The notes under the pieces were generated by a model. The model was not told the DNA's origin. It saw only the letters and a program-made list of their open reading frames with translations, and did not search any database. A DNA stretch of 64,000 nucleotides. Origin: Saprospiraceae bacterium. Lineage in GTDB: Bacteria; Bacteroidota; Bacteroidia; Chitinophagales; Saprospiraceae. Location of the stretch: positions 1-64,000 of the forward strand of contig JALHRR010000017.1 of NCBI GenBank assembly GCA_022841345.1, given 5' to 3'. Position numbers and translations under genes: made by a program. Shown here piece by piece: positions 1 through 64,000 of the stretch. Position 1 is the stretch's first letter. Every line of letters starts with the position of its first letter.

Positions 1-2
1 TT

Positions 3-2858
3 TTAGAGAATACTCAGAAGAAAGAGCTTGAAAAGCTGCAACGAAGCCCTGACTGGAAACTCAAAATTCTGGAACGTTTCGACAGAATGGTAAATAAATA
101 TGGAGTTCTGCGGATACTTCGTAAAGGCCTGGAGGTGGAAGATGCTCATTTCACATTTTTCTATCAATTGCCAATGGCAAGTAGCAGCCAGGTGGTAAAG
201 GACAATTTTGAAATGAATGAGTATAGTGTCTCTCGTCAAATTCGCTACAATCAGGAAAATACCCGGGAAGAAATTGATATGGTTGTATTTGTTAATGGAA
301 TTGCCATCGCTACACTCGAGCTCAAAAACCAATGGACAGGTCAAAATGCCAAGGTCCACGGTATCAAGCAGTATAAATTTGATAGAGACATCCGGCAGCC
401 ATTACTCAATTTCGGTAGGGTGATCGTACACTTTGCTGTAGATACTGATGAAGTGTATATGTGTACCAAGTTGACTGGTGCTAATTCTTTTTTCTTACCA
501 TTTAACAAAGGTCATAACAATGGCAAGGGTAATCCTACTAATCCCTTCGGACATAAATCCAGTTATTTATGGGAGGAGGTTTTTGCCCGTGAAAGTTTAG
601 CCAACATCATTCAGCATTTTGTTCGTTTTGATGGCAAATCCACTGACGCTTTAGCCAAGAGAACGCTATTTTTTCCCCGCTATCATCAAATGGATGTGGT
701 TCGTAAAATATTAAGTCATGCTTCACAAAATGGTGTTGGTCAGACTTATTTGATTCAACATTCAGCAGGATCAGGAAAATCCAATTCCATTACCTGGGCT
801 GCCTATCAGATGATTGAGACATATCCCGAAAGAGAAGGAATTCCCGGTTCAAAAGGAGTTCAAAATCCTTTATTTGATTCGGTGATAGTTGTAACTGACA
901 GAAGATTATTGGACAGACAACTTCGTGAAAACATCAAGGAATTTTCAGAAGTCAAGAATATAGTTGCCCCTGCTTATTCATCCAAAGATTTAAAAGATAG
1001 CCTGGAACAAGGCAAGAAAATCATCATCACAACAATACAAAAGTTCCCATTTATTGTAGAAGGTATTGCTGATTTGAGCGACAAACGCTTTGCAGTAATC
1101 ATTGATGAAGCACACAGCTCACAAAGCGGAACGGCAGCAAGTAAGATGAACCAGGCAATGGGGATGGCAGAAAATGAAGAAGAGGAGGAAGATACTCAGG
1201 ACAAAATCCTGAAGGCTATGCAAGCCAGAAAAATGAAGGGGAATGCCTCATATTTGGCTTTTACGGCGACACCCAAAAATGCAACACTGGAAAGGTTCGG
1301 CACAAAGCAGGAGGATGGCACATTTAAGCCATTTCATCTCTATTCGATGAAACAAGCCATTGAAGAAGGATTTATTCTGGATGTGTTAGCTAATTACACT
1401 ACTTACAAAAGCTATTATGAGATAGAAAAGTCTATACAGGACAATCCGCTATTTGATACTAAAAAGGCTCAAACCAAACTTCGTGCTTATGTTGAGAGAC
1501 ATAAACAAACTATTGGTACGAAAGCGGAAATCATGATAGAGCATTTTATAAGCAAAGTATTTAATACAAAGAAGTTGAAGGGCAAGGCAAAAGCAATGGT
1601 GATAACTCAAAACATTGAGTCTGCCATTCGCTACTATCAAGCCATTAATCAGATTGTCCATGATAAAGGCAACCCTTTTAAAATCGCGATAGCGTTTTCC
1701 GGAAAGAAGATTGTTGATGGAATAGAATATACTGAGCCTGATTTAAATGGATTTGCAGAGAAAGATACCAGGGATAATTTTGATTCAGATGCTTATCGCA
1801 TTTTGGTAGTTGCCAATAAATACCTGACAGGTTTTGACCAGCCCAAATTATGTACAATGTATGTTGACAAGAAATTGCAGGGAGTATTGGCGGTACAGGC
1901 ATTAAGTCGATTAAACCGTTCAGCTGATAAGTTGGGAAAGAAAACCGAAGATTTATTCATATTGGATTTCTTCAATAACGTGGAAGAAATCAAAGCCTCA
2001 TTTGATCCATTCTACACATCAACTTCGCTGAGCAGGGCAACAGACATTAATGTTTTACATGAATTGAAAGGGTCCCTGGATGAAGTAGCTGTGTATGAAT
2101 GGGCGGAAGTACAATCTTTCGTTGAGAAATACTTTGATGGAGTGGACGCACAACAACTCAGTCCGATCATAGACATTGCAGCCAATCGGTTTAATCTGGA
2201 ATTGGAATTAGAAGATGCCGAAAAAGCAGACTTCAAAATAAAGGCCAAACAGTTTGTGAAAATCTACGGTCAAATGGCTTCTATTATGCCATATGAAGTT
2301 TTGGACTGGGAAAAATTATTCTGGTTTCTGAAATTCTTGATTCCTAAACTCATTGTCAGAACGAAGGAAGATGAATTAATTGATGAGCTATTGGAATCCG
2401 TAGATTTGTCCACCTATGGCTTGGAACGAACCAAGCTCAATTACACAATTGGACTAGATGATTCAGCAACAAAATTGGACCCTCAAAATCCAAACCCAAG
2501 AGGAGCACATGGTGCAGAGGAAGAAAAAGACCCGTTAGATGAAATCATTAAGTCCTTCAACGACAGATGGTTTCAGGGTTGGGATGCCACACCGGAAGAC
2601 CAGCGGGTGAAGTTTATTGCAATTAGTAAACACATTCAAGCCCATCCTGACTTTCAATCCAAAGTAGCAGGAAACAAAGACACCCAAAATCGGGACCTGG
2701 CATTTAAGAAAATATTGGATGACGTTATGAGCCAACAAAGGAAAAAAGAACTCGAACTGTATAAACTATACGCAAAGGATGACGCCTTTTACCAGGCACT
2801 TTTTGATACTATGAAAAGAATGGTAGATAATCCGGGGATGGGTGGTATGCATGTTTAG
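3..2858 (+). CDS. hsdR: Type I restriction enzyme R subunit (HsdR), 5' end cut by window
   Basis: This is the ATP-dependent translocase/nuclease subunit of a type I restriction-modification complex, which cuts unmodified DNA. The reading frame is open to the window edge, so the true start lies outside. Counting from the first Met (base 87), the PD-(D/E)xK nuclease core is seen as D64 followed by ELKN at 78-81. Walker A (SAGSGKS) is near 226-232, DEAH at 340-343, TATP near 395 and the arginine-finger region LSRLNRS near 610. At least 951 residues are visible, so most of the subunit is present. HsdM and HsdS are not in the window; they would have to lie upstream. Family identity is firm; specificity cannot be read here. 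Confidence 0.95.
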   Translation, partial: LENTQKKELEKLQRSPDWKLKILERFDRMVNKYGVLRILRKGLEVEDAHFTFFYQLPMASSSQVVKDNFEMNEYSVSRQIRYNQENTREEIDMVVFVNGIAIATLELKNQWTGQNAKVHGIKQYKFDRDIRQPLLNFGRVIVHFAVDTDEVYMCTKLTGANSFFLPFNKGHNNGKGNPTNPFGHKSSYLWEEVFARESLANIIQHFVRFDGKSTDALAKRTLFFPRYHQMDVVRKILSHASQNGVGQTYLIQHSAGSGKSNSITWAAYQMIETYPEREGIPGSKGVQNPLFDSVIVVTDRRLLDRQLRENIKEFSEVKNIVAPAYSSKDLKDSLEQGKKIIITTIQKFPFIVEGIADLSDKRFAVIIDEAHSSQSGTAASKMNQAMGMAENEEEEEDTQDKILKAMQARKMKGNASYLAFTATPKNATLERFGTKQEDGTFKPFHLYSMKQAIEEGFILDVLANYTTYKSYYEIEKSIQDNPLFDTKKAQTKLRAYVERHKQTIGTKAEIMIEHFISKVFNTKKLKGKAKAMVITQNIESAIRYYQAINQIVHDKGNPFKIAIAFSGKKIVDGIEYTEPDLNGFAEKDTRDNFDSDAYRILVVANKYLTGFDQPKLCTMYVDKKLQGVLAVQALSRLNRSADKLGKKTEDLFILDFFNNVEEIKASFDPFYTSTSLSRATDINVLHELKGSLDEVAVYEWAEVQSFVEKYFDGVDAQQLSPIIDIAANRFNLELELEDAEKADFKIKAKQFVKIYGQMASIMPYEVLDWEKLFWFLKFLIPKLIVRTKEDELIDELLESVDLSTYGLERTKLNYTIGLDDSATKLDPQNPNPRGAHGAEEEKDPLDEIIKSFNDRWFQGWDATPEDQRVKFIAISKHIQAHPDFQSKVAGNKDTQNRDLAFKKILDDVMSQQRKKELELYKLYAKDDAFYQALFDTMKRMVDNPGMGGMHV

Positions 2859-3088
2859 TATGGATTTAATTTGATTTTCAAGAAGCCGGAAATCCATTAA
2901 TAGCAATGGTTTCCTTAGTACACTACCTCAAGTTGTAAAAATTTGAAACCTCAATTCTAAAATCAACCATTAACATGGAATTGTATAGATAATAAGATGA
3001 AAGTGAATCTGAGGATGTAGGTGCACTTCGGAAGAATTACGGTAAGAATTCGGAAGGAATTCGGAAGGACATACTTGCTTCTTGATCA

Positions 3089-3180
3089 TTTCGGTTCAAA
3101 TGATGCCACCCATTCCTCATTATTAGTGCCACCTGTTTCGGTCAAATGATGCCACTTTGTTTCGGTTCTATTTGTGCCAA
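3089..3180. repeat. Three imperfect ~21-bp direct repeats, possible IS21-type end remnant
   Basis: Between hsdR and the next gene (2859-3420) there is no convincing coding frame. Three related words occur at 3089-3110, 3135-3155 and 3159-3180, all of the form TTTCGGTTCAAATGATGCCA or close variants. Just upstream, GGAAGAATT/GGAAGGAATT words repeat at 3030-3070. Serial short repeats at an element end are typical of IS21-family termini, but no transposase is present, so at most this is a relic. Confidence 0.4.
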
Positions 3181-3420
3181 TATTTAGATGCTGACATTCT
3201 GGCGTATGTTGACCCCCATAAGTGCTTTTTCCGTGCTAGCAGGTTTACTTTTGGATTCTGAGTTCAGTCAGAGGGATTCCGGCCAGTATTGCCCCCCTAT
3301 ATAAGGTTACTACCAGTTCTGAAGTAAAAAGTGTATAAAGTGATTTATGAACAGCCATAGGAATTAAAGTTTACAGATTCGGTCAATTGAATTATTTTTA
3401 TCAGAAATTAATATATTAAC

Positions 3421-3837
3421 ATGAAAATGACAATTTATTTCTTAATTCTTTTTATACTCTTTTCTTGTTCTCCAAACACAAAACAAACTGAGAATTCATC
3501 TACTGGTATTAATTCATCATATTCTAATAGTTCTAGTGAAAATTCTGATAATGCCAACCCGGCTTCGGACAACAACTATCATACAGACTCTAAATATAAA
3601 TATGAACATCGCACAGGTATTTCAGGCGAGTACGAATACAACTACGACATCTCGGGATATGACGAAGATGGGAATAGTGTTTATGGTAACATTGATATTC
3701 AAGGTAAAAGTGGAAGTGGCTATATCTATGATGAAGATGGCAATGAAAAGTACATAGATGTAGAATGGGTTGACTATGGTGTTTTAGAAGGGACTGACGA
3801 AGACGGGAAAACTTATGAATTGGAGGTAGATGATTAA
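3421..3837 (+). CDS. Small acidic lipoprotein, function unknown
   Basis: A 138-residue protein with a short signal peptide ending in a lipobox (LFSC, Cys16), so it should be lipid-anchored. After cleavage comes a Ser/Asn-rich linker to about residue 50. The rest is Tyr/Asp/Glu/Gly-rich, with repeated Y-x-E-D-G and D-E-D-G turns (YDEDGN, TDEDGK). These suggest a small beta-structured domain, possibly cation-binding by its acidity. No family was recognised. It stands alone between hsdR and convergent minus-strand genes. Confidence 0.75.
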   Translation: MKMTIYFLILFILFSCSPNTKQTENSSTGINSSYSNSSSENSDNANPASDNNYHTDSKYKYEHRTGISGEYEYNYDISGYDEDGNSVYGNIDIQGKSGSGYIYDEDGNEKYIDVEWVDYGVLEGTDEDGKTYELEVDD

Positions 3838-3902
3838 AAGCTTAATTACCGAAGCATATAAATGTACAATTTAATTTTGTACAACAATTGTAGAATCGCT
3901 GC

Positions 3903-4412
3903 TCAACTATGCTGATAACACCTCCCTCCACCGGATACTTTCCGCTGGCAGGGCTTATTTGATTTGGTTTTTGCACCACAAATATTGACACTTGGTCTGG
4001 GACTAGTTCCGGTGTAAATTTTTTCTACTTTTTGTCCTGGTGCCTGATCACCATGTTGATAACAATAACCATTGGCAATTCTGGTTTTATGTTTGCACCG
4101 GGATCCGCTCTTGGTTTTTCCCATGCATTGGACTGATTCGGACTGTCCAACTGACTTATCCGCAATACTTCCTGTGCTAACTTCACCAAATTCCGGTGGT
4201 TTACAAATCTTGCAGGCGCCTAAGCCCATTTTTCTGATAGAGGTTTCATCTACCAATTTTGTAGAAACATTCTTCACCATTCTGCAGGATCCAAGATGGT
4301 ATTTTTCTCCACTGGGTGTTTTATAAAGGTCTTGTGCGGATGAACTAAAGGCAAAGCACACTAATATAAAAATGAAGCAATGAAGAGGAGCAATACGTAT
4401 TTTTTGGAACAT
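3903..4412 (-). CDS. Secreted protein with two Cys/His-rich (CxxKTKSxxxCxxK...CYQH) repeats
   Basis: I start this at the Met 17 codons inside the longest frame because it directly precedes a good signal peptide (hydrophobic stretch ending in SSSAQD). The mature part begins with a short domain carrying H-x-GSCRMVKN and CKICKPPE. Two copies follow of a small Cys/His module, CxGKTKSGSRCKHKT...CYQHG and CGAKTKSNKPCQRKV...CYQHS, each with the spacing of a small metal-binding knuckle. The C-terminal module type is common in secreted Bacteroidota proteins (DUF5763-like, from memory). Function unknown. Confidence 0.75.
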   Translation of the reverse strand: MFQKIRIAPLHCFIFILVCFAFSSSAQDLYKTPSGEKYHLGSCRMVKNVSTKLVDETSIRKMGLGACKICKPPEFGEVSTGSIADKSVGQSESVQCMGKTKSGSRCKHKTRIANGYCYQHGDQAPGQKVEKIYTGTSPRPSVNICGAKTKSNKPCQRKVSGGGRCYQHS

Positions 4413-4509
4413 CGTTTTTAAGCTGCAGTTATTAATGATTGTAAGGTAAAGATTATCAATCATTATGAGTAACTATTGGCCTTCCTTTGATTTTATTTTA
4501 TAGATTATT

Positions 4510-5013
4510 TTAGTATATGAACGGAATTTCCATTGATGGTATAAAATTCCTGAGAATGAGCTCAAGGACAGGTTGCAGACAAAATATAAAGCCCATGAGC
4601 AGCACACCTCTTTCAATGGCATATGATTTGTGATTTGATTCCAACTCTTTATTTAGATCTCTTTTACCTGTGGCCAGGATTGAAAGAACGGCTACAAAAA
4701 AATACCAAAAAATAAACCATGCAAGACCTAATCCTATTAAAATCGATCCGGGTCTGATACACTCCACCCATACCTTATCACTGGTTTTATTGAGCATATC
4801 AACTGTTTCATTTAGCAGGAATAAAACCTTGCTAGTGATCAAAACCCCGGAAATGAACTGGAAGGCAAAATGAATGCTGTAAGCGGAATTATCCGGAGCA
4901 TCATTTTTTCTTTGTGACCTAAATTTCCTGTTGATGAGCAGGATTATTAGAATTAAGAATGATAATGATAGAATAACGGCAGACGTTAAAAGAATTAGTT
5001 TTGTGGTGTTCAT
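4510..5013 (-). CDS. Four-helix membrane protein, last gene of the DUF4407 operon
   Basis: A 167-residue integral membrane protein with predicted helices near 7-27, 48-68, 85-112 and 133-152, and basic or polar loops (NRKFRSQRKN after the first helix). It starts 1 bp after the stop of the transglutaminase-like gene, so it is almost certainly co-transcribed with the four genes upstream. No family was recognised. Context suggests a structural partner of the other membrane proteins in the operon. Confidence 0.8.
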   Translation of the reverse strand: MNTTKLILLTSAVILSLSFLILIILLINRKFRSQRKNDAPDNSAYSIHFAFQFISGVLITSKVLFLLNETVDMLNKTSDKVWVECIRPGSILIGLGLAWFIFWYFFVAVLSILATGKRDLNKELESNHKSYAIERGVLLMGFIFCLQPVLELILRNFIPSMEIPFIY

Positions 5014-5014
5014 G

Positions 5015-6868
5015 TTAGTAAGATTTTATTGATATTTTCCAATAAGCAAGATTTGATATTTCGTGTGATATTAAGCCTGGTTCAAGAATGCCTGATGTTG
5101 TTTCCCACAACACATATCTAAGATTCGAATCACTATATGTTATACCTTCATATGGTAAATTAATTCCTATTATTGAATGATTATAATATTGGCTAGTCAG
5201 AATGGCAACATCAAAATTATAGTGAGATAAGATTGTATACAGGAGCAATGTTCTTGTGTCACAATCACCCATCAATGAAGCCAAAAATTCTACAGGGGTC
5301 AGCAAGCCATATTTTTCGTCTCCTAAGCATCTGTTGTCTGGATCGTTTAAATATTCTTTTATGAACAAATCATTATAAAGATCTGCATTGCATGCATTTG
5401 GAAGGATTAGAGTATAAGGAATGGCTTGTACAAATGATACGATTACTTCAGCAAAATGCATGGGTGATAAATTGTTCTCAAGTCTAATTGAATCAAATAA
5501 TTGAATCACACCACCCATTTTGGATTTGTCAAATTGATATAAATCATTTATGATATAGTTGTAGTTGTTAAAGTTTGAATTGCTGACTGGGTGGTATCTT
5601 TTGAATGCACCTGAGTTTTGATAGTCAGATTTTTTAACCCAGAAACTGCCTTCATATTTAATACCATCATAATCCTCCCATTGTGCATTGTGGGTTATTA
5701 AAGTATCAACTATTAGTTCAGGTATTGTTTTATCCTGAATTGGAATGTACTGTGGTATTCTAACTGCAGAACTTTTTTGTACACTTTTTTTAGGAATATA
5801 TGTTCTGGAACTCTTGTTATTGCCCGATATCAAAAAGTAGATTGAGCTTATTATCAACAACATTCCCAGAATGTTAAGTAACCACCGCCACACATTAATC
5901 GGAATTATGCTAATGAGCCCAAAGAATAGTATCAATGGTAATATTGCGATTAAATTAGGAAGCATCGCAATAAGAAAAATTAAAAACAGAATCACACCAA
6001 ACGCCTGAAAGACCCAACTGAGGCATCCTTCGCCCATTCCTGTAGTACTCGAACGATGGTATTTCCAATCTCCCCAATATGTCTGCTCATAATCAGAATA
6101 GAAATATTCTATTCTTTGGTAACGGTTTTTAAATTCTTTTTTGCCGGTAGGTACAGTCGTCTTGTAAGATCTGGCTTCTTCAACTTGAACTGAAAGGGGA
6201 GCTTTTCCAAATAAAGTGATATATTTCTTTTCAGTAAAAGGCTCTTCTACTATATCTATTAAGTACCCTGTAATTATCGCCTCTAGCGTTCCATATACTT
6301 CGTTGCCTTCAGTCTGATGAAGTTTGGAAATGAACTTTACGTTGGTAATAATTGGATCATGTATGTTAACCGAATATTCCTTTCCTTCTTGTTTCAATGT
6401 AACCGGAATGAATTCCGGAAGCCTTTCTCTAGGAAATATTTTTTCATCGGTTAAATTAAAAGGACCATCTGTTTCTGTATGAAAACCACTGCAAGTTGAC
6501 TTATTTGGGTTAATACAATTACAGGATGTGCTTGGGCTAATTTCTACAAGAATCTCATATATCTCGAAATTAAAGAATTTGGCGTAGTCGTATTCTTTTT
6601 CTTTTTCCAGATCAAGTACGCCCCAGTATTTTCCCTGAAGTGTGCCCAATAGGTAGGTTCTCCTTTTGTTTTTTTTTATTTTATCTACCAGTTGATAAAC
6701 ACCTTTTTCATCATAGAAAGTTGGAATTTCCGTAGTCTCATCTTCTTGTATATCTGGTTCAGAATCATCAATTTGGGCTTCATTCTTAATACTTGGATTT
6801 TTTCCCCTTCTGGAATAGAGAAGATAAGCAATTAGCAAGACCGATCCTATGATGATAATATAGTTCAA
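5015..6868 (-). CDS. Membrane protein with C-terminal transglutaminase-like domain
   Basis: A 617-residue protein. One N-terminal helix (residues 3-18) is followed by a soluble region with a CNCIN...C cluster. Two or three helices lie around 285-350, and a C-terminal domain spans about 390-617. The C-terminal part carries the order expected of the transglutaminase-like cysteine-protease fold: Cys in MGDCDTRTLL (about residue 535), His in YNHSIIGI (about 567) and WETTS (about 590), where the acidic residue would complete a triad. The start overlaps the upstream gene by 4 bp (ATGA), indicating translational coupling. The domain assignment is from motifs; substrate and side of the membrane are not known. 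Confidence 0.75.
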   Translation of the reverse strand: MNYIIIIGSVLLIAYLLYSRRGKNPSIKNEAQIDDSEPDIQEDETTEIPTFYDEKGVYQLVDKIKKNKRRTYLLGTLQGKYWGVLDLEKEKEYDYAKFFNFEIYEILVEISPSTSCNCINPNKSTCSGFHTETDGPFNLTDEKIFPRERLPEFIPVTLKQEGKEYSVNIHDPIITNVKFISKLHQTEGNEVYGTLEAIITGYLIDIVEEPFTEKKYITLFGKAPLSVQVEEARSYKTTVPTGKKEFKNRYQRIEYFYSDYEQTYWGDWKYHRSSTTGMGEGCLSWVFQAFGVILFLIFLIAMLPNLIAILPLILFFGLISIIPINVWRWLLNILGMLLIISSIYFLISGNNKSSRTYIPKKSVQKSSAVRIPQYIPIQDKTIPELIVDTLITHNAQWEDYDGIKYEGSFWVKKSDYQNSGAFKRYHPVSNSNFNNYNYIINDLYQFDKSKMGGVIQLFDSIRLENNLSPMHFAEVIVSFVQAIPYTLILPNACNADLYNDLFIKEYLNDPDNRCLGDEKYGLLTPVEFLASLMGDCDTRTLLLYTILSHYNFDVAILTSQYYNHSIIGINLPYEGITYSDSNLRYVLWETTSGILEPGLISHEISNLAYWKISIKSY

Positions 6869-7944
6869 TTCGTACGGTATATATTTTCTAGAAGTTGTGC
6901 TTCAGTACCAGGCTTATTGCCTGATAATTTATGTCCGGTCCTAAATGGTGGATCAAACGAATATTCATAGAATTCTATTTCTTCATCCATCAAATCTTTA
7001 TCCAATTGATTAGTTATTCTGGCTTTTAATTTTGAATTAATGGTATAGTCTCCTTGAAATTGATTTAAAATCTTATTTCGACATTGCTCATTATATATAT
7101 TGATATTTTGCTTTAATAAATCGCAATAACTTGTTTTAAATGCTGTATACTCGTCCAGAATAATACGGTATTCAATCAGAGTTTTTTGAAAGTAAAAATC
7201 TGAAGTCCTAATAGAATTAATGTCAATTGTTTGAATATACTTTACCAGCCTTTGATAGTCACTTGGGTTGCTTATTTCATATCTTATATACTCTAATTCA
7301 TCTCCGATTTTACCGCCACCAAAATCTTTATCAAACTGGTCTTCAGAAATCTTTCTTACCCGATATTTTAAAAAAACAGGTAATATAAATAGCATGATAC
7401 AGAAAAATGTATTAAACCATGCCTGCACATTTTCATTCATAATTGTCCTTAGTGTGAAAGCAAATTTATTCGCATATGTAGGTGAAGCTGCAAATTGTAA
7501 AACATTAAAAGGTTGAATTATTATAATTCCTAAAAAAATTAAGAAGGAAATCCTTGAAAAGAAAGAAAAGCTGTATACTGTGTTTCGCTGCAGGCTATCT
7601 TTCTTATATACTACTTTCTTTTGCTTACCCTTCACTTTGACTTTTTTCTTGATAGCCACAGGCAAAATTGCTGGAGAAAAAGTATACAAAAGGAGAAGAT
7701 AGAGATTAGTGACAATAAATCCCCAGAATATCCCGATAGGGATACTGATCCAGTTGGATCCGTCGAAGATGAATGACATAAATAGAGATGCACTTGTCCA
7801 ACAAATGGCGAATATCAGAATTACTAATAGACCAATTGTTGCAAATGATTTTTGTATAATTATATTACACTTTTTAATTATAAAATCATCTTCACCTGAA
7901 AAAAAACAAAGGAACAATCTGCACTTGTCAATAATCTGCTTCAT
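6865..7944 (-). CDS. Four-helix membrane protein of unknown function, DUF4407 operon
   Basis: A 359-residue protein with two pairs of predicted transmembrane helices (about 33-56 and 62-86, then 130-154 and 170-190). A basic linker between the pairs contains KKKVKVKGKQKKVVYKK. The ~165-residue C-terminal part is soluble and helical. It follows the DUF4407 gene by 5 bp and overlaps the next gene by 4 bp. The layout (membrane part plus a charged soluble tail) fits a scaffold or sensor, but that is inference only. Confidence 0.8.
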   Translation of the reverse strand: MKQIIDKCRLFLCFFSGEDDFIIKKCNIIIQKSFATIGLLVILIFAICWTSASLFMSFIFDGSNWISIPIGIFWGFIVTNLYLLLLYTFSPAILPVAIKKKVKVKGKQKKVVYKKDSLQRNTVYSFSFFSRISFLIFLGIIIIQPFNVLQFAASPTYANKFAFTLRTIMNENVQAWFNTFFCIMLFILPVFLKYRVRKISEDQFDKDFGGGKIGDELEYIRYEISNPSDYQRLVKYIQTIDINSIRTSDFYFQKTLIEYRIILDEYTAFKTSYCDLLKQNINIYNEQCRNKILNQFQGDYTINSKLKARITNQLDKDLMDEEIEFYEYSFDPPFRTGHKLSGNKPGTEAQLLENIYRTN

Positions 7945-7949
7945 TTTAA

Positions 7950-9152
7950 TCAGATGGATTTTATATAATCATCCAAATTTTCTTCAATATTCTTTTTCTC
8001 CCTTTTCTTGTATTCTTCTATTGCAAAATCAGTTAATTCCTTTTGTATCTCAGTCATCTTCATTTTTTCATAGATTAGCTTTTGAGCCTGGTGATGAATA
8101 ACAAGATGCTTTTCTTGACCCACATTATCTTTGTAGTAATCATATCGGACCTCAATACCACTCTCTGCTTTAATTAGTTCATCTCTATTTTCTGCCAGAT
8201 AGTCATAAGGAGTTTTGGTTAGCATAAGCTTGAAAAATATTGGAGTTAATTCTATTGCCATAAACAACAAGGTAATGAAAAGCGAAATCCAAAAACCTGC
8301 AATCTGATGAGCAAGTTTTATTCTTTGAAGCAAACCGTCTAAACTGCCTGCTACTTGCTTTGACTTTGCTAGTTCAATATCTCTGTTAGCCTCAATTTTT
8401 GCTAAATCGTCTTTGACTTTTATGTACTCTGGGTCATCTTTTAAAGAGGCAATTTGATTTTCATTAGATTTAAGTTGTCGTTTGAACTCAATACATTTCG
8501 ATTTACAGTCACCATTGGAGGTTTCATAAGCTATATCTGCTTTTCTTTTGTTACTAATGCTGTCTAATTTTGCAATTTGAGCTAAAACAACACTTATTGC
8601 AGCTTCTTTTTTGGCAATTTCTTTACCAAATATCGAATCTATTTCAAGCTTATATCTTTGTTCTTGTTTTATTTGTTCCTGATGTAGTGCCGCATTTATT
8701 TCAGTTTGAAACATTCGAATTTCTACTGGTTTTGAAATTGTCAAAGCAATGATAGCACCCATTAATATCCGAGGAATTGCTCCTTTAAATTCTTCCCACG
8801 TTATGGCCTCAGTTCCATCTCCTTTTCCTGTGCTTGTTACAATAAAACGGTCTATATTAAAAATAATTAGTCCCCAAATTACCCCAAAAAATATTGAAGC
8901 GAAATAAATCGACAATGAACTTTCTGTATCTAGTGCTGAACCTTTAGGTGAGAAAATTGTGAAAAATGCATAACCACCAGCAAGCCCCGCCATTCCTCCT
9001 GTAGCTAAAATTATACCCCCTAAACACATATATTTTACCTGATCGCTATAAGTGGCCCGATCTAAAATGTACTGATCTCCACCAGCGGCTTTCCACAGAA
9101 AGCGCATTATGAAAGTGGATTTTGGAGTATCGTAAAATTCTCTTTTAGTCAT
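7950..9152 (-). CDS. DUF4407-family membrane protein
   Basis: A 400-residue protein. The N-terminal region (FLWKAAGGDQYIL...), the glycine-rich first helix (GGMAGLAGGYAFFTIF) and the WGLIIFNIDRFIV segment match the DUF4407 signature as I know it. Helices are predicted near 42-64, 82-102, 128-146 and 280-304. A long charged coiled coil lies between the third and fourth (about 150-275), followed by a helical tail. DUF4407 has no established function. Here it is the second gene of a five-gene operon, with 7-bp and 5-bp spacers to its neighbours. Confidence 0.85.
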   Translation of the reverse strand: MTKREFYDTPKSTFIMRFLWKAAGGDQYILDRATYSDQVKYMCLGGIILATGGMAGLAGGYAFFTIFSPKGSALDTESSLSIYFASIFFGVIWGLIIFNIDRFIVTSTGKGDGTEAITWEEFKGAIPRILMGAIIALTISKPVEIRMFQTEINAALHQEQIKQEQRYKLEIDSIFGKEIAKKEAAISVVLAQIAKLDSISNKRKADIAYETSNGDCKSKCIEFKRQLKSNENQIASLKDDPEYIKVKDDLAKIEANRDIELAKSKQVAGSLDGLLQRIKLAHQIAGFWISLFITLLFMAIELTPIFFKLMLTKTPYDYLAENRDELIKAESGIEVRYDYYKDNVGQEKHLVIHHQAQKLIYEKMKMTEIQKELTDFAIEEYKKREKKNIEENLDDYIKSI

Positions 9153-9159
9153 CTTGTTT

Positions 9160-9690
9160 CTATTTTAAAAGTTGGATTTGCTTTATTTGTATACAGGCTT
9201 CTTTAAGTCTTATTTTATTAAATTTAACTTCTTGGTTTGATTGCTTAATTACAAGTGAGGGCAACATAGAATGAAGTTGGCCGGTGTTCAAAAATTGCAG
9301 ACTAAAATCATCTATTGTAGCATGCGAGTAGTCGGGATCCAAGGATTTCCTTATCTCGATTTCAATTGGATAAGATTTTTTATTAAACAAGCCATGTACG
9401 ATCAATTCAATAGGACAATCTTTTATTCGTTCCAAGTTTAAAACTATAATATTTGGGTCAGTCGTTTTTAAAATATTCTTGCACTCATACCACAATGCAT
9501 TTTGAAAACTATACCTGAGAATTAGAAAGCCTTGATTGAAATTGTATTTTTGACAATAGTCAAGATTTAAAAGTTTGACAACAATTTTCCGGCGTACTAG
9601 CAATTGGAAGATTCTCCACAATACGATGAAGCAAAATTTTACTCTTTTATAAACCGGAATTATATGATCTGATAAAAAATGGATATTCAT
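9160..9690 (-). CDS. Hypothetical protein, first gene of the DUF4407 operon
   Basis: A 176-residue protein with one hydrophobic segment near residues 18-34 (FCFIVLWRIFQLLV) flanked by basic residues. The rest is a soluble region predicted to be beta-rich, with short charged strands. No family was recognised. It starts the run of minus-strand genes that ends at 4510; the spacer to the DUF4407 gene is 7 bp. The AT-rich gap to the divergent gene at 9977 must hold the promoter, but I see no clear consensus there. Confidence 0.7.
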   Translation of the reverse strand: MNIHFLSDHIIPVYKRVKFCFIVLWRIFQLLVRRKIVVKLLNLDYCQKYNFNQGFLILRYSFQNALWYECKNILKTTDPNIIVLNLERIKDCPIELIVHGLFNKKSYPIEIEIRKSLDPDYSHATIDDFSLQFLNTGQLHSMLPSLVIKQSNQEVKFNKIRLKEACIQIKQIQLLK

Positions 9691-9976
9691 TTTACGAACT
9701 AAATATTCGGTAATCTATAAATTTTCCTTGAATATTCACTTTGATATTCCTAATAATTCATTGTCTGTGTAAAATTTCAAGACTTACCATATTCAAATTG
9801 CCTATATTGAAAACCTTCTATCTCTTGTTTCAAAGTGCCACAATACAATTTTATCTTAAATTTTAATTTAACATAACTTAAATTATTCTAATTTTACTCA
9901 TGTATAGTATATGAGTATTCCGGTCATTTCTTTGATTAATTTACATCTCCTCCTTTCATCATTTAAATTTGAGTAA

Positions 9977-11239
9977 ATGATTTTCCAGCGGCACTTCACT
10001 ACGTCATCGATTAAATTGTTTTGCCTTTTTATAGGGTTTCTGTTACTTATTTCCTGTGGAGTAAAAAGGGACTTCAAAAGAGCTGTTGAAGCAAATTCCA
10101 TTTCTACATATGAGACATACCTGGAGAAATACCCAAAGAGTAAATTCAATGGTCAAATCAATGCCAGATTAAATATTTTATACTTAGAGAGAGACTGGTC
10201 CACAGCTAAGAGGCTAAATACCAGCAAGTCTTATAAGGAATTTGTACAAAATTATCCTGATAGTCCATATACAGCAGAAGCTAAAAGACTTGCTCTATAC
10301 CTGGAAGAAGAAGCTACATGGGATGCCGCTATTTTATACAACAAAATTTATTATTATGAGTCATATCTATCCAAATTTCCTAATGGCAGATATGTATCAA
10401 AAGCAAGGTCAAAAATTACAGAATTAAATGAAGCCAAAGATTGGGATGATGCGCTTTTCAAAAATTCAATCAACTCCTTTACCTCTTATATTGAAAAATA
10501 TCCGGATGGTAAGTATATCGACAAGGCGAAGAAAAATTTAGCATCGTTATTGGAGGATCAGGATTGGCAAAATACAGTTAAAGCAGGTACTCTAAAAGCC
10601 TATAGGGAGTATTCCAGAAAATACCCTTCAGGAAAATATATTTCACAAGCAAAAGAAATGATTAAAGAGCTTGAAGTAATATTACCTGCCTGGAAAAAAG
10701 CAGTAAAACTGAATACCGTGGAGGGGTATGATTCTTTTATATCTCGTTTCCCGGATTCAGAATTCGTTTCAGAGGCATATGATAAGATCGAACTTCTTGA
10801 TTTGGAGTTGTGGAATAAATCAGTCAGACAAGGTACTATTAGTGCGTACCAAAATTATCTATATGAGTTTCCTCAAGGTTTAAAATCTGAAGAGGCAAAT
10901 AAGAAAATAATAGACCTCAAAGTTGATGAGATCTTTCGGGGTGATTATGGTCATTTACCCCCGATGAGCAAAACATCAAGTGGCTGGACAAATTCAACCA
11001 CTAATGAACTCAAAATAAAAAATAACACACAATATCAGCTTACTGTTTACTACAGTGGCCCGGAGAGTAAAGTAGTTGTATTACAGGCAAGGCAGAGCAC
11101 CTCAATTTCATTAGTTAACGGTAATTATCGTGTAGCTGCTTCAGTAAATGCATACGACGTCCAAAACTATGCAGGAAATGATAAATTAACCGGAGGGGTG
11201 TATTCATCCGATTTTTACATTGAAACCAGAAGGTATTGA
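9977..11239 (+). CDS. Lipoprotein with tandem helical (TPR-like) repeats and C-terminal beta domain
   Basis: A signal peptide ends in a lipobox (LLLISC, Cys27), predicting lipid anchoring. Residues ~30-320 hold about seven ~40-residue repeats of the form W-x2-A-x7-Y-x2-Y-x3-(F/Y)P-x-G/S-x-(F/Y)-x3-A-x6-L, clearest as YLSKFPNGRYVSKAR, YIEKYPDGKYIDKAK and YSRKYPSGKYISQAK. This is the alpha-solenoid pattern of TPR-type outer-membrane lipoproteins. The last ~75 residues (from KIKNNTQYQLTVYYSG) look like a small beta-sandwich. Likely a protein-protein adaptor; no partner can be named. It is divergent from the DUF4407 operon. Confidence 0.8.
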   Translation: MIFQRHFTTSSIKLFCLFIGFLLLISCGVKRDFKRAVEANSISTYETYLEKYPKSKFNGQINARLNILYLERDWSTAKRLNTSKSYKEFVQNYPDSPYTAEAKRLALYLEEEATWDAAILYNKIYYYESYLSKFPNGRYVSKARSKITELNEAKDWDDALFKNSINSFTSYIEKYPDGKYIDKAKKNLASLLEDQDWQNTVKAGTLKAYREYSRKYPSGKYISQAKEMIKELEVILPAWKKAVKLNTVEGYDSFISRFPDSEFVSEAYDKIELLDLELWNKSVRQGTISAYQNYLYEFPQGLKSEEANKKIIDLKVDEIFRGDYGHLPPMSKTSSGWTNSTTNELKIKNNTQYQLTVYYSGPESKVVVLQARQSTSISLVNGNYRVAASVNAYDVQNYAGNDKLTGGVYSSDFYIETRRY

Positions 11240-11284
11240 GATAGGGGGATTGATTTTTATAGTTAAGGCAGAATATTTATTACA

Positions 11285-12136
11285 ATGAGCTTGAATACAG
11301 AATTAAAAGAGAGAAGTCCAACCGTAGAATCTTTCAGATATTTTATTGATCAGTCAAATAAAATTGCAGGTCGAAATTTAAATCTTTATCCCATTCAGGA
11401 ACAGGCAGTACTAAAAGAAATTTGGTGTCAAAAACCATCTAGCTCAGATGAAGGCGAGAAATCAAAATCACCATCAAAGGTATATGTGCTTAAGGAAGGT
11501 TTGACATTTTATGATGTTAAAGTAGCTTATCTAAAGATGTTCGTTTATAGGCACAGACATGGTCAATTATTGAATTTACTATCCCAAGCTCAAGTCAATC
11601 CTGAGCTTTTGAATTCAAGAATTAAAGGAGCATACATTTGGTTGAAATACCTTCAAGATAATTGGGATATGCTATATGCACTTGCGACTATTTGGAATAG
11701 ATCTCTTTTTGACAAAGATTTTATTCCTACTGAGGTGAAAGCGAATAAACTATGGGACTTCACTATAGATGAATCAATATATCGATCTAAATTATGGGCA
11801 ATATTGTTTCCGGATATTTGTATTGCTATGGATTCAAGATCCAGAAAGGAAATCAAAAGATATTTTAAGGAAAGTAATCTAAGTTATGCGGATTTGTTAA
11901 CTCATCTGCATACAATGTTTCATCAAGTTTTAAGTAATGGTAAACTCTCAATTCAGGAATTCAGAAAACTAGACCAACCAGGAAAGTATGTGCATTATGA
12001 ATCAAACTTAATCTCTTTACGCAATCAAAAAGTTGATTACGGAGACGATTATGAACCGGAAGAAAGACCAATTTCAAGAATTCTAGACAAGTTCTTTTAT
12101 GACCCCGGATCAAATTCTGCCAAGAAACCAATCTAA
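11285..12136 (+). CDS. Hypothetical protein
   Basis: A 283-residue soluble protein with no signal peptide and no family I recognise. Residues ~125-200 contain WDMLYALATIWNRSLF and KLWAILFPDICIAMDSRSRK. The latter resembles the 'K-L-x-x-(F/L)-x-P-D-x-x-x-x-x-D' segment seen in several poorly characterised restriction-associated proteins. It starts 45 bp after the lipoprotein gene and precedes the coupled pair at 12367 and 13269, so it may belong with them. Confidence 0.7.
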   Translation: MSLNTELKERSPTVESFRYFIDQSNKIAGRNLNLYPIQEQAVLKEIWCQKPSSSDEGEKSKSPSKVYVLKEGLTFYDVKVAYLKMFVYRHRHGQLLNLLSQAQVNPELLNSRIKGAYIWLKYLQDNWDMLYALATIWNRSLFDKDFIPTEVKANKLWDFTIDESIYRSKLWAILFPDICIAMDSRSRKEIKRYFKESNLSYADLLTHLHTMFHQVLSNGKLSIQEFRKLDQPGKYVHYESNLISLRNQKVDYGDDYEPEERPISRILDKFFYDPGSNSAKKPI

Positions 12137-12366
12137 ACTACCACAGTGGATATCCTTCGAAGAGCCGAACATTTCACTGCTTATAATAATAAACAAGGTT
12201 GAACGAATTTATAAATCATTAAGAGCTGTGGATAAGATGCAAAATGGTTTACTCTTAATTCCAAAGCTAGAAATTGAGTTAAATGGAGAGACAAAAATTC
12301 CAAATAAGCTTTAATATCCTATATTCAGATTACATTCCTTTTCAAATTTAATTCATTAATACTATC

Positions 12367-13272
12367 ATGGCATCCATTCATCAAGTAAACCACCCGGGGC
12401 GAGAATTAAATATTAATTATAAAACTAGGATCAAGCGTTCACCAGATTATTATTTCTATCCGGATTCCTCACGTAAAGGTGTAAGATTATGGAATAGAGG
12501 CGGTAATGATTTAAAACCAAATGGTCATAAAAGAAAATTTATAGAACATGAGGGGAAATATTTAGAATCACTTTCTCCAAAAAATGAAAGGGAGGGTTTG
12601 TTAAGATTTTGGGGTGAATATGAAGGTCATTCTGAATTTGAATTACTCACACAATTACCTGGTATCCCATATTGGAATAACCCTTTTGCTGTTCATAAGC
12701 CATTTTTCTGCTATCAAAATATGAACGGCCAAAATACCGACCCATATATTTTTGGCAATAATTTCTATTATGCAATTTGCAAGAAGGCTAATCTAAAAAA
12801 TATTTGTAATGGAGATTTGATATTGTTTGGTTCAGAATTTGGCCCAAAAGGAAATGTCAAATTTTACTTAGATACACTTTTTGTTGTAGAGAAAGACCAG
12901 GCTAGTATTTTAGATGACTCCTTATACGACCATATCTATCAGGAGAGTACTTTGAAAAGATTAGGGTTTTCAAATTGTACCAGTGGAACACTTCCTATTC
13001 ATATTGGAAAAAAATATTCATCGGGGTGTGATATTTTCAGTTTTTTTCCGGCAAAACTAGCCGATAATCATAGTTTTGGCAGACCAGTACTAGATACCGA
13101 AAAAATTGGATTACAAAAGCCAGGAGCAAGAACTGGATCCAAATCAAGGAGACTTTCTAGTGGAGAGTATTGTGAAGATATTTGGAATCAAATTGTAGAC
13201 CAGACTGTTGAACAAGGTTTTGTTCTTGGGACACATGCAAATCAATTACCGGTTCTGAATGATTTACCATGA
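12367..13272 (+). CDS. Hypothetical protein coupled to a UDG-like gene
   Basis: A 301-residue soluble protein. The middle part is distinctive: PGIPYWNNPF, NTDPYIFGNNFYYAICKKA, then NICNGDLILFGSEFGPKG and YLDTLFVVEK. The 'x-GD-(L/I)-I-L-F-G' turn followed by a beta strand recalls beta-barrel nucleotide-modification-associated (Nmad) or ASCH/EVE-like domains; this is resemblance by eye only. Its stop overlaps the next start by 4 bp (ATGA), so the two proteins are made together. Confidence 0.75.
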   Translation: MASIHQVNHPGRELNINYKTRIKRSPDYYFYPDSSRKGVRLWNRGGNDLKPNGHKRKFIEHEGKYLESLSPKNEREGLLRFWGEYEGHSEFELLTQLPGIPYWNNPFAVHKPFFCYQNMNGQNTDPYIFGNNFYYAICKKANLKNICNGDLILFGSEFGPKGNVKFYLDTLFVVEKDQASILDDSLYDHIYQESTLKRLGFSNCTSGTLPIHIGKKYSSGCDIFSFFPAKLADNHSFGRPVLDTEKIGLQKPGARTGSKSRRLSSGEYCEDIWNQIVDQTVEQGFVLGTHANQLPVLNDLP

Positions 13273-14108
13273 ATGTAGATAATATTTTAATTGAAGCAAC
13301 CAGAAAACTAATCGACTTAAATGCGATAGCTGATTGGAAAAATGAACTTTTATCTAAATCGCCTCCTGTTTTGTGGTTTGGAAATTCAAAATCTCCAAAA
13401 GACAAAGTTTTGACCATCGGAGCGAATCCATCTCGGTGGGAATTTTTAGACCAAAGTCAAATGAAAACATGTTTATCACCATATCAGAAAACATTCTATG
13501 AAACCAAGTATTTGTCCAACCAGAGGTTTTTACATCTTTCACCAACTCAAACCTATAATGACATTCTCATAAGTAAAAGCTTAAGGAATGTAATAGTTGA
13601 TAGCTATGATAATTATTTTAACGAGTATCCATATAATTGGTTTGGTAATAACAAAGACAACTCTTACAGAGTTGAAGGCTTATTAAGAGGATTATCCGCA
13701 TCATATTTTGAAATCGAATCGGAGTTAAGAGCATGCCATATTGATATTTTCCCTTTTGCCACAATCTCTGATTTTAACAAAATACAATTAAAAGCTAAGA
13801 GGGATATATTATCTCAATTCTGGGCTAAAAATCTTGTTGACGAACTTCTAAACTATTTTAACCCCAAATTAATTTTGATTTTTGGTAGAACAAATTTCAA
13901 CTACATCTCAGAATATTTTAATATACACAAGCCAAAAGAGGAAAATTGGCAAGCGAAAAAAGGGAAAGGAGAATGTAAATATTGGCATACACATTATGGA
14001 AATAATAATATAATCGCTGTCTCAGTAAATTTGGGAAATCCAAAGGGTTTTAATGCTATAGGATTAAATGAATTAGGGAAAGATTTGAAAGAATTATGCA
14101 ACTTTTAA
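13269..14108 (+). CDS. Uracil-DNA-glycosylase-superfamily-like protein
   Basis: A 279-residue soluble protein. VLTIGANPSRWEF (about residues 46-58) resembles motif 1 of the UDG fold (hydrophobic strand, G-x-N/D-P). CHIDIFPFATIS gives a central strand, and LILIFGRTNFNYI matches the hydrophobic strand plus GR-x-A/N turn common in the family. VNLGNPKGF near the end could serve as the H-P-S-like loop. The canonical catalytic Asp/His cannot be fixed by eye. If correct it would excise or bind modified bases. Translationally coupled to the upstream gene. Confidence 0.6.
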   Translation: MNVDNILIEATRKLIDLNAIADWKNELLSKSPPVLWFGNSKSPKDKVLTIGANPSRWEFLDQSQMKTCLSPYQKTFYETKYLSNQRFLHLSPTQTYNDILISKSLRNVIVDSYDNYFNEYPYNWFGNNKDNSYRVEGLLRGLSASYFEIESELRACHIDIFPFATISDFNKIQLKAKRDILSQFWAKNLVDELLNYFNPKLILIFGRTNFNYISEYFNIHKPKEENWQAKKGKGECKYWHTHYGNNNIIAVSVNLGNPKGFNAIGLNELGKDLKELCNF

Positions 14109-14142
14109 GAGTACCATCATAAAAAGGAATCTATTTGATGTA

Positions 14143-14397
14143 TCAATTTAATACTTTAACAAATTGTCTGCAGATAAAATCCGGGAAATTGCAATGGACA
14201 TCACCATGCATGGCCGCTATGGATTTGATACCAATAAGAATGACTACAGAATTACATCACTTCCTGGATTAATATTCACCGGATATCAGATTTTGGCTTG
14301 GTACTACGTAAGCTTCGCTCTTTCACAGCCAGAATTGTTGAATGAGCTGGGATTGCCGTTTGAAAGGGAGTGGGGGTTAGCCAGAACTTCCACCTGA
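14143..14397 (+). pseudogene. Truncated, decayed copy of the gene at 17078
   Basis: From 14164 the frame encodes a 77-residue segment (KIREIAMDITMHGRYGFD... to the end) nearly the same as the C-terminus of the protein at 17078-17455; about 62 of 76 residues match by eye. DNA similarity runs upstream to about 14143, but there the frame contains a TAA where the intact copy has coding sequence. The upstream half of the gene is missing. It lies in the same orientation as the other copy, and the two flank the OLD-type gene. Confidence 0.7.
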
Positions 14398-14510
14398 ATA
14401 TTTTTCATTGAATCCATATCCATAAATTATAAAATATGAACACAATAATTATCAGCTAATTAGTTTTGCCTCGTATCTGCTTACTAAGCCAATCAGTTAG
14501 AGCGTGGCTT

Positions 14511-14591
14511 TATACAAGAACGATTATAAAACAATCTGGAGATTACGAGGGAGCCATCTCTGACTTCAATAAGTTCAAAAAATTGTGTTGA
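14511..14591 (+). pseudogene. Possible remnant of a TPR protein
   Basis: A short open frame without a start reads ...SGDYEGAISDFNKFKK then stop, a typical TPR helix pair ending (G-D-Y-x-x-A-I-x-D-x-x-K). Nothing coding-like in the same frame precedes it beyond about 30 bp. It sits between the gene fragment at 14143 and the OLD-type gene. The call rests on one motif. Confidence 0.35.
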
Positions 14592-14636
14592 GGAGACTTT
14601 AAAAGTTAAAAGTCGGATTATACTGATCTTGCCTAG

Positions 14637-16487
14637 TTATGATATAATTCGTTGAATTATTCTTTTTATTTCATTACTCAGTGGATCTTGAGCTAGATAG
14701 TTAGTCAAATTATTATTGCAAAAATTAATAATGTCGGTCAAGTCTGCCTTCTTTCTCATACTGAGATAACTCTCTAAATCCCCATTTTTAAGAATAAATA
14801 TGTTGTTGAAATACTCTTCTTCAATTAGGGCCTCCCAATTAGTATTAATTTTTTTAAATGCCGAGACTTGAGATGAAGTCTTTAATGGTGTACCTTTTTT
14901 AGCAAGATGTGTTCGTTCAATTATAAAATCAAAGTCAGATATGAAAAATACTTCGAGGCCAAAAAGTAAAAAAAGTTGACTCCAATCTTTATATCCCCCC
15001 TTCCCCCCTATAAATAGTATTGCGATTTCTTGAATTAAATTTGGGTAAATTTCTTGCAAGATTGATTTAAAGAAATATCTATCAGTATCACCTTCAACAA
15101 GTAGCACTTTTTTTGCGAAGAAAGCAAAAGTCGTGCGTGTATTATCAAGTATTTTAATAAGAATTTTTTGTTCGGCGGTTAATTTGGGCGATTTAATTAT
15201 TGTATTTCCAAAATGGTTTAATGAAAAACGCTTTACGTAGTTAATTGTGGTAGAATTGATTAGAGCCTCTGAGTGAGTGGCTAAAATGTATTGGCAGCTT
15301 TGTTCATCATTTAATTGCTTTATTAATTGAACATACAGGGTTTGAAATTGATAATGTAAATGCAGTTCTGGCTCATCTATAAGGATAAGTCCTCCTTTTA
15401 GATCCCCACGACCATAAGCTTCGAAAATTAGGTGAATAATTGACTTTTGACCAGCACTTAAATTATTAATGTCGCCAATTGATTTTTTTCTTCGAATGTC
15501 AAAGAAATCAAACTTATATCTCCATGTACGTTGATCTAGTAGTTTAATTTTGCATTCAATATTAATTACTTTTAACTTTTCATTTATGGATACCATGAAT
15601 GGCAGGAGGTTTGCTTGGTGTTCACATTCTTGTTCATTAAAGTTTTGCGACATAAGATTAAAATGTTTATCTGCAACTCTTAATCGTACAATTCCGAAAA
15701 TAGAAGGTTCCGCATGATCACCGGTATTCAGGCTTTTTGCATAATCTTGGTCATATATATGCATCATTTGTTGTCCTGGATGTTGATCTACTAGAGATAT
15801 TGAAGTATTGAATCTATGGTAATTTCGATAGCAATTAATTAAAGTAAATGAGTCATATAGAGAGTTGATTGGAGTAGTAGGGTTTTCAAGATTGAATATC
15901 GCTATAGCCTCTTTGAAAAAATTGTAGTGTGTTAGATAGTCAAAACCAAAATCATGATTGCAATCTTTTAATTCATATGTAAATGTTTTATTATTTGTAT
16001 CGAGGGTAATTTCCAAATTATAAATCTCTTGAAATGTATAAGTTGGAGTAAATTTTTCTACTGAATATGGCTCTATAGCATTTTGTATTTTATCAAAATT
16101 GTCATTTATAAGTTTTATGTTCTTAGAATCAATATCATCAAGTTTTACTTCAAAACGAATTTTTTGGAGTTTAGATTCATTGTCCCAATTTGGCTCCAAT
16201 CTGAATCCTGAAAAATGGTCGCTAGTAATTTGCTGAAGAATATTTTTTCTTTCATGCGAGATGATACTAGCTCTGTTTGAATAGCTTTCTTGATTGAATG
16301 CATACTTCTTAAACAGTACTCTACGAAAAAGAAAATTTATAACTTCAAGCGCTGTAGACTTCCCCGAGCCATTTTCTCCTATTAAAATGTTGAGCCCACT
16401 ATCAAAAATAAGTCTTTCAGCATCATCAATATTATCAAAATATTGAAAACTTAGAATATTGGAAATTTGGATGAATTGAATTTTCAT
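14637..16487 (-). CDS. OLD-family ATP-dependent endonuclease (AAA ATPase + TOPRIM)
   Basis: A 616-residue protein of the OLD (overcoming lysogenization defect) type. An SMC/RecF-like ATPase with Walker A GENGSGKST (37-45) is completed by the ABC signature NNLSAGQKS, Walker B GGLILIDEPELHLH and the switch His in ILATHSEALI. A C-terminal TOPRIM nuclease domain begins at KKVLLVEGDTDRYFF, with FISDFDF supplying the downstream acidic pair. No UvrD-like helicase gene is adjacent, so it looks like a class 1 stand-alone OLD rather than a Gabija-type pair. Family members protect against phage. It is transcribed against its neighbours and flanked by duplicated sequence. Confidence 0.9.
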   Translation of the reverse strand: MKIQFIQISNILSFQYFDNIDDAERLIFDSGLNILIGENGSGKSTALEVINFLFRRVLFKKYAFNQESYSNRASIISHERKNILQQITSDHFSGFRLEPNWDNESKLQKIRFEVKLDDIDSKNIKLINDNFDKIQNAIEPYSVEKFTPTYTFQEIYNLEITLDTNNKTFTYELKDCNHDFGFDYLTHYNFFKEAIAIFNLENPTTPINSLYDSFTLINCYRNYHRFNTSISLVDQHPGQQMMHIYDQDYAKSLNTGDHAEPSIFGIVRLRVADKHFNLMSQNFNEQECEHQANLLPFMVSINEKLKVINIECKIKLLDQRTWRYKFDFFDIRRKKSIGDINNLSAGQKSIIHLIFEAYGRGDLKGGLILIDEPELHLHYQFQTLYVQLIKQLNDEQSCQYILATHSEALINSTTINYVKRFSLNHFGNTIIKSPKLTAEQKILIKILDNTRTTFAFFAKKVLLVEGDTDRYFFKSILQEIYPNLIQEIAILFIGGKGGYKDWSQLFLLFGLEVFFISDFDFIIERTHLAKKGTPLKTSSQVSAFKKINTNWEALIEEEYFNNIFILKNGDLESYLSMRKKADLTDIINFCNNNLTNYLAQDPLSNEIKRIIQRIIS

Positions 16488-17077
16488 GATTGAAATTTGC
16501 TTATATTTTATTTATCGGATACAATACAATAATTGAATATTTGATTACTATATCAATATTCTGCAAGATATTGAACACTTAAAAGAAGTGATACTTTTAT
16601 TTTTATGAAAGAGCTAGCACAGTAGGTATTTATTTATTGTGTACATGATTCATTATTATTTGGATAAAAATTTAGATTTATATTTATTAAATCAATGCTA
16701 TGTATAAGTCGTGTCTTCGAACAATTTCAACATTTCTTTCAAATTAGATAACGGAAACAATGCTCAAATCGTCAGCCATTTTTCAGCTAAACTATTCACC
16801 ATCAGTAAAATATACAATCTGGTACTATCTATACAATTTAAAGCTCTTTATTAAACAGACTTAATTCTGGAATTTAAAGCAAAGAAATAGAATTTAACCT
16901 CGCTCGGAAATTATATTACGAATATCTGGAGTATAAAAATGTCAATTAGTCGTGTGAAGAATATGATTTGATCCAGAATTAGGGTGCTGAACTCAATATT
17001 GATAAATACTTCATATTCTCGACGGACCCAATTAATGAATCAAATGCTGTAGATCCATTAGATGATATCAGATAAAG
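16488..17077. other. AT-rich gap with probable coding debris
   Basis: No intact gene. Just before the gene at 17078, a plus-strand frame at about 16988-17074 reads AELNIDKYFIFSTDPINESN and ends in a stop. This looks like protein-coding debris of the missing upstream part of that gene. The remainder is AT-rich with no motif I can support. Confidence 0.35.
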
Positions 17078-17455
17078 ATGGAGCGGGATCCACTCAATCT
17101 GGAAGAAGACTATTCAGATGAAGAATCAATCACTAAAAAGTTCTCTGAAACCCACTCCAATTCAGAGGTTAACTTAGCTGTTGTGGCATACAAAAAGGAG
17201 GCACTTCAATACTTTGACAAATTACCTGCAGACAAAATCCGAGAAATTGCAAAGGACATCCCTATGCATGGGCGCCATGGATTTGATATCAACAAGAATG
17301 ATTACAGAATTACATCACTTCCGGGATTAAAATTCACCGGATATCAAATTTTATCCTGGTACTACGTAACCTTCGCCCTTTCACAACCGGAATTGTTTAA
17401 AGAGCTGGGATTGCCGTTTGAGAAGGAGTGGGGGTTAGCTAATACTTTCATTTGA
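17078..17455 (+). CDS. Hypothetical protein, paralogue of the fragment at 14143
   Basis: A 125-residue soluble protein. The first ~50 residues are acidic and low in conservation clues. The C-terminal ~75 residues (LPADKIREIAKDIPMHG... to LGLPFEKEW) form a compact domain I have the impression of having seen in other Bacteroidota proteins but cannot name. Key features are KIREIA, the YRITSLPG turn, F-x-GYQ-(I/L)L-x-WYYV and the terminal LGLPF-x-x-E. The duplicated, truncated copy at 14143 and debris upstream suggest that this too may be the tail of a once longer gene. Confidence 0.55.
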   Translation: MERDPLNLEEDYSDEESITKKFSETHSNSEVNLAVVAYKKEALQYFDKLPADKIREIAKDIPMHGRHGFDINKNDYRITSLPGLKFTGYQILSWYYVTFALSQPELFKELGLPFEKEWGLANTFI

Positions 17456-17743
17456 ACTCTGACTTACAGCATCTACTTCAGCGGAAATCGAGCGCATTAT
17501 GTTCAGGATGATCTTGTTAAACGATAATCTCGAAAGGCTATGGCCAACGGGTAGAATTAGGGTTTTGGTATTTTAATACCTGTAGGAGCTTATCAATTAG
17601 TTTGGGTTGGGGCTTTTTTACATCCTCAATATACAGGATTTCACTAAGAATTTTCCGTCATTCACTCAAACCTCCCACTTGTGCAGAACTCATTTTAATG
17701 CACATTGGTTTGTAGTACTTTATTCATTAAAAACAACATAAAT

Positions 17744-18130
17744 ATGAACGATTTTACAGATTTGATTGAGCAAGTAAGGGGATTAGGTTTCAAAGTCAAC
17801 CTTGATTCTGAGTTCTATTTTGATTTTGAGTCCCAGGTATTTCATGATGGTTTTGAATTAAGATGCAATGATTTGAGGCTTCAGATTCACAAGCTTCCTA
17901 ATGATGAAGTTTTAATTTCAAGAGGTGCTGTTTTTACTGGGGAAGCTATTGATTTTAGTGATCAAGAAACTACCATAACCAAATTCAGAACTTGGACTCT
18001 ATATAGAGGCCCAATTAATACTCTGCCAAATGAGATATTTCAAACCTTAATGAATTTATTTTATCGCGGTGTCCGGGATGAAATAATCGCATATTTCCTT
18101 AAGCAAAGGATTCCCGCAACTTTGAATTAA
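17744..18130 (+). CDS. Hypothetical protein
   Basis: A 128-residue acidic soluble protein. I use the ATG at 17744 rather than the upstream TTG because it begins a natural sequence (MNDFTDLIEQVRGLGF). Predicted alternating strands in the middle (LRLQIHKLPNDEVLISRGAVF) are followed by a C-terminal helix. No family was recognised. A good intrinsic terminator follows at 18156, which supports this being an expressed single-gene unit. Confidence 0.65.
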   Translation: MNDFTDLIEQVRGLGFKVNLDSEFYFDFESQVFHDGFELRCNDLRLQIHKLPNDEVLISRGAVFTGEAIDFSDQETTITKFRTWTLYRGPINTLPNEIFQTLMNLFYRGVRDEIIAYFLKQRIPATLN

Positions 18131-18155
18131 GGTTCTACAATTAGTTATTACACCA

Positions 18156-18189
18156 AAGGCTGTCTCATTAGGGGCAGTCTTCATTTTTT
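18156..18189 (+). terminator. Intrinsic terminator after the 128-residue protein gene
   Basis: An 11-bp stem (18156-18166 with 18171-18181), including G-U pairs, a 4-nt loop and a T-run at 18184-18189. It lies 25 bp after the stop codon at 18130. A second GCCCCG/CGGGGC hairpin follows near 18212-18230. Confidence 0.7.
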
Positions 18190-18236
18190 AGTGGAAGAAG
18201 TAAAAGGCCCCGAATAACCGATCCGGGGCACTCATT

Positions 18237-18446
18237 GTGTGTTGGGGTTGCTTCAGTAATCTGAAAGCTCTTGTCAATCGAGAAGTAGAATCATCTGATC
18301 GGGAGAATGAATTCCGACCAATTCTCCGGGAAAAAATAAGAAATATTAAATTTAATCCTTCGGATTCGCTTAGGATAAGCGTCGCCAGAATTCTGGATGC
18401 TGTGGTTCGGTGGCCGGAATTGAAAGAGATAGTGGCTGACTTGTAA
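18237..18446 (+). other. Possible small gene or gene remnant
   Basis: A 69-codon frame beginning with a non-ATG codon directly after the hairpin at 18212-18230. Its second half (REKIRNIKFNPSDSLRISVA...) has natural protein composition, but there is no clear start or ribosome-binding site. More likely the tail of a decayed gene than a working one. Confidence 0.3.
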
Positions 18447-18508
18447 CGGATGGTGCAAAGGATTTGTAATTTCGCTATGCTACTTTGGTAATAAATGATT
18501 CAAAGGAT

Positions 18509-19411
18509 TTATTGGTTTGAATAGATATAAAGGTTATCATTTATTTTTCTCAAGGAAAGACTATCCAATTTAGCTAGTTCGTGGCTATTTTCTATTGGAT
18601 AAAAAGTATTTAGGCGCATAACCTGATATTGTCCTCTTTCTCTGCTTGAGGCTCCTTTAAGTCTAAAATAAATTTGATAAGGGACATTTAAATATTGAAA
18701 TTTAAAATCAAGTTGCCCTGCAATCAATGCACCTGAATTGATTGCTTGTTTAATAATTAATTCTAAATGTTCATGCAATTGATCCGGGTGGATTTGGTCT
18801 TTTATATACGACTTTTTAACTCCAAACTTTTTTAAATCAGGTGCAAAATGTTTAATAATGCAATGGCTCAATGTTGAGGCATCAATATGTATGATTTTGT
18901 CGTCATGTTCAATTTCAATATGCGTATGTTGACCACTAAATATTTTAGCAATTAAAATATACACATAACGTGAAAATAAGATAGTTTCAAAAATATGTTC
19001 ATCCGAATTAGTGGTTTCAGATGACTTCAATTCGGCAATCACATCCCGTGTTTCTTTGCATACTTTTGAAAGGACTGTGGCTCCTAAATTGTTCTTATAG
19101 ACAACTTCATGCCAATCTTTATAATATTCTTCCATTAATTTTATCTCAGCTGCTGATGCCTTTGAGCTTCTATTATAATAGAAATCCCTGAAATCTCTTT
19201 GAAATAATTCATCTCTGCATATTGGGAGCGATGTATGATATTCTTTTGTTGTAAACATGCATAAATCCGTAATCTCTTGAGGGCTCAACGGAACTCCATC
19301 CTTATGTTTTTCCATTATGGATAGGACATAACTCCTGAATAGGAAATCATCATTATTAAATCTCTGTTCAAAATCAGATTTTCCTCTAAGTTTTTTCTTT
19401 ATTGAGTCCAT
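18509..19411 (-). CDS. Hypothetical protein
   Basis: A 300-residue soluble protein. The N-terminal half is helical and charged (KKKLRGKSDFEQRFNND..., SPQEITDLCMF). The C-terminal part contains IEIEHDDKIIHIDAS, KHFAPDLKKFGVKKSYIKD and QIYFRLKG, suggesting an alpha/beta domain. No signal peptide, membrane helix or recognised family. It stands alone at the edge of the accessory island. Confidence 0.7.
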   Translation of the reverse strand: MDSIKKKLRGKSDFEQRFNNDDFLFRSYVLSIMEKHKDGVPLSPQEITDLCMFTTKEYHTSLPICRDELFQRDFRDFYYNRSSKASAAEIKLMEEYYKDWHEVVYKNNLGATVLSKVCKETRDVIAELKSSETTNSDEHIFETILFSRYVYILIAKIFSGQHTHIEIEHDDKIIHIDASTLSHCIIKHFAPDLKKFGVKKSYIKDQIHPDQLHEHLELIIKQAINSGALIAGQLDFKFQYLNVPYQIYFRLKGASSRERGQYQVMRLNTFYPIENSHELAKLDSLSLRKINDNLYIYSNQ

Positions 19412-19590
19412 CTTAGTGAAATATTAAATTTGCAGGATTAAAGCAATGTTAAAATTGAATATTCTTATTTACTAGCAATAACCTTTCAGAAGGGTGCTTC
19501 CCCCTGTTAATATAATTGAAACTTGCTCCTCAAAATTTATTTTAATAACTCGAAAATTTAATACTGCGAACTATAAAAATTACAACAATG

Positions 19591-20022
19591 TTAGTCAGCT
19601 TTAACTCTATTATTCAAAAAAGAAAATAGCATGAATAAAAAGATAATAGAAGGCAATGCACTTGCATACGGCTGTTTGTAAATATACTCACATTGTCCCA
19701 CGTTGCAGAAATGACATCGAGAGGGGGAATTTGATAGATACATAACTGTTAATCCAATTTCATCTAATAATTCTTTGGAAAAACCCGAATGTTGGTATCC
19801 ACCGTCGTAATATACTCTTTTAACTTTTTTTTCATAAGTAACACCTTCTACTTCATAAGAACATACAAGGGGATCATAACTAATTATTCTAGGAGTTGTA
19901 TACTTTCCATATTTCTTAAATTGATATTCATAAATAGGATTTCCAAAGTAAGCGAAGATCAAAAAAATTCCTATTGGACCAAAAATTCCCATGCCAATCA
20001 ATACTTTCATGTTATCTGTCAT
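19591..20022 (-). CDS. Small two-helix membrane protein
   Basis: A 143-residue protein with a helix at each end (about 7-26 and 122-138). Between them is an extracytoplasmic beta-rich loop containing YDPLVCSYEVEGVTYEKKVKRVYYDGG. That layout, a 'Y-x-V-x-G-x-x-Y' strand between two helices, is like DUF3592 proteins. Four cysteines (one in the VCSYEV strand, three in RCHFCNVGQCEY) may form disulphides. Function unknown. Confidence 0.65.
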   Translation of the reverse strand: MTDNMKVLIGMGIFGPIGIFLIFAYFGNPIYEYQFKKYGKYTTPRIISYDPLVCSYEVEGVTYEKKVKRVYYDGGYQHSGFSKELLDEIGLTVMYLSNSPSRCHFCNVGQCEYIYKQPYASALPSIIFLFMLFSFLNNRVKAD

Positions 20023-20188
20023 ATGTTATGATGATTATTAGTTTCGTATCAAATATAGGATCAAGAAATACGAAGGACAACTCCTATACAATATAAAATT
20101 ACTTCAATATTAAAAAAAGTAACTTTTAAAATATTTCCTGATTCAAAGGCAGACTGACAAAAACTAGGAAACTAAAATTCACCCTGAA

Positions 20189-20653
20189 TCATTCAGTTTT
20201 AGGATCTATGTAGATTTGAAGTCGTCGCCATCTAAATTCAGGCTCAATCATTGTATATTTGCATCTGAAAACTTTGTTGTAATTTTCATATGATACGCCA
20301 CTTATATTATCCAAAAATGATAATGGGGTTAAACAATATTCACATTCGTTTGATCCACGATATGATACAAAATATGCCTTAATTAAATATACATTCTTAG
20401 ATAATTCATCTGAAGTTGCGGGACAATGTATGACCACATAATCTCCTGGATTTATATGCCATCTGAATGTATGTTGTATGGCATCACTTTTTTTATAAAG
20501 ATCTTTAATTTCATCATCTTTTATCAACATATTTATTTGCCATCGCATGAATCTTATGTGATTTGTAAGTTTCTCAATGCGATTATCTACTGCATTTATT
20601 AATGCTATTATTAAAACAAAAATAATTATAAAAATAATTGTTGTATAATCCAT
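20189..20653 (-). CDS. Membrane-anchored protein of unknown function
   Basis: I start at the ATG at 20653 (MDYTTIIFIIIFVL), which begins an N-terminal anchor helix. A longer frame from 20698 adds a second hydrophobic run and is less likely. A short helical segment (NRIEKLTNHIRFMRWQ) and a soluble C-terminal domain follow, with the strand pattern HINPGDYVVIHCPA and FRWRRLQIYID. No family was recognised. Confidence 0.6.
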   Translation of the reverse strand: MDYTTIIFIIIFVLIIALINAVDNRIEKLTNHIRFMRWQINMLIKDDEIKDLYKKSDAIQHTFRWHINPGDYVVIHCPATSDELSKNVYLIKAYFVSYRGSNECEYCLTPLSFLDNISGVSYENYNKVFRCKYTMIEPEFRWRRLQIYIDPKTE

Positions 20654-20698
20654 TAGAATACAAATTAGGGTAAACTTGAATAAGCAAAATGAAAACAA

Positions 20699-21040
20699 AT
20701 GCTCTGCTGCAAAACAACAAATCTATTTGTAGAATAACAACATTATTGACACAAAAAATAGCCAATTATCTAGTTTGATTAAACTAAAGAAAAAAGTTTT
20801 TGAACATATGATCTCCTTCCATACTTTTTTGTGGGAACTGTAAATGCTTTTAAAAAGCCAATGCATTCTTGGTCAAGTTTTCAGGGAATGGGGCTAGAGC
20901 AAATTTGTTACTATAATGCCAAACAGAATCTCCACACTTCAGATTGTAATATTAAATGGGGTTAGTTAAGAGAAATTGATTTTGCAGAATTGACAATATA
21001 GCCACTTTCGCCTGCCCCCAAATATTAATTTTAAAAATTG
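20699..21040. other. Gene-free AT-rich stretch
   Basis: No coding frame, repeat or regulatory site that I can support. It leads into the GC-rich block that follows. Confidence 0.6.
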
Positions 21041-21830
21041 ACCTCCACCTCCTCCCGCGCAGGTAAAGCGGTGTTCGTCAGTCGTTCCGTTTTGTTGCGC
21101 ACCGGCTCCCTACTTTTTGGCGAATAGGTATTTCTCCGATTGGTCTATTCTCTGTGATACTGGCAATAGAGTAGGGGAGCCTACACATATATGCAAGGGT
21201 GAAATGCACTCCCTGCGGTCGCCCTTGCATATACCGGTCACATGCTGCAGGCCTTGCGTTCCAGTGGGTACTCGACCTGCGCAGTGCCCTTGTGTTGCTT
21301 CACACACTCTCTCCTTCCTCACGCGCAGCTACTCCTGCCCCCACACCCAATAAGGTATCGCTTCGCTCCAGTTTTTGTGGGGGCAGCCGCTGCTGGATGA
21401 TTTTGCGAGCCTGCTATGTCGCTTCGGGCTATCAGTCTGTCATGATTTTTGCAAGTCCCTGCGCTACGGCAGCCTTGCATACACTGCGTTGCTGCAGGCA
21501 ACCGTATCGCACGCACAGGTGAGTAGCCGCCTCAGTCTGCCCGCTTCCTCCTTCGTCGTCTGCTGACATCCTTCCCCGACTACACACCTGTCTGCCCACC
21601 CAAAAGAAAGCAAAAAATCATGCCAGCCTTCTGCCGCAAGCGGTAGGCGGGTGAGCACTCCCTCCTTCGTCAGTCCGTGCTTTCTCACCCACCACCCTCG
21701 CGACGCTCGCAGGCGGCTCGCATGCGGCTTCGCCGATCCTGGGCGGAGAACTAATACTGGATTTGAGATCTCTCGATGCTGACTAAATACGTGCAACTTC
21801 TTGAATGCCGCCCAGGATGGTTTACCTGCG
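21041..21830. repeat. GC-rich hairpin-rich block without convincing genes
   Basis: Base composition shifts abruptly to GC-rich against AT-rich surroundings. Perfect inverted repeats include TATATGCAAGGG (21188-21199 with 21222-21233), CTGCCCCCAC (21335-21344 with 21377-21386) and ATCCTGGGCGG (21736-21746 with 21808-21818). Open frames exist on both strands but are Cys/Arg/Ser-rich and overlap one another, as expected from GC-rich non-coding DNA. Confidence 0.6.
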
Positions 21831-21841
21831 CTCAGTGTCCT

Positions 21842-21928
21842 ATTTGAATTTCAACTAATTAATTGAAACTGTAAGCAACTATAAATTGGCTGGCTTATAC
21901 AGTTCTAATTTGAATTCCAACTAATTAA
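21842..21928. repeat. Direct repeat of 21 bp, two copies
   Basis: The word beginning ATTTGAATTYCAACTAATTA occurs at 21842-21862 and 21908-21928 with one mismatch, at the right edge of the GC-rich block. No gene lies between the copies. The rest of 21929-22133 shows no feature I can support. Confidence 0.6.
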
Positions 21929-22133
21929 AAGCTTCCTCCTTTCCCTCCCGCACATACTCTCCACGCAAGTTAGCTGCAGATCTGCAAATAGTCAAGGTCT
22001 GGCCTCCCGCTAAAACCCTCCCGCGCACCCTTCGGGCGATCCACCTTGCCTTATTGCAGATCTTCGCTGGGGTCCGCATGGATAGTATGAGCTTACATGG
22101 CTCATCATTTTTTCACTCTCTTATTATAAGTTT

Positions 22134-22439
22134 ATGAGTACTATTTCAGCTTTTAGTATGGGTGCTATGTACCTTTCATCCGGCATTCACCTCGCTTGTT
22201 CTGAGCATGATCGCTTTCATCATTTTATCATGCATTGTATCCACCGGCACCACAGTTGTGATTGGGGTGAGTTGGATGCTGAGGATTATGTCAGTAATCT
22301 GCAGGCACTGAGCTGCGGTGCCAGGTTGTTTTCAGCATATGATGTTCCGGAGGATCTTCGTTCCGCTCATCGCAGAGTCTGGATCATTACTGAGCATGAC
22401 AGGAGTGCTACTACCATTTTGTTACCTGGGGAGTATTAG
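22134..22439 (+). CDS. Small plasmid/ICE-associated conserved protein
   Basis: A 101-residue soluble protein. The pattern GDWG-like (CDWGELDAEDYVSN), A-L-x-x-G-x-RLFSAY and WIITE-x-DRSATTILLP-x-EY at the C-terminus matches a small family often annotated as 'plasmid-related protein' on plasmids and integrative elements. The biochemical role is unknown. It follows the GC-rich block and has no conjugation genes nearby, so it may be a leftover of an integrated element. Confidence 0.75.
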   Translation: MSTISAFSMGAMYLSSGIHLACSEHDRFHHFIMHCIHRHHSCDWGELDAEDYVSNLQALSCGARLFSAYDVPEDLRSAHRRVWIITEHDRSATTILLPGEY

Positions 22440-22839
22440 TACTCCTCTTTTCGAACAGGACGAATTTAGAGCACAAAATGAAAAGATGACAGCAAATATA
22501 CCCGGGCTCAATTTATGCCTTCATTCCTGGCTTCCAACATCGAAGCGTCAAGGTCAAGCCCTGCGGGTTTCGAAAAAAATCTCCACCTGTTTCCACTATA
22601 AAAAGAGCCTGTTCATAAATGTGGATTTGTTTTTTTCTGCCCTCATATGCTGTGTGAGCGAGGTAGTATTTTTTCCGAAAACCTTGACCGCTTCGAACAT
22701 CGCCCGGGAAATAAATGGCTTTCTCTTTTCTTTTTTTTCGGTTTTTTGTTTTCTCTTTTGGCTAAAGTTATTTGCTGGGGGAATGCAAATTGAATTCAAG
22801 GCCTACTGCCTGTAGAAATGTGTGTTTGTATAAAGCAAA
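22440..22839. other. Gene-free stretch
   Basis: Contains overlapping hydrophobic or Phe-rich frames produced by a pyrimidine-rich run near 22720-22765. None has a convincing start or composition. No repeat was recognised. Confidence 0.5.
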
Positions 22840-22867
22840 ATGGCCCTCCCACATTTGGGAGGACCAT
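22840..22867 (-). terminator. Intrinsic terminator of the minus-strand DUF6266/DUF5675 operon
   Basis: An 11-bp stem (22840-22850 with 22857-22867, one G-U-type pair) and a 6-nt loop, followed on the minus strand by TTTTGCTTT. It lies 28 bp beyond the stop of the last gene of the operon. Confidence 0.75.
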
Positions 22868-22895
22868 GACGAACCAAAAGAACCATACACGATCT

Positions 22896-23090
22896 TTACT
22901 TTCTCTGTCGCATTGCTCTGATCTTATCCAAACCCCATTTTAAGCTGACCGACACTCCGAAACTAATCACTGCTCCGATAGCGGCAAGGACCATGGTTTT
23001 GATAACATCTTCTCCATTGATATGGAGTATAATGCCGAGTAAAGTGCCACCGGCTGTCCCGGCAGCTGTATCTGAATTGAAATATTGCAT
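22896..23090 (-). CDS. Small membrane protein, holin-sized
   Basis: 64 residues. An N-terminal glycine-rich hydrophobic segment (AAGTAGGTLLGIIL), a second helix (VLAAIGAVISFGVSVSL) and a basic tail (KIRAMRQRK). Size, helices and charged tail are like phage holins, but also like many other small membrane proteins. It is the last gene of a tight operon, 2 bp after its neighbour. Confidence 0.65.
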   Translation of the reverse strand: MQYFNSDTAAGTAGGTLLGIILHINGEDVIKTMVLAAIGAVISFGVSVSLKWGLDKIRAMRQRK

Positions 23091-23092
23091 AC

Positions 23093-23320
23093 TTATTTTG
23101 GCTCTTGAATTTTGGCAGAATCTTCCACAGCTGCCTGGCTTACTGCTACCATAACTGAGCCGGCTACTGTGACATAACCCGCCAATGATACCAGTGCCAC
23201 CGGTAGTATAATCGGAGCAGCTACAAGAGCTCCACCCGCTGTTGCAAGGGCTATTCCTACTGTCCGAAGAAATTTGAAAAATTTCGGGGTAGGGGATTTA
23301 TATCTCTCAATGATGTTCAT
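23093..23320 (-). CDS. Small membrane protein with Ala/Val-rich helices
   Basis: 75 residues. A basic N-terminus (ERYKSPTPKFFKFLR) is followed by a continuous Ala/Gly/Val-rich hydrophobic stretch (about 17-60), probably two helices, and a charged tail. It overlaps the DUF5675-like gene by 14 bp, so translation is coupled. A holin or pore-like role is possible from context only. Confidence 0.65.
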   Translation of the reverse strand: MNIIERYKSPTPKFFKFLRTVGIALATAGGALVAAPIILPVALVSLAGYVTVAGSVMVAVSQAAVEDSAKIQEPK

Positions 23321-23723
23321 AGGGATCTGCTTTTATGATTGTTAGAAATACTTCTTCTTTCGCATCCAAAGCTTTATACACGATGGATTTTATTCTTTCT
23401 AAGGCTGCCCGAGACAAGCTTCCTTTTCCAATTCCAGTCAAATGTGTCACTGGTGCAATGCATCCAAGCAACTCTTTCCTGGCATCATTTGCGGCGTGTA
23501 TCAGGATCAGATCCCGATTGGGTACATTGAGTAATTCAATATGCCATTTGAATCGCCTGGAATATCTCTTTACTATCTGGTACCGCCCTTCCGGAATACA
23601 GGAGATCCTTCGTTTGTTGGCCAACCAGGGCAGCTCTATGGTGTTGGAGATCATTCGACCTTCTTCATAAAGCTGCCCATTGGTGGCCTCCGGGAAATAG
23701 GTTCTGGCTAATACCAATTCCAT
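23307..23723 (-). CDS. DUF5675-family protein
   Basis: 138 residues. Features matching DUF5675 are an N-terminal strand with R-T-Y, 'NTIELPWLANKRRISCIPEGRY' (here spanning residues ~27-48), 'VPNRDLILIHAAND' and a GCIAP turn with Cys in the middle. The conserved His (LIHAAND) and Cys (LGCIAP) are arranged as in L,D-transpeptidase-like folds, and members occur in phage and phage-like loci. It starts 1 bp after the DUF6266-like gene stops. Enzymatic activity is not demonstrated. Confidence 0.8.
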   Translation of the reverse strand: MELVLARTYFPEATNGQLYEEGRMISNTIELPWLANKRRISCIPEGRYQIVKRYSRRFKWHIELLNVPNRDLILIHAANDARKELLGCIAPVTHLTGIGKGSLSRAALERIKSIVYKALDAKEEVFLTIIKADPYEHH

Positions 23724-23724
23724 C

Positions 23725-24480
23725 TTAGACCAGATCTATTGCTACTAATGCCAATGCGTTGAATGCACCATTTTTCAATGGATACATATCACCGTTTACT
23801 TCCTGGAAAAACTCAATTCCAAAAGCCACAAAAATCGCCCAGGTGGTTGCCGGGGTGACATTGGTTGCCAAAGTAAGCGGTGCTTCAGTTTGTGGACCCA
23901 GCAAAAGATTTGCGCTGGAAGCATTACTTGCTTCGAATACATTTCCTGCAAAATCCACAGCTGCAGTTCCTGCAATCAATCTGGCATGAGTGCTTCCTGC
24001 CGGAGCAGCAATACCATTTGCAGGAATGAATGCCGGGATGTTGATTTCCACATCGCCGTTTGCCCTGTCTACGCTGATGGTATAAGGGAAGTAGGCGGTA
24101 GTGTTCAGTTTTGCTGACTGATTGAAATCAAATCCGCTCAAAATGCTCAGATCGCCATCGATCACATTTCTGGATCCACGAATATTGGTGCTATCCATTT
24201 TCAGGGCACGCATCATTTCTTTGGTCAGTCTGCTTACCATTCTGGAGTCAGATGCTTTCAAGAGCAATTCTCTGAATGAATTTCGGAGCAATTTCCCGGA
24301 ACTTCCCGCCCGGCCAAATTCAGAACCGTTTTCACGGGTTCTTTCAAATGCCGGGTCATTCTGGATCCTGGAAGCATCGACACCGCCTTTCTCCCTGGCA
24401 AGATACTTGCCCTGGGAGCGGTAGAAGGTGAGGTCACCGATGGTGCCTTCCAGTTTTAAAATACCTTTTTGTCTAGCCAT
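23725..24480 (-). CDS. DUF6266-like conserved Bacteroidota protein
   Basis: 251 residues. The N-terminus MARQKGILKLEGTIGDLTFY, followed by REKGGVDASRI and NDPAFERTRENGSEFGRAG, is a recognisable and strongly conserved pattern of a Bacteroidota-specific family. The central part is basic and helical. The C-terminal ~110 residues look like a beta-sandwich, with alternating strands and Asn/Ala-rich loops. Function unknown; abundance in multi-copy families suggests a structural or secreted role. First gene of the four-gene unit ending at 22896. Confidence 0.8.
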   Translation of the reverse strand: MARQKGILKLEGTIGDLTFYRSQGKYLAREKGGVDASRIQNDPAFERTRENGSEFGRAGSSGKLLRNSFRELLLKASDSRMVSRLTKEMMRALKMDSTNIRGSRNVIDGDLSILSGFDFNQSAKLNTTAYFPYTISVDRANGDVEINIPAFIPANGIAAPAGSTHARLIAGTAAVDFAGNVFEASNASSANLLLGPQTEAPLTLATNVTPATTWAIFVAFGIEFFQEVNGDMYPLKNGAFNALALVAIDLV

Positions 24481-24510
24481 ACTAATTCAGTTAAAAAGTG
24501 ATAAAATGAT

Positions 24511-24999
24511 TTATTTACAAAAGCTATGCATGCGCCTATTGCGCCGATTCAATCCTCTCCATATCCATGGTGGTACATTGTAAGAGCAGGCCCAGAGCCC
24601 ACAAGCATCACTTCGGGCAATGTCCTGCACTTTAGCCAGTAAAGGATCTTTGGAGAATTTGTGATAATGCCATGCCCATCCATTGGCAATTAGCAAACTA
24701 TCCAATGGAATTTCATTCCAATGGATAAGACCAAGGTTTCGGCCGTACAGATCCTTCTTATTGAATTGGACCGTAACGATGGATCCAGTCAACAACTGGC
24801 TGAGAGTATCGCTAACGCGTTGACCATAGTATTGGTCCTTTTCCGGCGCATCAACATTCATGAGTCTAAGGATCGTCTTTTGACTGTCGCAGAGCAGCTC
24901 ATATGTGTCACCATCAATGACCCGGGTGATTCTGCAGGTATCCTGAGCGCTCACATGGAGCACTATAAAAAGGAGAGAAATGACAAACACATTTTTCAT
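24511..24999 (-). CDS. Secreted thermonuclease-like (SNase) protein
   Basis: 162 residues with a signal peptide ending near residue 19 (LHVSAQD). The SNase signature is complete: RVIDGDT (D31), LRLMNVDAPE (R45, D50, E53) and YGRNLG (R87), matching the catalytic Asp, Arg, Glu and Arg of staphylococcal nuclease. It should cleave DNA or RNA outside the cytoplasm with Ca2+. A Trp- and Arg-rich C-terminal tail may bind nucleic acid or the cell wall. It ends 30 bp before the DUF6266-like gene on the same strand. Confidence 0.88.
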   Translation of the reverse strand: MKNVFVISLLFIVLHVSAQDTCRITRVIDGDTYELLCDSQKTILRLMNVDAPEKDQYYGQRVSDTLSQLLTGSIVTVQFNKKDLYGRNLGLIHWNEIPLDSLLIANGWAWHYHKFSKDPLLAKVQDIARSDACGLWACSYNVPPWIWRGLNRRNRRMHSFCK

Positions 25000-25215
25000 A
25001 GCATATTACTTTGCAACGAAACTACATGTGTATGCACCTATAAATCAAATACCTATGTCACCATAGTTCAATTCATATCACTTTATGCCAAATGATATTA
25101 TTTGGGAACTTTTGCCGGAATTGTACTATTATGGCACTTGAATTACATGAAATGATCATTGAAAAATGAGTATCTATTCACATTGCATGTACAGAATTTC
25201 CAAGAATGGATCCAG

Positions 25216-25259
25216 TATAGATAAAGTATGGATAATGCATAGATAAAGCATAGATAGTG
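25216..25259. repeat. Four tandem 11-bp repeats, operator-like
   Basis: TATAGATAAAG, TATGGATAATG, CATAGATAAAG and CATAGATAGTG occur head to tail, with the last ending 1 bp before the ATG of the HTH gene. An 11-bp period places each copy on the same face of the helix, as in iteron or operator arrays. Autoregulation by the adjacent HTH protein is an inference. Confidence 0.65.
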
Positions 25260-25260
25260 T

Positions 25261-25473
25261 ATGAAAACTACTCCAAAACCACCCCAACGTATTTGCATTT
25301 ACCCCAAAGACATCCAGCTAATCACCGGCCGCTCCGAACGTTACAGTCGCAAACTCCTAAAAGACATCCGGATCCACCTTGGTAAAAAGGATCATCAATT
25401 CATTTCCATTCAGGAGTTTTGTGATTTTGTGGGGCTGGAGAGGGGAGAAGTGGAGGAGGTGTTAGTTGGGTGA
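25261..25473 (+). CDS. Small helix-turn-helix protein
   Basis: 70 residues. The core (RICIYPKDIQLITGRSERYS then RKLLKDIRIHLGK and ISIQEFCDFVGL) is a winged-helix/MerR- or excisionase-like reading helix arrangement common in short Bacteroidota proteins next to mobile or variable loci. Probably DNA-binding. The four 11-bp repeats directly upstream are candidate binding sites. Confidence 0.7.
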   Translation: MKTTPKPPQRICIYPKDIQLITGRSERYSRKLLKDIRIHLGKKDHQFISIQEFCDFVGLERGEVEEVLVG

Positions 25474-25732
25474 CAAGTTGAATTAGAGAGGATTATAAAT
25501 TAATTATTTGAGAACTTGATTTTGTCCAGTTTTTATATTGTAATTCAAAATATATCTCAGTTTGATATTCTTGCAATTCGTTTACCTATAGAATATTGCA
25601 AGTTTATGGGTAGAAATTTTCAATAGTATTCATATTGGCATAATAGTTGATAATAATTGCGATTATTGACTTGCTTGTTTCTAATGCTATCTTATATGGC
25701 ATTAATTTTTATTAAAATTAAAAATTTAACTC

Positions 25733-28700
25733 ATGAAACAAGCTTCCATTTCTCATTCTAGCTGGAGACAGAAAATAACATTAATTTTAATCTTCTTTTT
25801 TACATATTTGACTTCTCATGTTTATAGTCAAAGTGTAGAAATTTGTGGGGTGGTGCCACAAAATACTGCTACCTCTTCAAATCCCGATTCCATTCTTTAT
25901 GATCGCTTTGGAAATACCTATGATATTTTTAGTGTATATAATCCATCGATACCCAGGCAATCATGTAATGCTGGATATTTTGAACTGACATTTACAGGAT
26001 TCGAATCTCATTTAGACATGCTTCCAACAATTTGTAAAGTCTTTGAATACGTTTCTGGTTTGGTATCACAGAGAATAAACCTTACTCCATGTGGAGATAT
26101 AATCACCCCGTCACCTGTGAAAATAGCAGTCTCAGCTACGCAAACAGGAGTGGCTTCTGCCTCACCCTTATGGGAGTTTTTTGGTGGTGTTAATTGTGAT
26201 TTTATTTATCCAAGCAGAGTGTATCAAAAAATTAACGGAGGATATAACCCTATATCGGGTGATGATGGTGTCTTAAACATAAATACTGCGTTCTTAACCT
26301 GGCATAAAGATCACACAATTCCAATGCCGGAACCCCAGCCTGGTCAACTTCTTCCTGTTGATTTGTATTCTGCTGTTTTACATGAAGTAATGCATATATT
26401 AGGTTTCGCTTCTTTGATTGGTATCAATGGAACTCCTGCGGGTAGTTTTAATAATTTCAGTATGTGGGATCAGCATCTTCATACGACACCGAATTTCAAT
26501 CCATCAGGACAGAGCTCGCAAATAACTCAGGTAATAAATAGTAATTGTCAAGAAAACTGTTGGAGTCTAAATAGCACAACATTTCCAAATCTTTCAGTTT
26601 TTACAGATGCAATTAGTAATAGTTGCTCTGACAACGGGCAGCTTGATTTTATTTTTGGAACAAGTGCTATTGCTCCTATTTCGGGAGGGAATGGAACCAT
26701 TCCTGCTGATGATAACGCTATTCGAAATATGCTCAGCCACTTGCATCCTACTTGCGGAGGTCAAGATGAAAATTATGTTGTCCAAACAGGCCTTCACCGT
26801 GGTTTTGAGAGACGTACTCTTTCCCAAGCAGAATTAGAGATACTTTGTGAATTGGGATATAAATTGCCATCTTGCGATGGTTGTTATAATGCGTCTAATT
26901 TCTCCAGAGACAACCTTAATGTTTCTCAAGCCCTTTACCAGCCTTGGTGTTGTACTAAAATTTATAAAACTTGCTTAAATACCCCCCTAATCATTCCATT
27001 TGAAGAATTACTTTGCAACAAATTTACAAATGGAAACGAATTGACAATTACTGATGCTTATTGGAAAGGATTTAGTAATGCTACTGTTGAGATTGTAGGA
27101 AATACTATACAATCGACACCTCTTTCTATAGGAAATGCTCCTTATTATGAAATAATTTATACTGTAAAAGGGTGTGATTGTAATCTTCAAAATTATGTAC
27201 TTCAAGTACACATAGATCTTTGTCTCCCTTGTGAGGATCCTGATCCTTGTTTAAATCTGATTTGTAAACCGGATTTTGATGATTTGGTTCCAGCGAATGG
27301 TCCATTATTTTTACATGAATACGCAGCAGGGGGATTTTGGATTTTCAATGACTCCGGAGGCAACTCTCCTGATGTATGTCAATTATCCAACGATAATAAT
27401 TATGTGCGAATTGGTTCTACTTCATTTAATAAAGAGGGCCTTTCCTTTCAGCTCGAGGAATCAATAATGCCAGGGTGTTCTGTTTATGGTACCATACTTG
27501 CGTCAGCTAATTTTGAGACTCTCGATCTTGAGATTTTTGGGAGTGAACATAAGCCATGTCCAATTAATGAAGCAATGGTCAACCATGGAAATATTCCGAC
27601 TGATTGTGGCTCTTATATTTTCAATCCAGTCTATATTGCCAGACTGCCAATAGAAAATAAGTCTATTCCTGAGGATATTTTTGGATGTCCGGATGATCCT
27701 AATTTTAAAGAATATCCATTCGAATGGCATAACCTAGAAACTTTCCCGATAAATTATATTATTTTATCACCAAAATCCGGGGCTCACATGAGTGCTGTTA
27801 TCCATGTTGATGAATTAGTGGTTACTAAAATTTGTAGTGAACCGTGTTTCACTTATGATATTCAATGTCCTCTTATCAACCTTCAACCTTGTTTTGAGAT
27901 AACCGATCAATCCCATTTTTGGGATTTTGGTGACGGGAATACGAGTAATAATTCAAGCCCATCTCACACTTATGTAAATGATGGAACCTACACAATAACT
28001 CATACAGTAACTGATAATTGTGGAAACATGCAAACTGTTACAGAAGAGATAATTATCCAATGTGATCCATTCTGCCAGCCCGATCTTGTAAACAAGGTTA
28101 TTGAAACTAGCATAACTTGGACAACTTCGAATACACCTAATAACGGAGACTTCAAAATTTTTGATGATTTAGTTGTTGAAAGCGGCGCAACACTGACAAT
28201 CGCAGCAGGAGTTACAATTCACTTTGGGCCTGATAGCAAACTTATTATAAAGCCAAATGCTAAAGTTATTCTTCATGGTACCCTTACTGGAGCTGAGTGC
28301 AAAGGTTTCACATGGGAAGGTGTAAGAGTATATGGCAGTACCCCTGAATTTTCGCAATACACTGTAAATGGTTCGGTTGCTCAAGGTCGATTTGAAGGAA
28401 GGCCAGGCTCTGAAATAATACATGCTGAAGTAGCCATCCAATTATATGGTCCCACTCCTGCACTCGCAGGAGGTCAGGTAAGTCTTAGGGAAACTGTTAT
28501 TAGAAATTGTAGAATTGGTGTGGAATTTGCTCCGTATCAAAATTTCTTTCCTTACTCTATCCCTGCTAGTCAAACAGGGCAGCCAAGAGATTATAATTCA
28601 ACTTTCATTAAAGTTGACTTTGTAAATGATAACGAATATGCACATGTCGATCACTTCTATGCTTTCATGCATATGACCAGGGTTAATAGAATTAACATGC

Positions 28701-30403
28701 TTGGATGTAGCATGAGAAATGGGCATAGTTTCAAAAGTGATAAAATTGTTGATTGGGGATATGGAATTTTCGCGAACGATGCAGGATTTAGTGTTGCAGC
28801 ATATTGCGAAGATGGTGTGATTTCGATTCCTGATAATTGCGAAGAATATACATATCCAAGTTTTTATGGCCTAGGTTATGGAGTATATGCAGGCAGAATG
28901 GGAACAAATAGACCCTATACTGTTAAAAACGCAACATTCCAAAATTGTTATTTTGGTGTTCACAATAGTGGTGTTGCCAGCAGTACACTATTATTTAACA
29001 AATTTGAATTTGGAGCCTTACCTTCTACTGAACCAACGAATGAACAGATCGGAGTATTTTACGAGGATGATGCAGCTGGCTTAACTTGTGAAGAAAATGA
29101 ATTTTATGATCCAAGTGTTTCAAATCTTTATTCTACTTTAGGAATACTTTCACATAATACAGGGACTGCCAATAAAGTTATTAGAAGAAATAAATTTGAA
29201 AACCTGAATTGTCATAATGTAGCCCGAGAAACTAATTCATCAACTATTGTAACACAAGGAGATAGAGGTCTTTATTATGATTGCAATCAAAATTATGATG
29301 TATTAGATAGAGATTTTAACGTCCTAGATGGTGCAATAAGGAGAATTCAAGGACTTATAGTTAATAGTTCATCAATTCCATCAGCTGCTGGAAACAGATT
29401 TTCAAATACTCAGGTAGATTTTGCGAATGATGGGAATTTGATTGACTACTTCTATAACAGTAGCGGAAATAATCAAACCCCTGTATGGGTCCTAGGGGGA
29501 ATAAATTTAATTGCAAGCGCTATCAATTCTTGTCCTGTTGAATTTTGTGATCCACCATGCAGAACACAATTAGAAATACAAGGGTTAAAAACAGAATATT
29601 ATTCCGAAAAAGCAGGGTTAAACACGACACGTTTCAATTACATATCTAATCCGACAACACTAGGTGCAAGAGAGATAGCCTTTAAGACTCAGATATTGGA
29701 TGAAAATTCCTCTTTAATAGTATTGCATAGCCAAATTGATACTTTAAGCTACTCAAAAGATTCAGTTCTGTTGTGGATACAAAATCTTGAAAGTCTTGAA
29801 GGAAATCTTTGGTATGCGAATGAATTGGCTAGCGTTGGAAATATTTCATTAGCATTGACTAAACTTACAAATACAATTTCTCAATTTAATCTTACTGGTT
29901 CTGATTCCCTTGATATTATAAGATATAAATCAATTGTTTCTTTGCTGGACGGTGAGGATATTTATTCACTTCAGAATTCCACTGTTCAAACAATAAAGGA
30001 TTATGTTGGCTTAGGAGGGTTTTCTGAAGCATGGGCAAAAAGAATTGTAACCAAATATGGTTATAACTTTACGCCTGAATATATCAATTGTCAGGGATTG
30101 TTCAGACCTGGAACAGTATCAATATTAAATGCCCAAAAGATTGAGGAAAAAATAAATATCACAGTGAGTCCCAATCCGGCAAAGGATGAAGTATTATTTG
30201 TTCTAACTATGCCACATGATCCTGAAGAACTTATTATCACCATTTATGATTTTAGTGGTAAAGTCATACATCAACAAAAGAATTTTACAAATCTAAAATC
30301 TTTCATTTGGAACTCTTCCATTCATCCATCTGGAGTATATTTGTATCAGATACAGGAAAAAGGTATGCACCAATTTAGTGGTAAAGTGATCCTACAGAAA
30401 TAA
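25733..30403 (+). CDS. T9SS-secreted giant protein: HExxH metallopeptidase-like, PKD, beta-helix
   Basis: 1556 residues with a signal peptide (to about residue 33). Residues ~40-380 contain AVLHEVMHILGFASLIG (HEVMH at 217-221), the zinc motif and Gly turn of a metzincin-like peptidase. A Cys-rich region follows. A PKD domain is near 728-765 (FWDFGDGNTSNNSSPSHTY), then a long region (~790-1280) of right-handed beta-helix character. The last ~85 residues are a T9SS type A sorting domain (VSPNPAKDEVLF ... PSGVYLYQ ... KVILQK), so it should be exported and surface-attached or released. The third zinc ligand could not be fixed, so activity is uncertain. The next gene is a second T9SS cargo. Confidence 0.85.
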   Translation: MKQASISHSSWRQKITLILIFFFTYLTSHVYSQSVEICGVVPQNTATSSNPDSILYDRFGNTYDIFSVYNPSIPRQSCNAGYFELTFTGFESHLDMLPTICKVFEYVSGLVSQRINLTPCGDIITPSPVKIAVSATQTGVASASPLWEFFGGVNCDFIYPSRVYQKINGGYNPISGDDGVLNINTAFLTWHKDHTIPMPEPQPGQLLPVDLYSAVLHEVMHILGFASLIGINGTPAGSFNNFSMWDQHLHTTPNFNPSGQSSQITQVINSNCQENCWSLNSTTFPNLSVFTDAISNSCSDNGQLDFIFGTSAIAPISGGNGTIPADDNAIRNMLSHLHPTCGGQDENYVVQTGLHRGFERRTLSQAELEILCELGYKLPSCDGCYNASNFSRDNLNVSQALYQPWCCTKIYKTCLNTPLIIPFEELLCNKFTNGNELTITDAYWKGFSNATVEIVGNTIQSTPLSIGNAPYYEIIYTVKGCDCNLQNYVLQVHIDLCLPCEDPDPCLNLICKPDFDDLVPANGPLFLHEYAAGGFWIFNDSGGNSPDVCQLSNDNNYVRIGSTSFNKEGLSFQLEESIMPGCSVYGTILASANFETLDLEIFGSEHKPCPINEAMVNHGNIPTDCGSYIFNPVYIARLPIENKSIPEDIFGCPDDPNFKEYPFEWHNLETFPINYIILSPKSGAHMSAVIHVDELVVTKICSEPCFTYDIQCPLINLQPCFEITDQSHFWDFGDGNTSNNSSPSHTYVNDGTYTITHTVTDNCGNMQTVTEEIIIQCDPFCQPDLVNKVIETSITWTTSNTPNNGDFKIFDDLVVESGATLTIAAGVTIHFGPDSKLIIKPNAKVILHGTLTGAECKGFTWEGVRVYGSTPEFSQYTVNGSVAQGRFEGRPGSEIIHAEVAIQLYGPTPALAGGQVSLRETVIRNCRIGVEFAPYQNFFPYSIPASQTGQPRDYNSTFIKVDFVNDNEYAHVDHFYAFMHMTRVNRINMLGCSMRNGHSFKSDKIVDWGYGIFANDAGFSVAAYCEDGVISIPDNCEEYTYPSFYGLGYGVYAGRMGTNRPYTVKNATFQNCYFGVHNSGVASSTLLFNKFEFGALPSTEPTNEQIGVFYEDDAAGLTCEENEFYDPSVSNLYSTLGILSHNTGTANKVIRRNKFENLNCHNVARETNSSTIVTQGDRGLYYDCNQNYDVLDRDFNVLDGAIRRIQGLIVNSSSIPSAAGNRFSNTQVDFANDGNLIDYFYNSSGNNQTPVWVLGGINLIASAINSCPVEFCDPPCRTQLEIQGLKTEYYSEKAGLNTTRFNYISNPTTLGAREIAFKTQILDENSSLIVLHSQIDTLSYSKDSVLLWIQNLESLEGNLWYANELASVGNISLALTKLTNTISQFNLTGSDSLDIIRYKSIVSLLDGEDIYSLQNSTVQTIKDYVGLGGFSEAWAKRIVTKYGYNFTPEYINCQGLFRPGTVSILNAQKIEEKINITVSPNPAKDEVLFVLTMPHDPEELIITIYDFSGKVIHQQKNFTNLKSFIWNSSIHPSGVYLYQIQEKGMHQFSGKVILQK

Positions 30404-30450
30404 TTTTTAGATAGTGCGGTTCTGTTAGCTGCACGAATTCCTGAAAATAG

Positions 30451-32001
30451 ATGAAACTTATTATATTATTGTGTTTAATGTGCCATGAATGTTTGTGCTT
30501 TGCACAACTTGGGATAAATAAAAAATTAGATTTCGATCAACGAAGTGCTTCTTTTAGTAACATTCAACAAAATAATGATACAATAATAATTTTTGGGAAC
30601 ATTATAGTTCAAGATTCAGGTTCCCAATATGGTATGTTAATTGCAAAAATGGACACATTGGGCAATTTAATAGATTACAACACATATTTTGATCAGGAAA
30701 ATGATTTTATCACGCAGTTTTATAGCAACTCTTGCATATTTAATCCAGAGAATTTAACATCTACTTGTGTGGGCCAATTGTTTCAGAGAAGAAATGGTTT
30801 TCTAATTAAAGTGGACAACAATTTAGCAGTTGAGTTACTACAAGAGTATAAGGACAATATTAGTATTTCAGACTTTTATAGCAACATCATAAAAAATCAT
30901 AACGGATATATCATTGCTGGAAGTAAACAGGACATAAATTTTGTTATTAATTGCTTTGTTTCAAAAGTCAATCATACGGGTGAGATAATTTGGGAGAAGA
31001 AATTCGATACTCCGGGAATGCAAACATATATACAAGATATCAGATGTATCAATGGTAATGAATATTTAGTTTCAGCTTCAACTGGACCAATTCAGGGTGT
31101 CTCGCTTCCACAAAGTAAATTTTCTACAAAAATATTCGCTATCGACAGTTTGGGAATGGTTAAGTGGCAATGGCAATCAGCTTATGGAATGGAAGAAATG
31201 GGTGCTCGAAATGTTTTCAAAACTAACTACGGTTTATGGGCATATTTTAGCTCTCGGGGATGGTATAATGAAGAATATAATGAAATTTCTGAGCAACCAG
31301 TTTTTATACTACGGGATGAGCAATTTAACCTTGTTAAGTATGATACATTTGGAATAGCTGATATATCAGGACAATATAATAGTTTTAATAAAGTAATTCA
31401 AGTAGCTGATGGAGGTTGGATGGCTGTTGGTAATAAGCCAGTTGAATTTTCTGGACCACCGTATACAGGAGGCTACAATTCTATAGCTGGGTGGATGTTG
31501 AGATTGGATCCGGAAGGCAATCAAGTATGGAACAGAACCGATACAGCTTATTGGAACGTGGAAACTGGTTCCAGCAATACTCTCTACAATGTTCTTGAAT
31601 TGTCTAGCGGTAGCATTATTGCCTGCGGTAAATCCAGAATGTATGAACCAGTCGATAAAGAATGGGGCTGGATAATCAAAGTTGACAAGCACGGTTGCAT
31701 TGACACATTGTGTACTACGACTAGTATTAATTCTTTTGAGACTGAGTTTGTAAAATTCCAAGTGTTCCCCAATCCTGCAAATGATTATGTCCGATTTTCT
31801 CCAGTTGAAGAAAATGGTTTTATTGATGCTACTATTATTATTTCTGATATGTATGGAAAAACTTTGAAGCAATTTAATATGGAGGGCAGTCAACAATTTA
31901 TTACATGGGACGCATCTTCATATCCTTCAGGAGTATATTTTTACCAAGTGTCTACGAAAGGAAAGGTTCGATATAGTGGAAAAATAATACTTCAGAAATA
32001 A
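30451..32001 (+). CDS. T9SS-secreted protein, beta-propeller-like
   Basis: 516 residues with a signal peptide ending at about residue 19 (CLCFAQL). The body consists of repeated strands of the type 'G-x-x-x-K-x-D-x-x-G-x-x-x-W-x-K' (KMDTLGN, KVNHTGEIIWEKKF, RLDPEGNQVWNR, KVDKHGCID), a pattern seen in secreted propeller proteins. The C-terminus is a T9SS type A domain (FPNPANDYVRFS ... PSGVYFYQ ... KIILQK). It lies 47 bp after the giant T9SS protein and may be co-transcribed. Confidence 0.85.
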   Translation: MKLIILLCLMCHECLCFAQLGINKKLDFDQRSASFSNIQQNNDTIIIFGNIIVQDSGSQYGMLIAKMDTLGNLIDYNTYFDQENDFITQFYSNSCIFNPENLTSTCVGQLFQRRNGFLIKVDNNLAVELLQEYKDNISISDFYSNIIKNHNGYIIAGSKQDINFVINCFVSKVNHTGEIIWEKKFDTPGMQTYIQDIRCINGNEYLVSASTGPIQGVSLPQSKFSTKIFAIDSLGMVKWQWQSAYGMEEMGARNVFKTNYGLWAYFSSRGWYNEEYNEISEQPVFILRDEQFNLVKYDTFGIADISGQYNSFNKVIQVADGGWMAVGNKPVEFSGPPYTGGYNSIAGWMLRLDPEGNQVWNRTDTAYWNVETGSSNTLYNVLELSSGSIIACGKSRMYEPVDKEWGWIIKVDKHGCIDTLCTTTSINSFETEFVKFQVFPNPANDYVRFSPVEENGFIDATIIISDMYGKTLKQFNMEGSQQFITWDASSYPSGVYFYQVSTKGKVRYSGKIILQK

Positions 32002-32244
32002 TTTTATTAGTAGAGTAGAGCCCCCTAATTTTTTAATGGGGTTGATCTAATATGAATATTAAATTTAGAACTAAAGGAATGGATAACCACCATCAGTAGA
32101 TTTAATTTTTTTAGTAACTCCACTGTTTGAAGCAAATCTGGTTCAAATCCTTTGATAATATCTCTTTATTTTTTTCTAATATTTTCTTACTTTCGTCTAG
32201 TCAAACGCGACAATAAAGTACACCAATTCAAATTAATTTGAGCA

Positions 32245-32272
32245 GTGAGTTAGGAGGTGAGTTGAATAAATG
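32245..32272 (+). repeat. First copy of a GTGAG-pair motif
   Basis: GTGAGTTAGGAGGTGAGTTG and a following AATAAA correspond to 32513-32540. A weak -7-like TACTTTCG lies about 55 bp upstream, at the same distance as in the second copy. The surrounding 32002-32440 holds no gene I can support. Confidence 0.45.
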
Positions 32273-32469
32273 AACTTTTCACATTTGATTGTAAATCAAG
32301 TAAATATACAGCAGGGTTATTTTCCTTGTATCAGGCTGCTTGAAAGTATTTGAATGTAATTAGTGATTCCAATTTTAAGACTACTTTGGATCTTCATTTT
32401 ACTCCGAATTTGCCGAGGTAAATTTCAAAAAATATTCCAAATCACCCCAAAATACCTTATCTTTGCACA

Positions 32470-32658
32470 ATCAAATGTGACGTCATTTGGAACTAAATCA
32501 TTATACTATCTGGTGAGCTATAGGGTGAGTTGAAATAAAATAAATCCTTGTAAAGCGCAGATAATCAATTAGATATACAGTTGTTTTGGAATCCAGTCAT
32601 CCCGACTAGTCGAAAGCCCCTGAAAAAAATGAGAACCATTTTTTTCAGGGGCTTTCGG
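32470..32658 (+). ncRNA. Candidate small RNA ending in a strong hairpin
   Basis: A Bacteroidota-type -7 element (TATCTTTG, 32458-32465) is followed by ~150 bp without coding potential. A long hairpin with perfectly paired arms then spans 32611-32658 (CGAAAGCCCCTGAAAAAAATG and its complement around a 5-nt loop). The stretch holds the second copy of the GTGAG-pair motif. The transcript is inferred from promoter, hairpin and lack of coding frame; it could instead be only a regulatory leader or a terminator of the T9SS genes. Confidence 0.4.
32611..32658. terminator. Strong 21-bp hairpin, terminator-like
   Basis: CGAAAGCCCCTGAAAAAAATG pairs perfectly across the loop GAGAA/C. The A-run in the 5' arm and T-run in the 3' arm would allow termination in either direction, though no T-run follows the stem. 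Confidence 0.6.
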
Positions 32659-32761
32659 GTTTGAGTGCAAAGGGTCCACCATCTTAACCAGGTTTTCGTA
32701 CAATTCATCGCATAAAGAGACAGTTCATCCTGATTTTTACTTCCGATATTTCCATTCTGCT

Positions 32762-32769
32762 TATTTTTG
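32762..32769 (+). promoter_or_regulatory. -7 promoter element of the kinase operon
   Basis: TATTTTTG matches the TAnnTTTG consensus of Bacteroidota sigma factor sites and ends 4 bp before the ATG of the first kinase gene. The mRNA would therefore be nearly leaderless. No clear -33 TTTG was seen. Confidence 0.5.
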
Positions 32770-32773
32770 TGGA

Positions 32774-33826
32774 ATGGCCGTGAAGCGATATAGCAAAAAG
32801 GAACCCCTGGTCTTTTTATGGATCTCCATTCCCTATATATTCTTTATGAACGTGCTAATCTTCGGCACTTGCTTTGTTCGGAGTTGGACGGACTTTCTTT
32901 GGGCTTTTGGCATTAGCGGGATATACTTCTTTCTGATCTATGGTTTGTTTGGAACGGTGGCCGTCCTCATACAACGCCATTTCCCCAGAGCTAATGATCT
33001 TTTTCTGCGCGTGCGCATCATGTTGCCCGTCTTTTATATCATGAATATCGGAGCAATTTATGGCGCTTTTTTTATGTACAAGCAATGGAAGCTGGTAACT
33101 TGCCCGGTTCAGACAGACCACTATTGGTGGACTGTGCTATATGGATGCGTCATGACCACTTTAATAACCTTTATCAATGAAGGGTACGCCAATTGGGAAC
33201 AATGGAAGGAGTCCCTATCGGAAGGTGAAAAATTAAAAAATACTTACCGACGTACAAAGTTACTCGGACTAAAAGGACAAATCAACCCTCATTTTCTTTT
33301 CAATTGCTTCAATACCCTTTCAGGTCTTATCACAGAAGATGAAGATGACGCTGAGCAATTCCTGAATGACATGACGCAGGTACACCGGTACCTGCTTCAA
33401 AACGATGAGGAATATCTGGTTCCCCTTAAAGATGAAATCAAATTTGCAAAAGCCTATATGAGGCTGGCCCAAACACGATTTGGCAAAGCAGTTCAATGTG
33501 ACTTCACTATTTCCGATTCCCTTTTGAGTAAGAAAATACCACCTCTGAGCCTGCATGTCATTTTAGAGAATATTATTTATACAAATTCCCTTACCAAGGA
33601 CAATCCGCTAAGCATTTCCATTACCGGGGAATCCGATTCACATCTGATCATACAACATAGTATCCATGAAAAAATTATAGTGCGGAATCTCGATGTAGAT
33701 GAAGGTTTGGATAATCTTATCATGAAATATAAGCTGCTTCACGCTGAAGGTATTCTCCTTACGGAAAGTCATAGCATTCGGAAAATGGTACTACCTCTAT
33801 TTGCAGATCAACTTATTTTCCTATGA
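32774..33826 (+). CDS. LytS-type sensor histidine kinase, degenerate ATP-binding region
   Basis: 350 residues. Four predicted helices fill residues ~13-140. Then comes the His_kinase (PF06580) domain with the phospho-acceptor box LKGQINPHFLFNCFNTL. The expected N-box (ENAVKHN in the next gene) reads ENIIYTN here, and the GIGLSN glycine box reads DEGLDN, so nucleotide binding is probably impaired. It overlaps the second kinase by 4 bp. It may act as a pseudokinase partner in a heterodimer. Confidence 0.85.
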   Translation: MAVKRYSKKEPLVFLWISIPYIFFMNVLIFGTCFVRSWTDFLWAFGISGIYFFLIYGLFGTVAVLIQRHFPRANDLFLRVRIMLPVFYIMNIGAIYGAFFMYKQWKLVTCPVQTDHYWWTVLYGCVMTTLITFINEGYANWEQWKESLSEGEKLKNTYRRTKLLGLKGQINPHFLFNCFNTLSGLITEDEDDAEQFLNDMTQVHRYLLQNDEEYLVPLKDEIKFAKAYMRLAQTRFGKAVQCDFTISDSLLSKKIPPLSLHVILENIIYTNSLTKDNPLSISITGESDSHLIIQHSIHEKIIVRNLDVDEGLDNLIMKYKLLHAEGILLTESHSIRKMVLPLFADQLIFL

Positions 33827-34854
33827 GCCTTCCAGCACCCCCTCGATATAAATATATAGGATTCTGGCTCTCCATGCCTGCTATCGTTGGTTTTTTATGT
33901 TATATACTTTACGGTGAACGTATCTTTACGGACTGGAAAATCTGGCTGGTCGCTTTTCCGCTTATATATTTAATGGGGTATATTTCGTGGCGGCTACATT
34001 ATGTGTATGACTACTATGTCCACACTAAATATCCATCACTCAGAGAAACCCGAAAAAGGGTTATTTTGACATTGCCCATTAATTTACTCGTAATGACACC
34101 TTCCGTCATTATCATATTTTATACGTTTCACGCCTTTGGCATTTTGGGGTACCAATTAAAGGAGAATGACTTGCTTTATGGTTTTTTGGTAGGCCTTGGA
34201 GTCAATATTATATTTGAATCTTTATGGGAAGTGATGTATATTATTGAAAAATATAAGGAATCCGCCGCTGAAAAAGAAATGATCGAGCAAATGCAGCTTA
34301 GACAAGCATTTGATCAATTGAAGGAAAAAGTCAATCCGCATTTTTTGTTCAACAGTTTTAATACGCTCTCTTCGCTCATTTTTGAAGATAAGCAAAAGGC
34401 TATTATATTTTTAGATGAACTGAGTAAAGTGTATCGCTATTTGTTACGCAATAATGAAAGTGGTTTGAGTACCCTTAGGCATGAAATCCAGTTTATCCAA
34501 TCCTATGCCAAATTACTAAGTACAAGATATGGTGATGGTTTTAGATTAATGATGGAAATTGATCCTGCATGTTTGGATAAAGAGGTCCCTACTTTAAGTT
34601 TGCAATTACTTGTTGAAAATGCTGTTAAACACAATATAATTTCAAAGGAAAATCCCCTGGTGGTTTACATCGGCACTCTGGAAGACAGCTACCTTATCAT
34701 CCACAACTCACTTCATCTCAAAATGCGATCTGCCATTGATTCTACAGGTATTGGCCTTTCCAATATACGCGAAAAATATAAGCTGCTTCAGCGCAAGGAT
34801 GTGCTGGTAGAACAGTCAGCCGACGATTTCATCGTACAAATACCTCTTCTATGA
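33823..34854 (+). CDS. LytS-type sensor histidine kinase
   Basis: 343 residues with four predicted membrane helices (~10-140). A complete PF06580/HATPase region follows: KEKVNPHFLFNSFNTLSSLI (His phospho-acceptor), LVENAVKHNIISKENPL (N-box) and STGIGLSNIREKYKLL (G-box). It starts inside the stop of the upstream kinase gene (ATGA) and is followed after 148 bp by the LytTR regulator, its likely phospho-transfer partner. The input signal is unknown. Confidence 0.92.
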   Translation: MSLPAPPRYKYIGFWLSMPAIVGFLCYILYGERIFTDWKIWLVAFPLIYLMGYISWRLHYVYDYYVHTKYPSLRETRKRVILTLPINLLVMTPSVIIIFYTFHAFGILGYQLKENDLLYGFLVGLGVNIIFESLWEVMYIIEKYKESAAEKEMIEQMQLRQAFDQLKEKVNPHFLFNSFNTLSSLIFEDKQKAIIFLDELSKVYRYLLRNNESGLSTLRHEIQFIQSYAKLLSTRYGDGFRLMMEIDPACLDKEVPTLSLQLLVENAVKHNIISKENPLVVYIGTLEDSYLIIHNSLHLKMRSAIDSTGIGLSNIREKYKLLQRKDVLVEQSADDFIVQIPLL

Positions 34855-35002
34855 AACGTCTTCCTCTACAACTGATCCTTCTCACTTACCCTTTGAGAAC
34901 TACTTTCTATCAATTCATCTTAAATCTATTGGTCCGATCATCCCGAATACCCAATTTTATGGCTGATTACATTAAATTTCATTTTTAAAAAATAGCCACA
35001 AT

Positions 35003-35773
35003 ATGAATATCCTCATCATTGAAGACGAAGAACTCGCCGTTCGCAAATTGCAAAAAACGTTGCAATCCATCGATATTGAAACGGAAGTCGTGGGCGCTAC
35101 CGGAAGTATCAGCGGTTCGGTTGAATGGTTGAAGCAGCATCCGGCGCCGGATCTCATCCTGATGGATATAGAACTGGCTGACGGTCAAAGTTTTGAGATA
35201 TTCAACCGAATCCAGGTATCTGCTCCGGTAATTTTTACAACCAGCTATGATGAGTATGCTTTAAAGGCGTTCAAAGTCAACAGTGTGGATTACCTCCTAA
35301 AGCCCGTCCAGAAAGATGAATTGGAAGCCGCATTAAACAAATTCAGGAATCTACGTCAATTGACAAAGCCTGTTGAGCAACCCGGCATTCATGACCTGGT
35401 CAAAGAATTAAAGCATGCATTTGGTCAAAAGGAATATCGCAAGCGTTTTCTTGTAAAACACAATCAAAAACTAGTATCAGTAGAGTTAAAGGATATCGCT
35501 TATTTTTTCAGCGATGACAAATTGAATTTTTTTAAGACCTACGATGATAAAAAATATATCATTGATTATACATTGGACGAACTTGAAGAAATGGTTTCCC
35601 CCTCCGATTATTTTCGGATTAACCGCGGCTTTTTAATTGCTCCAAAAAGTATTGATCAAATCCATGATTATTTTGGCAACCGGCTCAAGTTACTTTTAAA
35701 GCCTACCATAGATAAAGAATCTCTGGTGAGCAGGGAAAAGGTCTCCACTTTCAAACAGTGGATGGGAAAATAA
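35003..35773 (+). CDS. LytTR-family response regulator
   Basis: 256 residues. The receiver domain has the acidic pair ED(E) at 7-9, phospho-acceptor D55 in LILMDIE, and K100 in VDYLLKP. The C-terminal LytTR DNA-binding domain (about 145-250) contains FLVKHNQKLVSV, IAYFFSDDKLNFF and YFRINRGFLI. It should act on the promoter(s) controlled by the two upstream kinases. An intrinsic terminator follows. Confidence 0.93.
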   Translation: MNILIIEDEELAVRKLQKTLQSIDIETEVVGATGSISGSVEWLKQHPAPDLILMDIELADGQSFEIFNRIQVSAPVIFTTSYDEYALKAFKVNSVDYLLKPVQKDELEAALNKFRNLRQLTKPVEQPGIHDLVKELKHAFGQKEYRKRFLVKHNQKLVSVELKDIAYFFSDDKLNFFKTYDDKKYIIDYTLDELEEMVSPSDYFRINRGFLIAPKSIDQIHDYFGNRLKLLLKPTIDKESLVSREKVSTFKQWMGK

Positions 35774-35796
35774 TCCAAACCTTTTTTTATCCTTTC

Positions 35797-35835
35797 AAAT
35801 ACAGTCTTGATCTTAACAGGACTGTATTTTTTTTT
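35797..35835 (+). terminator. Intrinsic terminator of the kinase/LytTR operon
   Basis: AAATACAGTC (35797-35806) pairs with GACTGTATTT (35820-35829), followed by a T-run to 35835. It lies 24 bp after the LytTR stop codon. Confidence 0.85.
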
Positions 35836-36032
35836 TGTTCATTCTGAAGACCTTATGCCAACTTTTACGGGATAAATCACCACTATATGGCAATTCAAAG
35901 CTACGATCGACCAAAGACCTCAACCGTTAAGAGTAGCCAATTGCAGATTCATCAGCCAAATCTTCAATTCGTCGGTTTTTGCTTTTGCCTGAACTATATA
36001 CTCCTCACCTTTGCCCTGTAAAAAAAAATTGT

Positions 36033-38651
36033 ATGTACACTACTTTGGAAATCGAATCCCGCCAGAACATCCTGACTCCGGATCAACGCTTAAGAGTATT
36101 TATCAGCTCTACCATTCAGGAACTGGCCGAAGAACGCATGGCCGTTAAACAAGCTATTCAAAATATCCAATTGATACCTGTTCTTTTTGAACTTGGAGCA
36201 AGAGCTCATGCACCCCGTAATCTATATCGTCAATACCTGGCACAAAGCCATGTTTTTGTCGGTATTTATTGGAATCGCTATGGATGGATAGCTCCTGAAG
36301 AACACATCTCCGGACTGGAAGATGAATACAATCGTGCCGCGGGTATGCCAAAGCTGATTTATATCAAAGAATCGGACGATCAACGTGAAGAGCGACTCCA
36401 AGCGCTGCTTCAACGCATCCAGGAAGACGACCAGGTATCGTACAAACATTTCCGGACAAGCGAAGAACTCAGCCAATTAATCATGAGTGATCTGGCCATA
36501 TTATTAACGGAACGGTTCAATCTAACCCTACAGCACAATCTGTCCGAAGCTGAATTCAAGCCCTTTCATTCCCTTCCTGCAAAAGCCAACTCCATAGTTG
36601 GGCGGGAGCAAAATATTTCCGACCTGGTCAGCCTGCTTAGTGGTTCTGAAAAACGTTTAGTAACCCTTACCGGGCCCGGGGGTATTGGAAAAACGAGATT
36701 AGCATTGGAAACTGGTCAACGCTTACAACATCTTTTTCCTCAGGGTGTCGCCTTTGTTCCGCTGGCACCAGTCCGTGACCCGGCCCTGGTCGGCGAAACC
36801 ATCGCTTATCATTTGGGAATGAAAATATCAGGTGCCAATATATTGGAAAGCCTAAAGATTTTTCTCCGCAGTAAATCCTTTCTGCTGATTCTGGATAACT
36901 TTGAACAAGTCATCCAGGCAGCCTCTTTGATTGACGAAATGCTGATAGCCGCTCCTAACCTTAAGGTACTTGTCACCAGTAGAGAACGGCTTTCACTATC
37001 CTGCGAGCAGGTATATACCGTTTTGCCTTTACCTGATAAAAATGAGGAAGTTGTAGATGAGAATAACGTCTCATTGCCTCCTGCTATCCAACTCTTTTTA
37101 GAGCGGGCCCAGGCAGTTCAGCCTGCATTTACCTTAAACGATCAAAACAGGGATACCATCTATAAAATATGCCACCGATTAGAAGGTATTCCACTGGCTA
37201 TTGAACTTGCTGCCGGACAATTAAACCTGTTTTCACCTGCTGTTTTACTTCAAAGGCTCAGCCAAAGTCTCGATGTTCTGAGCACCAAATTCCGTGATAT
37301 ACCGGAGAGACAAAAAACCATTCGAAATACCATTGCCTGGAGTTATGATTTGCTTAATCCATCCGAACAGGAACTGCTTTTAGAGATCAGTGTTTTTCCT
37401 TCAGGTATATTCCTGAGCACTATAGAAGCCATTCCACTTTCGACAGGTGAGGATGCATTTCTTATTCTTGGATCCCTCCTGGATAAAAGCCTTCTGAATA
37501 AAGAGGAATATGGCTTTCAACCCCGATTCCAAATGCTGGAAAGTGTACGGGAGTTTGCTTTATCCCGGCTAAAAGAAAATTTTATGCTTGAGAGTATGCT
37601 TCAGCGTCAGGCAGATTATTATGCTGTGGCTTTAAAAGAAATTAAATTACATACAACCACTACTGATCAGGCAGAACTTTTAAAATGTCTGGAAAAAGAA
37701 CATGCGAATATACGACAAGCCCTGGAGTTTCTCATGCAGCAAAAGGATTTGAGAAAAGTGACATCAATTGCCTGGAATCTGTGGCTTTTCTGGTGGGTGA
37801 ATGCCCATACCCTTGAAGGATATACCTGGCTCAAACGGGCCTGGCAAATTCACAAAGAAGAAAATGTGGACCTGGATGAATATACATTCACCCTCCTCGC
37901 ATCCAATACGGGCACTATGGCTTTTTTGCAACGGGATATAGCTATTTTCCAGGAAACGTTGGGTGCCCATTTGGAACTCATCCTGGCACAGAAAGACGAT
38001 GAATTGGTAGCTACAGCTACATTGATCACAGGTGTGGTAAAAACTATTATCCAGGAATATCAAACCGCAGACCATATGCTGAAAATAAGTCTGGAACGAT
38101 TCAGAAAAATCAATCTTTCAACAGGCATCAGTTTAGCGTTGAGTGCACTAGGCAGGAATGCGGTCTATAATGATAATCAAACCGAGTTGGCAAAAGCATA
38201 TTACAAGGAGAGCATGGCCATCGCCCGGAGAGATAAGGATGAAATTTCCTTTATTATTACACTTGCAGGATTTGCACTTTGCGAAGTTGTGGAACAGCAT
38301 TCCAATGCTAAAAACTATTTGCGGGAAGGTCTGCTCCTCAGCCAAAGCATTCATTTTTATGAAGCCATTGCGTGGTCACTGGAAATTTGGTCGCTGGTTT
38401 CTCTTTTTGAGAACAGACCAGACCATGCCATTACCCTCATGAGTGGAGCCGAACAGCTTCGATCAACAATAGAACTCCCTGTTTGGGATGATTTGCAGGC
38501 GCTCATTTTCAAGGCAAAAGAGCAGGTTCAACCACAAATGGATCCGGATGAATACGAAAAATACTGGAGTGATGGGGCCACAATGAGTCTCGAAGAACTG
38601 ATTGCATACGCTATGGCGGAACCGGCATCAAAGGACCGTATAGCTGCATGA
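36033..38651 (+). CDS. DUF4062-STAND ATPase with helical-repeat C-terminus
   Basis: I place the start at the ATG at 36033; the longer frame from 35979 runs through a CCTTTGCC promoter-like segment. The N-terminal ~150 residues are a DUF4062 domain (RLRVFISSTIQELAEERMAV, SHVFVGIYWNRYGW, GLEDEYNRA). Next is a STAND/NB-ARC-like ATPase with VGREQNI, Walker A GPGGIGKTR and Walker B FLLILDNFEQ, the sensor TSRERL, and the GLEGIPLAIELAA-type GLPL motif (HRLEGIPLAIELAA). The C-terminal ~350 residues are TPR-like helical repeats. Such proteins are signal-transduction switches; related architectures occur in regulators and in antiphage sensors. Confidence 0.88.
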   Translation: MYTTLEIESRQNILTPDQRLRVFISSTIQELAEERMAVKQAIQNIQLIPVLFELGARAHAPRNLYRQYLAQSHVFVGIYWNRYGWIAPEEHISGLEDEYNRAAGMPKLIYIKESDDQREERLQALLQRIQEDDQVSYKHFRTSEELSQLIMSDLAILLTERFNLTLQHNLSEAEFKPFHSLPAKANSIVGREQNISDLVSLLSGSEKRLVTLTGPGGIGKTRLALETGQRLQHLFPQGVAFVPLAPVRDPALVGETIAYHLGMKISGANILESLKIFLRSKSFLLILDNFEQVIQAASLIDEMLIAAPNLKVLVTSRERLSLSCEQVYTVLPLPDKNEEVVDENNVSLPPAIQLFLERAQAVQPAFTLNDQNRDTIYKICHRLEGIPLAIELAAGQLNLFSPAVLLQRLSQSLDVLSTKFRDIPERQKTIRNTIAWSYDLLNPSEQELLLEISVFPSGIFLSTIEAIPLSTGEDAFLILGSLLDKSLLNKEEYGFQPRFQMLESVREFALSRLKENFMLESMLQRQADYYAVALKEIKLHTTTTDQAELLKCLEKEHANIRQALEFLMQQKDLRKVTSIAWNLWLFWWVNAHTLEGYTWLKRAWQIHKEENVDLDEYTFTLLASNTGTMAFLQRDIAIFQETLGAHLELILAQKDDELVATATLITGVVKTIIQEYQTADHMLKISLERFRKINLSTGISLALSALGRNAVYNDNQTELAKAYYKESMAIARRDKDEISFIITLAGFALCEVVEQHSNAKNYLREGLLLSQSIHFYEAIAWSLEIWSLVSLFENRPDHAITLMSGAEQLRSTIELPVWDDLQALIFKAKEQVQPQMDPDEYEKYWSDGATMSLEELIAYAMAEPASKDRIAA

Positions 38652-38959
38652 ATGTAAAGATAAGTAAGTAATTTACTTCCCTTAATTGTCCTGAATAAAC
38701 ATCCTATCAGTCATTCCGCCTGTTATTTCCTCTTGAATCAAAACTTGACTATTAATTCACTGTTATTCCCAAAACAATCCCTGTTCCAAACTCTGAACAA
38801 TTTCAAAACTCATCATAATGAAGGCATATGGAATGATCAGATACTTTTGTCTGAAGCGCTGTTCTTATATCGTTCAATTAGTTGTTAAAAAAGTCACCAC
38901 CAAAACTAAAATATTTAATTAATTTAACCCTGTCATTATGAAATCAATATAGCCTCCAA
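38652..38959. other. Gene-free stretch
   Basis: AT-rich, with only a very short ATG frame ending in a stop at 38950. No repeat or hairpin that I can support. Confidence 0.5.
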
Positions 38960-39592
38960 GTGCAAATCACTTTCACCACACTCCTGGATTTATTGGGAAC
39001 TTTCGCTTTTGCGGTCAGTGGCATAAGGCATGCTTCAGGCAGGCAAATTGACTGGTTTGGGGCGTATATTCTGGGCCTGGTCACTGCTATTGGTGGAGGA
39101 ACTTTGCGGGACTTATTGCTGGATGTAACACCTTTTTGGATGTTGGATCCGAAATACTTCCTTACGACCGGGGTAGCACTTGTATCTGTCCTGATATTTA
39201 AAGAACGGCTTCTGAAGCTGGGCAGCACATTGTTTTTGTTTGATACGATTGGGCTTGGCTTATTCACGGTAGTCGGAATAACTAAAAGTATTGATGCCGG
39301 ACTTCCTTTTTGGGTTTGTATTATTATGGGTACAATTACCGGAACTGTCGGAGGGGTCATCAGAGATGTGCTTTTGAACCAGGTGCCTTTACTTTTCAGA
39401 AAAGACATTTATGCCCTGGCTTGTGTGGCAGGTGGTGTCATTTATTTTCTTTGCAGGTACTTAAACTTGCCAATGGGAGTTACTGAATCAATAGCTTCAC
39501 TAACAGTAATAGTATTTCGCTTAATTGCAGTAAAGTTTCATCTGAATTTGCCTCATTTGCAGGCGATAAAGAGTAAGTCAAAAAGGCTCTAG
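38960..39592 (+). CDS. TRIC/UPF0126-type membrane channel protein
   Basis: 210 residues, seven predicted helices, in two homologous halves each with a conserved GG-T-x-RD motif (AIGGGTLRDLLLD and TVGGVIRDVLL). These define the UPF0126 (PF03458) family, whose bacterial members are trimeric cation channels or glycine/small-solute transporters. The start is a GTG; no in-frame ATG gives an intact first helix. It stands alone in the inner membrane. Confidence 0.9.
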   Translation: MQITFTTLLDLLGTFAFAVSGIRHASGRQIDWFGAYILGLVTAIGGGTLRDLLLDVTPFWMLDPKYFLTTGVALVSVLIFKERLLKLGSTLFLFDTIGLGLFTVVGITKSIDAGLPFWVCIIMGTITGTVGGVIRDVLLNQVPLLFRKDIYALACVAGGVIYFLCRYLNLPMGVTESIASLTVIVFRLIAVKFHLNLPHLQAIKSKSKRL

Positions 39593-39706
39593 TGTTTTCG
39601 GATTTGATTTTCCTTTTACCTTGGCTCTTTTACCTTGGCTCTTTTTCCTTTTTCCTTTCATCTTCCCATTTTTTCCCATCTTTGCCGGTTAAATCCCCCC
39701 CCAATC

Positions 39707-40300
39707 ATGAATTTCCAAACCTTCAAAGATCAGCTCCCCATCACCCTCTCACGGATATTTCTCGGTGGCAAGAGAAATGTATTGGAACAAGACAAGATAA
39801 AGCTGACACAACTTGGAAAATTGCTGGCCACAGAATTTCCATACCTCATCTTCCGCAGTGGAAATGCAGAGGGCTCTGATGCACTATTTGCAGAAGGAGT
39901 TTGCAGTGTGGATCCATTGAGATTTGAATCCATTTTGCCTTATGAAAATCACAGGAAAAAGAATATTAACCCTTATTCTCAATCCTATTCCATGGATCAG
40001 GTTGACCTCGCCGCCGATGATGATCTGGTGTATTATACCAAATCAAAGGCGAATTCAAATCTCGTCAACCGATACATGGATGGCCACAAGGACCGTAATG
40101 GAATGAAAGCCGCATATCTCTTTCGGGATACCATGGCTATTATCGGATCCAAATCCATTCCCCTGGATCCTGTTTCATATGCCTTTTTCTATATTGATCC
40201 TGCTGACCCACTTGGAGGCGGAACTGGCCACACCATCAAAGTTTGTCAGGAGAATAAGATACCTTATCTTACTCAGGAAATCTGGATGAGCTGGGTGTGA
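39707..40300 (+). CDS. SLOG/LOG-like Rossmann-fold protein
   Basis: 197 residues from the ATG at 39707, chosen because the longer upstream frame reads pyrimidine-rich leader. The order IFLGGKRNV, LIFRSGNAEGSDALFAEGV, then AIIGSKSIP and DPADPLGGGTGHTIKVCQEN is like the SLOG superfamily (DprA/LOG-type Rossmann domain binding nucleotides or their derivatives): a Gly-rich first loop, a G-x-A-x-G-x-D helix start and a terminal GGGTGHT loop. SLOG proteins include cytokinin-riboside hydrolases and sensors in nucleotide-based immunity; which applies here is unknown. Confidence 0.65.
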   Translation: MNFQTFKDQLPITLSRIFLGGKRNVLEQDKIKLTQLGKLLATEFPYLIFRSGNAEGSDALFAEGVCSVDPLRFESILPYENHRKKNINPYSQSYSMDQVDLAADDDLVYYTKSKANSNLVNRYMDGHKDRNGMKAAYLFRDTMAIIGSKSIPLDPVSYAFFYIDPADPLGGGTGHTIKVCQENKIPYLTQEIWMSWV

Positions 40301-40614
40301 ATACAGAACAATCGGTTAATCGGATAACCGCAGGTCGCGCAGTGAGGAACGAACCTCGCGATCGGTTAATCGAAGGGAGGGTGTGGGTGTGGAGTTGTGA
40401 GTGCGCTTCGTTAAAGCGTGTAAGCGTTGAAGCGGAGTTTGAGTGTTGAGTACAGTGTTTGGTGTAAGTTTTGTCCAAACAGCTGGCCTGTATACATGGA
40501 CGTAGAGACGCAATGCATAAGGTTGAGGCGTAGAGGAGCAGGAAGCAGCCGCTTCTGGCTCTTAAGATAAATCAGATTTGAAAATTCGTATGTTGCTGTA
40601 TCTGTCCCGGATGC
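40301..40614. repeat. Low-complexity GC-rich repeats after the SLOG-like gene
   Basis: ATCGGTTAATCG occurs twice (near 40310 and 40360) around a CGCGCAGTGAGG...CCTCGCG inverted pair. A GT-rich run and several GAG/GTG words follow. No gene is credible on either strand. Confidence 0.45.
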
Positions 40615-40724
40615 AAAAGCGTCACTTTGACTGCTTGCAGTCAAAAATCGTCACCTTTCGGCGAAGCCAATAGATGTCACCCTGCAAGCGCAGCGCAGCA
40701 GGGCGTCACCCGTATTACGACTAA
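40615..40724 (-). repeat. Hairpin array, locus A (GTGAC-separated)
   Basis: Read on the minus strand: a leader TTAGTCGTAATACGG (40710-40724), then four GTGAC words at 40709, 40680, 40654 and 40625 (5' ends), 26-29 bp apart. Each gap holds a different small inverted repeat (CCCTGC/GCAGGG, TTGGC/GCCGAA, TTGACTGC/GCAGTCAA). The leader matches locus B. The 3' conserved end seen at loci B and D is absent. The remainder, 40725-41059, has no gene. Confidence 0.7.
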
Positions 40725-41059
40725 AGCCTGTTAGAACGACCCGCACGAACTCCAGATTCTTCTGGGAATTCTGCAACTATTGGCCGGGAGTGATTCTAAT
40801 CATCACTCATCACTCATAATTTCTTAAGCCAGGAGCCAGAAGCTACAAGATAGAAGCGGCTGTTAAATTGGCTGTTAAATCTGTAACCTCCTATATAACA
40901 CTTTTGCAGAACCCAGATATTCAATAATTTACAATCAACCGAAATGTAAATATTTGGTATAATAATCAAAAACTCAACCTCTTTATGGCTGTTCAATTCT
41001 GAAACCTGATCCCCAAAGCTTTGGGGACGGGGACTGAAATCATAAATCCTCAGTATTAC

Positions 41060-41067
41060 TATCTTTG
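41060..41067 (+). promoter_or_regulatory. -7 promoter element before the DUF6929-like gene
   Basis: TATCTTTG fits the TAnnTTTG consensus. It places transcription about 15-20 bp before the ATG at 41092 and argues against the TTG start at 41065. Confidence 0.55.
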
Positions 41068-41091
41068 CCTTTCATCAAAAGAAATTTTCTG

Positions 41092-42027
41092 ATGTTCCGC
41101 TCAATCTCCGCCTTCATCTTCATTTTACTCTTCCTTAGTTCCTGCCATCGCTATCACAAGGTTCTGGAGATTACAGATACTTCTGAATTGAATGGAGTTG
41201 CCAGTGCATCCGGATTAGCGATACACAACGATCATTATTTTGTGATAGGTGATGATTCACCATTCTTGTTTAAAGTGGACAGTCAGTTCAATGTGATTCA
41301 AAAATGGCAGATTTACCCTGCTGATACCTCCAAACTCAAGATTCCCGGCAATGTAAAACCTGATTTTGAATCGCTTGAAAATATAGGGGACAGCATTCTT
41401 CTCGTTTTTGGATCCGGCTCAAAATCCCCTCAACGCGACATTTTTATACGTATCAACCCCAATGATCCTAATGAGGTGGAGACATATTCCATGACAGTAT
41501 TTTACCAGCACCTCAGGAATCAAAAAAACTTGAAAGACACGGAACTAAATATCGAAGGACTTACCGTTCGCAAGAATAAATTATACCTCTTCAACCGCAT
41601 TCCCAGCCTGATATTTGAAATGGATTACAGTGCATTTCTGGAACATATTCAGGATCGCTCCAAACTCCCGGCCATCGAAACTTACAGCTACAAATTGCCG
41701 GCTATCAATGGTGTCAGGGCCGGCTTTTCAGGTGTGACTTCTGTAAGTTATATTCCTTACCTGATTTTCACGGCATCCGTTGAAGCGACTGACAATTCCA
41801 CCCATGACGGAGCTATCCTCGGAAGTTTTGCAGGCGCCATCAGGCTGAAAGATGATCGCCCCGGCTCTTCCATAAAAACGATCCGGCTGGATACCGGCAA
41901 CATACCCGTAAAAGTGGAATCCATAGGCGTAGAAACCATTCATTCAGACCGGCACATGACTGTCATTTTGGTCACAGACAGTGATGGTAAAGAGTCAATG
42001 ATTTATAGGTGCAGGATGAGTTGGTAA
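41092..42027 (+). CDS. Lipoprotein, DUF6929-like beta-propeller
   Basis: 311 residues with a lipoprotein signal ending in LFLSSC (Cys18). The mature protein is predicted all-beta, with repeated 'x-V-x-G-D-D-S-P' and 'I-x-I-E-G-L' strands: ASGLAIHNDHYFVIGDDSPFL, NIEGLTVRKNKLYLFNR and SIGVETIH. This matches the DUF6929 family as I recall it. Probably a six-bladed propeller binding a small molecule or protein at the cell envelope. It is monocistronic and is followed directly by a structured repeat element. Confidence 0.7.
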   Translation: MFRSISAFIFILLFLSSCHRYHKVLEITDTSELNGVASASGLAIHNDHYFVIGDDSPFLFKVDSQFNVIQKWQIYPADTSKLKIPGNVKPDFESLENIGDSILLVFGSGSKSPQRDIFIRINPNDPNEVETYSMTVFYQHLRNQKNLKDTELNIEGLTVRKNKLYLFNRIPSLIFEMDYSAFLEHIQDRSKLPAIETYSYKLPAINGVRAGFSGVTSVSYIPYLIFTASVEATDNSTHDGAILGSFAGAIRLKDDRPGSSIKTIRLDTGNIPVKVESIGVETIHSDRHMTVILVTDSDGKESMIYRCRMSW

Positions 42028-42032
42028 ATGAA

Positions 42033-42181
42033 GATAATTTGGGCCTCCCCCCGAAAATTCTGTGCAGATACACGGCAAGCCTTGTATCTGCACAGAATTC
42101 CCGGGGTCGCGCTATCCGCTTTACTTCGCAGAGCCGCATATTCATGCGTCTCTGCTTCGTGCCCGCTACTATCGCTGAGGC
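42033..42181 (+). repeat. Two-hairpin element, copy 1
   Basis: A conserved 5' edge (GAT..TTTGGGCCTCCCC) leads to a variable hairpin, AATTCTGTGCAGATACA (42056-42072) with its perfect complement at 42083-42099. Then come constant CGGGGTCGCGCTATCCGCTT, a second hairpin GCAGAGCCGCAT...ATGCGTCTCTGC, and constant GCCCGCT-x-CTATCGCTGAGGC. Other copies are at 46806 and 62118. It starts 6 bp after the stop of the DUF6929-like gene. Confidence 0.85.
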
Positions 42182-42336
42182 AGAGTGAGAGGGAGGTGAG
42201 AAGGTGGGAGTGAGATGGCAATTTTGTAAGGAATAAATGTGCTCAAAATTTGAAAAATCCAGACTTCTATTAACAGCATTTTTGTTATTTTAGCTGATAA
42301 TACACAAATTTTATCTTGACCTAATTTATTTACACA

Positions 42337-42990
42337 TTGGAAGTCACAAAAAATGACATAGAACAACTCATCGAATTGAGAAAGAAAGACAACTTTTTCA
42401 ATCATCTGTTAACTGTTTTATTCAGGGACTATAATTCGAATGGAGACATCAGACAACATGAAATCAGAATTTGGAGGCAACACTTGTGGAATGCATTATT
42501 CTATCCGGTTTTTACTTTCGAACTTAATAAAAACAATCATTTAGTTAAAATCTCAGCCAGATTAAATCCTGTGGGTAGATTCTTTTTAGTAACTGGATTG
42601 ATCGGGTTTACGTTAGCTATCCTGCCGGCAGATATTTTGGATTTTGACTTGCGTTCCGACTTGGGTCTGCCGGTTGTATTAATTTTTTTTATTAGTACCG
42701 CTCTACTAATACTCCGGTTAATATATAGATTTGAAAGGCGAAAACAATTAGAGCTATTTGTAGAGCTTTTGGATATAAAAACAGAACTAATGGAACCTGA
42801 AAGTGAATGGTCATTGAAGAACATCCTTGTAAGACTGATCACTTACCCATTGTGCCTTTTTTTTATTTGGATTAATATTATTTTATTCATTCCTGACGGT
42901 GAGTACATTTTTGTTTTGGGATCACTGCTCCCTGTTGCGATGTATCTAATTGCAGACTTATTATTGATTTTTAAAATTGGAGACTTCTAA
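42337..42990 (+). CDS. Membrane protein of unknown function
   Basis: 217 residues from a TTG start; no ATG lies early in the frame. The N-terminal ~75 residues are soluble and charged. Two helices form a hairpin at about 79-99 and 110-130, then a charged loop (about 131-160), then two helices near 165-186 and 190-210. No family was recognised. It stands between a repeat element and small hypothetical genes. Confidence 0.65.
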   Translation: MEVTKNDIEQLIELRKKDNFFNHLLTVLFRDYNSNGDIRQHEIRIWRQHLWNALFYPVFTFELNKNNHLVKISARLNPVGRFFLVTGLIGFTLAILPADILDFDLRSDLGLPVVLIFFISTALLILRLIYRFERRKQLELFVELLDIKTELMEPESEWSLKNILVRLITYPLCLFFIWINIILFIPDGEYIFVLGSLLPVAMYLIADLLLIFKIGDF

Positions 42991-43053
42991 CTTCCAATTA
43001 CTGCTTAATTATATATGTATTTTTCCCATTTCAAATCCTGAATCAATATTCAT

Positions 43054-43473
43054 ATGAACGATGACATACTAGAAAAGATCCGCAAAATAGAAGCACTCAT
43101 CAATGGCGCAACTACAGAAGGGGAGAAGGAGGCGGCACAAGCTGCTAAGGAAAGAGTCATGCATCATTACAGTCATCTCGATCCACATCGGCATCCGGTA
43201 GAATTTTCACTGAAAACTTCCGGTAAATGGCATCGGCAGCTTTTACTTGCATTATGTAACAAACATGGATTAAAGCCATACAGATATCACAGACAAAAAT
43301 ACACCACTGTGATGGTTCGCGTGAATGCTGAATATATGGACAAAGTCCTGTGGATGGAATATTTAAAGTTTTCCAATATGCTCTCCGATCTATTCGATGG
43401 AATCGCTGACAACCTAATCAATCAAATACACGGTGATCAAAGCGAAACTGAGATTTCCGGTAGTTTGGAGTAA
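43054..43473 (+). CDS. Hypothetical protein with DUF2786-like N-terminus
   Basis: 139 residues. The first ~40 residues (ILEKIRKIEALINGATTEGEKEAAQAAKERV) match the helix pair 'I-L-x-K-I-x-K-x-x-A-L-x-x-x-x-x-x-x-E-x-x-A-A' of DUF2786. The rest (KWHRQLLLALCNKHGLKPYRY and TVMVRV) looks like a small alpha/beta domain. Role unknown. It is followed 48 bp later by the interrupted gene at 43522. Confidence 0.7.
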   Translation: MNDDILEKIRKIEALINGATTEGEKEAAQAAKERVMHHYSHLDPHRHPVEFSLKTSGKWHRQLLLALCNKHGLKPYRYHRQKYTTVMVRVNAEYMDKVLWMEYLKFSNMLSDLFDGIADNLINQIHGDQSETEISGSLE

Positions 43474-43521
43474 TAGAAAATGACGTTTTAAAAATTCCAT
43501 ATCTTCCAAAAATCGCATTAT

Positions 43522-43842
43522 ATGCTACCCCAATTATCCACCCTTTTTCAAACACCCCCACAACATTGGGGATTGCGGGTCGAACCTCATTTGTGGGCCG
43601 AAATTCAACAGAAAACTGCTACTGAATTGATGCCAAATACTTCAAATGAATTGGAACAATTGCTTCATTCTCTATTCAGGGAATTGACAGGAGAATTGCA
43701 GCTGCGGGGAAGGGTTATTTATATAGAATGGTTTAACACAGGTGGCATGTCTTCGGGCTAAGTGAGCGGAGATTTCTGGTTGGACATTGTATTTCCGTTG
43801 ATTCTGAAGAGGTATGTGGATTGGGAAGAAATTGGAAACTAA
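43522..43842 (+). pseudogene. Conserved small gene interrupted by one in-frame TAA
   Basis: The frame encodes 79 residues ending in IEWFNTGGMSSG, then a TAA at 43759-43761. It continues in the same frame for 26 further codons reading VSGDFWLDIVFPLILKRYVDW, to a TAA at 43840-43842. The join 'GGMSSG-x-VSGDFW' and the N-terminal WGLRVEPHLW look like one conserved domain, so the inner stop (a single C-to-T change from CAA would explain it) is either a nonsense mutation or a sequencing error. Function unknown. Confidence 0.7.
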
Positions 43843-43934
43843 AGTCAGCGGAAGTAAGAGATTGGAGAAAATAAAGAAGACAGAGAATTATTTGGAGCTA
43901 ATTCAAATTATAAGAAATATGTAATTTTGATGTA

Positions 43935-44177
43935 ATGAAAACACTGATATTAAATATACCTAAAACTGTAGACTTTGATGACAAAGAGGCACGGATGGCT
44001 ATTGCTGCCAGATTATTTGAAAAAGGTAAGCTATCCCTTGGTCAGGCAGCCGAAGTAGTAGGAATGTCTAAAAGAGAATTTATGGAAAATCTTTCAAGCT
44101 TTGGGGTTTCATTATTTAATTATTCACCCTCAGATCTCGATCGCGACTTTGAAAATGCAAAAGGTTATAATCTCTGA
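43935..44177 (+). CDS. UPF0175-family small protein (antitoxin-like)
   Basis: 80 residues. ARMAIAARLFEKGKLSLGQAAEVVGMSKREFMENLSSFGVSLF is the typical UPF0175 helix-turn-helix region: Leu-rich helix, 'G-K-L-S-L-G-Q-A-A' and 'S-x-x-E-F'. Members are usually paired with a PIN-like DUF3368 toxin. No such gene follows here, so it is an orphan. Probably DNA-binding. Confidence 0.8.
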   Translation: MKTLILNIPKTVDFDDKEARMAIAARLFEKGKLSLGQAAEVVGMSKREFMENLSSFGVSLFNYSPSDLDRDFENAKGYNL

Positions 44178-44325
44178 GCTTATATTGCAATAGACCTTGT
44201 AGTAAAAAAAAGATGGTAAGATGATTTTGCAAATTGCCTCCTTCCAGGAAACAAAATATTTTCACCTCACCATCTTCCTGCTAATTATTTCAATAGCAAA
44301 TTAATCTATCGACCACCCATTTAAA

Positions 44326-46041
44326 TTATTCTCCGCAAGAACTATATGTCTTAGCCAGATTAATATTAGCTTCTTTATTTCCATACCAGCCTCTCGTCTC
44401 CTCTATATGTTCCAGCGTGGAATTGCAATTTGCAAAGTATTTTTTAGCTCTTTTTTTGGCAAGAATATCGTTTTGTGTAACGGCAAAATACTCTTCCATA
44501 CCTGCTGATTTGAATACAGAATAAGCTTTGGCACAGTTCATTAAGAATCCATCATCAAAGAATACATGGTAAGCAGTAATTTTATCATCCCTATAAATGA
44601 CTTCAGCAAATGCAGGAGCAGTTTTTACGCCAAACATATCATATGGTTTGAAATCCAGTGTAGTAATGGTTCTCTTTGAAAACTGCAGAGATTGTAAATC
44701 CCTGGCCTTGATATGGAATTTTTTCATCTTATCCTTTTCATCAATGTAGCCAAATTCAGCACCGCTGAAGCAACTGCTTTTTTGGTCTCCATCGGTCAAT
44801 ACCAGGTATCCGTCAAAACTCCTTCCGTCATTTAACTTTAAGGCAGCTGCCAGCACAAGATCGGAAGGTTTTTTCTTGAATCTTTTGGCTAACTCCAGAT
44901 CCACTTCGGCTTCGTCGGATTCGGAGGATTCTTCTCCCTCCTCTTCTTCCGATATTTCCTCTTCCTGGCCAAAGCCGGTTGCTCCCGGTCTGATTTTCAT
45001 TGTGGAGGATGAGTGCTCATAATTACTGTTCATGATATTAAAATCAGCCATGATGGCTCTTTGCCTTTTTATGAACTCCATATATCTTTTATCAGCCTTT
45101 TTCAATTGATCCAGCTGCACTGCTTCTGCGGCCCAGGCTTCAATATCCAGCTCGAAGTCACCCAGATAAGCCAGCACCACTGCATTATGAATATAAGCAT
45201 TTGCAATTTTTACTTCCTGCTCATCAGCTTTATTATATTTTTGACTTCCATCTCTGAAAAATTCGAATGGAGTTTTCAATGCTGCTTTATATGCAGCAAC
45301 ATCATCATTTTTATCAAAAGCCTTCAAAATAGTTCTGATGGCTTCAAATTGAGCATCACATGCTGCATAATCCGCATGTTTTTTAGTATCGATGTAGTAT
45401 ATGGAAAGCGGATATTTTTTCTTTTGAAAACCGATATGGTGATTCATGATCTCCATGGCTCGTTTTGCCCTGTCAAGACTTACTCTGCTCACGTGATCAT
45501 TTACCATTTTGGTAAGATTCTGCCTGACATGATTTTCTACCTGAGCCACTGAATTAAATGTTGAGGTTGACATCAGATCTATTTGATTCCCTGTTTGGCT
45601 GGCAGGAATGCTCAGGATGGACTCACCCTTTGCATTCAGGATTCTCGCAGATACATTAAGCTGCACTTCGTAGGATTTGGAATAGGTAGTAACCTCTTTT
45701 TTGTTTACGGTATTTTTTATCGTGTTGATTTTCTCTTTCTTAAAAACAGGTTCAGCTATAGCGATTTCGACAGTAAATTGTTCGCCGTAAGGTACTTTGT
45801 TGTAACCTTGTAATGCAGGCAGGGATTTCAGAAATTGCTCTTCATTCATCCCGTATTTTAAATAGAAATCCTGACGATTTGCAGAAACCATCTTATAGTC
45901 ATCAAATTCTGCAACACCATAATTATTAGGCAGAATGGTCAGCGAAGGATGTAAGGTTTTGTAATCAATTTTTATTTTTTGTGAAAATAGGCTTGTACAG
46001 GACAGCAATACGCATACTGTCAAAATATAAATTTGTTTCAT
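44326..46041 (-). CDS. Secreted/periplasmic protein of unknown function
   Basis: 571 residues with an N-terminal signal peptide (cleavage about residue 20, LFSQKI). A beta-rich N-terminal part (to ~190) is followed by a helical domain (~200-340). Then comes an acidic low-complexity linker (QEEEISEEEEGEESSESDEAE, about 355-375) and a C-terminal beta domain with repeated short strands (LNDGRSFDGYLVL, VIYRDDKITAYHVFF). No family was recognised. It is convergent with the UPF0175 gene; an imperfect AAGATGGT/ACCATCTT pair in the 148-bp gap may terminate both. Confidence 0.75.
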   Translation of the reverse strand: MKQIYILTVCVLLSCTSLFSQKIKIDYKTLHPSLTILPNNYGVAEFDDYKMVSANRQDFYLKYGMNEEQFLKSLPALQGYNKVPYGEQFTVEIAIAEPVFKKEKINTIKNTVNKKEVTTYSKSYEVQLNVSARILNAKGESILSIPASQTGNQIDLMSTSTFNSVAQVENHVRQNLTKMVNDHVSRVSLDRAKRAMEIMNHHIGFQKKKYPLSIYYIDTKKHADYAACDAQFEAIRTILKAFDKNDDVAAYKAALKTPFEFFRDGSQKYNKADEQEVKIANAYIHNAVVLAYLGDFELDIEAWAAEAVQLDQLKKADKRYMEFIKRQRAIMADFNIMNSNYEHSSSTMKIRPGATGFGQEEEISEEEEGEESSESDEAEVDLELAKRFKKKPSDLVLAAALKLNDGRSFDGYLVLTDGDQKSSCFSGAEFGYIDEKDKMKKFHIKARDLQSLQFSKRTITTLDFKPYDMFGVKTAPAFAEVIYRDDKITAYHVFFDDGFLMNCAKAYSVFKSAGMEEYFAVTQNDILAKKRAKKYFANCNSTLEHIEETRGWYGNKEANINLAKTYSSCGE

Positions 46042-46204
46042 TTAGGTTGTTGATTGACTCTTGTTAAAAAAATGGGTTATTCCATAAAAGTCACAAAAAT
46101 ATCTTTTTATTTTAAAATGGCAAGGACGGGACATATTAAGTCCTGATAAACTCCCTGATTTGGCGAGTACGTTTTTCTTGAATCAAATTTTGAATCCTAT
46201 TACG

Positions 46205-46714
46205 TCAGGAATTCAACACCCCTTTCAATTCCTCATCCTTATTGCGCAGATCCAGTCCTCCTTCAAGGATTGATTTTAAATTGGCCAGGTAAAAAGTCCA
46301 TCCGTTGGAACAACCAACATGAAAATTTACTCTTGATTTTTCATCTGTAGGGATATGATGCTGTGTCAGTTCCAGGATGCTTTGATCACCTTCTGCGTAT
46401 ATCCTCACTGAAACAATACCCGCCTTTCCGAATACAAAGCTCATCTGATTTTCACCATCGGCTTCCAGGATTTCACCCTTTTCTGTGACATCATCACTCC
46501 AACCAAACCATTGCCATTCATAAGTATCACCCACCTGAATACTTTCAGTCCTTTTACGCAATTGTCCCGCAGCTGAGGTAAAGGCCGCATTCCTGAGAAA
46601 CCAGCTTTCCAGTGCATTCTGACTTGTCCAGGCATCGTATATTTCCTGAACAGGAGCATTGACCGGAATACGTTGTACGAATTGAGTCCAGTCGTAAGTA
46701 AAGTTATTTTCCAT
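46205..46714 (-). CDS. SRPBCC-family protein (AHSA1-like START domain)
   Basis: 169 residues. The single-domain SRPBCC fold is indicated by the N-terminal strand V-P-V-N-A-P-x-x-x-I-Y-D-A-W-T, the helix around LESWFL, and the core strands YEWQWFGW, KGEILEADGENQMSFVF, VSVRIYAEGDQSILELTQ and the long C-terminal helix with GWTFYLANLKSILEGG. These are the marks of the AHSA1 (Hsp90 activator-like) group, which binds hydrophobic ligands. Specific ligand unknown. Monocistronic. Confidence 0.85.
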   Translation of the reverse strand: MENNFTYDWTQFVQRIPVNAPVQEIYDAWTSQNALESWFLRNAAFTSAAGQLRKRTESIQVGDTYEWQWFGWSDDVTEKGEILEADGENQMSFVFGKAGIVSVRIYAEGDQSILELTQHHIPTDEKSRVNFHVGCSNGWTFYLANLKSILEGGLDLRNKDEELKGVLNS

Positions 46715-46805
46715 GGTATTTCATTTAACAAACCTGATTTCAAATGTCGGAAGGAAAAACTGTAATGCCAAATCACAAGCAATAAGAATGCCTGTGATTT
46801 TTGAA

Positions 46806-46951
46806 GATTTTGGGCCTCCCCACCGGGTAATCTGACATTGCAATGAAAGCATATGCAATGTCAGATTACCCGGGGTCGCGCTATCCGCTTTACTTCGCAG
46901 AGCCGCATGGTAATGCGTCTCTGCTTCGTGCCCGCTCCTATCGCTGAGGCG
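46806..46951 (+). repeat. Two-hairpin element, copy 2
   Basis: Same organisation as the copy at 42033. The variable hairpin here is GGGTAATCTGACATTGCA (46825-46842) with a perfect complement at 46854-46871, a sequence unrelated to that of copy 1. It is followed by the constant GTCGCGCTATCCGCTT, second hairpin and GCCCGCT-x-CTATCGCTGAGGC. It lies between divergent genes (46714 minus and 47216 plus). The remaining 46952-47215 shows nothing further. Confidence 0.85.
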
Positions 46952-47215
46952 GTGTGGGTGAGTGTTAGAGAAGGAAAGTTATTCCAGAAAAGAAGGAGAT
47001 TACACATTCAATTTTGAAGGTGGGATTATTTCCAGTATTTCTACTTGTCACATTAGGTAGTTTATCTCTCTAGAACTCCCATTTTACTTGTTATTTTTAT
47101 TAGTGAAAATTTTGGTCTCCTAACAGATGAGAAATGTGGATTTTAGAATTATATTTCTAACTCAAATTTCATGGAAATTACTCGTTTTTTCTTCACTTCG
47201 AAACCCTCCCAAATA

Positions 47216-48319
47216 ATGAAGCACCTTATTGTATGCATAGTAATTTTATTATTTGGATGTACAAATCTCAAGGCGCAGGAAGATCAGGAAGGACAGGATG
47301 AAAAATACATCCAGGATCAAAGCATTAGCCTCATCATTGATCAGGATGCCTTTTCAGGTTATAATGAGGATCGCAATTACACCATGGGATTATCCATTGG
47401 ATATGCAGGCAAATTCGCTGACAAGGATTGGTTGCTTTTTCCATGGATGAGAAAGAAAGTGGATTGGTTATTTGGATTTAAAGGATTACATCAGTCAGGG
47501 GAACAATTTTTGCCCGCTATTGCCATTTTTTTCAGTGGTTTTACACCGGAGAATATTGCTGTTGCTGAACCAGTGATTAATGACAGGCCTTATAGCAGTA
47601 TCATGGGTATTTCATCCTTTCGCTCCACATTGATGAAGGGAGATCAGGATGAAATTGTTCAGTATGCTTTTAGCACAAGATTGAATATTGGAATCCTTGG
47701 ATTAAACATAGGAAGAGATGTGCAATCTCATATTCACCGCGAAATGTGGATTGGATCTACAAGACCGGTTCCACTTGGATGGCATAATCAAATTTCTCAG
47801 GGAGGTGAACCCACCGCCCTTTATCAAATGCAGTTTTCGAAGCCGGCCTTCATCGCGTATGGTCTGGATAAAGACGGTCAGGAAACTGATCGCAAAAAAC
47901 TGGAATTAATGTATGTGGCAGAGTGCAATGTAGGATATTATAATAATATCGCTGTAGGTACAGTATTCCGGATCGGCAGATATTATACTCCATTCTGGTA
48001 TTTGAACAGTTCAGGAATGAGCTCTGTAAATCAAACAGCCCTGATGGCTCCCAAATTTGAATTCTTCTTTACATTCGGCATCAGAGCAAGGGCAGTATTA
48101 TACAATGTACTGCTTCAGGGACAATTCAGGAACACTGAACACAGGCTTTATTATAATGAAATCAGCCCTCTTATTTTTGAATCGGAGTTTGGTGTTGTCA
48201 TGAGGTACAAAAAGTTAAGCTTAATTGTTCATCCTTTTCAATTGCGGACATCAGAACACAGATTATCTACCAGCCGTACCCACATATGGGGAAGTGCATC
48301 CTTGATTTTTTCTTTCTAA
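47216..48319 (+). CDS. LpxR-like outer-membrane beta-barrel protein (DUF2219)
   Basis: 367 residues from the ATG at 47216, which opens a clean signal peptide (MKHLIVCIVILLFGCTNLKAQ). The mature protein begins with SLIIDQDAFSGYNEDRNYTMGLSIGY, the 'D-x-D-x-F...D-R-x-Y-T-x-G' signature of LpxR, a lipid A 3'-O-deacylase barrel. A conserved His appears in QSHIHREMWIGS, with PLGWHNQI beyond it. Alternating amphipathic strands run to the end and the last residue is Phe. Likely an outer-membrane enzyme acting on lipid A. Gap of 12 bp to the subtilase gene. Confidence 0.75.
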   Translation: MKHLIVCIVILLFGCTNLKAQEDQEGQDEKYIQDQSISLIIDQDAFSGYNEDRNYTMGLSIGYAGKFADKDWLLFPWMRKKVDWLFGFKGLHQSGEQFLPAIAIFFSGFTPENIAVAEPVINDRPYSSIMGISSFRSTLMKGDQDEIVQYAFSTRLNIGILGLNIGRDVQSHIHREMWIGSTRPVPLGWHNQISQGGEPTALYQMQFSKPAFIAYGLDKDGQETDRKKLELMYVAECNVGYYNNIAVGTVFRIGRYYTPFWYLNSSGMSSVNQTALMAPKFEFFFTFGIRARAVLYNVLLQGQFRNTEHRLYYNEISPLIFESEFGVVMRYKKLSLIVHPFQLRTSEHRLSTSRTHIWGSASLIFSF

Positions 48320-48331
48320 AAATAAAAACAG

Positions 48332-49657
48332 ATGAAAGAAAAGGGAAAGAAATTATTGCTTCACTATAAAGGGCAGTCCTGGCATATGGGATCTGAAATT
48401 CCTGTGCCACATATTTCTAAATTTAAAAATGAAGAATCCTGTACACTCTTTGTTAAACTCAAAAGTCAAAAGTTGGGCCATCTTGATTCCCTTCAGATTG
48501 ATTACAAATTGGCAGGTTACAGGAGAGTTTCGGGAATGGACAATGTGTATGAGTTCAAATTTCCAAAAATGACCATTCAGGAACTCACGACACTTGCTTC
48601 AGTGTATTATCGAAGTGGCCTCGTTGAATATGCTGAACCAAAAATTGTTCAGAAATTCAAACCTCAATGGCCGGCAGCATTTAATGATCCTTTATTCTCC
48701 CAACAATGGATTTTGAATAACACCGGTCAGAATGGAGGTACTCCGGGCATGGACCCCGGGATTTTAAAAGCAATTGACTGGATAAAGGCTCAGAATATTG
48801 CTTTGGATGATAATGTCAAAATTGCAGTACTGGATGAAGGAGTAGATGTTGATCATCAGGATTTGCAGCAGTCTGGTTTAATGCAGGATGGTTTTTCCAG
48901 ATTTGGCGACCCAACAAATCCTAAACCTAAAACACATGCTCACCATGGTACTCAGATAACCGGCATTATCGCTTCGGTTTGGAACAGCATTGGAATTGCA
49001 GGAGCAAATCCATTTTGTAAGATTATGCCCGGCAAGATATATTATCATCCAAACGGAGTCAGACCTACAGAGATGGCAAAAGGAATAAGACAGGCTGTTG
49101 ATTTAGGTGCACGTGTTCTGAATTTAAGCTGGAAGATTGTCCCATCCCCCATGATTGCAGATGCTATTCAATATGCAGTGTCGAAAAATTGTATTGTCTG
49201 CGCTGCAGCAGGAAATTACCTGCATCCCAATGATGACAGGTCTGTTCAATTTCCCGGCAAGCTGGATGATGTGATTGGAGTAGGCGCATTTGATCATCAT
49301 GGTCAATGGATCAACCTTAACAATGCCCCTGCAGCGCATAGGTTTGGATCCTGCCATGGCAGAGAAGTGGACATTTCAGCTCCTGGGCTTTACGTGCATA
49401 CATTGAAGAATAACAATGCCTACGACCCTGCTTTTTTCGGAACTTCAGCAGCTACAGCCATTGTATCAGCGATTGCAGGATTGGTGATTGCAGTTCGTCC
49501 AGATTTGTCAGTTAATGAAATAAAGTCAATTCTGTACACGTCAGCGGATCAGGTACCACTGACTGAGGGCAGCAGTCTTTATTTGTCAGAAAGATATGGT
49601 CATGGCCGCATTAATGCTTTTGAAGCGGTTAAACTCGCACAGTTCTGGCCAAATTAG
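48332..49657 (+). CDS. Subtilisin-like serine protease (S8), no signal peptide
   Basis: 441 residues. An N-terminal pro-domain-like region (~40-105, ending in YAEPKIVQKFKPQW) precedes the S8 catalytic domain. The triad is Asp168 in IAVLDEGVDVDH, His205 in HAHHGTQITG and Ser372 in FFGTSAATA, with the oxyanion Asn295 in AAAGNY. All core residues are intact. There is no signal peptide or T9SS domain despite the pro-region that usually keeps secreted subtilases inactive. Co-transcription with the LpxR-like gene is likely. Confidence 0.9.
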   Translation: MKEKGKKLLLHYKGQSWHMGSEIPVPHISKFKNEESCTLFVKLKSQKLGHLDSLQIDYKLAGYRRVSGMDNVYEFKFPKMTIQELTTLASVYYRSGLVEYAEPKIVQKFKPQWPAAFNDPLFSQQWILNNTGQNGGTPGMDPGILKAIDWIKAQNIALDDNVKIAVLDEGVDVDHQDLQQSGLMQDGFSRFGDPTNPKPKTHAHHGTQITGIIASVWNSIGIAGANPFCKIMPGKIYYHPNGVRPTEMAKGIRQAVDLGARVLNLSWKIVPSPMIADAIQYAVSKNCIVCAAAGNYLHPNDDRSVQFPGKLDDVIGVGAFDHHGQWINLNNAPAAHRFGSCHGREVDISAPGLYVHTLKNNNAYDPAFFGTSAATAIVSAIAGLVIAVRPDLSVNEIKSILYTSADQVPLTEGSSLYLSERYGHGRINAFEAVKLAQFWPN

Positions 49658-49693
49658 GAGGTCTTCAAAACTCCGCTCAAATTCTTGACGCTC

Positions 49694-51268
49694 TCACCTC
49701 CACACCATCACCTTCTCGACAACCCGACCTTCAGTATCTACGATTTGAAGGAAGTAGTTTCCTGAATTCAGATCGCTCATGTCTAATTTTATGTTTTGCT
49801 TACCGGGAATAATAGGGTAGGAATTATAAAGAGTTTTGAGCCAACGGCCATTGATATCTATAATATGAATTGTGATGTTCTTACTTTTTTCTGCTGTGAT
49901 TTCTATCGTTGCGAAATCAGCAAGTGGATTGGGGTAAATCCGATATTCTGAAACGGACAATCCATTCTCTTTGATACTCGTACTCAAACTCAACATGACT
50001 TTACACATGGCAAAGTCAAAATCTACTTCACCAGCAACTAAAATTTGATCGCCATGCATTTTGATTTCCGCGCAGTCATCTATTTTGCTTTCATCTGCTA
50101 CAAAGATTCCTCCATTATTCCCAAACGATGTGTCTGTTTGTCCATCTGTTGTCAATTTTATCAGACATACTTTGCCCATTGTATTACCAGCAACATAAAT
50201 GTAGTTGTTATGGAATAAGATGCTTCTGATATTTGAGTTTCTGTTTAGGAATTTATGTCGCCATACACCAAGCATAGCAAAATCATGATCCAATTTTCCA
50301 TCGCTGTTTAGTTTCATCAGAACCATTGTCTCCTGACCATTGTCATATTCATATCCACCGGCCAATATACTGCGATCAGGAAGCTCCATTACAACATTGA
50401 ATTGCTGGGTAAGATTGGCAGAACCGGAGTGAAACATTCCATTTAAACCAAATGATTTGTCTATAGTGCCATCAGCTTTGATTTTCCCTACCCAATAATT
50501 TTCTTTTTCAGTGCCCGCTTTTAATGATCCGCAGACCAGGTAATTTCCATCCTGTAATTTAGTCCCATGTATGACCCGTTCATCTGCATTGCTGAATCTG
50601 AGCTGCACTTTACCGGTATTATGAAATTGTGTATCTAATTTGCCATTAGGCAATAATTGAATCATGAATGCATCCAGTCCCCCGGGCCACACTCCACCTG
50701 TTGCATATCCAAGGCCAATTATTTTTTCATCTTCACCCCACTCGAGATGTATCAGCCTTTGAATATCACCATGAATAAAATAACTATAGCTGCCTTTGCC
50801 CTCATAGGTAGTATCAAGCGAACCATCAGAATTGCATCGCGCTATCATAGCTTGTTCATTTATCAATTCACGGGAAATGTATCCACCCACCAACACTTTT
50901 CCATTTGGGTGGAGCAAAGCGGTTCTGGCAAGATCTTTGTTGATGGTAAGTTGTTGTACAACTCGCCCACCATTTTTCTTGCTGGCATCTAAGTTCCCCT
51001 CAGAGTTATAATAACCTATGCAAAAATGATTTTTACTCCCGGGACGAGAAGTAGTGCCGGCTAAAATAATTTTCTTTGTTTCGGTAATAAGTAATTTCGA
51101 TATGAAGTCATATTCAGGAGTAAATGTAAACAAGCCAAAATCAGTTCTCGTATACCCATCGGTGCCAAAATTCGGAAAGATATATTGCTGTTGCGCTCTT
51201 ATTCCTGAGTGCATAAGAATAACGCAGATGAAAATTCTAAAAAGAGAAACAGAAGTATTAATAGGCAT
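49694..51268 (-). CDS. T9SS-secreted protein with delta-60 repeats
   Basis: 524 residues with a signal peptide (to about residue 24). The body is a run of about seven ~50-residue delta-60 (DUF5122) repeats, each ending in 'G-x-L/I-D-x-x-F/Y-x-x-x-G' (GSLDTTYEGKG, GKLDTQFHNTG, GTIDKSFGLNG, GKLDHDFAMLG, GQTDTSFGNNG), which form a beta-propeller. The last ~75 residues (IYPNPLADFATIE ... NSGNYFLQI) form a T9SS type A sorting domain. Secreted or surface-bound; ligand unknown. Confidence 0.88.
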   Translation of the reverse strand: MPINTSVSLFRIFICVILMHSGIRAQQQYIFPNFGTDGYTRTDFGLFTFTPEYDFISKLLITETKKIILAGTTSRPGSKNHFCIGYYNSEGNLDASKKNGGRVVQQLTINKDLARTALLHPNGKVLVGGYISRELINEQAMIARCNSDGSLDTTYEGKGSYSYFIHGDIQRLIHLEWGEDEKIIGLGYATGGVWPGGLDAFMIQLLPNGKLDTQFHNTGKVQLRFSNADERVIHGTKLQDGNYLVCGSLKAGTEKENYWVGKIKADGTIDKSFGLNGMFHSGSANLTQQFNVVMELPDRSILAGGYEYDNGQETMVLMKLNSDGKLDHDFAMLGVWRHKFLNRNSNIRSILFHNNYIYVAGNTMGKVCLIKLTTDGQTDTSFGNNGGIFVADESKIDDCAEIKMHGDQILVAGEVDFDFAMCKVMLSLSTSIKENGLSVSEYRIYPNPLADFATIEITAEKSKNITIHIIDINGRWLKTLYNSYPIIPGKQNIKLDMSDLNSGNYFLQIVDTEGRVVEKVMVWR

Positions 51269-51611
51269 TTGTGGAGTTCTTCAGTTATTAAAGCCATTCA
51301 AAAGTAAAGTTTATTTCATCTAAGAATATCGAACAGAAGGAGAAAATTACATATTTTCAATTAATGAATTCGTAACTACCTATCATAAATTGCCAAACAT
51401 TAAATCCCTTCAAAAGTAAAAAGCATAAACCCGGAAATTGACATCAAATGATTAGGAACTAGACGGCGAAATATAAATCTTTAATTCTTTAGAAAATTAA
51501 TTCTGGAGTAGCTTAAACCCAAGGGACTAATTTACATCAAATGATACTAAATGATGATCAGGATTTTTCCTGATTGATTTACCCACACTGCAATTTTCCT
51601 ATATTTACTCT
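51269..51611. other. Divergent intergenic region
   Basis: AT-rich. ACATCAAATGAT occurs at about 51441 and 51533. A near-consensus -7 element TATATTTA (51600-51607) precedes the ATG at 51612 by 4 bp, suggesting a nearly leaderless mRNA for the peroxidase gene. Confidence 0.45.
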
Positions 51612-53006
51612 ATGAAACGCCAATCCCTTCTGATATTATTAATTCTGGTGAGCTTTGCCTCCCTTGCCCTGATCAACCTGAATGCCCCTGACAATTATTC
51701 AGAGCCTGATATTCCCAATTATATCTTAAAGGATAACATGCCGGAAAGTAACCGGATCGATGATCGGGTAGCTACTTTAGGCAGAGTGTTATTTTACGAT
51801 AAGCAACTGTCAAGAAACGGAACAATATCCTGCGCATCCTGTCACAGGCAGGAGTTTGCTTTTGGGGATACTGCTGTTTTCAGCAGGGGATTGGTAGGAG
51901 AATTGACCGGCAGACATTCTATGCGTTTGGCTAATATCAGATTTGCGGATGATTCTTTATTTTTTTGGGACAGGAGAGCTGCTTCTTTGGAAATTCAATC
52001 TACTATGCCCATTCAGGATCATGTGGAAATGGGATTCAGTGGTTTTTCCGGAGATCCCGGTATGGATTCTCTCCTGAAGAGGCTGGAGGGTGTTGATTAT
52101 TATCCCATGTTATTTGAATATGCATTTGGAGACGAGGAGATTAGTGAATTCAGGATGCAGAAAGCTTTAGCACAGTTTGTCAGAAGTATTGTTTCGTTTG
52201 ATTCCCGGTTTGATGAAGGCAGGGCGATTACCGGAAATAATATGATGCCATTTCCAAATTTTACTCCTCAGGAAAATCAGGGTAAAATGCTGTTTTTTGC
52301 TCCACCGGCAATGGGTGGAGGTGGATGTCAGGGATGCCACAGAGCACCTGAGTTTGACATCGACCCCAATACAGGCAATAACGGTGTGATTGCATTTATA
52401 CCCGGAACTACGAATCCTGACTTCAACAATACCCGATCTCCAAGTCTGAGAGATCTCTACAGGCCTGATGGGGTTCTTAATGGGCCGATGATGCATACCG
52501 GCCATTTTCGCAATTTCAGAGAAGTTATTGATCACTATAATAATATTATCCCTCAGCCATTTAATCCCCGCCTGGATCCAAGACTCCGGGGCCCTCAGGG
52601 AGCCGGTCAGCAATTGAATTTCACTGTTGCTCAAAAGGAAGCGCTGGAGGCTTTTATGCGAACGCTGAGCGGACAGAATCTCTACACTGACCTTAAATGG
52701 TCTAATCCTTTCAATGAAAACGACGAACTGGATATTATTCCACTGAGCACTGCGGTTTCAGAAACTAACCCGGAATTAGATATTAAAATATGGCCCAATC
52801 CGGTCACAGATTTAGTTCATGTGCAATTACCCGAAGGTGATCATACACTCAAATTGTTTCAGTTGGATGGTAAGTTACTCCAAACTCAAAAAGGGCAGAA
52901 TCTGATAGGTTTGAATATACAGGATTTACCAAAAGGAATTTATTTGTTGCAAATCCGCTCATCTTATAATACCAGGGTTTTTGTCAGGAAAATTATAAAG
53001 ATTTGA
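51612..53006 (+). CDS. Di-haem cytochrome c peroxidase (MauG family) with T9SS domain
   Basis: 464 residues with a signal/anchor sequence (1-22). Two c-type haem sites are seen: CASCH (74-78) and CQGCH (239-243). The family motifs LGRVLFYDKQLSRNGTISC, FWDRRAASLE and NTRSPSLRDLYR are present, along with GPMMHTGHF (Met/His ligand region). It reduces peroxide using electrons from periplasmic carriers. The C-terminal ~80 residues (IWPNPVTDLVHVQLP ... PKGIYLLQI) are a T9SS type A domain, so it should be surface-exposed. Confidence 0.92.
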   Translation: MKRQSLLILLILVSFASLALINLNAPDNYSEPDIPNYILKDNMPESNRIDDRVATLGRVLFYDKQLSRNGTISCASCHRQEFAFGDTAVFSRGLVGELTGRHSMRLANIRFADDSLFFWDRRAASLEIQSTMPIQDHVEMGFSGFSGDPGMDSLLKRLEGVDYYPMLFEYAFGDEEISEFRMQKALAQFVRSIVSFDSRFDEGRAITGNNMMPFPNFTPQENQGKMLFFAPPAMGGGGCQGCHRAPEFDIDPNTGNNGVIAFIPGTTNPDFNNTRSPSLRDLYRPDGVLNGPMMHTGHFRNFREVIDHYNNIIPQPFNPRLDPRLRGPQGAGQQLNFTVAQKEALEAFMRTLSGQNLYTDLKWSNPFNENDELDIIPLSTAVSETNPELDIKIWPNPVTDLVHVQLPEGDHTLKLFQLDGKLLQTQKGQNLIGLNIQDLPKGIYLLQIRSSYNTRVFVRKIIKI

Positions 53007-53148
53007 TAGACAATAGACAATGGTTAATTGAATTAACCAATACATAATAGATTTAAGTTGACAATGGAATCAGTATACAGGATTTAAAATTCAGTTCGTT
53101 ATTACTAAACGGGTGTCACGAATAACAAATTTGAAATTGGAAAAGTAT

Positions 53149-53156
53149 TATCTTTG
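53149..53156 (+). promoter_or_regulatory. -7 promoter element of hicBA
   Basis: TATCTTTG matches TAnnTTTG, with a TTTG 15 bp upstream (53130-53133). It ends 4 bp before the hicB ATG, so the transcript is leaderless or nearly so. Confidence 0.6.
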
Positions 53157-53160
53157 TATA

Positions 53161-53388
53161 ATGAGCAGAAAAATCGAATTGACAGCAATAATTGAAAAGG
53201 AAAACAACATGTTTGTTTCCTTATGCCCTGAATTGGATATCGCAAGCCAAGGTAAGACTGCTTCTATTGCTAAAAAAAACCTGATTGAGGCAATAGAACT
53301 ATTTTATGAAACAGCATCTGAAACCGAGATTTCCAGAAGACTTGAAAATGAAGTACAAATTTCCAGAGTAGTTGTAAATGTTGAATGA
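53161..53388 (+). CDS. hicB: HicB-family antitoxin
   Basis: 75 residues from the ATG at 53161; the promoter element immediately upstream rules out the GTG at 53113. IIEKENNMFVSLCPELDIASQGKTASIAKKNLIEAIELFYE is the partial RNase-H-like HicB fold: 'F-V-S-x-C-P-E-L-x-I-x-S-x-G-x-T' and a Leu-rich helix. No separate HTH domain is present. It neutralises the HicA toxin encoded by the overlapping downstream gene and is expected to regulate the operon with it. Overlap is 4 bp. Confidence 0.9.
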   Translation: MSRKIELTAIIEKENNMFVSLCPELDIASQGKTASIAKKNLIEAIELFYETASETEISRRLENEVQISRVVVNVE

Positions 53389-53594
53389 GAACCTTATCCG
53401 GCAAAGAAGTATGCTTAATTCTACTCAATCATGGATTTGTAAAAGTGAGACAAAAAGGCAGTCATGTGATAATGCAAAAAGTTTTAGAGAATACAACTAT
53501 TACCGTTCCGGTTCCTGCACACAAAGAAATTGCCACTGGAACATTATTTTCCATAATTAGACAATCGGGCTTGAAAAAAGCAGACTTCGACTAA
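53385..53594 (+). CDS. hicA: HicA-family mRNA interferase toxin
   Basis: 69 residues of the YcfA/HicA dsRBD-like fold: SGKEVCLILLNHGFVKVRQKG, catalytic His27 in KGSHVIMQK, and 'V-P-V-P-A-H-K-E-I-A-T-G-T-L' followed by I-I-R-Q-S-G-L. It cleaves mRNA when not bound by HicB. The antitoxin-first order and 4-bp overlap are normal for the Bacteroidota/cyanobacterial-type HicBA arrangement. Confidence 0.92.
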   Translation: MRTLSGKEVCLILLNHGFVKVRQKGSHVIMQKVLENTTITVPVPAHKEIATGTLFSIIRQSGLKKADFD

Positions 53595-53673
53595 GCTCCA
53601 TAATAATTGATATCCGACACTATTTATTTCAATTGAAAGTCGGTTCATGATACATTAAGATAAATCGTTATAT

Positions 53674-54054
53674 ATGAAAACTCCCAAACCCACCACTGTA
53701 GAAGAGTACATCCTCGCTGCTCCACCACAGGCACAGGAGAAACTGAATGAGATGAGAGCTATTCTTCGCTCAGTCGCACCCAATGCAACTGAATCAATCA
53801 AATGGGGAAATCCCGTTTTTGAAGAAAAGAGGATACTGTTTGCATACATGGCTTACAAGACGCATATCAATTTCATGCCAACGAGATCTACGCTAGATGT
53901 TTTCAGGGATGAACTGGAAGATTATGTATGCGGGAAAGATACCATCCAGTTTGTATATAATAAGCCTCTCCCGGTGGAGCTCATTCGCGAATTGGCGGAA
54001 TATCGTGAAAGAGATGTGCGCAAGAATGGAGCGCTTTGGATGTTGAATTCCTGA
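53674..54054 (+). CDS. DUF1801 (YdhG-like) family protein
   Basis: 126 residues. T-V-E-E-Y-I-L-A-A-P-P-Q-A-Q-E-K-L-N-E-M-R, then SIKWGNPVFE, 'Y-M-A-Y-K-T-H-I-N-F-M-P' and the C-terminal TIQFVYNKPLPVELIREL define DUF1801. Members are small cytosolic proteins; some have been described as iron chaperones, most have no assigned function. Preceded by HicBA and followed 24 bp later by a methyltransferase gene, perhaps as one transcript. Confidence 0.88.
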   Translation: MKTPKPTTVEEYILAAPPQAQEKLNEMRAILRSVAPNATESIKWGNPVFEEKRILFAYMAYKTHINFMPTRSTLDVFRDELEDYVCGKDTIQFVYNKPLPVELIRELAEYRERDVRKNGALWMLNS

Positions 54055-54078
54055 GCATATTTTAAAGATAAATTTATC

Positions 54079-54708
54079 ATGGACCATTACAAAGAAACAG
54101 CCCAAACATGGAATAAACTGGCCAATATCTACCAGGACAAATTCATGGATCTCGATCTGTATAATGAGACTTATGATTTCTTTTGTGACAAGATAAAAAA
54201 GGAGAATGCAAGTGTTCTGGAGATAGGATGTGGCCCGGGAAATATCACCAGATATCTATTATCAAAAAGAGCTGACTTTAACATCTTTGCAACGGACGTA
54301 GCTCCCAATATGATTGAATTGGCTCGTCAGAATTGTCCTCAGGCTACTTTTGATGTGATGGACGCCAGAGATATTGGTCAACTGAATGAAAAGTATGACG
54401 GGATCGTATGTGGATTTTGTTTACCATTTTTAACACCGGAAGATGTTGAAAAACTGATATCAGACAGTGCCGTTTTACTGAATGATAATGGGATAATTTA
54501 CATCAGTTTTATGGATGATGATCCGGAAAAATCTGACTTCAAAACCGGCAGTACGGGGGACAAGGTTTTCTTTCATTTCCATCAATTGGAAACCTTGCAA
54601 ACTTTATTACAAAAAAATGGATTTGTTGATAATCGAGTCTTTAGAGTGGAGTATGTGACGGCTGATAGAACAGATATACACACCATTCTTATAGCAGTCA
54701 GGACTTGA
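54079..54708 (+). CDS. Class I SAM-dependent methyltransferase
   Basis: 209 residues. The Rossmann SAM-binding motifs are VLEIGCGPGN (motif I), FATDVAPNMIELAR (acidic residue for the ribose) and DVMDARDIG (motif III), with GIVCGFCLPFL at motif IV and DNGIIYISFMD at motif VI. A closing lid (FHQLETLQTLLQKNGF) resembles small-molecule methyltransferases. The substrate cannot be told. Confidence 0.9.
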   Translation: MDHYKETAQTWNKLANIYQDKFMDLDLYNETYDFFCDKIKKENASVLEIGCGPGNITRYLLSKRADFNIFATDVAPNMIELARQNCPQATFDVMDARDIGQLNEKYDGIVCGFCLPFLTPEDVEKLISDSAVLLNDNGIIYISFMDDDPEKSDFKTGSTGDKVFFHFHQLETLQTLLQKNGFVDNRVFRVEYVTADRTDIHTILIAVRT

Positions 54709-54745
54709 TAATTATAACGTGAGTTCGACGGACTTTGAGGCTTCC

Positions 54746-54793
54746 TGTTTTGTCATCATTTTTGCTCTTTTCGGCAAAAATGACGCCAAAACA
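54746..54793. terminator. Long imperfect hairpin after the methyltransferase gene
   Basis: TGTTTTGTCATCATTTTTGC (54746-54765) pairs with GCAAAAATGACGCCAAAACA (54774-54793) with two mismatches. It could terminate transcription or be a REP-like element; no T-run follows. Confidence 0.45.
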
Positions 54794-54810
54794 GTTTAAT
54801 TTTCACCTCT

Positions 54811-54861
54811 ACCCGGGGTTTCACCCCGGGTTATTCATATTTTACCCGCATCGGGGTAATA
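54811..54861. repeat. REP-like two-hairpin sequence
   Basis: ACCCGGGG-TTTCA-CCCCGGGT (54811-54831) is followed by TTATTCATATT and a second small stem, TTACCCG/CGGGGTAA. This layout resembles REP sequences mobilised by RAYT transposases in other bacteria. No RAYT gene is in the window. Confidence 0.5.
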
Positions 54862-55049
54862 GATATCACAAATAGCTTTAGTCAATTATTACGTCGAATT
54901 CAAGTTAATTGTAACATTTTCTACCGACAATTATAACTTATCCTTAATACAAATCTGAGCGGCTTCAGCTTACATTTGACTCATGCTAATGAATTAATTA
55001 ACAGCAGTTTGTTTTACAAACTACTTATTAACTTTTAAATTCTAATGCC

Positions 55050-55532
55050 ATGAGAACCCATTCAATTTTATTCGCAGTTTCATTGATGAGTGCAAGTCTT
55101 TTTTCTCAAATTTCTGTACAGATAAATTCGGATGGAACGCATACAGTTCTGTTTCAAAACGGAAACATGCTCACCGGAATAAACCCTGACGGGACGCATT
55201 CTGTGGGTCATATTAATGGAAATATGCTCGTGATCTCAAATTCAAATGGGACCCAATCTACTGGATTTATAAATGGAAATATGATTAACATAATGCATTC
55301 TGATGGTAAAAGCAGTGTCATTCATCAGCATGGAAATATGGCGGTGCAAAGTAATTCTGACGGAACACAAGATGTAATCCATTTTCATAATGAGGCTGCT
55401 ATTGAATTGTGGAGCTCCAATAAAATATTTCGCAGAATTATCAAAGCAATAGAACATGATGAGGATGCATCAAACATCAAAGCATGTATGCTTCTTAGTA
55501 AATATTTATTATTGATTTACAATTATATTTAA
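55050..55532 (+). CDS. Secreted protein with 19-residue repeats
   Basis: 160 residues with a signal peptide (to about residue 20). Residues ~26-110 are four full and one partial copies of a 19-residue repeat, consensus N-S-D-G-T-x-S-V-x-x-x-N-G-N-M-(L/I)-x-(G/I)-(I/S). The copies start at NSDGTHTVLF, NPDGTHSVGH, NSNGTQSTGF, HSDGKSSVIH and NSDGTQDVIH. Fixed length with no insertion suggests a regular beta-solenoid or hairpin repeat. The C-terminal ~40 residues are helical and unrelated. No family was recognised. Confidence 0.8.
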   Translation: MRTHSILFAVSLMSASLFSQISVQINSDGTHTVLFQNGNMLTGINPDGTHSVGHINGNMLVISNSNGTQSTGFINGNMINIMHSDGKSSVIHQHGNMAVQSNSDGTQDVIHFHNEAAIELWSSNKIFRRIIKAIEHDEDASNIKACMLLSKYLLLIYNYI

Positions 55533-55689
55533 TATATATTATCCTCATATTAAATTATATAATCTCAATTTGCAATTTTTTCATTCAACTTCAGTCCTTT
55601 TTAAATCCCGTGAAAGCAAAATATTTTTTTATTAGCATTTTGTTTTATTTTTTGTTTCCATTTTTGTTTCCTTATGCAAAAGAATCACC

Positions 55690-55803
55690 TGATAATTTGC
55701 AAATTTTTCATGTGTGACAGCAAGATATGTATCGATTCAAAGTAGTCTGCAATTGAATTTGAATTCTAAATTGGCAAATTTATTCTCAATCGTACCGGTC
55801 AAA
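55690..55803. repeat. Diverged copy of the 145-bp repeat of 57705
   Basis: From GATAATTTGCAAATTTTTC to TTCTCAATCGTACCGGTCA the order of words matches the tandem copies at 57705 and 57853, with many substitutions. The rest of 55533-55985 has no gene; 55804-55985 carries GGCTGTT-anchored low-complexity words. Confidence 0.65.
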
Positions 55804-55990
55804 GACTAAGCGCGATCAGCCTCCTCAAAGGATTTGGGACAAGGGAGCAGCGGCTGTTTTGCTGTTCACTTGAAGCTTGAATCTTGAAGCTTTCCCAGAG
55901 GGTTGGTGACACGGTGCAGCTCCTTCCCGGCTGTTCCCTTACGACTTACAACTCCGGCTGCATGCTCCGTTTATAGCAACTCACAATGAA

Positions 55991-56138
55991 TCTTAGTCGT
56001 AACACGGTGACTTTTTTTCTTTGCTTCGCAAAGAAAAAGTGACGTTTTTCAGGGTGCAAGCCCTGAAAGGTGACGTCTCCGAAATAAATTGACTGCGTTG
56101 CAGCCAATTTTATTTCGGAGGTGACAGCTGGCGCATAA
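55991..56138 (+). repeat. Hairpin array, locus B (GTGAC-separated)
   Basis: Leader TTAGTCGTAACACGG, then GTGAC words at 56007, 56039, 56070 and 56121. Between them are three different inverted repeats: CTTTG/CAAAG, a CAGGG/CCCTG stem, and a longer TCCGAAATAA...TTATTTCGGA stem. It ends in GGTGACAGCTGGCGC. The last hairpin is shared with locus C. Confidence 0.8.
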
Positions 56139-56176
56139 TACCAGCAGGCAAGTCATTCATTCTATGTATCTTTATT

Positions 56177-56318
56177 ATGATCGATTTTGTAGTCAAAGTT
56201 AAAATGGGGAAATGAAAAATGGAATCTGGTGTATGACCAGGGAAAATGGCTGATCACGGATGTGATTTATTCCATTCATTTTCCAGGAGTGGAGGAGTTT
56301 CCTTATGCAAAAGAATGA
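56177..56318 (+). pseudogene. Frameshifted remnant of a small protein gene
   Basis: An ATG frame reads MIDFVVKVKMGK and stops. One base away, another frame continues NEKWNLVYDQGKWLITDVIY and then SIHFPGVEEFPYAKE to a stop at 56318. The second part has strong coding character and looks like the C-terminus of a secreted or lipoprotein-type domain. Its last 19 bp (TTTCCTTATGCAAAAGAAT) also occur at about 55666. Confidence 0.5.
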
Positions 56319-56356
56319 GAATTAAGAGGTACCCTTGATCAATCTTAATTTGTTTC

Positions 56357-57388
56357 TCAGCACATAAATCCCGGTGGAGTAGTAGCAACTAATTTATGAC
56401 TTTTTCCTTCTTCCGCCTCTGAGCTTAAAAAAAGCATACCTGTAGCTTCATTTTCATCACCTGCAAGAATATAATAATCCATGATTCCATCAGAATCCAG
56501 GTCGGCTACCATTTTAATTGCGGATACTCCCGCTCCCTGTACTTCAGTAAGCAGAAATTCTTTTCCATTTCTTTTGAAGTATATTTTTGATTTGCCGTCC
56601 TTGTCCTGCAATTCTTTTAATGAATATTTTTCAAGGAATTCATTTTTCATGGCATAATATTCTTTCCGGGATTTTTCATTTGCTATTTCATAATAATTCA
56701 TATTGATGGTCTGTAGTTGTGCATTGCAATCTCCCAGTACCTGAGACTTTAAATTTCCGGATGTTAGTTTTTTGGAGGAATAGAGTATCAGAGCATTTGA
56801 TTTTCTATCTTCTTTTTGAACAATTAGTTGCCATCTGTCACCACCGCAATGTTCAAGATAAGTGTAGCTGCTTATCATTTCTGCCTGGATATTATTCAGA
56901 CTAAAATTTCCATCAGAATCTCTTACAAGTTCATACCAGAAATTCTCTTTAGGGGATTTAAAATTGATACAGGGATAATCATTTTCTCTTTGAAATAATT
57001 GATAGTTTTTATTGACTTGAGGATATAGCTGATCATTCAAATTGTCACATTTTGGATACAGATATAGTGAATACATATAACCGGTATTTTTCCCATATTT
57101 TACTTTCATCCAGGTGGCTTCTATATGCATTTCAAAACTATCTGTTGGAGTAAAATATCGAACATAGCTTTGTACAGTATCAACAGGAGCATTTGCAATT
57201 CCCAGCATTGTTACTTCAGCTCCGAATACAGCTGCATCTATTGCCTTGAATTTTGTGCCCGGACCTTCACGCAATTTTAGGCCATTAGGCGCGATGACTA
57301 TAAAACTTGAATTGATAAATTCTGATTGTTGTGAAAACAAAATGAAGGATAGAAGCAGAAGAGTGAAAAGCAATGCTCTGGTTTTCAT
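56357..57388 (-). CDS. Secreted protein with bacterial SH3 domain
   Basis: 343 residues with a signal peptide (to about residue 20, LFSQQS). A bacterial SH3 domain (SH3_3-like) spans ~27-120: VIAPNGLKLREGPGTKFKAI, then TWMKVKYGKNTGYMYSLYL. The C-terminal ~220 residues have no name but contain a strand-rich tail with FLLTEVQGAGVSAIKMVADLDSDGIMDYYILAGD, which has the 'D-x-D-x-D-G' layout of a calcium-binding or FG-GAP-like turn. Probably a cell-envelope protein binding peptidoglycan or a peptide ligand. Confidence 0.78.
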   Translation of the reverse strand: MKTRALLFTLLLLSFILFSQQSEFINSSFIVIAPNGLKLREGPGTKFKAIDAAVFGAEVTMLGIANAPVDTVQSYVRYFTPTDSFEMHIEATWMKVKYGKNTGYMYSLYLYPKCDNLNDQLYPQVNKNYQLFQRENDYPCINFKSPKENFWYELVRDSDGNFSLNNIQAEMISSYTYLEHCGGDRWQLIVQKEDRKSNALILYSSKKLTSGNLKSQVLGDCNAQLQTINMNYYEIANEKSRKEYYAMKNEFLEKYSLKELQDKDGKSKIYFKRNGKEFLLTEVQGAGVSAIKMVADLDSDGIMDYYILAGDENEATGMLFLSSEAEEGKSHKLVATTPPGFMC

Positions 57389-57535
57389 GCAGGATTAATT
57401 TGGAATAAAATTAGGGAATTAATTTGATCCTTGATTTTTTGAACATGATAGCATTCTAATCATTAGTAACTATGTATTTCCAATGGAGGGATTAGAGCTG
57501 TTGGATTAAGGACTTTTAAAGTTGATGCAGTTGTT
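57389..57535. other. Intergenic stretch before hairpin array C
   Basis: No gene and no clear site. It leads into locus C at 57541. Confidence 0.4.
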
Positions 57536-57540
57536 GCGAA

Positions 57541-57669
57541 GTGATGTCTTTCGGCACCTTCGGTTTGAAAGGTGATGTTTTTTCGTGGAACAAGCCATGA
57601 AAAAGTGATGTCTCCGAAATAAATTGACTGCAAAGCAGCCGATTTATTTCGGAGGTGATGGCTGGCGCA
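57541..57669 (+). repeat. Hairpin array, locus C (GTGAT-separated)
   Basis: Same structure as locus B, but all four separators read GTGATG instead of GTGACG: 57541, 57572, 57605 and 57654. Intervening hairpins differ from B except the last, which shares TCTCCGAAATAAATTGACTGC and TTTATTTCGGA with B. It ends in GGTGATGGCTGGCGC. Confidence 0.8.
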
Positions 57670-57704
57670 AATCACAAAGAGTCGGCTTCTTCCAGGCTAT
57701 TCCC

Positions 57705-57997
57705 CCCTAATAATTTGCAAATTTTTCGTTCGTGGCAACAAGATCAGTATCGATCCAAAGTAGTCTGTAATTGAATTTGACATCTAAATTGGCAAATTTA
57801 TCCTCCCATCGCACCGGTCAGAATGAATGTTCCACAATAGCCCGCTGCATCTCCCTAATAATTTGCAAATTTTTCGTTCGTGGCAACAAGATAAGTATCG
57901 ATCCAAAGTAGTCTGTAATTGAATTTGACATCTAAATTGGCAAATTTATCCTCCCATCGCACCGGTCAGAATGAATGTTCCACAATAGCCCGCTGCA
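57705..57997. repeat. 145-bp tandem direct repeat, two near-identical copies
   Basis: Copy 1 57705-57849 and copy 2 57853-57997, offset 148 bp, from CCCTAATAATTTGCAAATTT to CACAATAGCCCGCTGCA. I see almost no difference between them (GATCAGTATC versus GATAAGTATC). A diverged third copy lies at 55690. No coding frame spans the unit. 57998-58162 holds GGCTGTT-anchored words and CAACGAG heptads, no gene. Confidence 0.9.
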
Positions 57998-58162
57998 AAG
58001 AAGAACGAAATACATTTGTAAAACGCCTTGTGTGAGTGATGTAGCTGAAAGCTACAGGAAGCAAGGGTGTGAGTGGGTTGTTCGGCTTTTCCCCGGCTGT
58101 TCGCCAAAAGCTAATAGCTAATGGCGGCTGTTCAACGAGCAACGAGCAACGAGCAACGAGCT

Positions 58163-58807
58163 TCAGTCCTTCACTATCTTAACAGTTAACTGCAAAGTTG
58201 CTTTGTCGCCCGTAGGAACATTGGCCAGGTAATCGCCAATTTTGAACAAACCTTTTCTGCCGTTTTTATCAATGAATGCAAACACGCGGCCCTGAGCGAC
58301 ATCAGTAACTCTGTCAGTGATATCTGCTATTTCTAACAGCGAACCAGCCTCAATTTTCGAATTAAACAGATTTTCAATCTCGCTTCCGTTTGTTAATGCG
58401 TCAAATTCCTGGATCGTAAAATTTTTGTCCCGCTCCACATTTTTGATTTTACAATTTGTCAGAGTGGAGAATGAGTGTACATAATTGGTTCTTACTGACA
58501 TATTTAATACATTTTCAAAGAAGCGGCAATTGGCACAACCCGCTCCTTTATAATTGTAAGCAAAATCCACTTTACTAGAGTTGAGCTCTGCTTCCGCTTT
58601 TAAGTATGCAATACCATCATAGAGATTAAGAAAAGCGCGATTGTTTACTGCCACACCGCCACCCGGTGCGATAATGCTTTCAACACTCAGAGTGTGTGTA
58701 AGCATTTCTTTGAAAAAAGGAGTTTTGTCTTCTTCTTTAATACATCCGGAAAAAAGAGAAACAAAAGCAAATAGAAATATCAGGAAAAGTTTCGTAAAAT
58801 TTTTCAT
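58163..58807 (-). CDS. Lipoprotein of unknown function
   Basis: 214 residues with a lipobox LFSGC (Cys22). The mature region is mixed alpha/beta, with paired cysteines in GAGCANCRFF and TLTNCKIKN. The C-terminal strands DVAQGRVFAFIDKNGRKGLFKIGDY and KATLQLTVKIVKD look like an immunoglobulin-like or transthyretin-like sheet. No family was recognised. Monocistronic and flanked by repeats on both sides. Confidence 0.75.
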   Translation of the reverse strand: MKNFTKLFLIFLFAFVSLFSGCIKEEDKTPFFKEMLTHTLSVESIIAPGGGVAVNNRAFLNLYDGIAYLKAEAELNSSKVDFAYNYKGAGCANCRFFENVLNMSVRTNYVHSFSTLTNCKIKNVERDKNFTIQEFDALTNGSEIENLFNSKIEAGSLLEIADITDRVTDVAQGRVFAFIDKNGRKGLFKIGDYLANVPTGDKATLQLTVKIVKD

Positions 58808-59009
58808 TGTGCTGCAAATTTAAGGTATGCTAAAGTTAGATTATTTTGTTGTAGTATGTGTCGATTTAACAAGAAACTTACAAACTGTTTACAATCAAAT
58901 ATAGCTTTGGGAAGTGAGAGAATCGTTTGTGAGTGTTCTGGAAATACTCCTACCTCTACGGTTTCTGCTTTCACCGGAAGCAACCATTAACGAGCTTTTG
59001 CGGCAGCAC
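58808..59009. other. Intergenic stretch before hairpin array D
   Basis: Short frames only; nothing with a start and natural composition. The upstream edge carries no -7 consensus that I can support. Confidence 0.4.
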
Positions 59010-59196
59010 GGGTGAGGGCGAGGTAGCCTTTGGGCTACTACGCCCCAGGCATCTTGCGGCGCTGCGCTTGCAAGGTGACATCTTTTGGCTGGCGCCAAAA
59101 GGTGACATCTGCACAATTTATTCCCGGCTTCGCCGAAAAAAAATTGAACAGGTGACAGCTAGCGCTCATGACAAGCAAGCAGGTCACATGCATTGA
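59010..59196 (+). repeat. Hairpin array, locus D with conserved 3' end
   Basis: Begins ACGGGTGAGGG, then a GGGCG/CGCCC stem. GTGAC words follow at 59075, 59102 and 59152, separated by stems CTTGC/GCAAG and CTTTTGG/CCAAAAG and a longer stem containing GGCTTCGCC. It ends in GGTGACAGCTAGCGCTCATG then ACAAGCAAGCAGGTCACATG and CATTGAG. This end is shared with locus E. Confidence 0.75.
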
Positions 59197-59268
59197 GTAC
59201 CATTCGTGATTGGAGTAGCCGAGTAGTTTTGTTCGACGGAGCTCACTTCACTACTCGGTTCACTTCAC

Positions 59269-59295
59269 AAAAAAGGTACGTTTAGTACCTTTTTT
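59269..59295. terminator. Perfect 11-bp hairpin, bidirectional terminator-like
   Basis: AAAAAAGGTAC (59269-59279) and GTACCTTTTTT (59285-59295) pair perfectly around a 5-nt loop; the T-run of either arm could end transcription. Confidence 0.5.
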
Positions 59296-59369
59296 GCTCG
59301 TTCATCCTTCCAAGGGAAAGACCGGGATAGGGTTCACACACAAACGCTGCATTCAAACCGGCTGTTTGC

Positions 59370-59439
59370 CAGAAGTCAGAAGTCAGAAGTCAGAAGTCAG
59401 AAGTCAGAAGTCAGAAGTCAGAAGTCAGAAGTCAGAAGC
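59370..59439. repeat. Ten 7-bp tandem repeats (CAGAAGT)
   Basis: Nine CAGAAGT units then one CAGAAGC follow the word GGCTGTTTGC. A 4-unit version (CAGAAGC) follows the same GGCTGTTTGC at 61900. The array is non-coding and a likely site of slippage. The rest to 59542 holds no gene. Confidence 0.9.
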
Positions 59440-59542
59440 CAGACTCCTTATCCTGCAGGAATTTTCAACTAACATTTAATTACTTTAAGGTTTTTCAACA
59501 GCATATAGTGTTATTTTACCGTATAGTAATTATTCACTACAT

Positions 59543-61774
59543 ATGAAAAACCTGAACACTTTCCAATTCTTAAAGTTTATCTTCTCCATATGGGGACTTC
59601 AGGTTTTTGCTCCATTTTTCACAAGCATTGGTTCTGTTAGTCATCCCGGATATTTGCCATTTCTGTGTTCCAATGGCAAATATTGTCTCGCTGAAATGGA
59701 TGGCAAAAAAGTAGGAGAATGTCAATGGGATGAATTGTCACCGGTTGGCAGGTACATTTTCATAGGAAAAAGGGATGGCATTTATTTTTTGGTAGGTCCA
59801 AAAAAATATCACAAACTAGGGTCTCAATATCTTAAATTTGGTTTTGTAAGAAATGGAGGCTCTGCCGATTTTACAATAAAGGACTCAATTACCGGTCTAT
59901 ATGCGACCTATTTCAATGAGCCGAATTATCTGAGTGAATTCATTTTTACTTCTATTCCTTGGCACAACCATGATACTCCATATTTATATGGACCATCAAA
60001 AGATGGATTGCTTCTGTATAATATGGAGAATGAAGAAAAATATTATGCACAGGGAGAGGAAATTAAATTGCATCCTCCATTTGCCTTTATCAAAAGGAAA
60101 GGACTGTGGTTTGCACATGACTTGAAATTGAACCTGTTGTTCCCCGAAGGACGACAATCATACCTGGTTCACAATGATGATATGGTCATGTACGACGAAC
60201 CCGATAAAGACATCAAAATCAATCCTCTGTTTTTTCACATGGACAAGGGACTGTTCGAGAGAGCTGACTCAGGCTTTTCATTGTTACTTCCTTATCATTA
60301 TTTGGGATATAATAGTGCGCGGTCTGAATTCCTGATTGCTTATTTGATTCAAGAGGATTCTGTGGGTAATCCAATCCTGCATTATCCGGACAAACGTCGT
60401 GTTTTCGCAGATGATACAGAATGGTTGTATGAGTTCGGAAAAGTATATTGGAAAACAGATTCGACCACCGGTCTTCTCTCATACGACCGGCTCAGTGATG
60501 CAGTCATTCCGGAAAGGATAGATACAATTCTCACTCTGCCTTCCAGACAAAAACTGTTCATTAAATACCTGAATGAATCCCGGGACAGTTTTAGAGTGTA
60601 TGATTCAGATTTGAATGTTTCAGGTAATATGAAAGGAAAGCTATATGATTTTTTTTGGGATTACTTTTTTTTAACAATTGATGGGACAGATAGTCTGGCA
60701 AACTGCAGAATGTATGACTGGAAAGGAAATTTGATCAGAATAGACATTGCCAGTGAATTCAGATCTTTCCGTACTCATGAAGCAGGCGAAACGATCATCA
60801 GATTTTATGGAGATAGTTTGGCAGATGTTTTTGAATTGCCGGAAAATTTCAGAGGTATGAATTATACATTTGGTTATGAAGTTAATACATATAATGATAC
60901 AAAGTTATATGGATGGAATGAATTTAGTAGTTTTTCTTATGACCTGAAAGGCAAGGTGTTGACAACTGGATACACGAAAGTGGATCAGCCGAATCCAGAT
61001 CATTACAATAAATATTGGAAGAGAGAAGCTGAACCGGCCAACAGATATATGCATTTTTCTGTCACACAAGAAGCAGATAGGTATCTTATAACCTGTACAT
61101 CGAAAGGTATTCTCTGCCAATTTGAAACACCGCATTATTATATTGAGGAGATTTTTAATTATAGTCTTTTGGAACTAACAGATTATTCGCAAAGTACCAT
61201 CACGATTGTAAATGGGGAAGGCAATATTATTTATTCAGAACAAATCAGAGAAGATGTTACTGTAAATAGTGAATGTAGTGGCATTTACCTTTTAGTAGAG
61301 GATAATAGTACCGGGACAAATTTGATAACTTTATATCATAATAGCGGTGAAATGATATTAGAGGATTGTTACCTGGATTCGATTGCTAAGTATGAAAATA
61401 TAATATACTTTAGAGATAACAAGGATAATGTGCCGTCTATTTTCATTGGGGATTTTAATCTCACTGTGCTCGGATATAACAATTGTCCATTACTTGCTGA
61501 TTCCTTGCAAAGCAGAGAAGCTTATTTATTTGAAAGATTTGGAGTGTTATATTCGGATTCAGAATTAGACCTAAGTACACCAATTCTGAAATCTCCCTGG
61601 ATTCCGCGTTCCAATGATTACCGGGAAAATTCAAATTTCTATAGTGATACAGAATTGGGTCGGATATATATCAATACTGATGCTCCCAATCCTTATTTCG
61701 CTGATCCGGATATCATTCAGAAAGTATCATTTGAAGGTAGGGTGATAGATTGTTCCGGGAAAGTGAAAGAATAA
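59543..61774 (+). CDS. Large secreted or membrane-anchored beta-rich protein (WG-repeat-like)
   Basis: 743 residues. An N-terminal hydrophobic segment (about 10-32) could be a signal or anchor. The rest is rich in short strands with 'F-x-C-x-N-G-K-Y-x-x-A-x-x-D-G-K' and 'G-x-x-x-x-x-R-D-G-x-Y-F-L' (PFLCSNGKYCLAEMDGKK, YIFIGKRDGIYFLVG), which resembles WG-repeat proteins. Later 'Y-D-x-x-G-x' strands recur to the end. No sorting domain at the C-terminus. Function unknown. The hairpin-array fragment at 61780 begins 6 bp after its stop. Confidence 0.75.
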   Translation: MKNLNTFQFLKFIFSIWGLQVFAPFFTSIGSVSHPGYLPFLCSNGKYCLAEMDGKKVGECQWDELSPVGRYIFIGKRDGIYFLVGPKKYHKLGSQYLKFGFVRNGGSADFTIKDSITGLYATYFNEPNYLSEFIFTSIPWHNHDTPYLYGPSKDGLLLYNMENEEKYYAQGEEIKLHPPFAFIKRKGLWFAHDLKLNLLFPEGRQSYLVHNDDMVMYDEPDKDIKINPLFFHMDKGLFERADSGFSLLLPYHYLGYNSARSEFLIAYLIQEDSVGNPILHYPDKRRVFADDTEWLYEFGKVYWKTDSTTGLLSYDRLSDAVIPERIDTILTLPSRQKLFIKYLNESRDSFRVYDSDLNVSGNMKGKLYDFFWDYFFLTIDGTDSLANCRMYDWKGNLIRIDIASEFRSFRTHEAGETIIRFYGDSLADVFELPENFRGMNYTFGYEVNTYNDTKLYGWNEFSSFSYDLKGKVLTTGYTKVDQPNPDHYNKYWKREAEPANRYMHFSVTQEADRYLITCTSKGILCQFETPHYYIEEIFNYSLLELTDYSQSTITIVNGEGNIIYSEQIREDVTVNSECSGIYLLVEDNSTGTNLITLYHNSGEMILEDCYLDSIAKYENIIYFRDNKDNVPSIFIGDFNLTVLGYNNCPLLADSLQSREAYLFERFGVLYSDSELDLSTPILKSPWIPRSNDYRENSNFYSDTELGRIYINTDAPNPYFADPDIIQKVSFEGRVIDCSGKVKE

Positions 61775-61779
61775 TAGAG

Positions 61780-61835
61780 CTTATTTCGGAGATGTCAGCT
61801 AGCGCTCAAGACAAGCAGGCAGGTCACATGCATTA
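61780..61835 (+). repeat. Hairpin array, locus E (3' fragment)
   Basis: Begins with TTATTTCGGA, the right arm of the last hairpin of loci B and C. It continues GATGTCAGCTAGCGCTCAAG then ACAAGCAGGCAGGTCACATG and CATT. This is the conserved 3' end of locus D without the 5' hairpins. Confidence 0.7.
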
Positions 61836-61899
61836 CATTTTTACATCTTGCTGGGATAGGGTTCACACAAGAAACTCTGCACCCAAACCGGCTGTTTGC

Positions 61900-61927
61900 C
61901 AGAAGCCAGAAGCCAGAAGCCAGAAGC
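61900..61927. repeat. Four 7-bp tandem repeats (CAGAAGC)
   Basis: Preceded by GGGATAGGGTTCACAC and AACCGGCTGTTTGC, both also found before the array at 59370, so the larger flank is duplicated as well. From 61928 to 62117 further GGCTGTT-anchored words occur (AAAAGCC heptads near 62014-62040); no gene. Confidence 0.85.
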
Positions 61928-62117
61928 GTTGGGGACAAACAGCAATCAGCAACCATTTTTCTTTGATCAATTTTAGCTGAAAGCTACGGGAAGCAGAGGT
62001 TGGGAGTGGGCTGTTTGCCAAAAGCTAAAAGCCAAAAGCCATATCGATAGAAGCAAAAAAGTGGATATGGGCTGTTTCCTTGAAGCTTGAGCTTGTAGCT
62101 TTTTCTTCCGGCTGTTC

Positions 62118-62270
62118 CGCCTCAGCGATAGGAGCGGGCACGAGTAGAGACGCATTGCTATGCGGCTCTGCGAAGTAAAGCGGATAGCGCGACCCCGAGT
62201 GATATGCACTACAATTATATATTTACTAAAGTGCAACTGCATATCATCTCGGGGGGAGGCCCAAATAATC
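62118..62270 (-). repeat. Two-hairpin element, copy 3 (minus orientation)
   Basis: On the minus strand it reads the same 5' edge (GATTATTTGGGCCTCCCC), then a variable hairpin (CGAG..TGATATGCA..., arms at 62196-62213 and 62232-62251, imperfect). The constant CGGGGTCGCGCTATCCGCTT, the second GCAGAGCCGCAT hairpin and GCCCGCTCCTATCGCTGAGG follow. Confidence 0.85.
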
Positions 62271-62360
62271 AAAAAATTTCTTGACGACTCCCAACCAAAA
62301 AGTAGTAATATTACGTCCATATAAGTACATGCTTGATTCAACATTTAAATCTTGAAAATT

Positions 62361-62783
62361 ATGAAATACTTATCTTTTGCATTTTGGATGGTACTTACCG
62401 GCATACTGTTTACTGCCTGCACTAAAAAATCAGAACTTCCGGTGTTGATGGAAGTAAAATATAATGAATGGACACAGGGTCCCGGGATGAGAGCGACACT
62501 AACGGGAGAAATTGAAGAAGGTAGATGTCCTCATCAGGATGATAATGAAATTGTTTGCGTCTGGCAAGGGGAAGCAAGGGGAATAATGGCAGCTGAAATA
62601 GGCAATACTGTGCATAATATTCCTTATGTAATTAAAGGTCTTTGTGAACCAGGAGCAGATCCATGCGGGAATTTTATTGATACTCTGGGATATAAATTTC
62701 AGTTTTTATTCCTTTCACCTTACCCTAATGGAATCGATATTCCTACTGACTATGTATTGAGTGTAAAAGTAGAGAAGAATTGA
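62361..62783 (+). CDS. Small lipoprotein of unknown function
   Basis: 140 residues from the ATG at 62361. The lipobox is LFTAC (Cys20). The mature part is beta-rich with two possible disulphides: EGRCPHQDDNEIVCVWQGEA and GLCEPGADPCGN. The 'G-x-C-P...C-V-W-x-G-x-A' pattern is common in small secreted Bacteroidota lipoproteins. No functional name can be given. Confidence 0.78.
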   Translation: MKYLSFAFWMVLTGILFTACTKKSELPVLMEVKYNEWTQGPGMRATLTGEIEEGRCPHQDDNEIVCVWQGEARGIMAAEIGNTVHNIPYVIKGLCEPGADPCGNFIDTLGYKFQFLFLSPYPNGIDIPTDYVLSVKVEKN

Positions 62784-62810
62784 TGTTTATATAGCTGTAT
62801 TATGTATCGG

Positions 62811-63998
62811 TTAGCTTTGGAAAAGACTTTCCAGCGCAGCTGCAACAGATTCCATTTCTGCATCTGCCTTAATTTTGCCACCAATGATCTCTGCGTTCAA
62901 TTGGTAAGTTGGGTTTGAAATAATTTTTGAAACAGCTTTTCTGATTTGCGTCGGAGAAGCTCTCTTGGAAAGTTTTATGCCGGCACCATAATATTCCACT
63001 TTTGCGGCATTGTCTCCCTGATCTCTTCCCATGGGAAGGCATACCAAAGGAACACCATTTACGAGTGCTCTCATAATTGTTCCATGTCCTGCATGCGTGA
63101 TGACGCAGGCTGCATAAGGAAAAATACGGGCATGAGCAGCATTGGCTATTACCTGGACATTCTGAGAAGGGATATCAAAATTTTCAGATTCCATCGCAGG
63201 GCCTAATGTAACAAGTCCGCGAACTTCCAATTTACTTAAAGCATGAATGCAGTTTTGTAAGACTTGCTTTTGATTTTGAAAAGTGGATGAAAAGGCGATG
63301 ACCACTAATGGCCTTCTGTCTTCGCTTGACCTTTGGATCGGATGCTCACCGGCCCAGTCCGGGTCATCTAATATTGGGCCGCTATACCATACATTTTTGG
63401 GAGCGGGAACTATGGGGAAATCAAACGATTTGCTGGTTTGGATAATACGTAAATCGGCAGTGTGAAATAATTCTGCAAGATGTTTGAATTCGGATAAACC
63501 GTATTCTTTTCTGATGGTGTTGACAATAGGAAGATATTTATCAAAAATTAAATGGAACATTCTTGCCAGAAATTTATCCCTTAATCTGCCAAAGATGCTG
63601 TTATTAGGCAAAATCCCCAATCCTCCGGGCGGCCTGTTAGGTCCCGGTAAATATTCCGGCATGTGAAAAAGCATTACCTTAGGAATATTCATAATCTCTG
63701 CAGCCATCAGCGCTCCCGGTGTCAACAAATCGGCAATGACCACATTTATTTGATAATTACGAATGGCTTCCAGGGTTTCATTTACCACAATTTGGGCTTG
63801 TCCAAACATAATTTTGAATCCGTTATTCTTATCCTTCCAGTCATCCAGTATGTCTTTTTTCCTTTCTGTTTTGGTAAAGAATTCCCGGAATGGAATGAAT
63901 ATGGCTCCATTACTTTCTGCCAACTCTTTGAACCAAGGCTCACTAAGCAGATAAACTGAATGACCTTTTTCCTGCAGAGATCTTATGGTATATAAAAT
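62811..63998 (-). CDS. UGT/MGT-family glycosyltransferase, 5' end cut by window
   Basis: The frame is open to the window edge (TIRSLQEKGHSVYLLSEPWF at the truncated N-terminus), so the start is outside. This is a GT1-type (GT-B fold) glycosyltransferase. The C-terminal donor-binding domain shows VVIAFSSTFQNQ, RGLVTLGPAM, ITHAGHGTIMRALVNGVPLV (the His-Gly-Thr donor loop) and CLPMGRDQGDNAAKVEYYGAGI. Members transfer sugar from a UDP- or dTDP-sugar to small lipophilic acceptors. Acceptor unknown. Confidence 0.9.
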   Translation of the reverse strand: MLYTIRSLQEKGHSVYLLSEPWFKELAESNGAIFIPFREFFTKTERKKDILDDWKDKNNGFKIMFGQAQIVVNETLEAIRNYQINVVIADLLTPGALMAAEIMNIPKVMLFHMPEYLPGPNRPPGGLGILPNNSIFGRLRDKFLARMFHLIFDKYLPIVNTIRKEYGLSEFKHLAELFHTADLRIIQTSKSFDFPIVPAPKNVWYSGPILDDPDWAGEHPIQRSSEDRRPLVVIAFSSTFQNQKQVLQNCIHALSKLEVRGLVTLGPAMESENFDIPSQNVQVIANAAHARIFPYAACVITHAGHGTIMRALVNGVPLVCLPMGRDQGDNAAKVEYYGAGIKLSKRASPTQIRKAVSKIISNPTYQLNAEIIGGKIKADAEMESVAAALESLFQS

Positions 63999-64000
63999 GG

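Follow-up and report, generated by a model that had tools for sequence, protein, structure and literature searches.

Dispersed arrays of three ordered hairpins between GTGAC or GTGAT tags form a large mosaic repeat family in a Saprospiraceae genome

Descriptions of hairpin repeats in bacteria usually concern single palindromes or dimers. The systems closest to the arrays reported here are compared below as the excerpts of the cited papers present them. REP and BIME elements are extragenic, occur in more than 100 copies, have a constant word at the hairpin end, and form dimers of opposite orientation and mosaic composites (PMC3733652, PMC2817692). In the REPs used in PMC6006769 the constant word is GTAG or GTGG and lies 0-2 nt from the stem. 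The flanks of RAYT transposase genes carry GTAG repeats or other inverted repeats (PMC3733652, PMC6006769), and REPs with the word CGTC are said to have no dedicated transposase (PMC3733652). Transposase subclass 2.6 occurs mainly in Bacteroidetes and does not belong to the subclasses that have canonical REPs in their vicinity (PMC6006769). The BOX elements of Streptococcus pneumoniae (boxA-boxB(n)-boxC) are modular composites with fixed ends and internal modules, which share features of MITEs and for which stem-loops are predicted if they are transcribed (PMC3049150). TIGR arrays consist of tandem variable stem-loops with short constant boxes and are tied to a Nop protein (PMC12045711), and a short constant word, TAACTGA, recurs in many sets in Beggiatoaceae, Cyanobacteria and some Bacteroidetes (PMC4679880).

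The DNA analyzed here, called the window, comprises bases 1-64000 of contig C17 from a Saprospiraceae genome of 5,869,822 bases in 310 contigs. The initial annotation had described a leader at locus B, followed by GTGAC words alternating with stem-loops and by a fixed end sequence. This layout was found as claimed, with four tags, three inserts and a tail, and all three inserts are self-complementary. The arrays of the window are as follows.

55985..56006 (+): leader of locus B (..TTAGTCGTAACACG), homologous to the leaders of other arrays
56007..56011 (+): tag 1 of locus B, GTGAC
56012..56038 (+): hairpin slot 1 of locus B, 27 nt, same sequence in array C16:70504
56039..56043 (+): tag 2 of locus B, GTGAC
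56044..56069 (+): hairpin slot 2 of locus B, 26 nt, same sequence in array C16:70504
56070..56074 (+): tag 3 of locus B, GTGAC, junction of two mosaic blocks
56075..56120 (+): hairpin slot 3 of locus B, 46 nt, of the CTCCGAAATAAATTG type that GTGAT arrays carry too, different in type from slot 3 of C16:70504
56121..56125 (+): tag 4 of locus B, GTGAC
56126..56160 (+): conserved tail of locus B, AGCTGGCGC..CAGCAGGCAAGTCA
40590..40731 (-): locus A, with leader, three hairpins between GTGAC tags (40705-40709, 40676-40680, 40650-40654 and 40621-40625), a short slot 3 and the tail GCTTTTGCATCC
57541..57675 (+): locus D, a GTGAT version with three hairpins (57541-57659) and the tail GGCTGGCGCA
59051..59195 (+): locus E, with three hairpins (59051-59156), tags at 59075, 59102 and 59152, a first tag that by eye has decayed, and the tail AGCTAGCGC..GGTCACATGCATT
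61780..61834 (+): 5'-truncated remnant, reduced to the tail and the 3' arm of slot 3

The initial annotation had named four further loci, A, C, D and E, without coordinates, and the names A, D and E were assigned here. That they follow the plan of locus B was borne out by the location of A, D and E, except that D carries GTGAT and not GTGAC. The stem-loops had also been called unrelated; this applies to the hairpins within one array, but each slot is homologous between arrays, and within a slot the hairpins fall into a few families of variants and are not a random collection.

GTGAC per se is no commoner in the window than expected (54 matches compared to 56.55), and it is only the phasing of the word with hairpins that exceeds chance. 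The fold of locus B is stronger than that of dinucleotide shuffles, with z = -6.3 for RNA and -8.0 for DNA. A covariance model was built from 31 sequences of leader, hairpin 1 and hairpin 2, two of which came from the window. It matched locus B with E = 2.2e-17 and locus A with E = 4.8e-21, both of which sat among its 31 training rows, and locus E with E = 4.0e-12; locus D, which belongs to the second tag class, was not among its matches.

Other repeats lie close to these arrays. One word occurs five times between 55.9 and 62.1 kb, always on the plus strand, compared to 0.18 occurrences expected:

55927, 58093, 59358, 61888 and 62108 (+): word CCGGCTGTT

A 145-bp repeat has two tandem copies (57705-57849 and 57853-57997) that are 99% identical and a third copy (55687-55831) with 67% identity, and similar sequence is present twice near an array in L071. 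Another repeat (..GTCGCGCTATCCGCTTTACTTCGCAGAGCC..) was found at 42093-42187, 46862-46956 and 62116-62206, as two direct copies that are 92% identical and one inverted copy. A heptamer microsatellite, CAGAAGT, occupies 59370-59446, and by eye similar short runs are found in intergenic stretches. Upstream of the arrays genome-wide, the shorter word CGGCTG is present within 100 nt of 12 of 103 arrays; for a control stretch located 800-900 nt upstream the count is 3 of 99.

A genome-wide search for further arrays had been proposed as a check, and both methods used returned more than 100 copies. The pattern of three GTGAC words separated by two inserts, with a spacing of 18-48 nt, has 176 matches in the genome (90 + 86), compared to 6 (1 + 5) for the reversed pattern, so that the proposed plan of constant words with variable structured inserts recurs throughout the genome. 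The covariance model found at least 140 copies over dozens of contigs, which is a lower bound because 150 of the 1108 candidates were scored. We extracted 103 arrays, 68 of which end in a GTGAC tag and 35 in GTGAT. With relaxed chaining, 85 of the 103 have three hairpin slots; of the remaining 18, seven have an insert after the third tag and several others have mutated tags or weaker stems. The chaining cut-off, a hairpin score of at least 5, is permissive, since 347 of 1199 random segments of the window reach it with looser offsets, and the evidence therefore rests on the tags and on covariation.

The basic element is about 200-230 bp long and has the order leader-GTGAC-hairpin 1-GTGAC-hairpin 2-GTGAC-hairpin 3-GTGAC-tail. 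Each tag is followed by two bases, usually AT, GC or GT, and then by the stem. With wobble allowed, this R-Y pair could form base pairs with T and G in the tag that follows, and neighboring hairpins may therefore nearly abut. The tail starts with AGCT or AGAT in 34 of the 103 arrays. In one class it reads AGCTRGCGC...GCAGGCAGGTCACATRCATTACATC; many copies of this class contain an inverted tag, and by eye the tail looks like an inverted leader. The same resemblance to an inverted leader was seen by eye at the end of solo elements with an AGCT tail.

Seven arrays carry an additional small hairpin,.CGAGG...ACAAGT or variants of it (the AGCGAGGTTCG...CTACAAGT type), which directly follows the third GTGAT tag. 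Its exact place can be seen from a comparison of C34:27388, which has the insert, with C1:303169, which does not:

L136:1957-1986: extra small hairpin in array C34:27388

A palindrome similar to this hairpin lies near position 40360 of the window, where there is no array. Several arrays, for example C24:5838, C24:21675 and C97:6864, have a partial duplication upstream of them, which breaks off near the tip of hairpin 1. These duplications and the precise insert after the tag fit breaks at tags and hairpin tips, but are no proof of them.

In addition to the basic element there is a composite form of about 400 bp, in which two arrays face each other with their tails around a core. Among the 103 arrays there are 14 such tail-to-tail pairs within 600 bp, and two cases of the opposite type are, by array positions, neighboring composites flanking a gene for a PF05635 protein. 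The composites resemble MITEs and TIRtrons in their inverted ends, their size of about 400 bp and their short core without a recurrent gene. They differ from them in that the apparent inverted repeats are hairpin arrays whose sequences are unlike on the two sides. Among the GTGAC composites examined, the slots of one array measure 26-27, 25-27 and 27-45 nt and those of its partner 24-28, 21 and 25-26 nt. A parent transposon, as expected for MITEs, was sought among the genes within 1.2 kb of the 103 arrays, and no recurrent gene was found there.

Modules have been exchanged between arrays. Locus B and array C16:70504 have identical slots 1 and 2 and a slot 3 of different types; likewise, C1:303555 and C34:27834 share slot 1, have a nearly identical slot 2 and differ in slot 3. 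In 129 of 2211 array pairs one slot is at most 0.10 apart and another at least 0.45 apart. Distances between arrays were compared slot by slot in 67 of the 103 arrays, 44 of which belong to the GTGAC class. Within these 44 arrays, distances correlate between hairpins 1 and 2 (0.47) and between hairpin 3 and tail (0.62, both p = 0.001), compared to 0.01 for hairpins 2 and 3 (p = 0.43), 0.01 for hairpins 1 and 3 (p = 0.36) and 0.13 for hairpin 1 and tail (p = 0.018). The link between hairpin 3 and tail partly reflects the small number of tail classes. With all 67 arrays of both tag classes, hairpins 2 and 3 correlate at 0.13 and hairpin 1 and tail at 0.17 (both p = 0.001); differences between the tag classes may account for part of this residual correlation, and block independence is therefore clearest within the GTGAC class. 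GTGAC arrays are thus mosaics in which the block of hairpins 1 and 2 and the block of hairpin 3 and tail assort independently, though incompletely, and the idea that copies have exchanged hairpin modules is supported for this class. The CTCCGAAATAAATTG type of slot 3 is common to GTGAC and GTGAT arrays, and together with the pairs that share slots 1 and 2 and differ in slot 3 this indicates that blocks were exchanged at the third tag. Distances in the leader and in hairpin 1 are uncorrelated in GTGAC arrays (-0.01), contrary to what the simple movement of entire elements would predict.

The stems of the hairpins stay paired through compensating changes. In an alignment, 10 of 17 consensus pairs have both sides changed in at least one sequence. 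In 30 of 57 arrays, pairing was compared to 2000 shuffles that keep the column composition and do not control for shared ancestry, and at 13 of 27 stem positions no shuffle matched the observed pairing. Strong folding and covariation would also be expected of a structured RNA, such as a 3'-UTR element, an attenuator or an sRNA expressed from intergenic sites, with selection acting on its hairpins. Some features of the arrays fit such an RNA: 12 of the 51 upstream genes on the same strand end 32-44 nt before the first tag, the R-Y pair after a tag can, with wobble, pair with GT in the tag that follows, and one of two terminator-like sites around locus B (0.5 expected) lies in hairpin 1, at 56013-56039. 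The arrays are, however, not oriented to the upstream gene, which is on the same strand in 51 cases and on the opposite strand in 49 (three of the 103 arrays have no upstream gene call). Furthermore, stem mismatches on the array strand are A.C at 29 distinct positions, compared to 14 for G.T (54 and 15 as raw counts; tallied from 63 arrays with three chained hairpins, which are related, so that positions are not independent). This is the reverse of what is expected for an RNA read from that strand, and pairing of a sense-strand RNA is therefore not indicated; the paired stems may instead be due to DNA hairpins, to template switching or to pairing on the complementary strand. The window has no Rfam match at gathering cut-offs, and the only three matches at locus B (E 0.2-0.24) are all far below gathering scores. 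We consider a structured RNA unlikely and regard maintenance of the hairpins in the DNA as more likely than maintenance through a sense-strand RNA.

The arrays are intergenic, and only one of the 103 overlaps a gene call when genes are called with a simple codon score. Similarity between loci ends mostly near the ends of the element, and the flanks differ. The 60 best-scoring array pairs are 68-94% identical, and none of them that joins different loci exceeds about 94% identity, which gives no sign of current mobility. Candidate 6-bp target-site matches were seen by eye, without statistics, in two composites only; because neither an empty site nor a certain target-site duplication was found, insertion is deduced from the dispersed copies alone. 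Solo arrays have both orientations (44 plus and 30 minus genome-wide); among pairs of solo arrays that share a contig, 47 of 82 agree in orientation, no more than by chance (p = 0.15), which gives no sign of a replication-strand bias. The 190 proteins encoded within 1.2 kb of the 103 arrays contain no family of three or more, and they tie no transposase or recombinase to the arrays. Taken together, the arrays probably make up a large family of mobile, non-autonomous DNA elements of the REP, BIME, BOX and MITE kind, which are non-coding and lie between genes. In such a family, a trans-acting enzyme would recognize the tag and the hairpin foot in single-stranded DNA and thereby spread the copies, by analogy to REP transposases, which recognize a guide word beside a hairpin, and the repeated tags would be the places where recombination or template switching produces the mosaics.

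This enzyme might be one of the Y1 transposases of the genome, which would make the arrays REPs mobilized in trans by RAYT-like proteins. A linked Y1 or RAYT-type transposase had been suggested as something to look for. The genome has four Y1_Tnp matches, and a guide word just 5' of the hairpin foot is a hallmark of REPs (PMC6006769), to which GTGAY, two nt from the stem, is similar in form. An unusual guide word would not be odd in this phylum, since subclass 2.6 is concentrated in Bacteroidetes and is not listed with those that have canonical REPs close by (PMC6006769). The search, however, revealed no such link: about 1.5 kb on either side of the four Y1 genes contains no array, unlike the RAYT genes of GTAG-class REPs, which the repeats flank, the best Y1 gene bears different flanking repeats of its own, and the tag is not GTAG, GTGG or CGTC. 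Mobilization by these Y1 proteins is thus improbable. At one locus (L059, C4:141249-144590) a Y1 gene lies between two direct copies of a palindrome-rich sequence that by eye is unlike the GTGAC arrays.

Genes for PF05635 proteins, the family of the 23S rRNA intervening-sequence protein, lie beside some composites. The genome has 12 PF05635 matches, 11 of them over the cut-off, and two (C24:21291 and C2:106728) are sandwiched between two composites:

L034:2280-2636 (C24): PF05635 gene between composites, an array starts shortly after its stop codon
L067:1501-1809 (C2): PF05635 gene between composites, an array starts shortly after its stop codon

A third match, C29:54275, has a GTGAT array within 1 kb. 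In relatives, 28 PF05635 loci, which are part of the matches there, showed no comparable tag arrays in a hairpin-chain scan read by eye, and the proximity is therefore treated as a side observation.

The hairpins and their copies could also have been created and kept by template switching during replication and by recombination between repeats, with no transposition at all. Template switching can create and maintain RNA hairpins (excerpt of PMC8794818), partial upstream duplications stop near the tip of hairpin 1, and two other Saprospiraceae have a tag array with different numbers of tandem units. Alone, however, these processes do not account for a three-slot element at more than 100 places with different flanks, which makes this explanation rather unlikely next to mobile elements.

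The initial annotation had regarded the layout as the reverse of CRISPR. This comparison is not supported: three slots are present in 85 of 103 arrays, the inserts are homologous slot families and not unique spacers between identical repeats, and no protein family recurs within 1.2 kb of the arrays. The units of TIGR arrays are variable and consistently palindromic and have small constant boxes (PMC12045711), as in the arrays described here. The GTGAC arrays, however, are dispersed in more than 100 short copies, and the genome has no match to the Nop domain (PF01798), whose profile matched 4 of the 14 genomes used as controls. It is accordingly very improbable that the arrays store guide RNAs or a memory in the manner of CRISPR or TIGR arrays. 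An integron-type array of attC sites would likewise present repeated structured intergenic sites, several of them in one orientation within the window, but the arrays occur in both orientations genome-wide (44 plus, 30 minus for solo arrays) and on dozens of contigs, the attC core motif is not apparent, and no gene family recurs within 1.2 kb. We see hardly any likelihood for this explanation either.

Among described repeats, the statement that the layout resembles no element that could be named was too strong, since REP/BIME, BOX and MITE-type repeats are relatives in kind. The arrays differ from REP and BIME elements in their tags, GTGAC or GTGAT, and in having three different hairpins in fixed order and direct orientation with a leader and a tail. 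BOX elements are set apart by their description: the number of boxB modules varies, whereas in the arrays the number of slots is nearly fixed, at three in 85 of 103, and the hairpins in these slots differ and are exchangeable. The TAACTGA word is a heptamer and not GTGAY, and the abstract of PMC4679880 mentions no ordered hairpin slots. No word beginning with GTGAC is present in the main text of PMC3733652, and no description of GTGAC-tagged hairpin arrays was found in listings of open-licence PubMed Central papers. The element is therefore filed as a variant of the REP/BIME/BOX kind and not as a member of any of those families.

The exact slot-3 pattern was not found in the named-genome collection, which may omit the present genome. 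Its sole exact match in viral contigs lies within a long reading frame and was taken as chance, so that a viral source was rejected. One listed genome of the same genus has a single 100-bp match to 19.9 kb of the window. Within the family, the hairpin-trio model matched 8 other genomes among 248 (best E 3.2e-6); in this search 17 candidates per genome were scored with stricter filters, which recovered 17 of the 140 matches of the present genome, and weak relatives may therefore be missed. Of the loci that were partly read, those in G222, G108 and G098 are tandem units with GTGAC- or GTGAT-type words, the locus in G168 is a long palindrome with GTGACATC-type words, and the others looked ordinary; in several loci the stretch that was read was not the match. 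Three GTGAYRYC words in an array were found in 17 of 248 family genomes, including the present one, compared to 3 of 248 for the control. In the order, such a pattern was present in 26 of 396 genomes, again including the present one, compared to 13 of 396 for the reversed pattern, and the tag pattern alone is therefore weakly specific; several of the order-wide matches read like coding sequence or simple repeats.

Tandem arrays of tagged units of 16-27 bp are present at several loci each in G222, G108, G194 and G098. The only named match to these units is JAEUUQ010000380.1 (Saprospiraceae bacterium isolate new MAG-359). G108 and G194, two species of another genus of the family, share an orthologous pair of converging arrays around a core. 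Along one side of this locus the two align with 93.7% identity over 772 bp, whereas the array on the right consists of three tagged units in one species and nine in the other. In both genomes (L210 and L213) a tag array starts where the gene upstream of it has its 3' end, and by eye the reading frame in L210 appears to run into the first units. Only a similar tag and the converging layout would link these tandem arrays to the hairpin trios. It is conceivable, though doubtful, that in a subset of Saprospiraceae GTGAYRY marks sites at which an enzyme that belongs to neither a CRISPR, an integron nor a RAYT system inserts, swaps or duplicates short modules. Such an enzyme would yield hairpin trios in the present genome, tandem units of 16-27 bp in some of its relatives and converging pairs around a core in both.

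The present genome has more than 100 copies in which three different hairpins follow a fixed order, although blocks have changed places between copies at a tag of five bases and pairing in the stems is maintained. The arrays thus provide about 100 natural replicates for the question of whether hairpins are kept by a DNA-binding enzyme, by template switching in replication or by a function of the RNA. The tag arrays of some other Saprospiraceae and the difference in unit number between two species make this question of maintenance testable.
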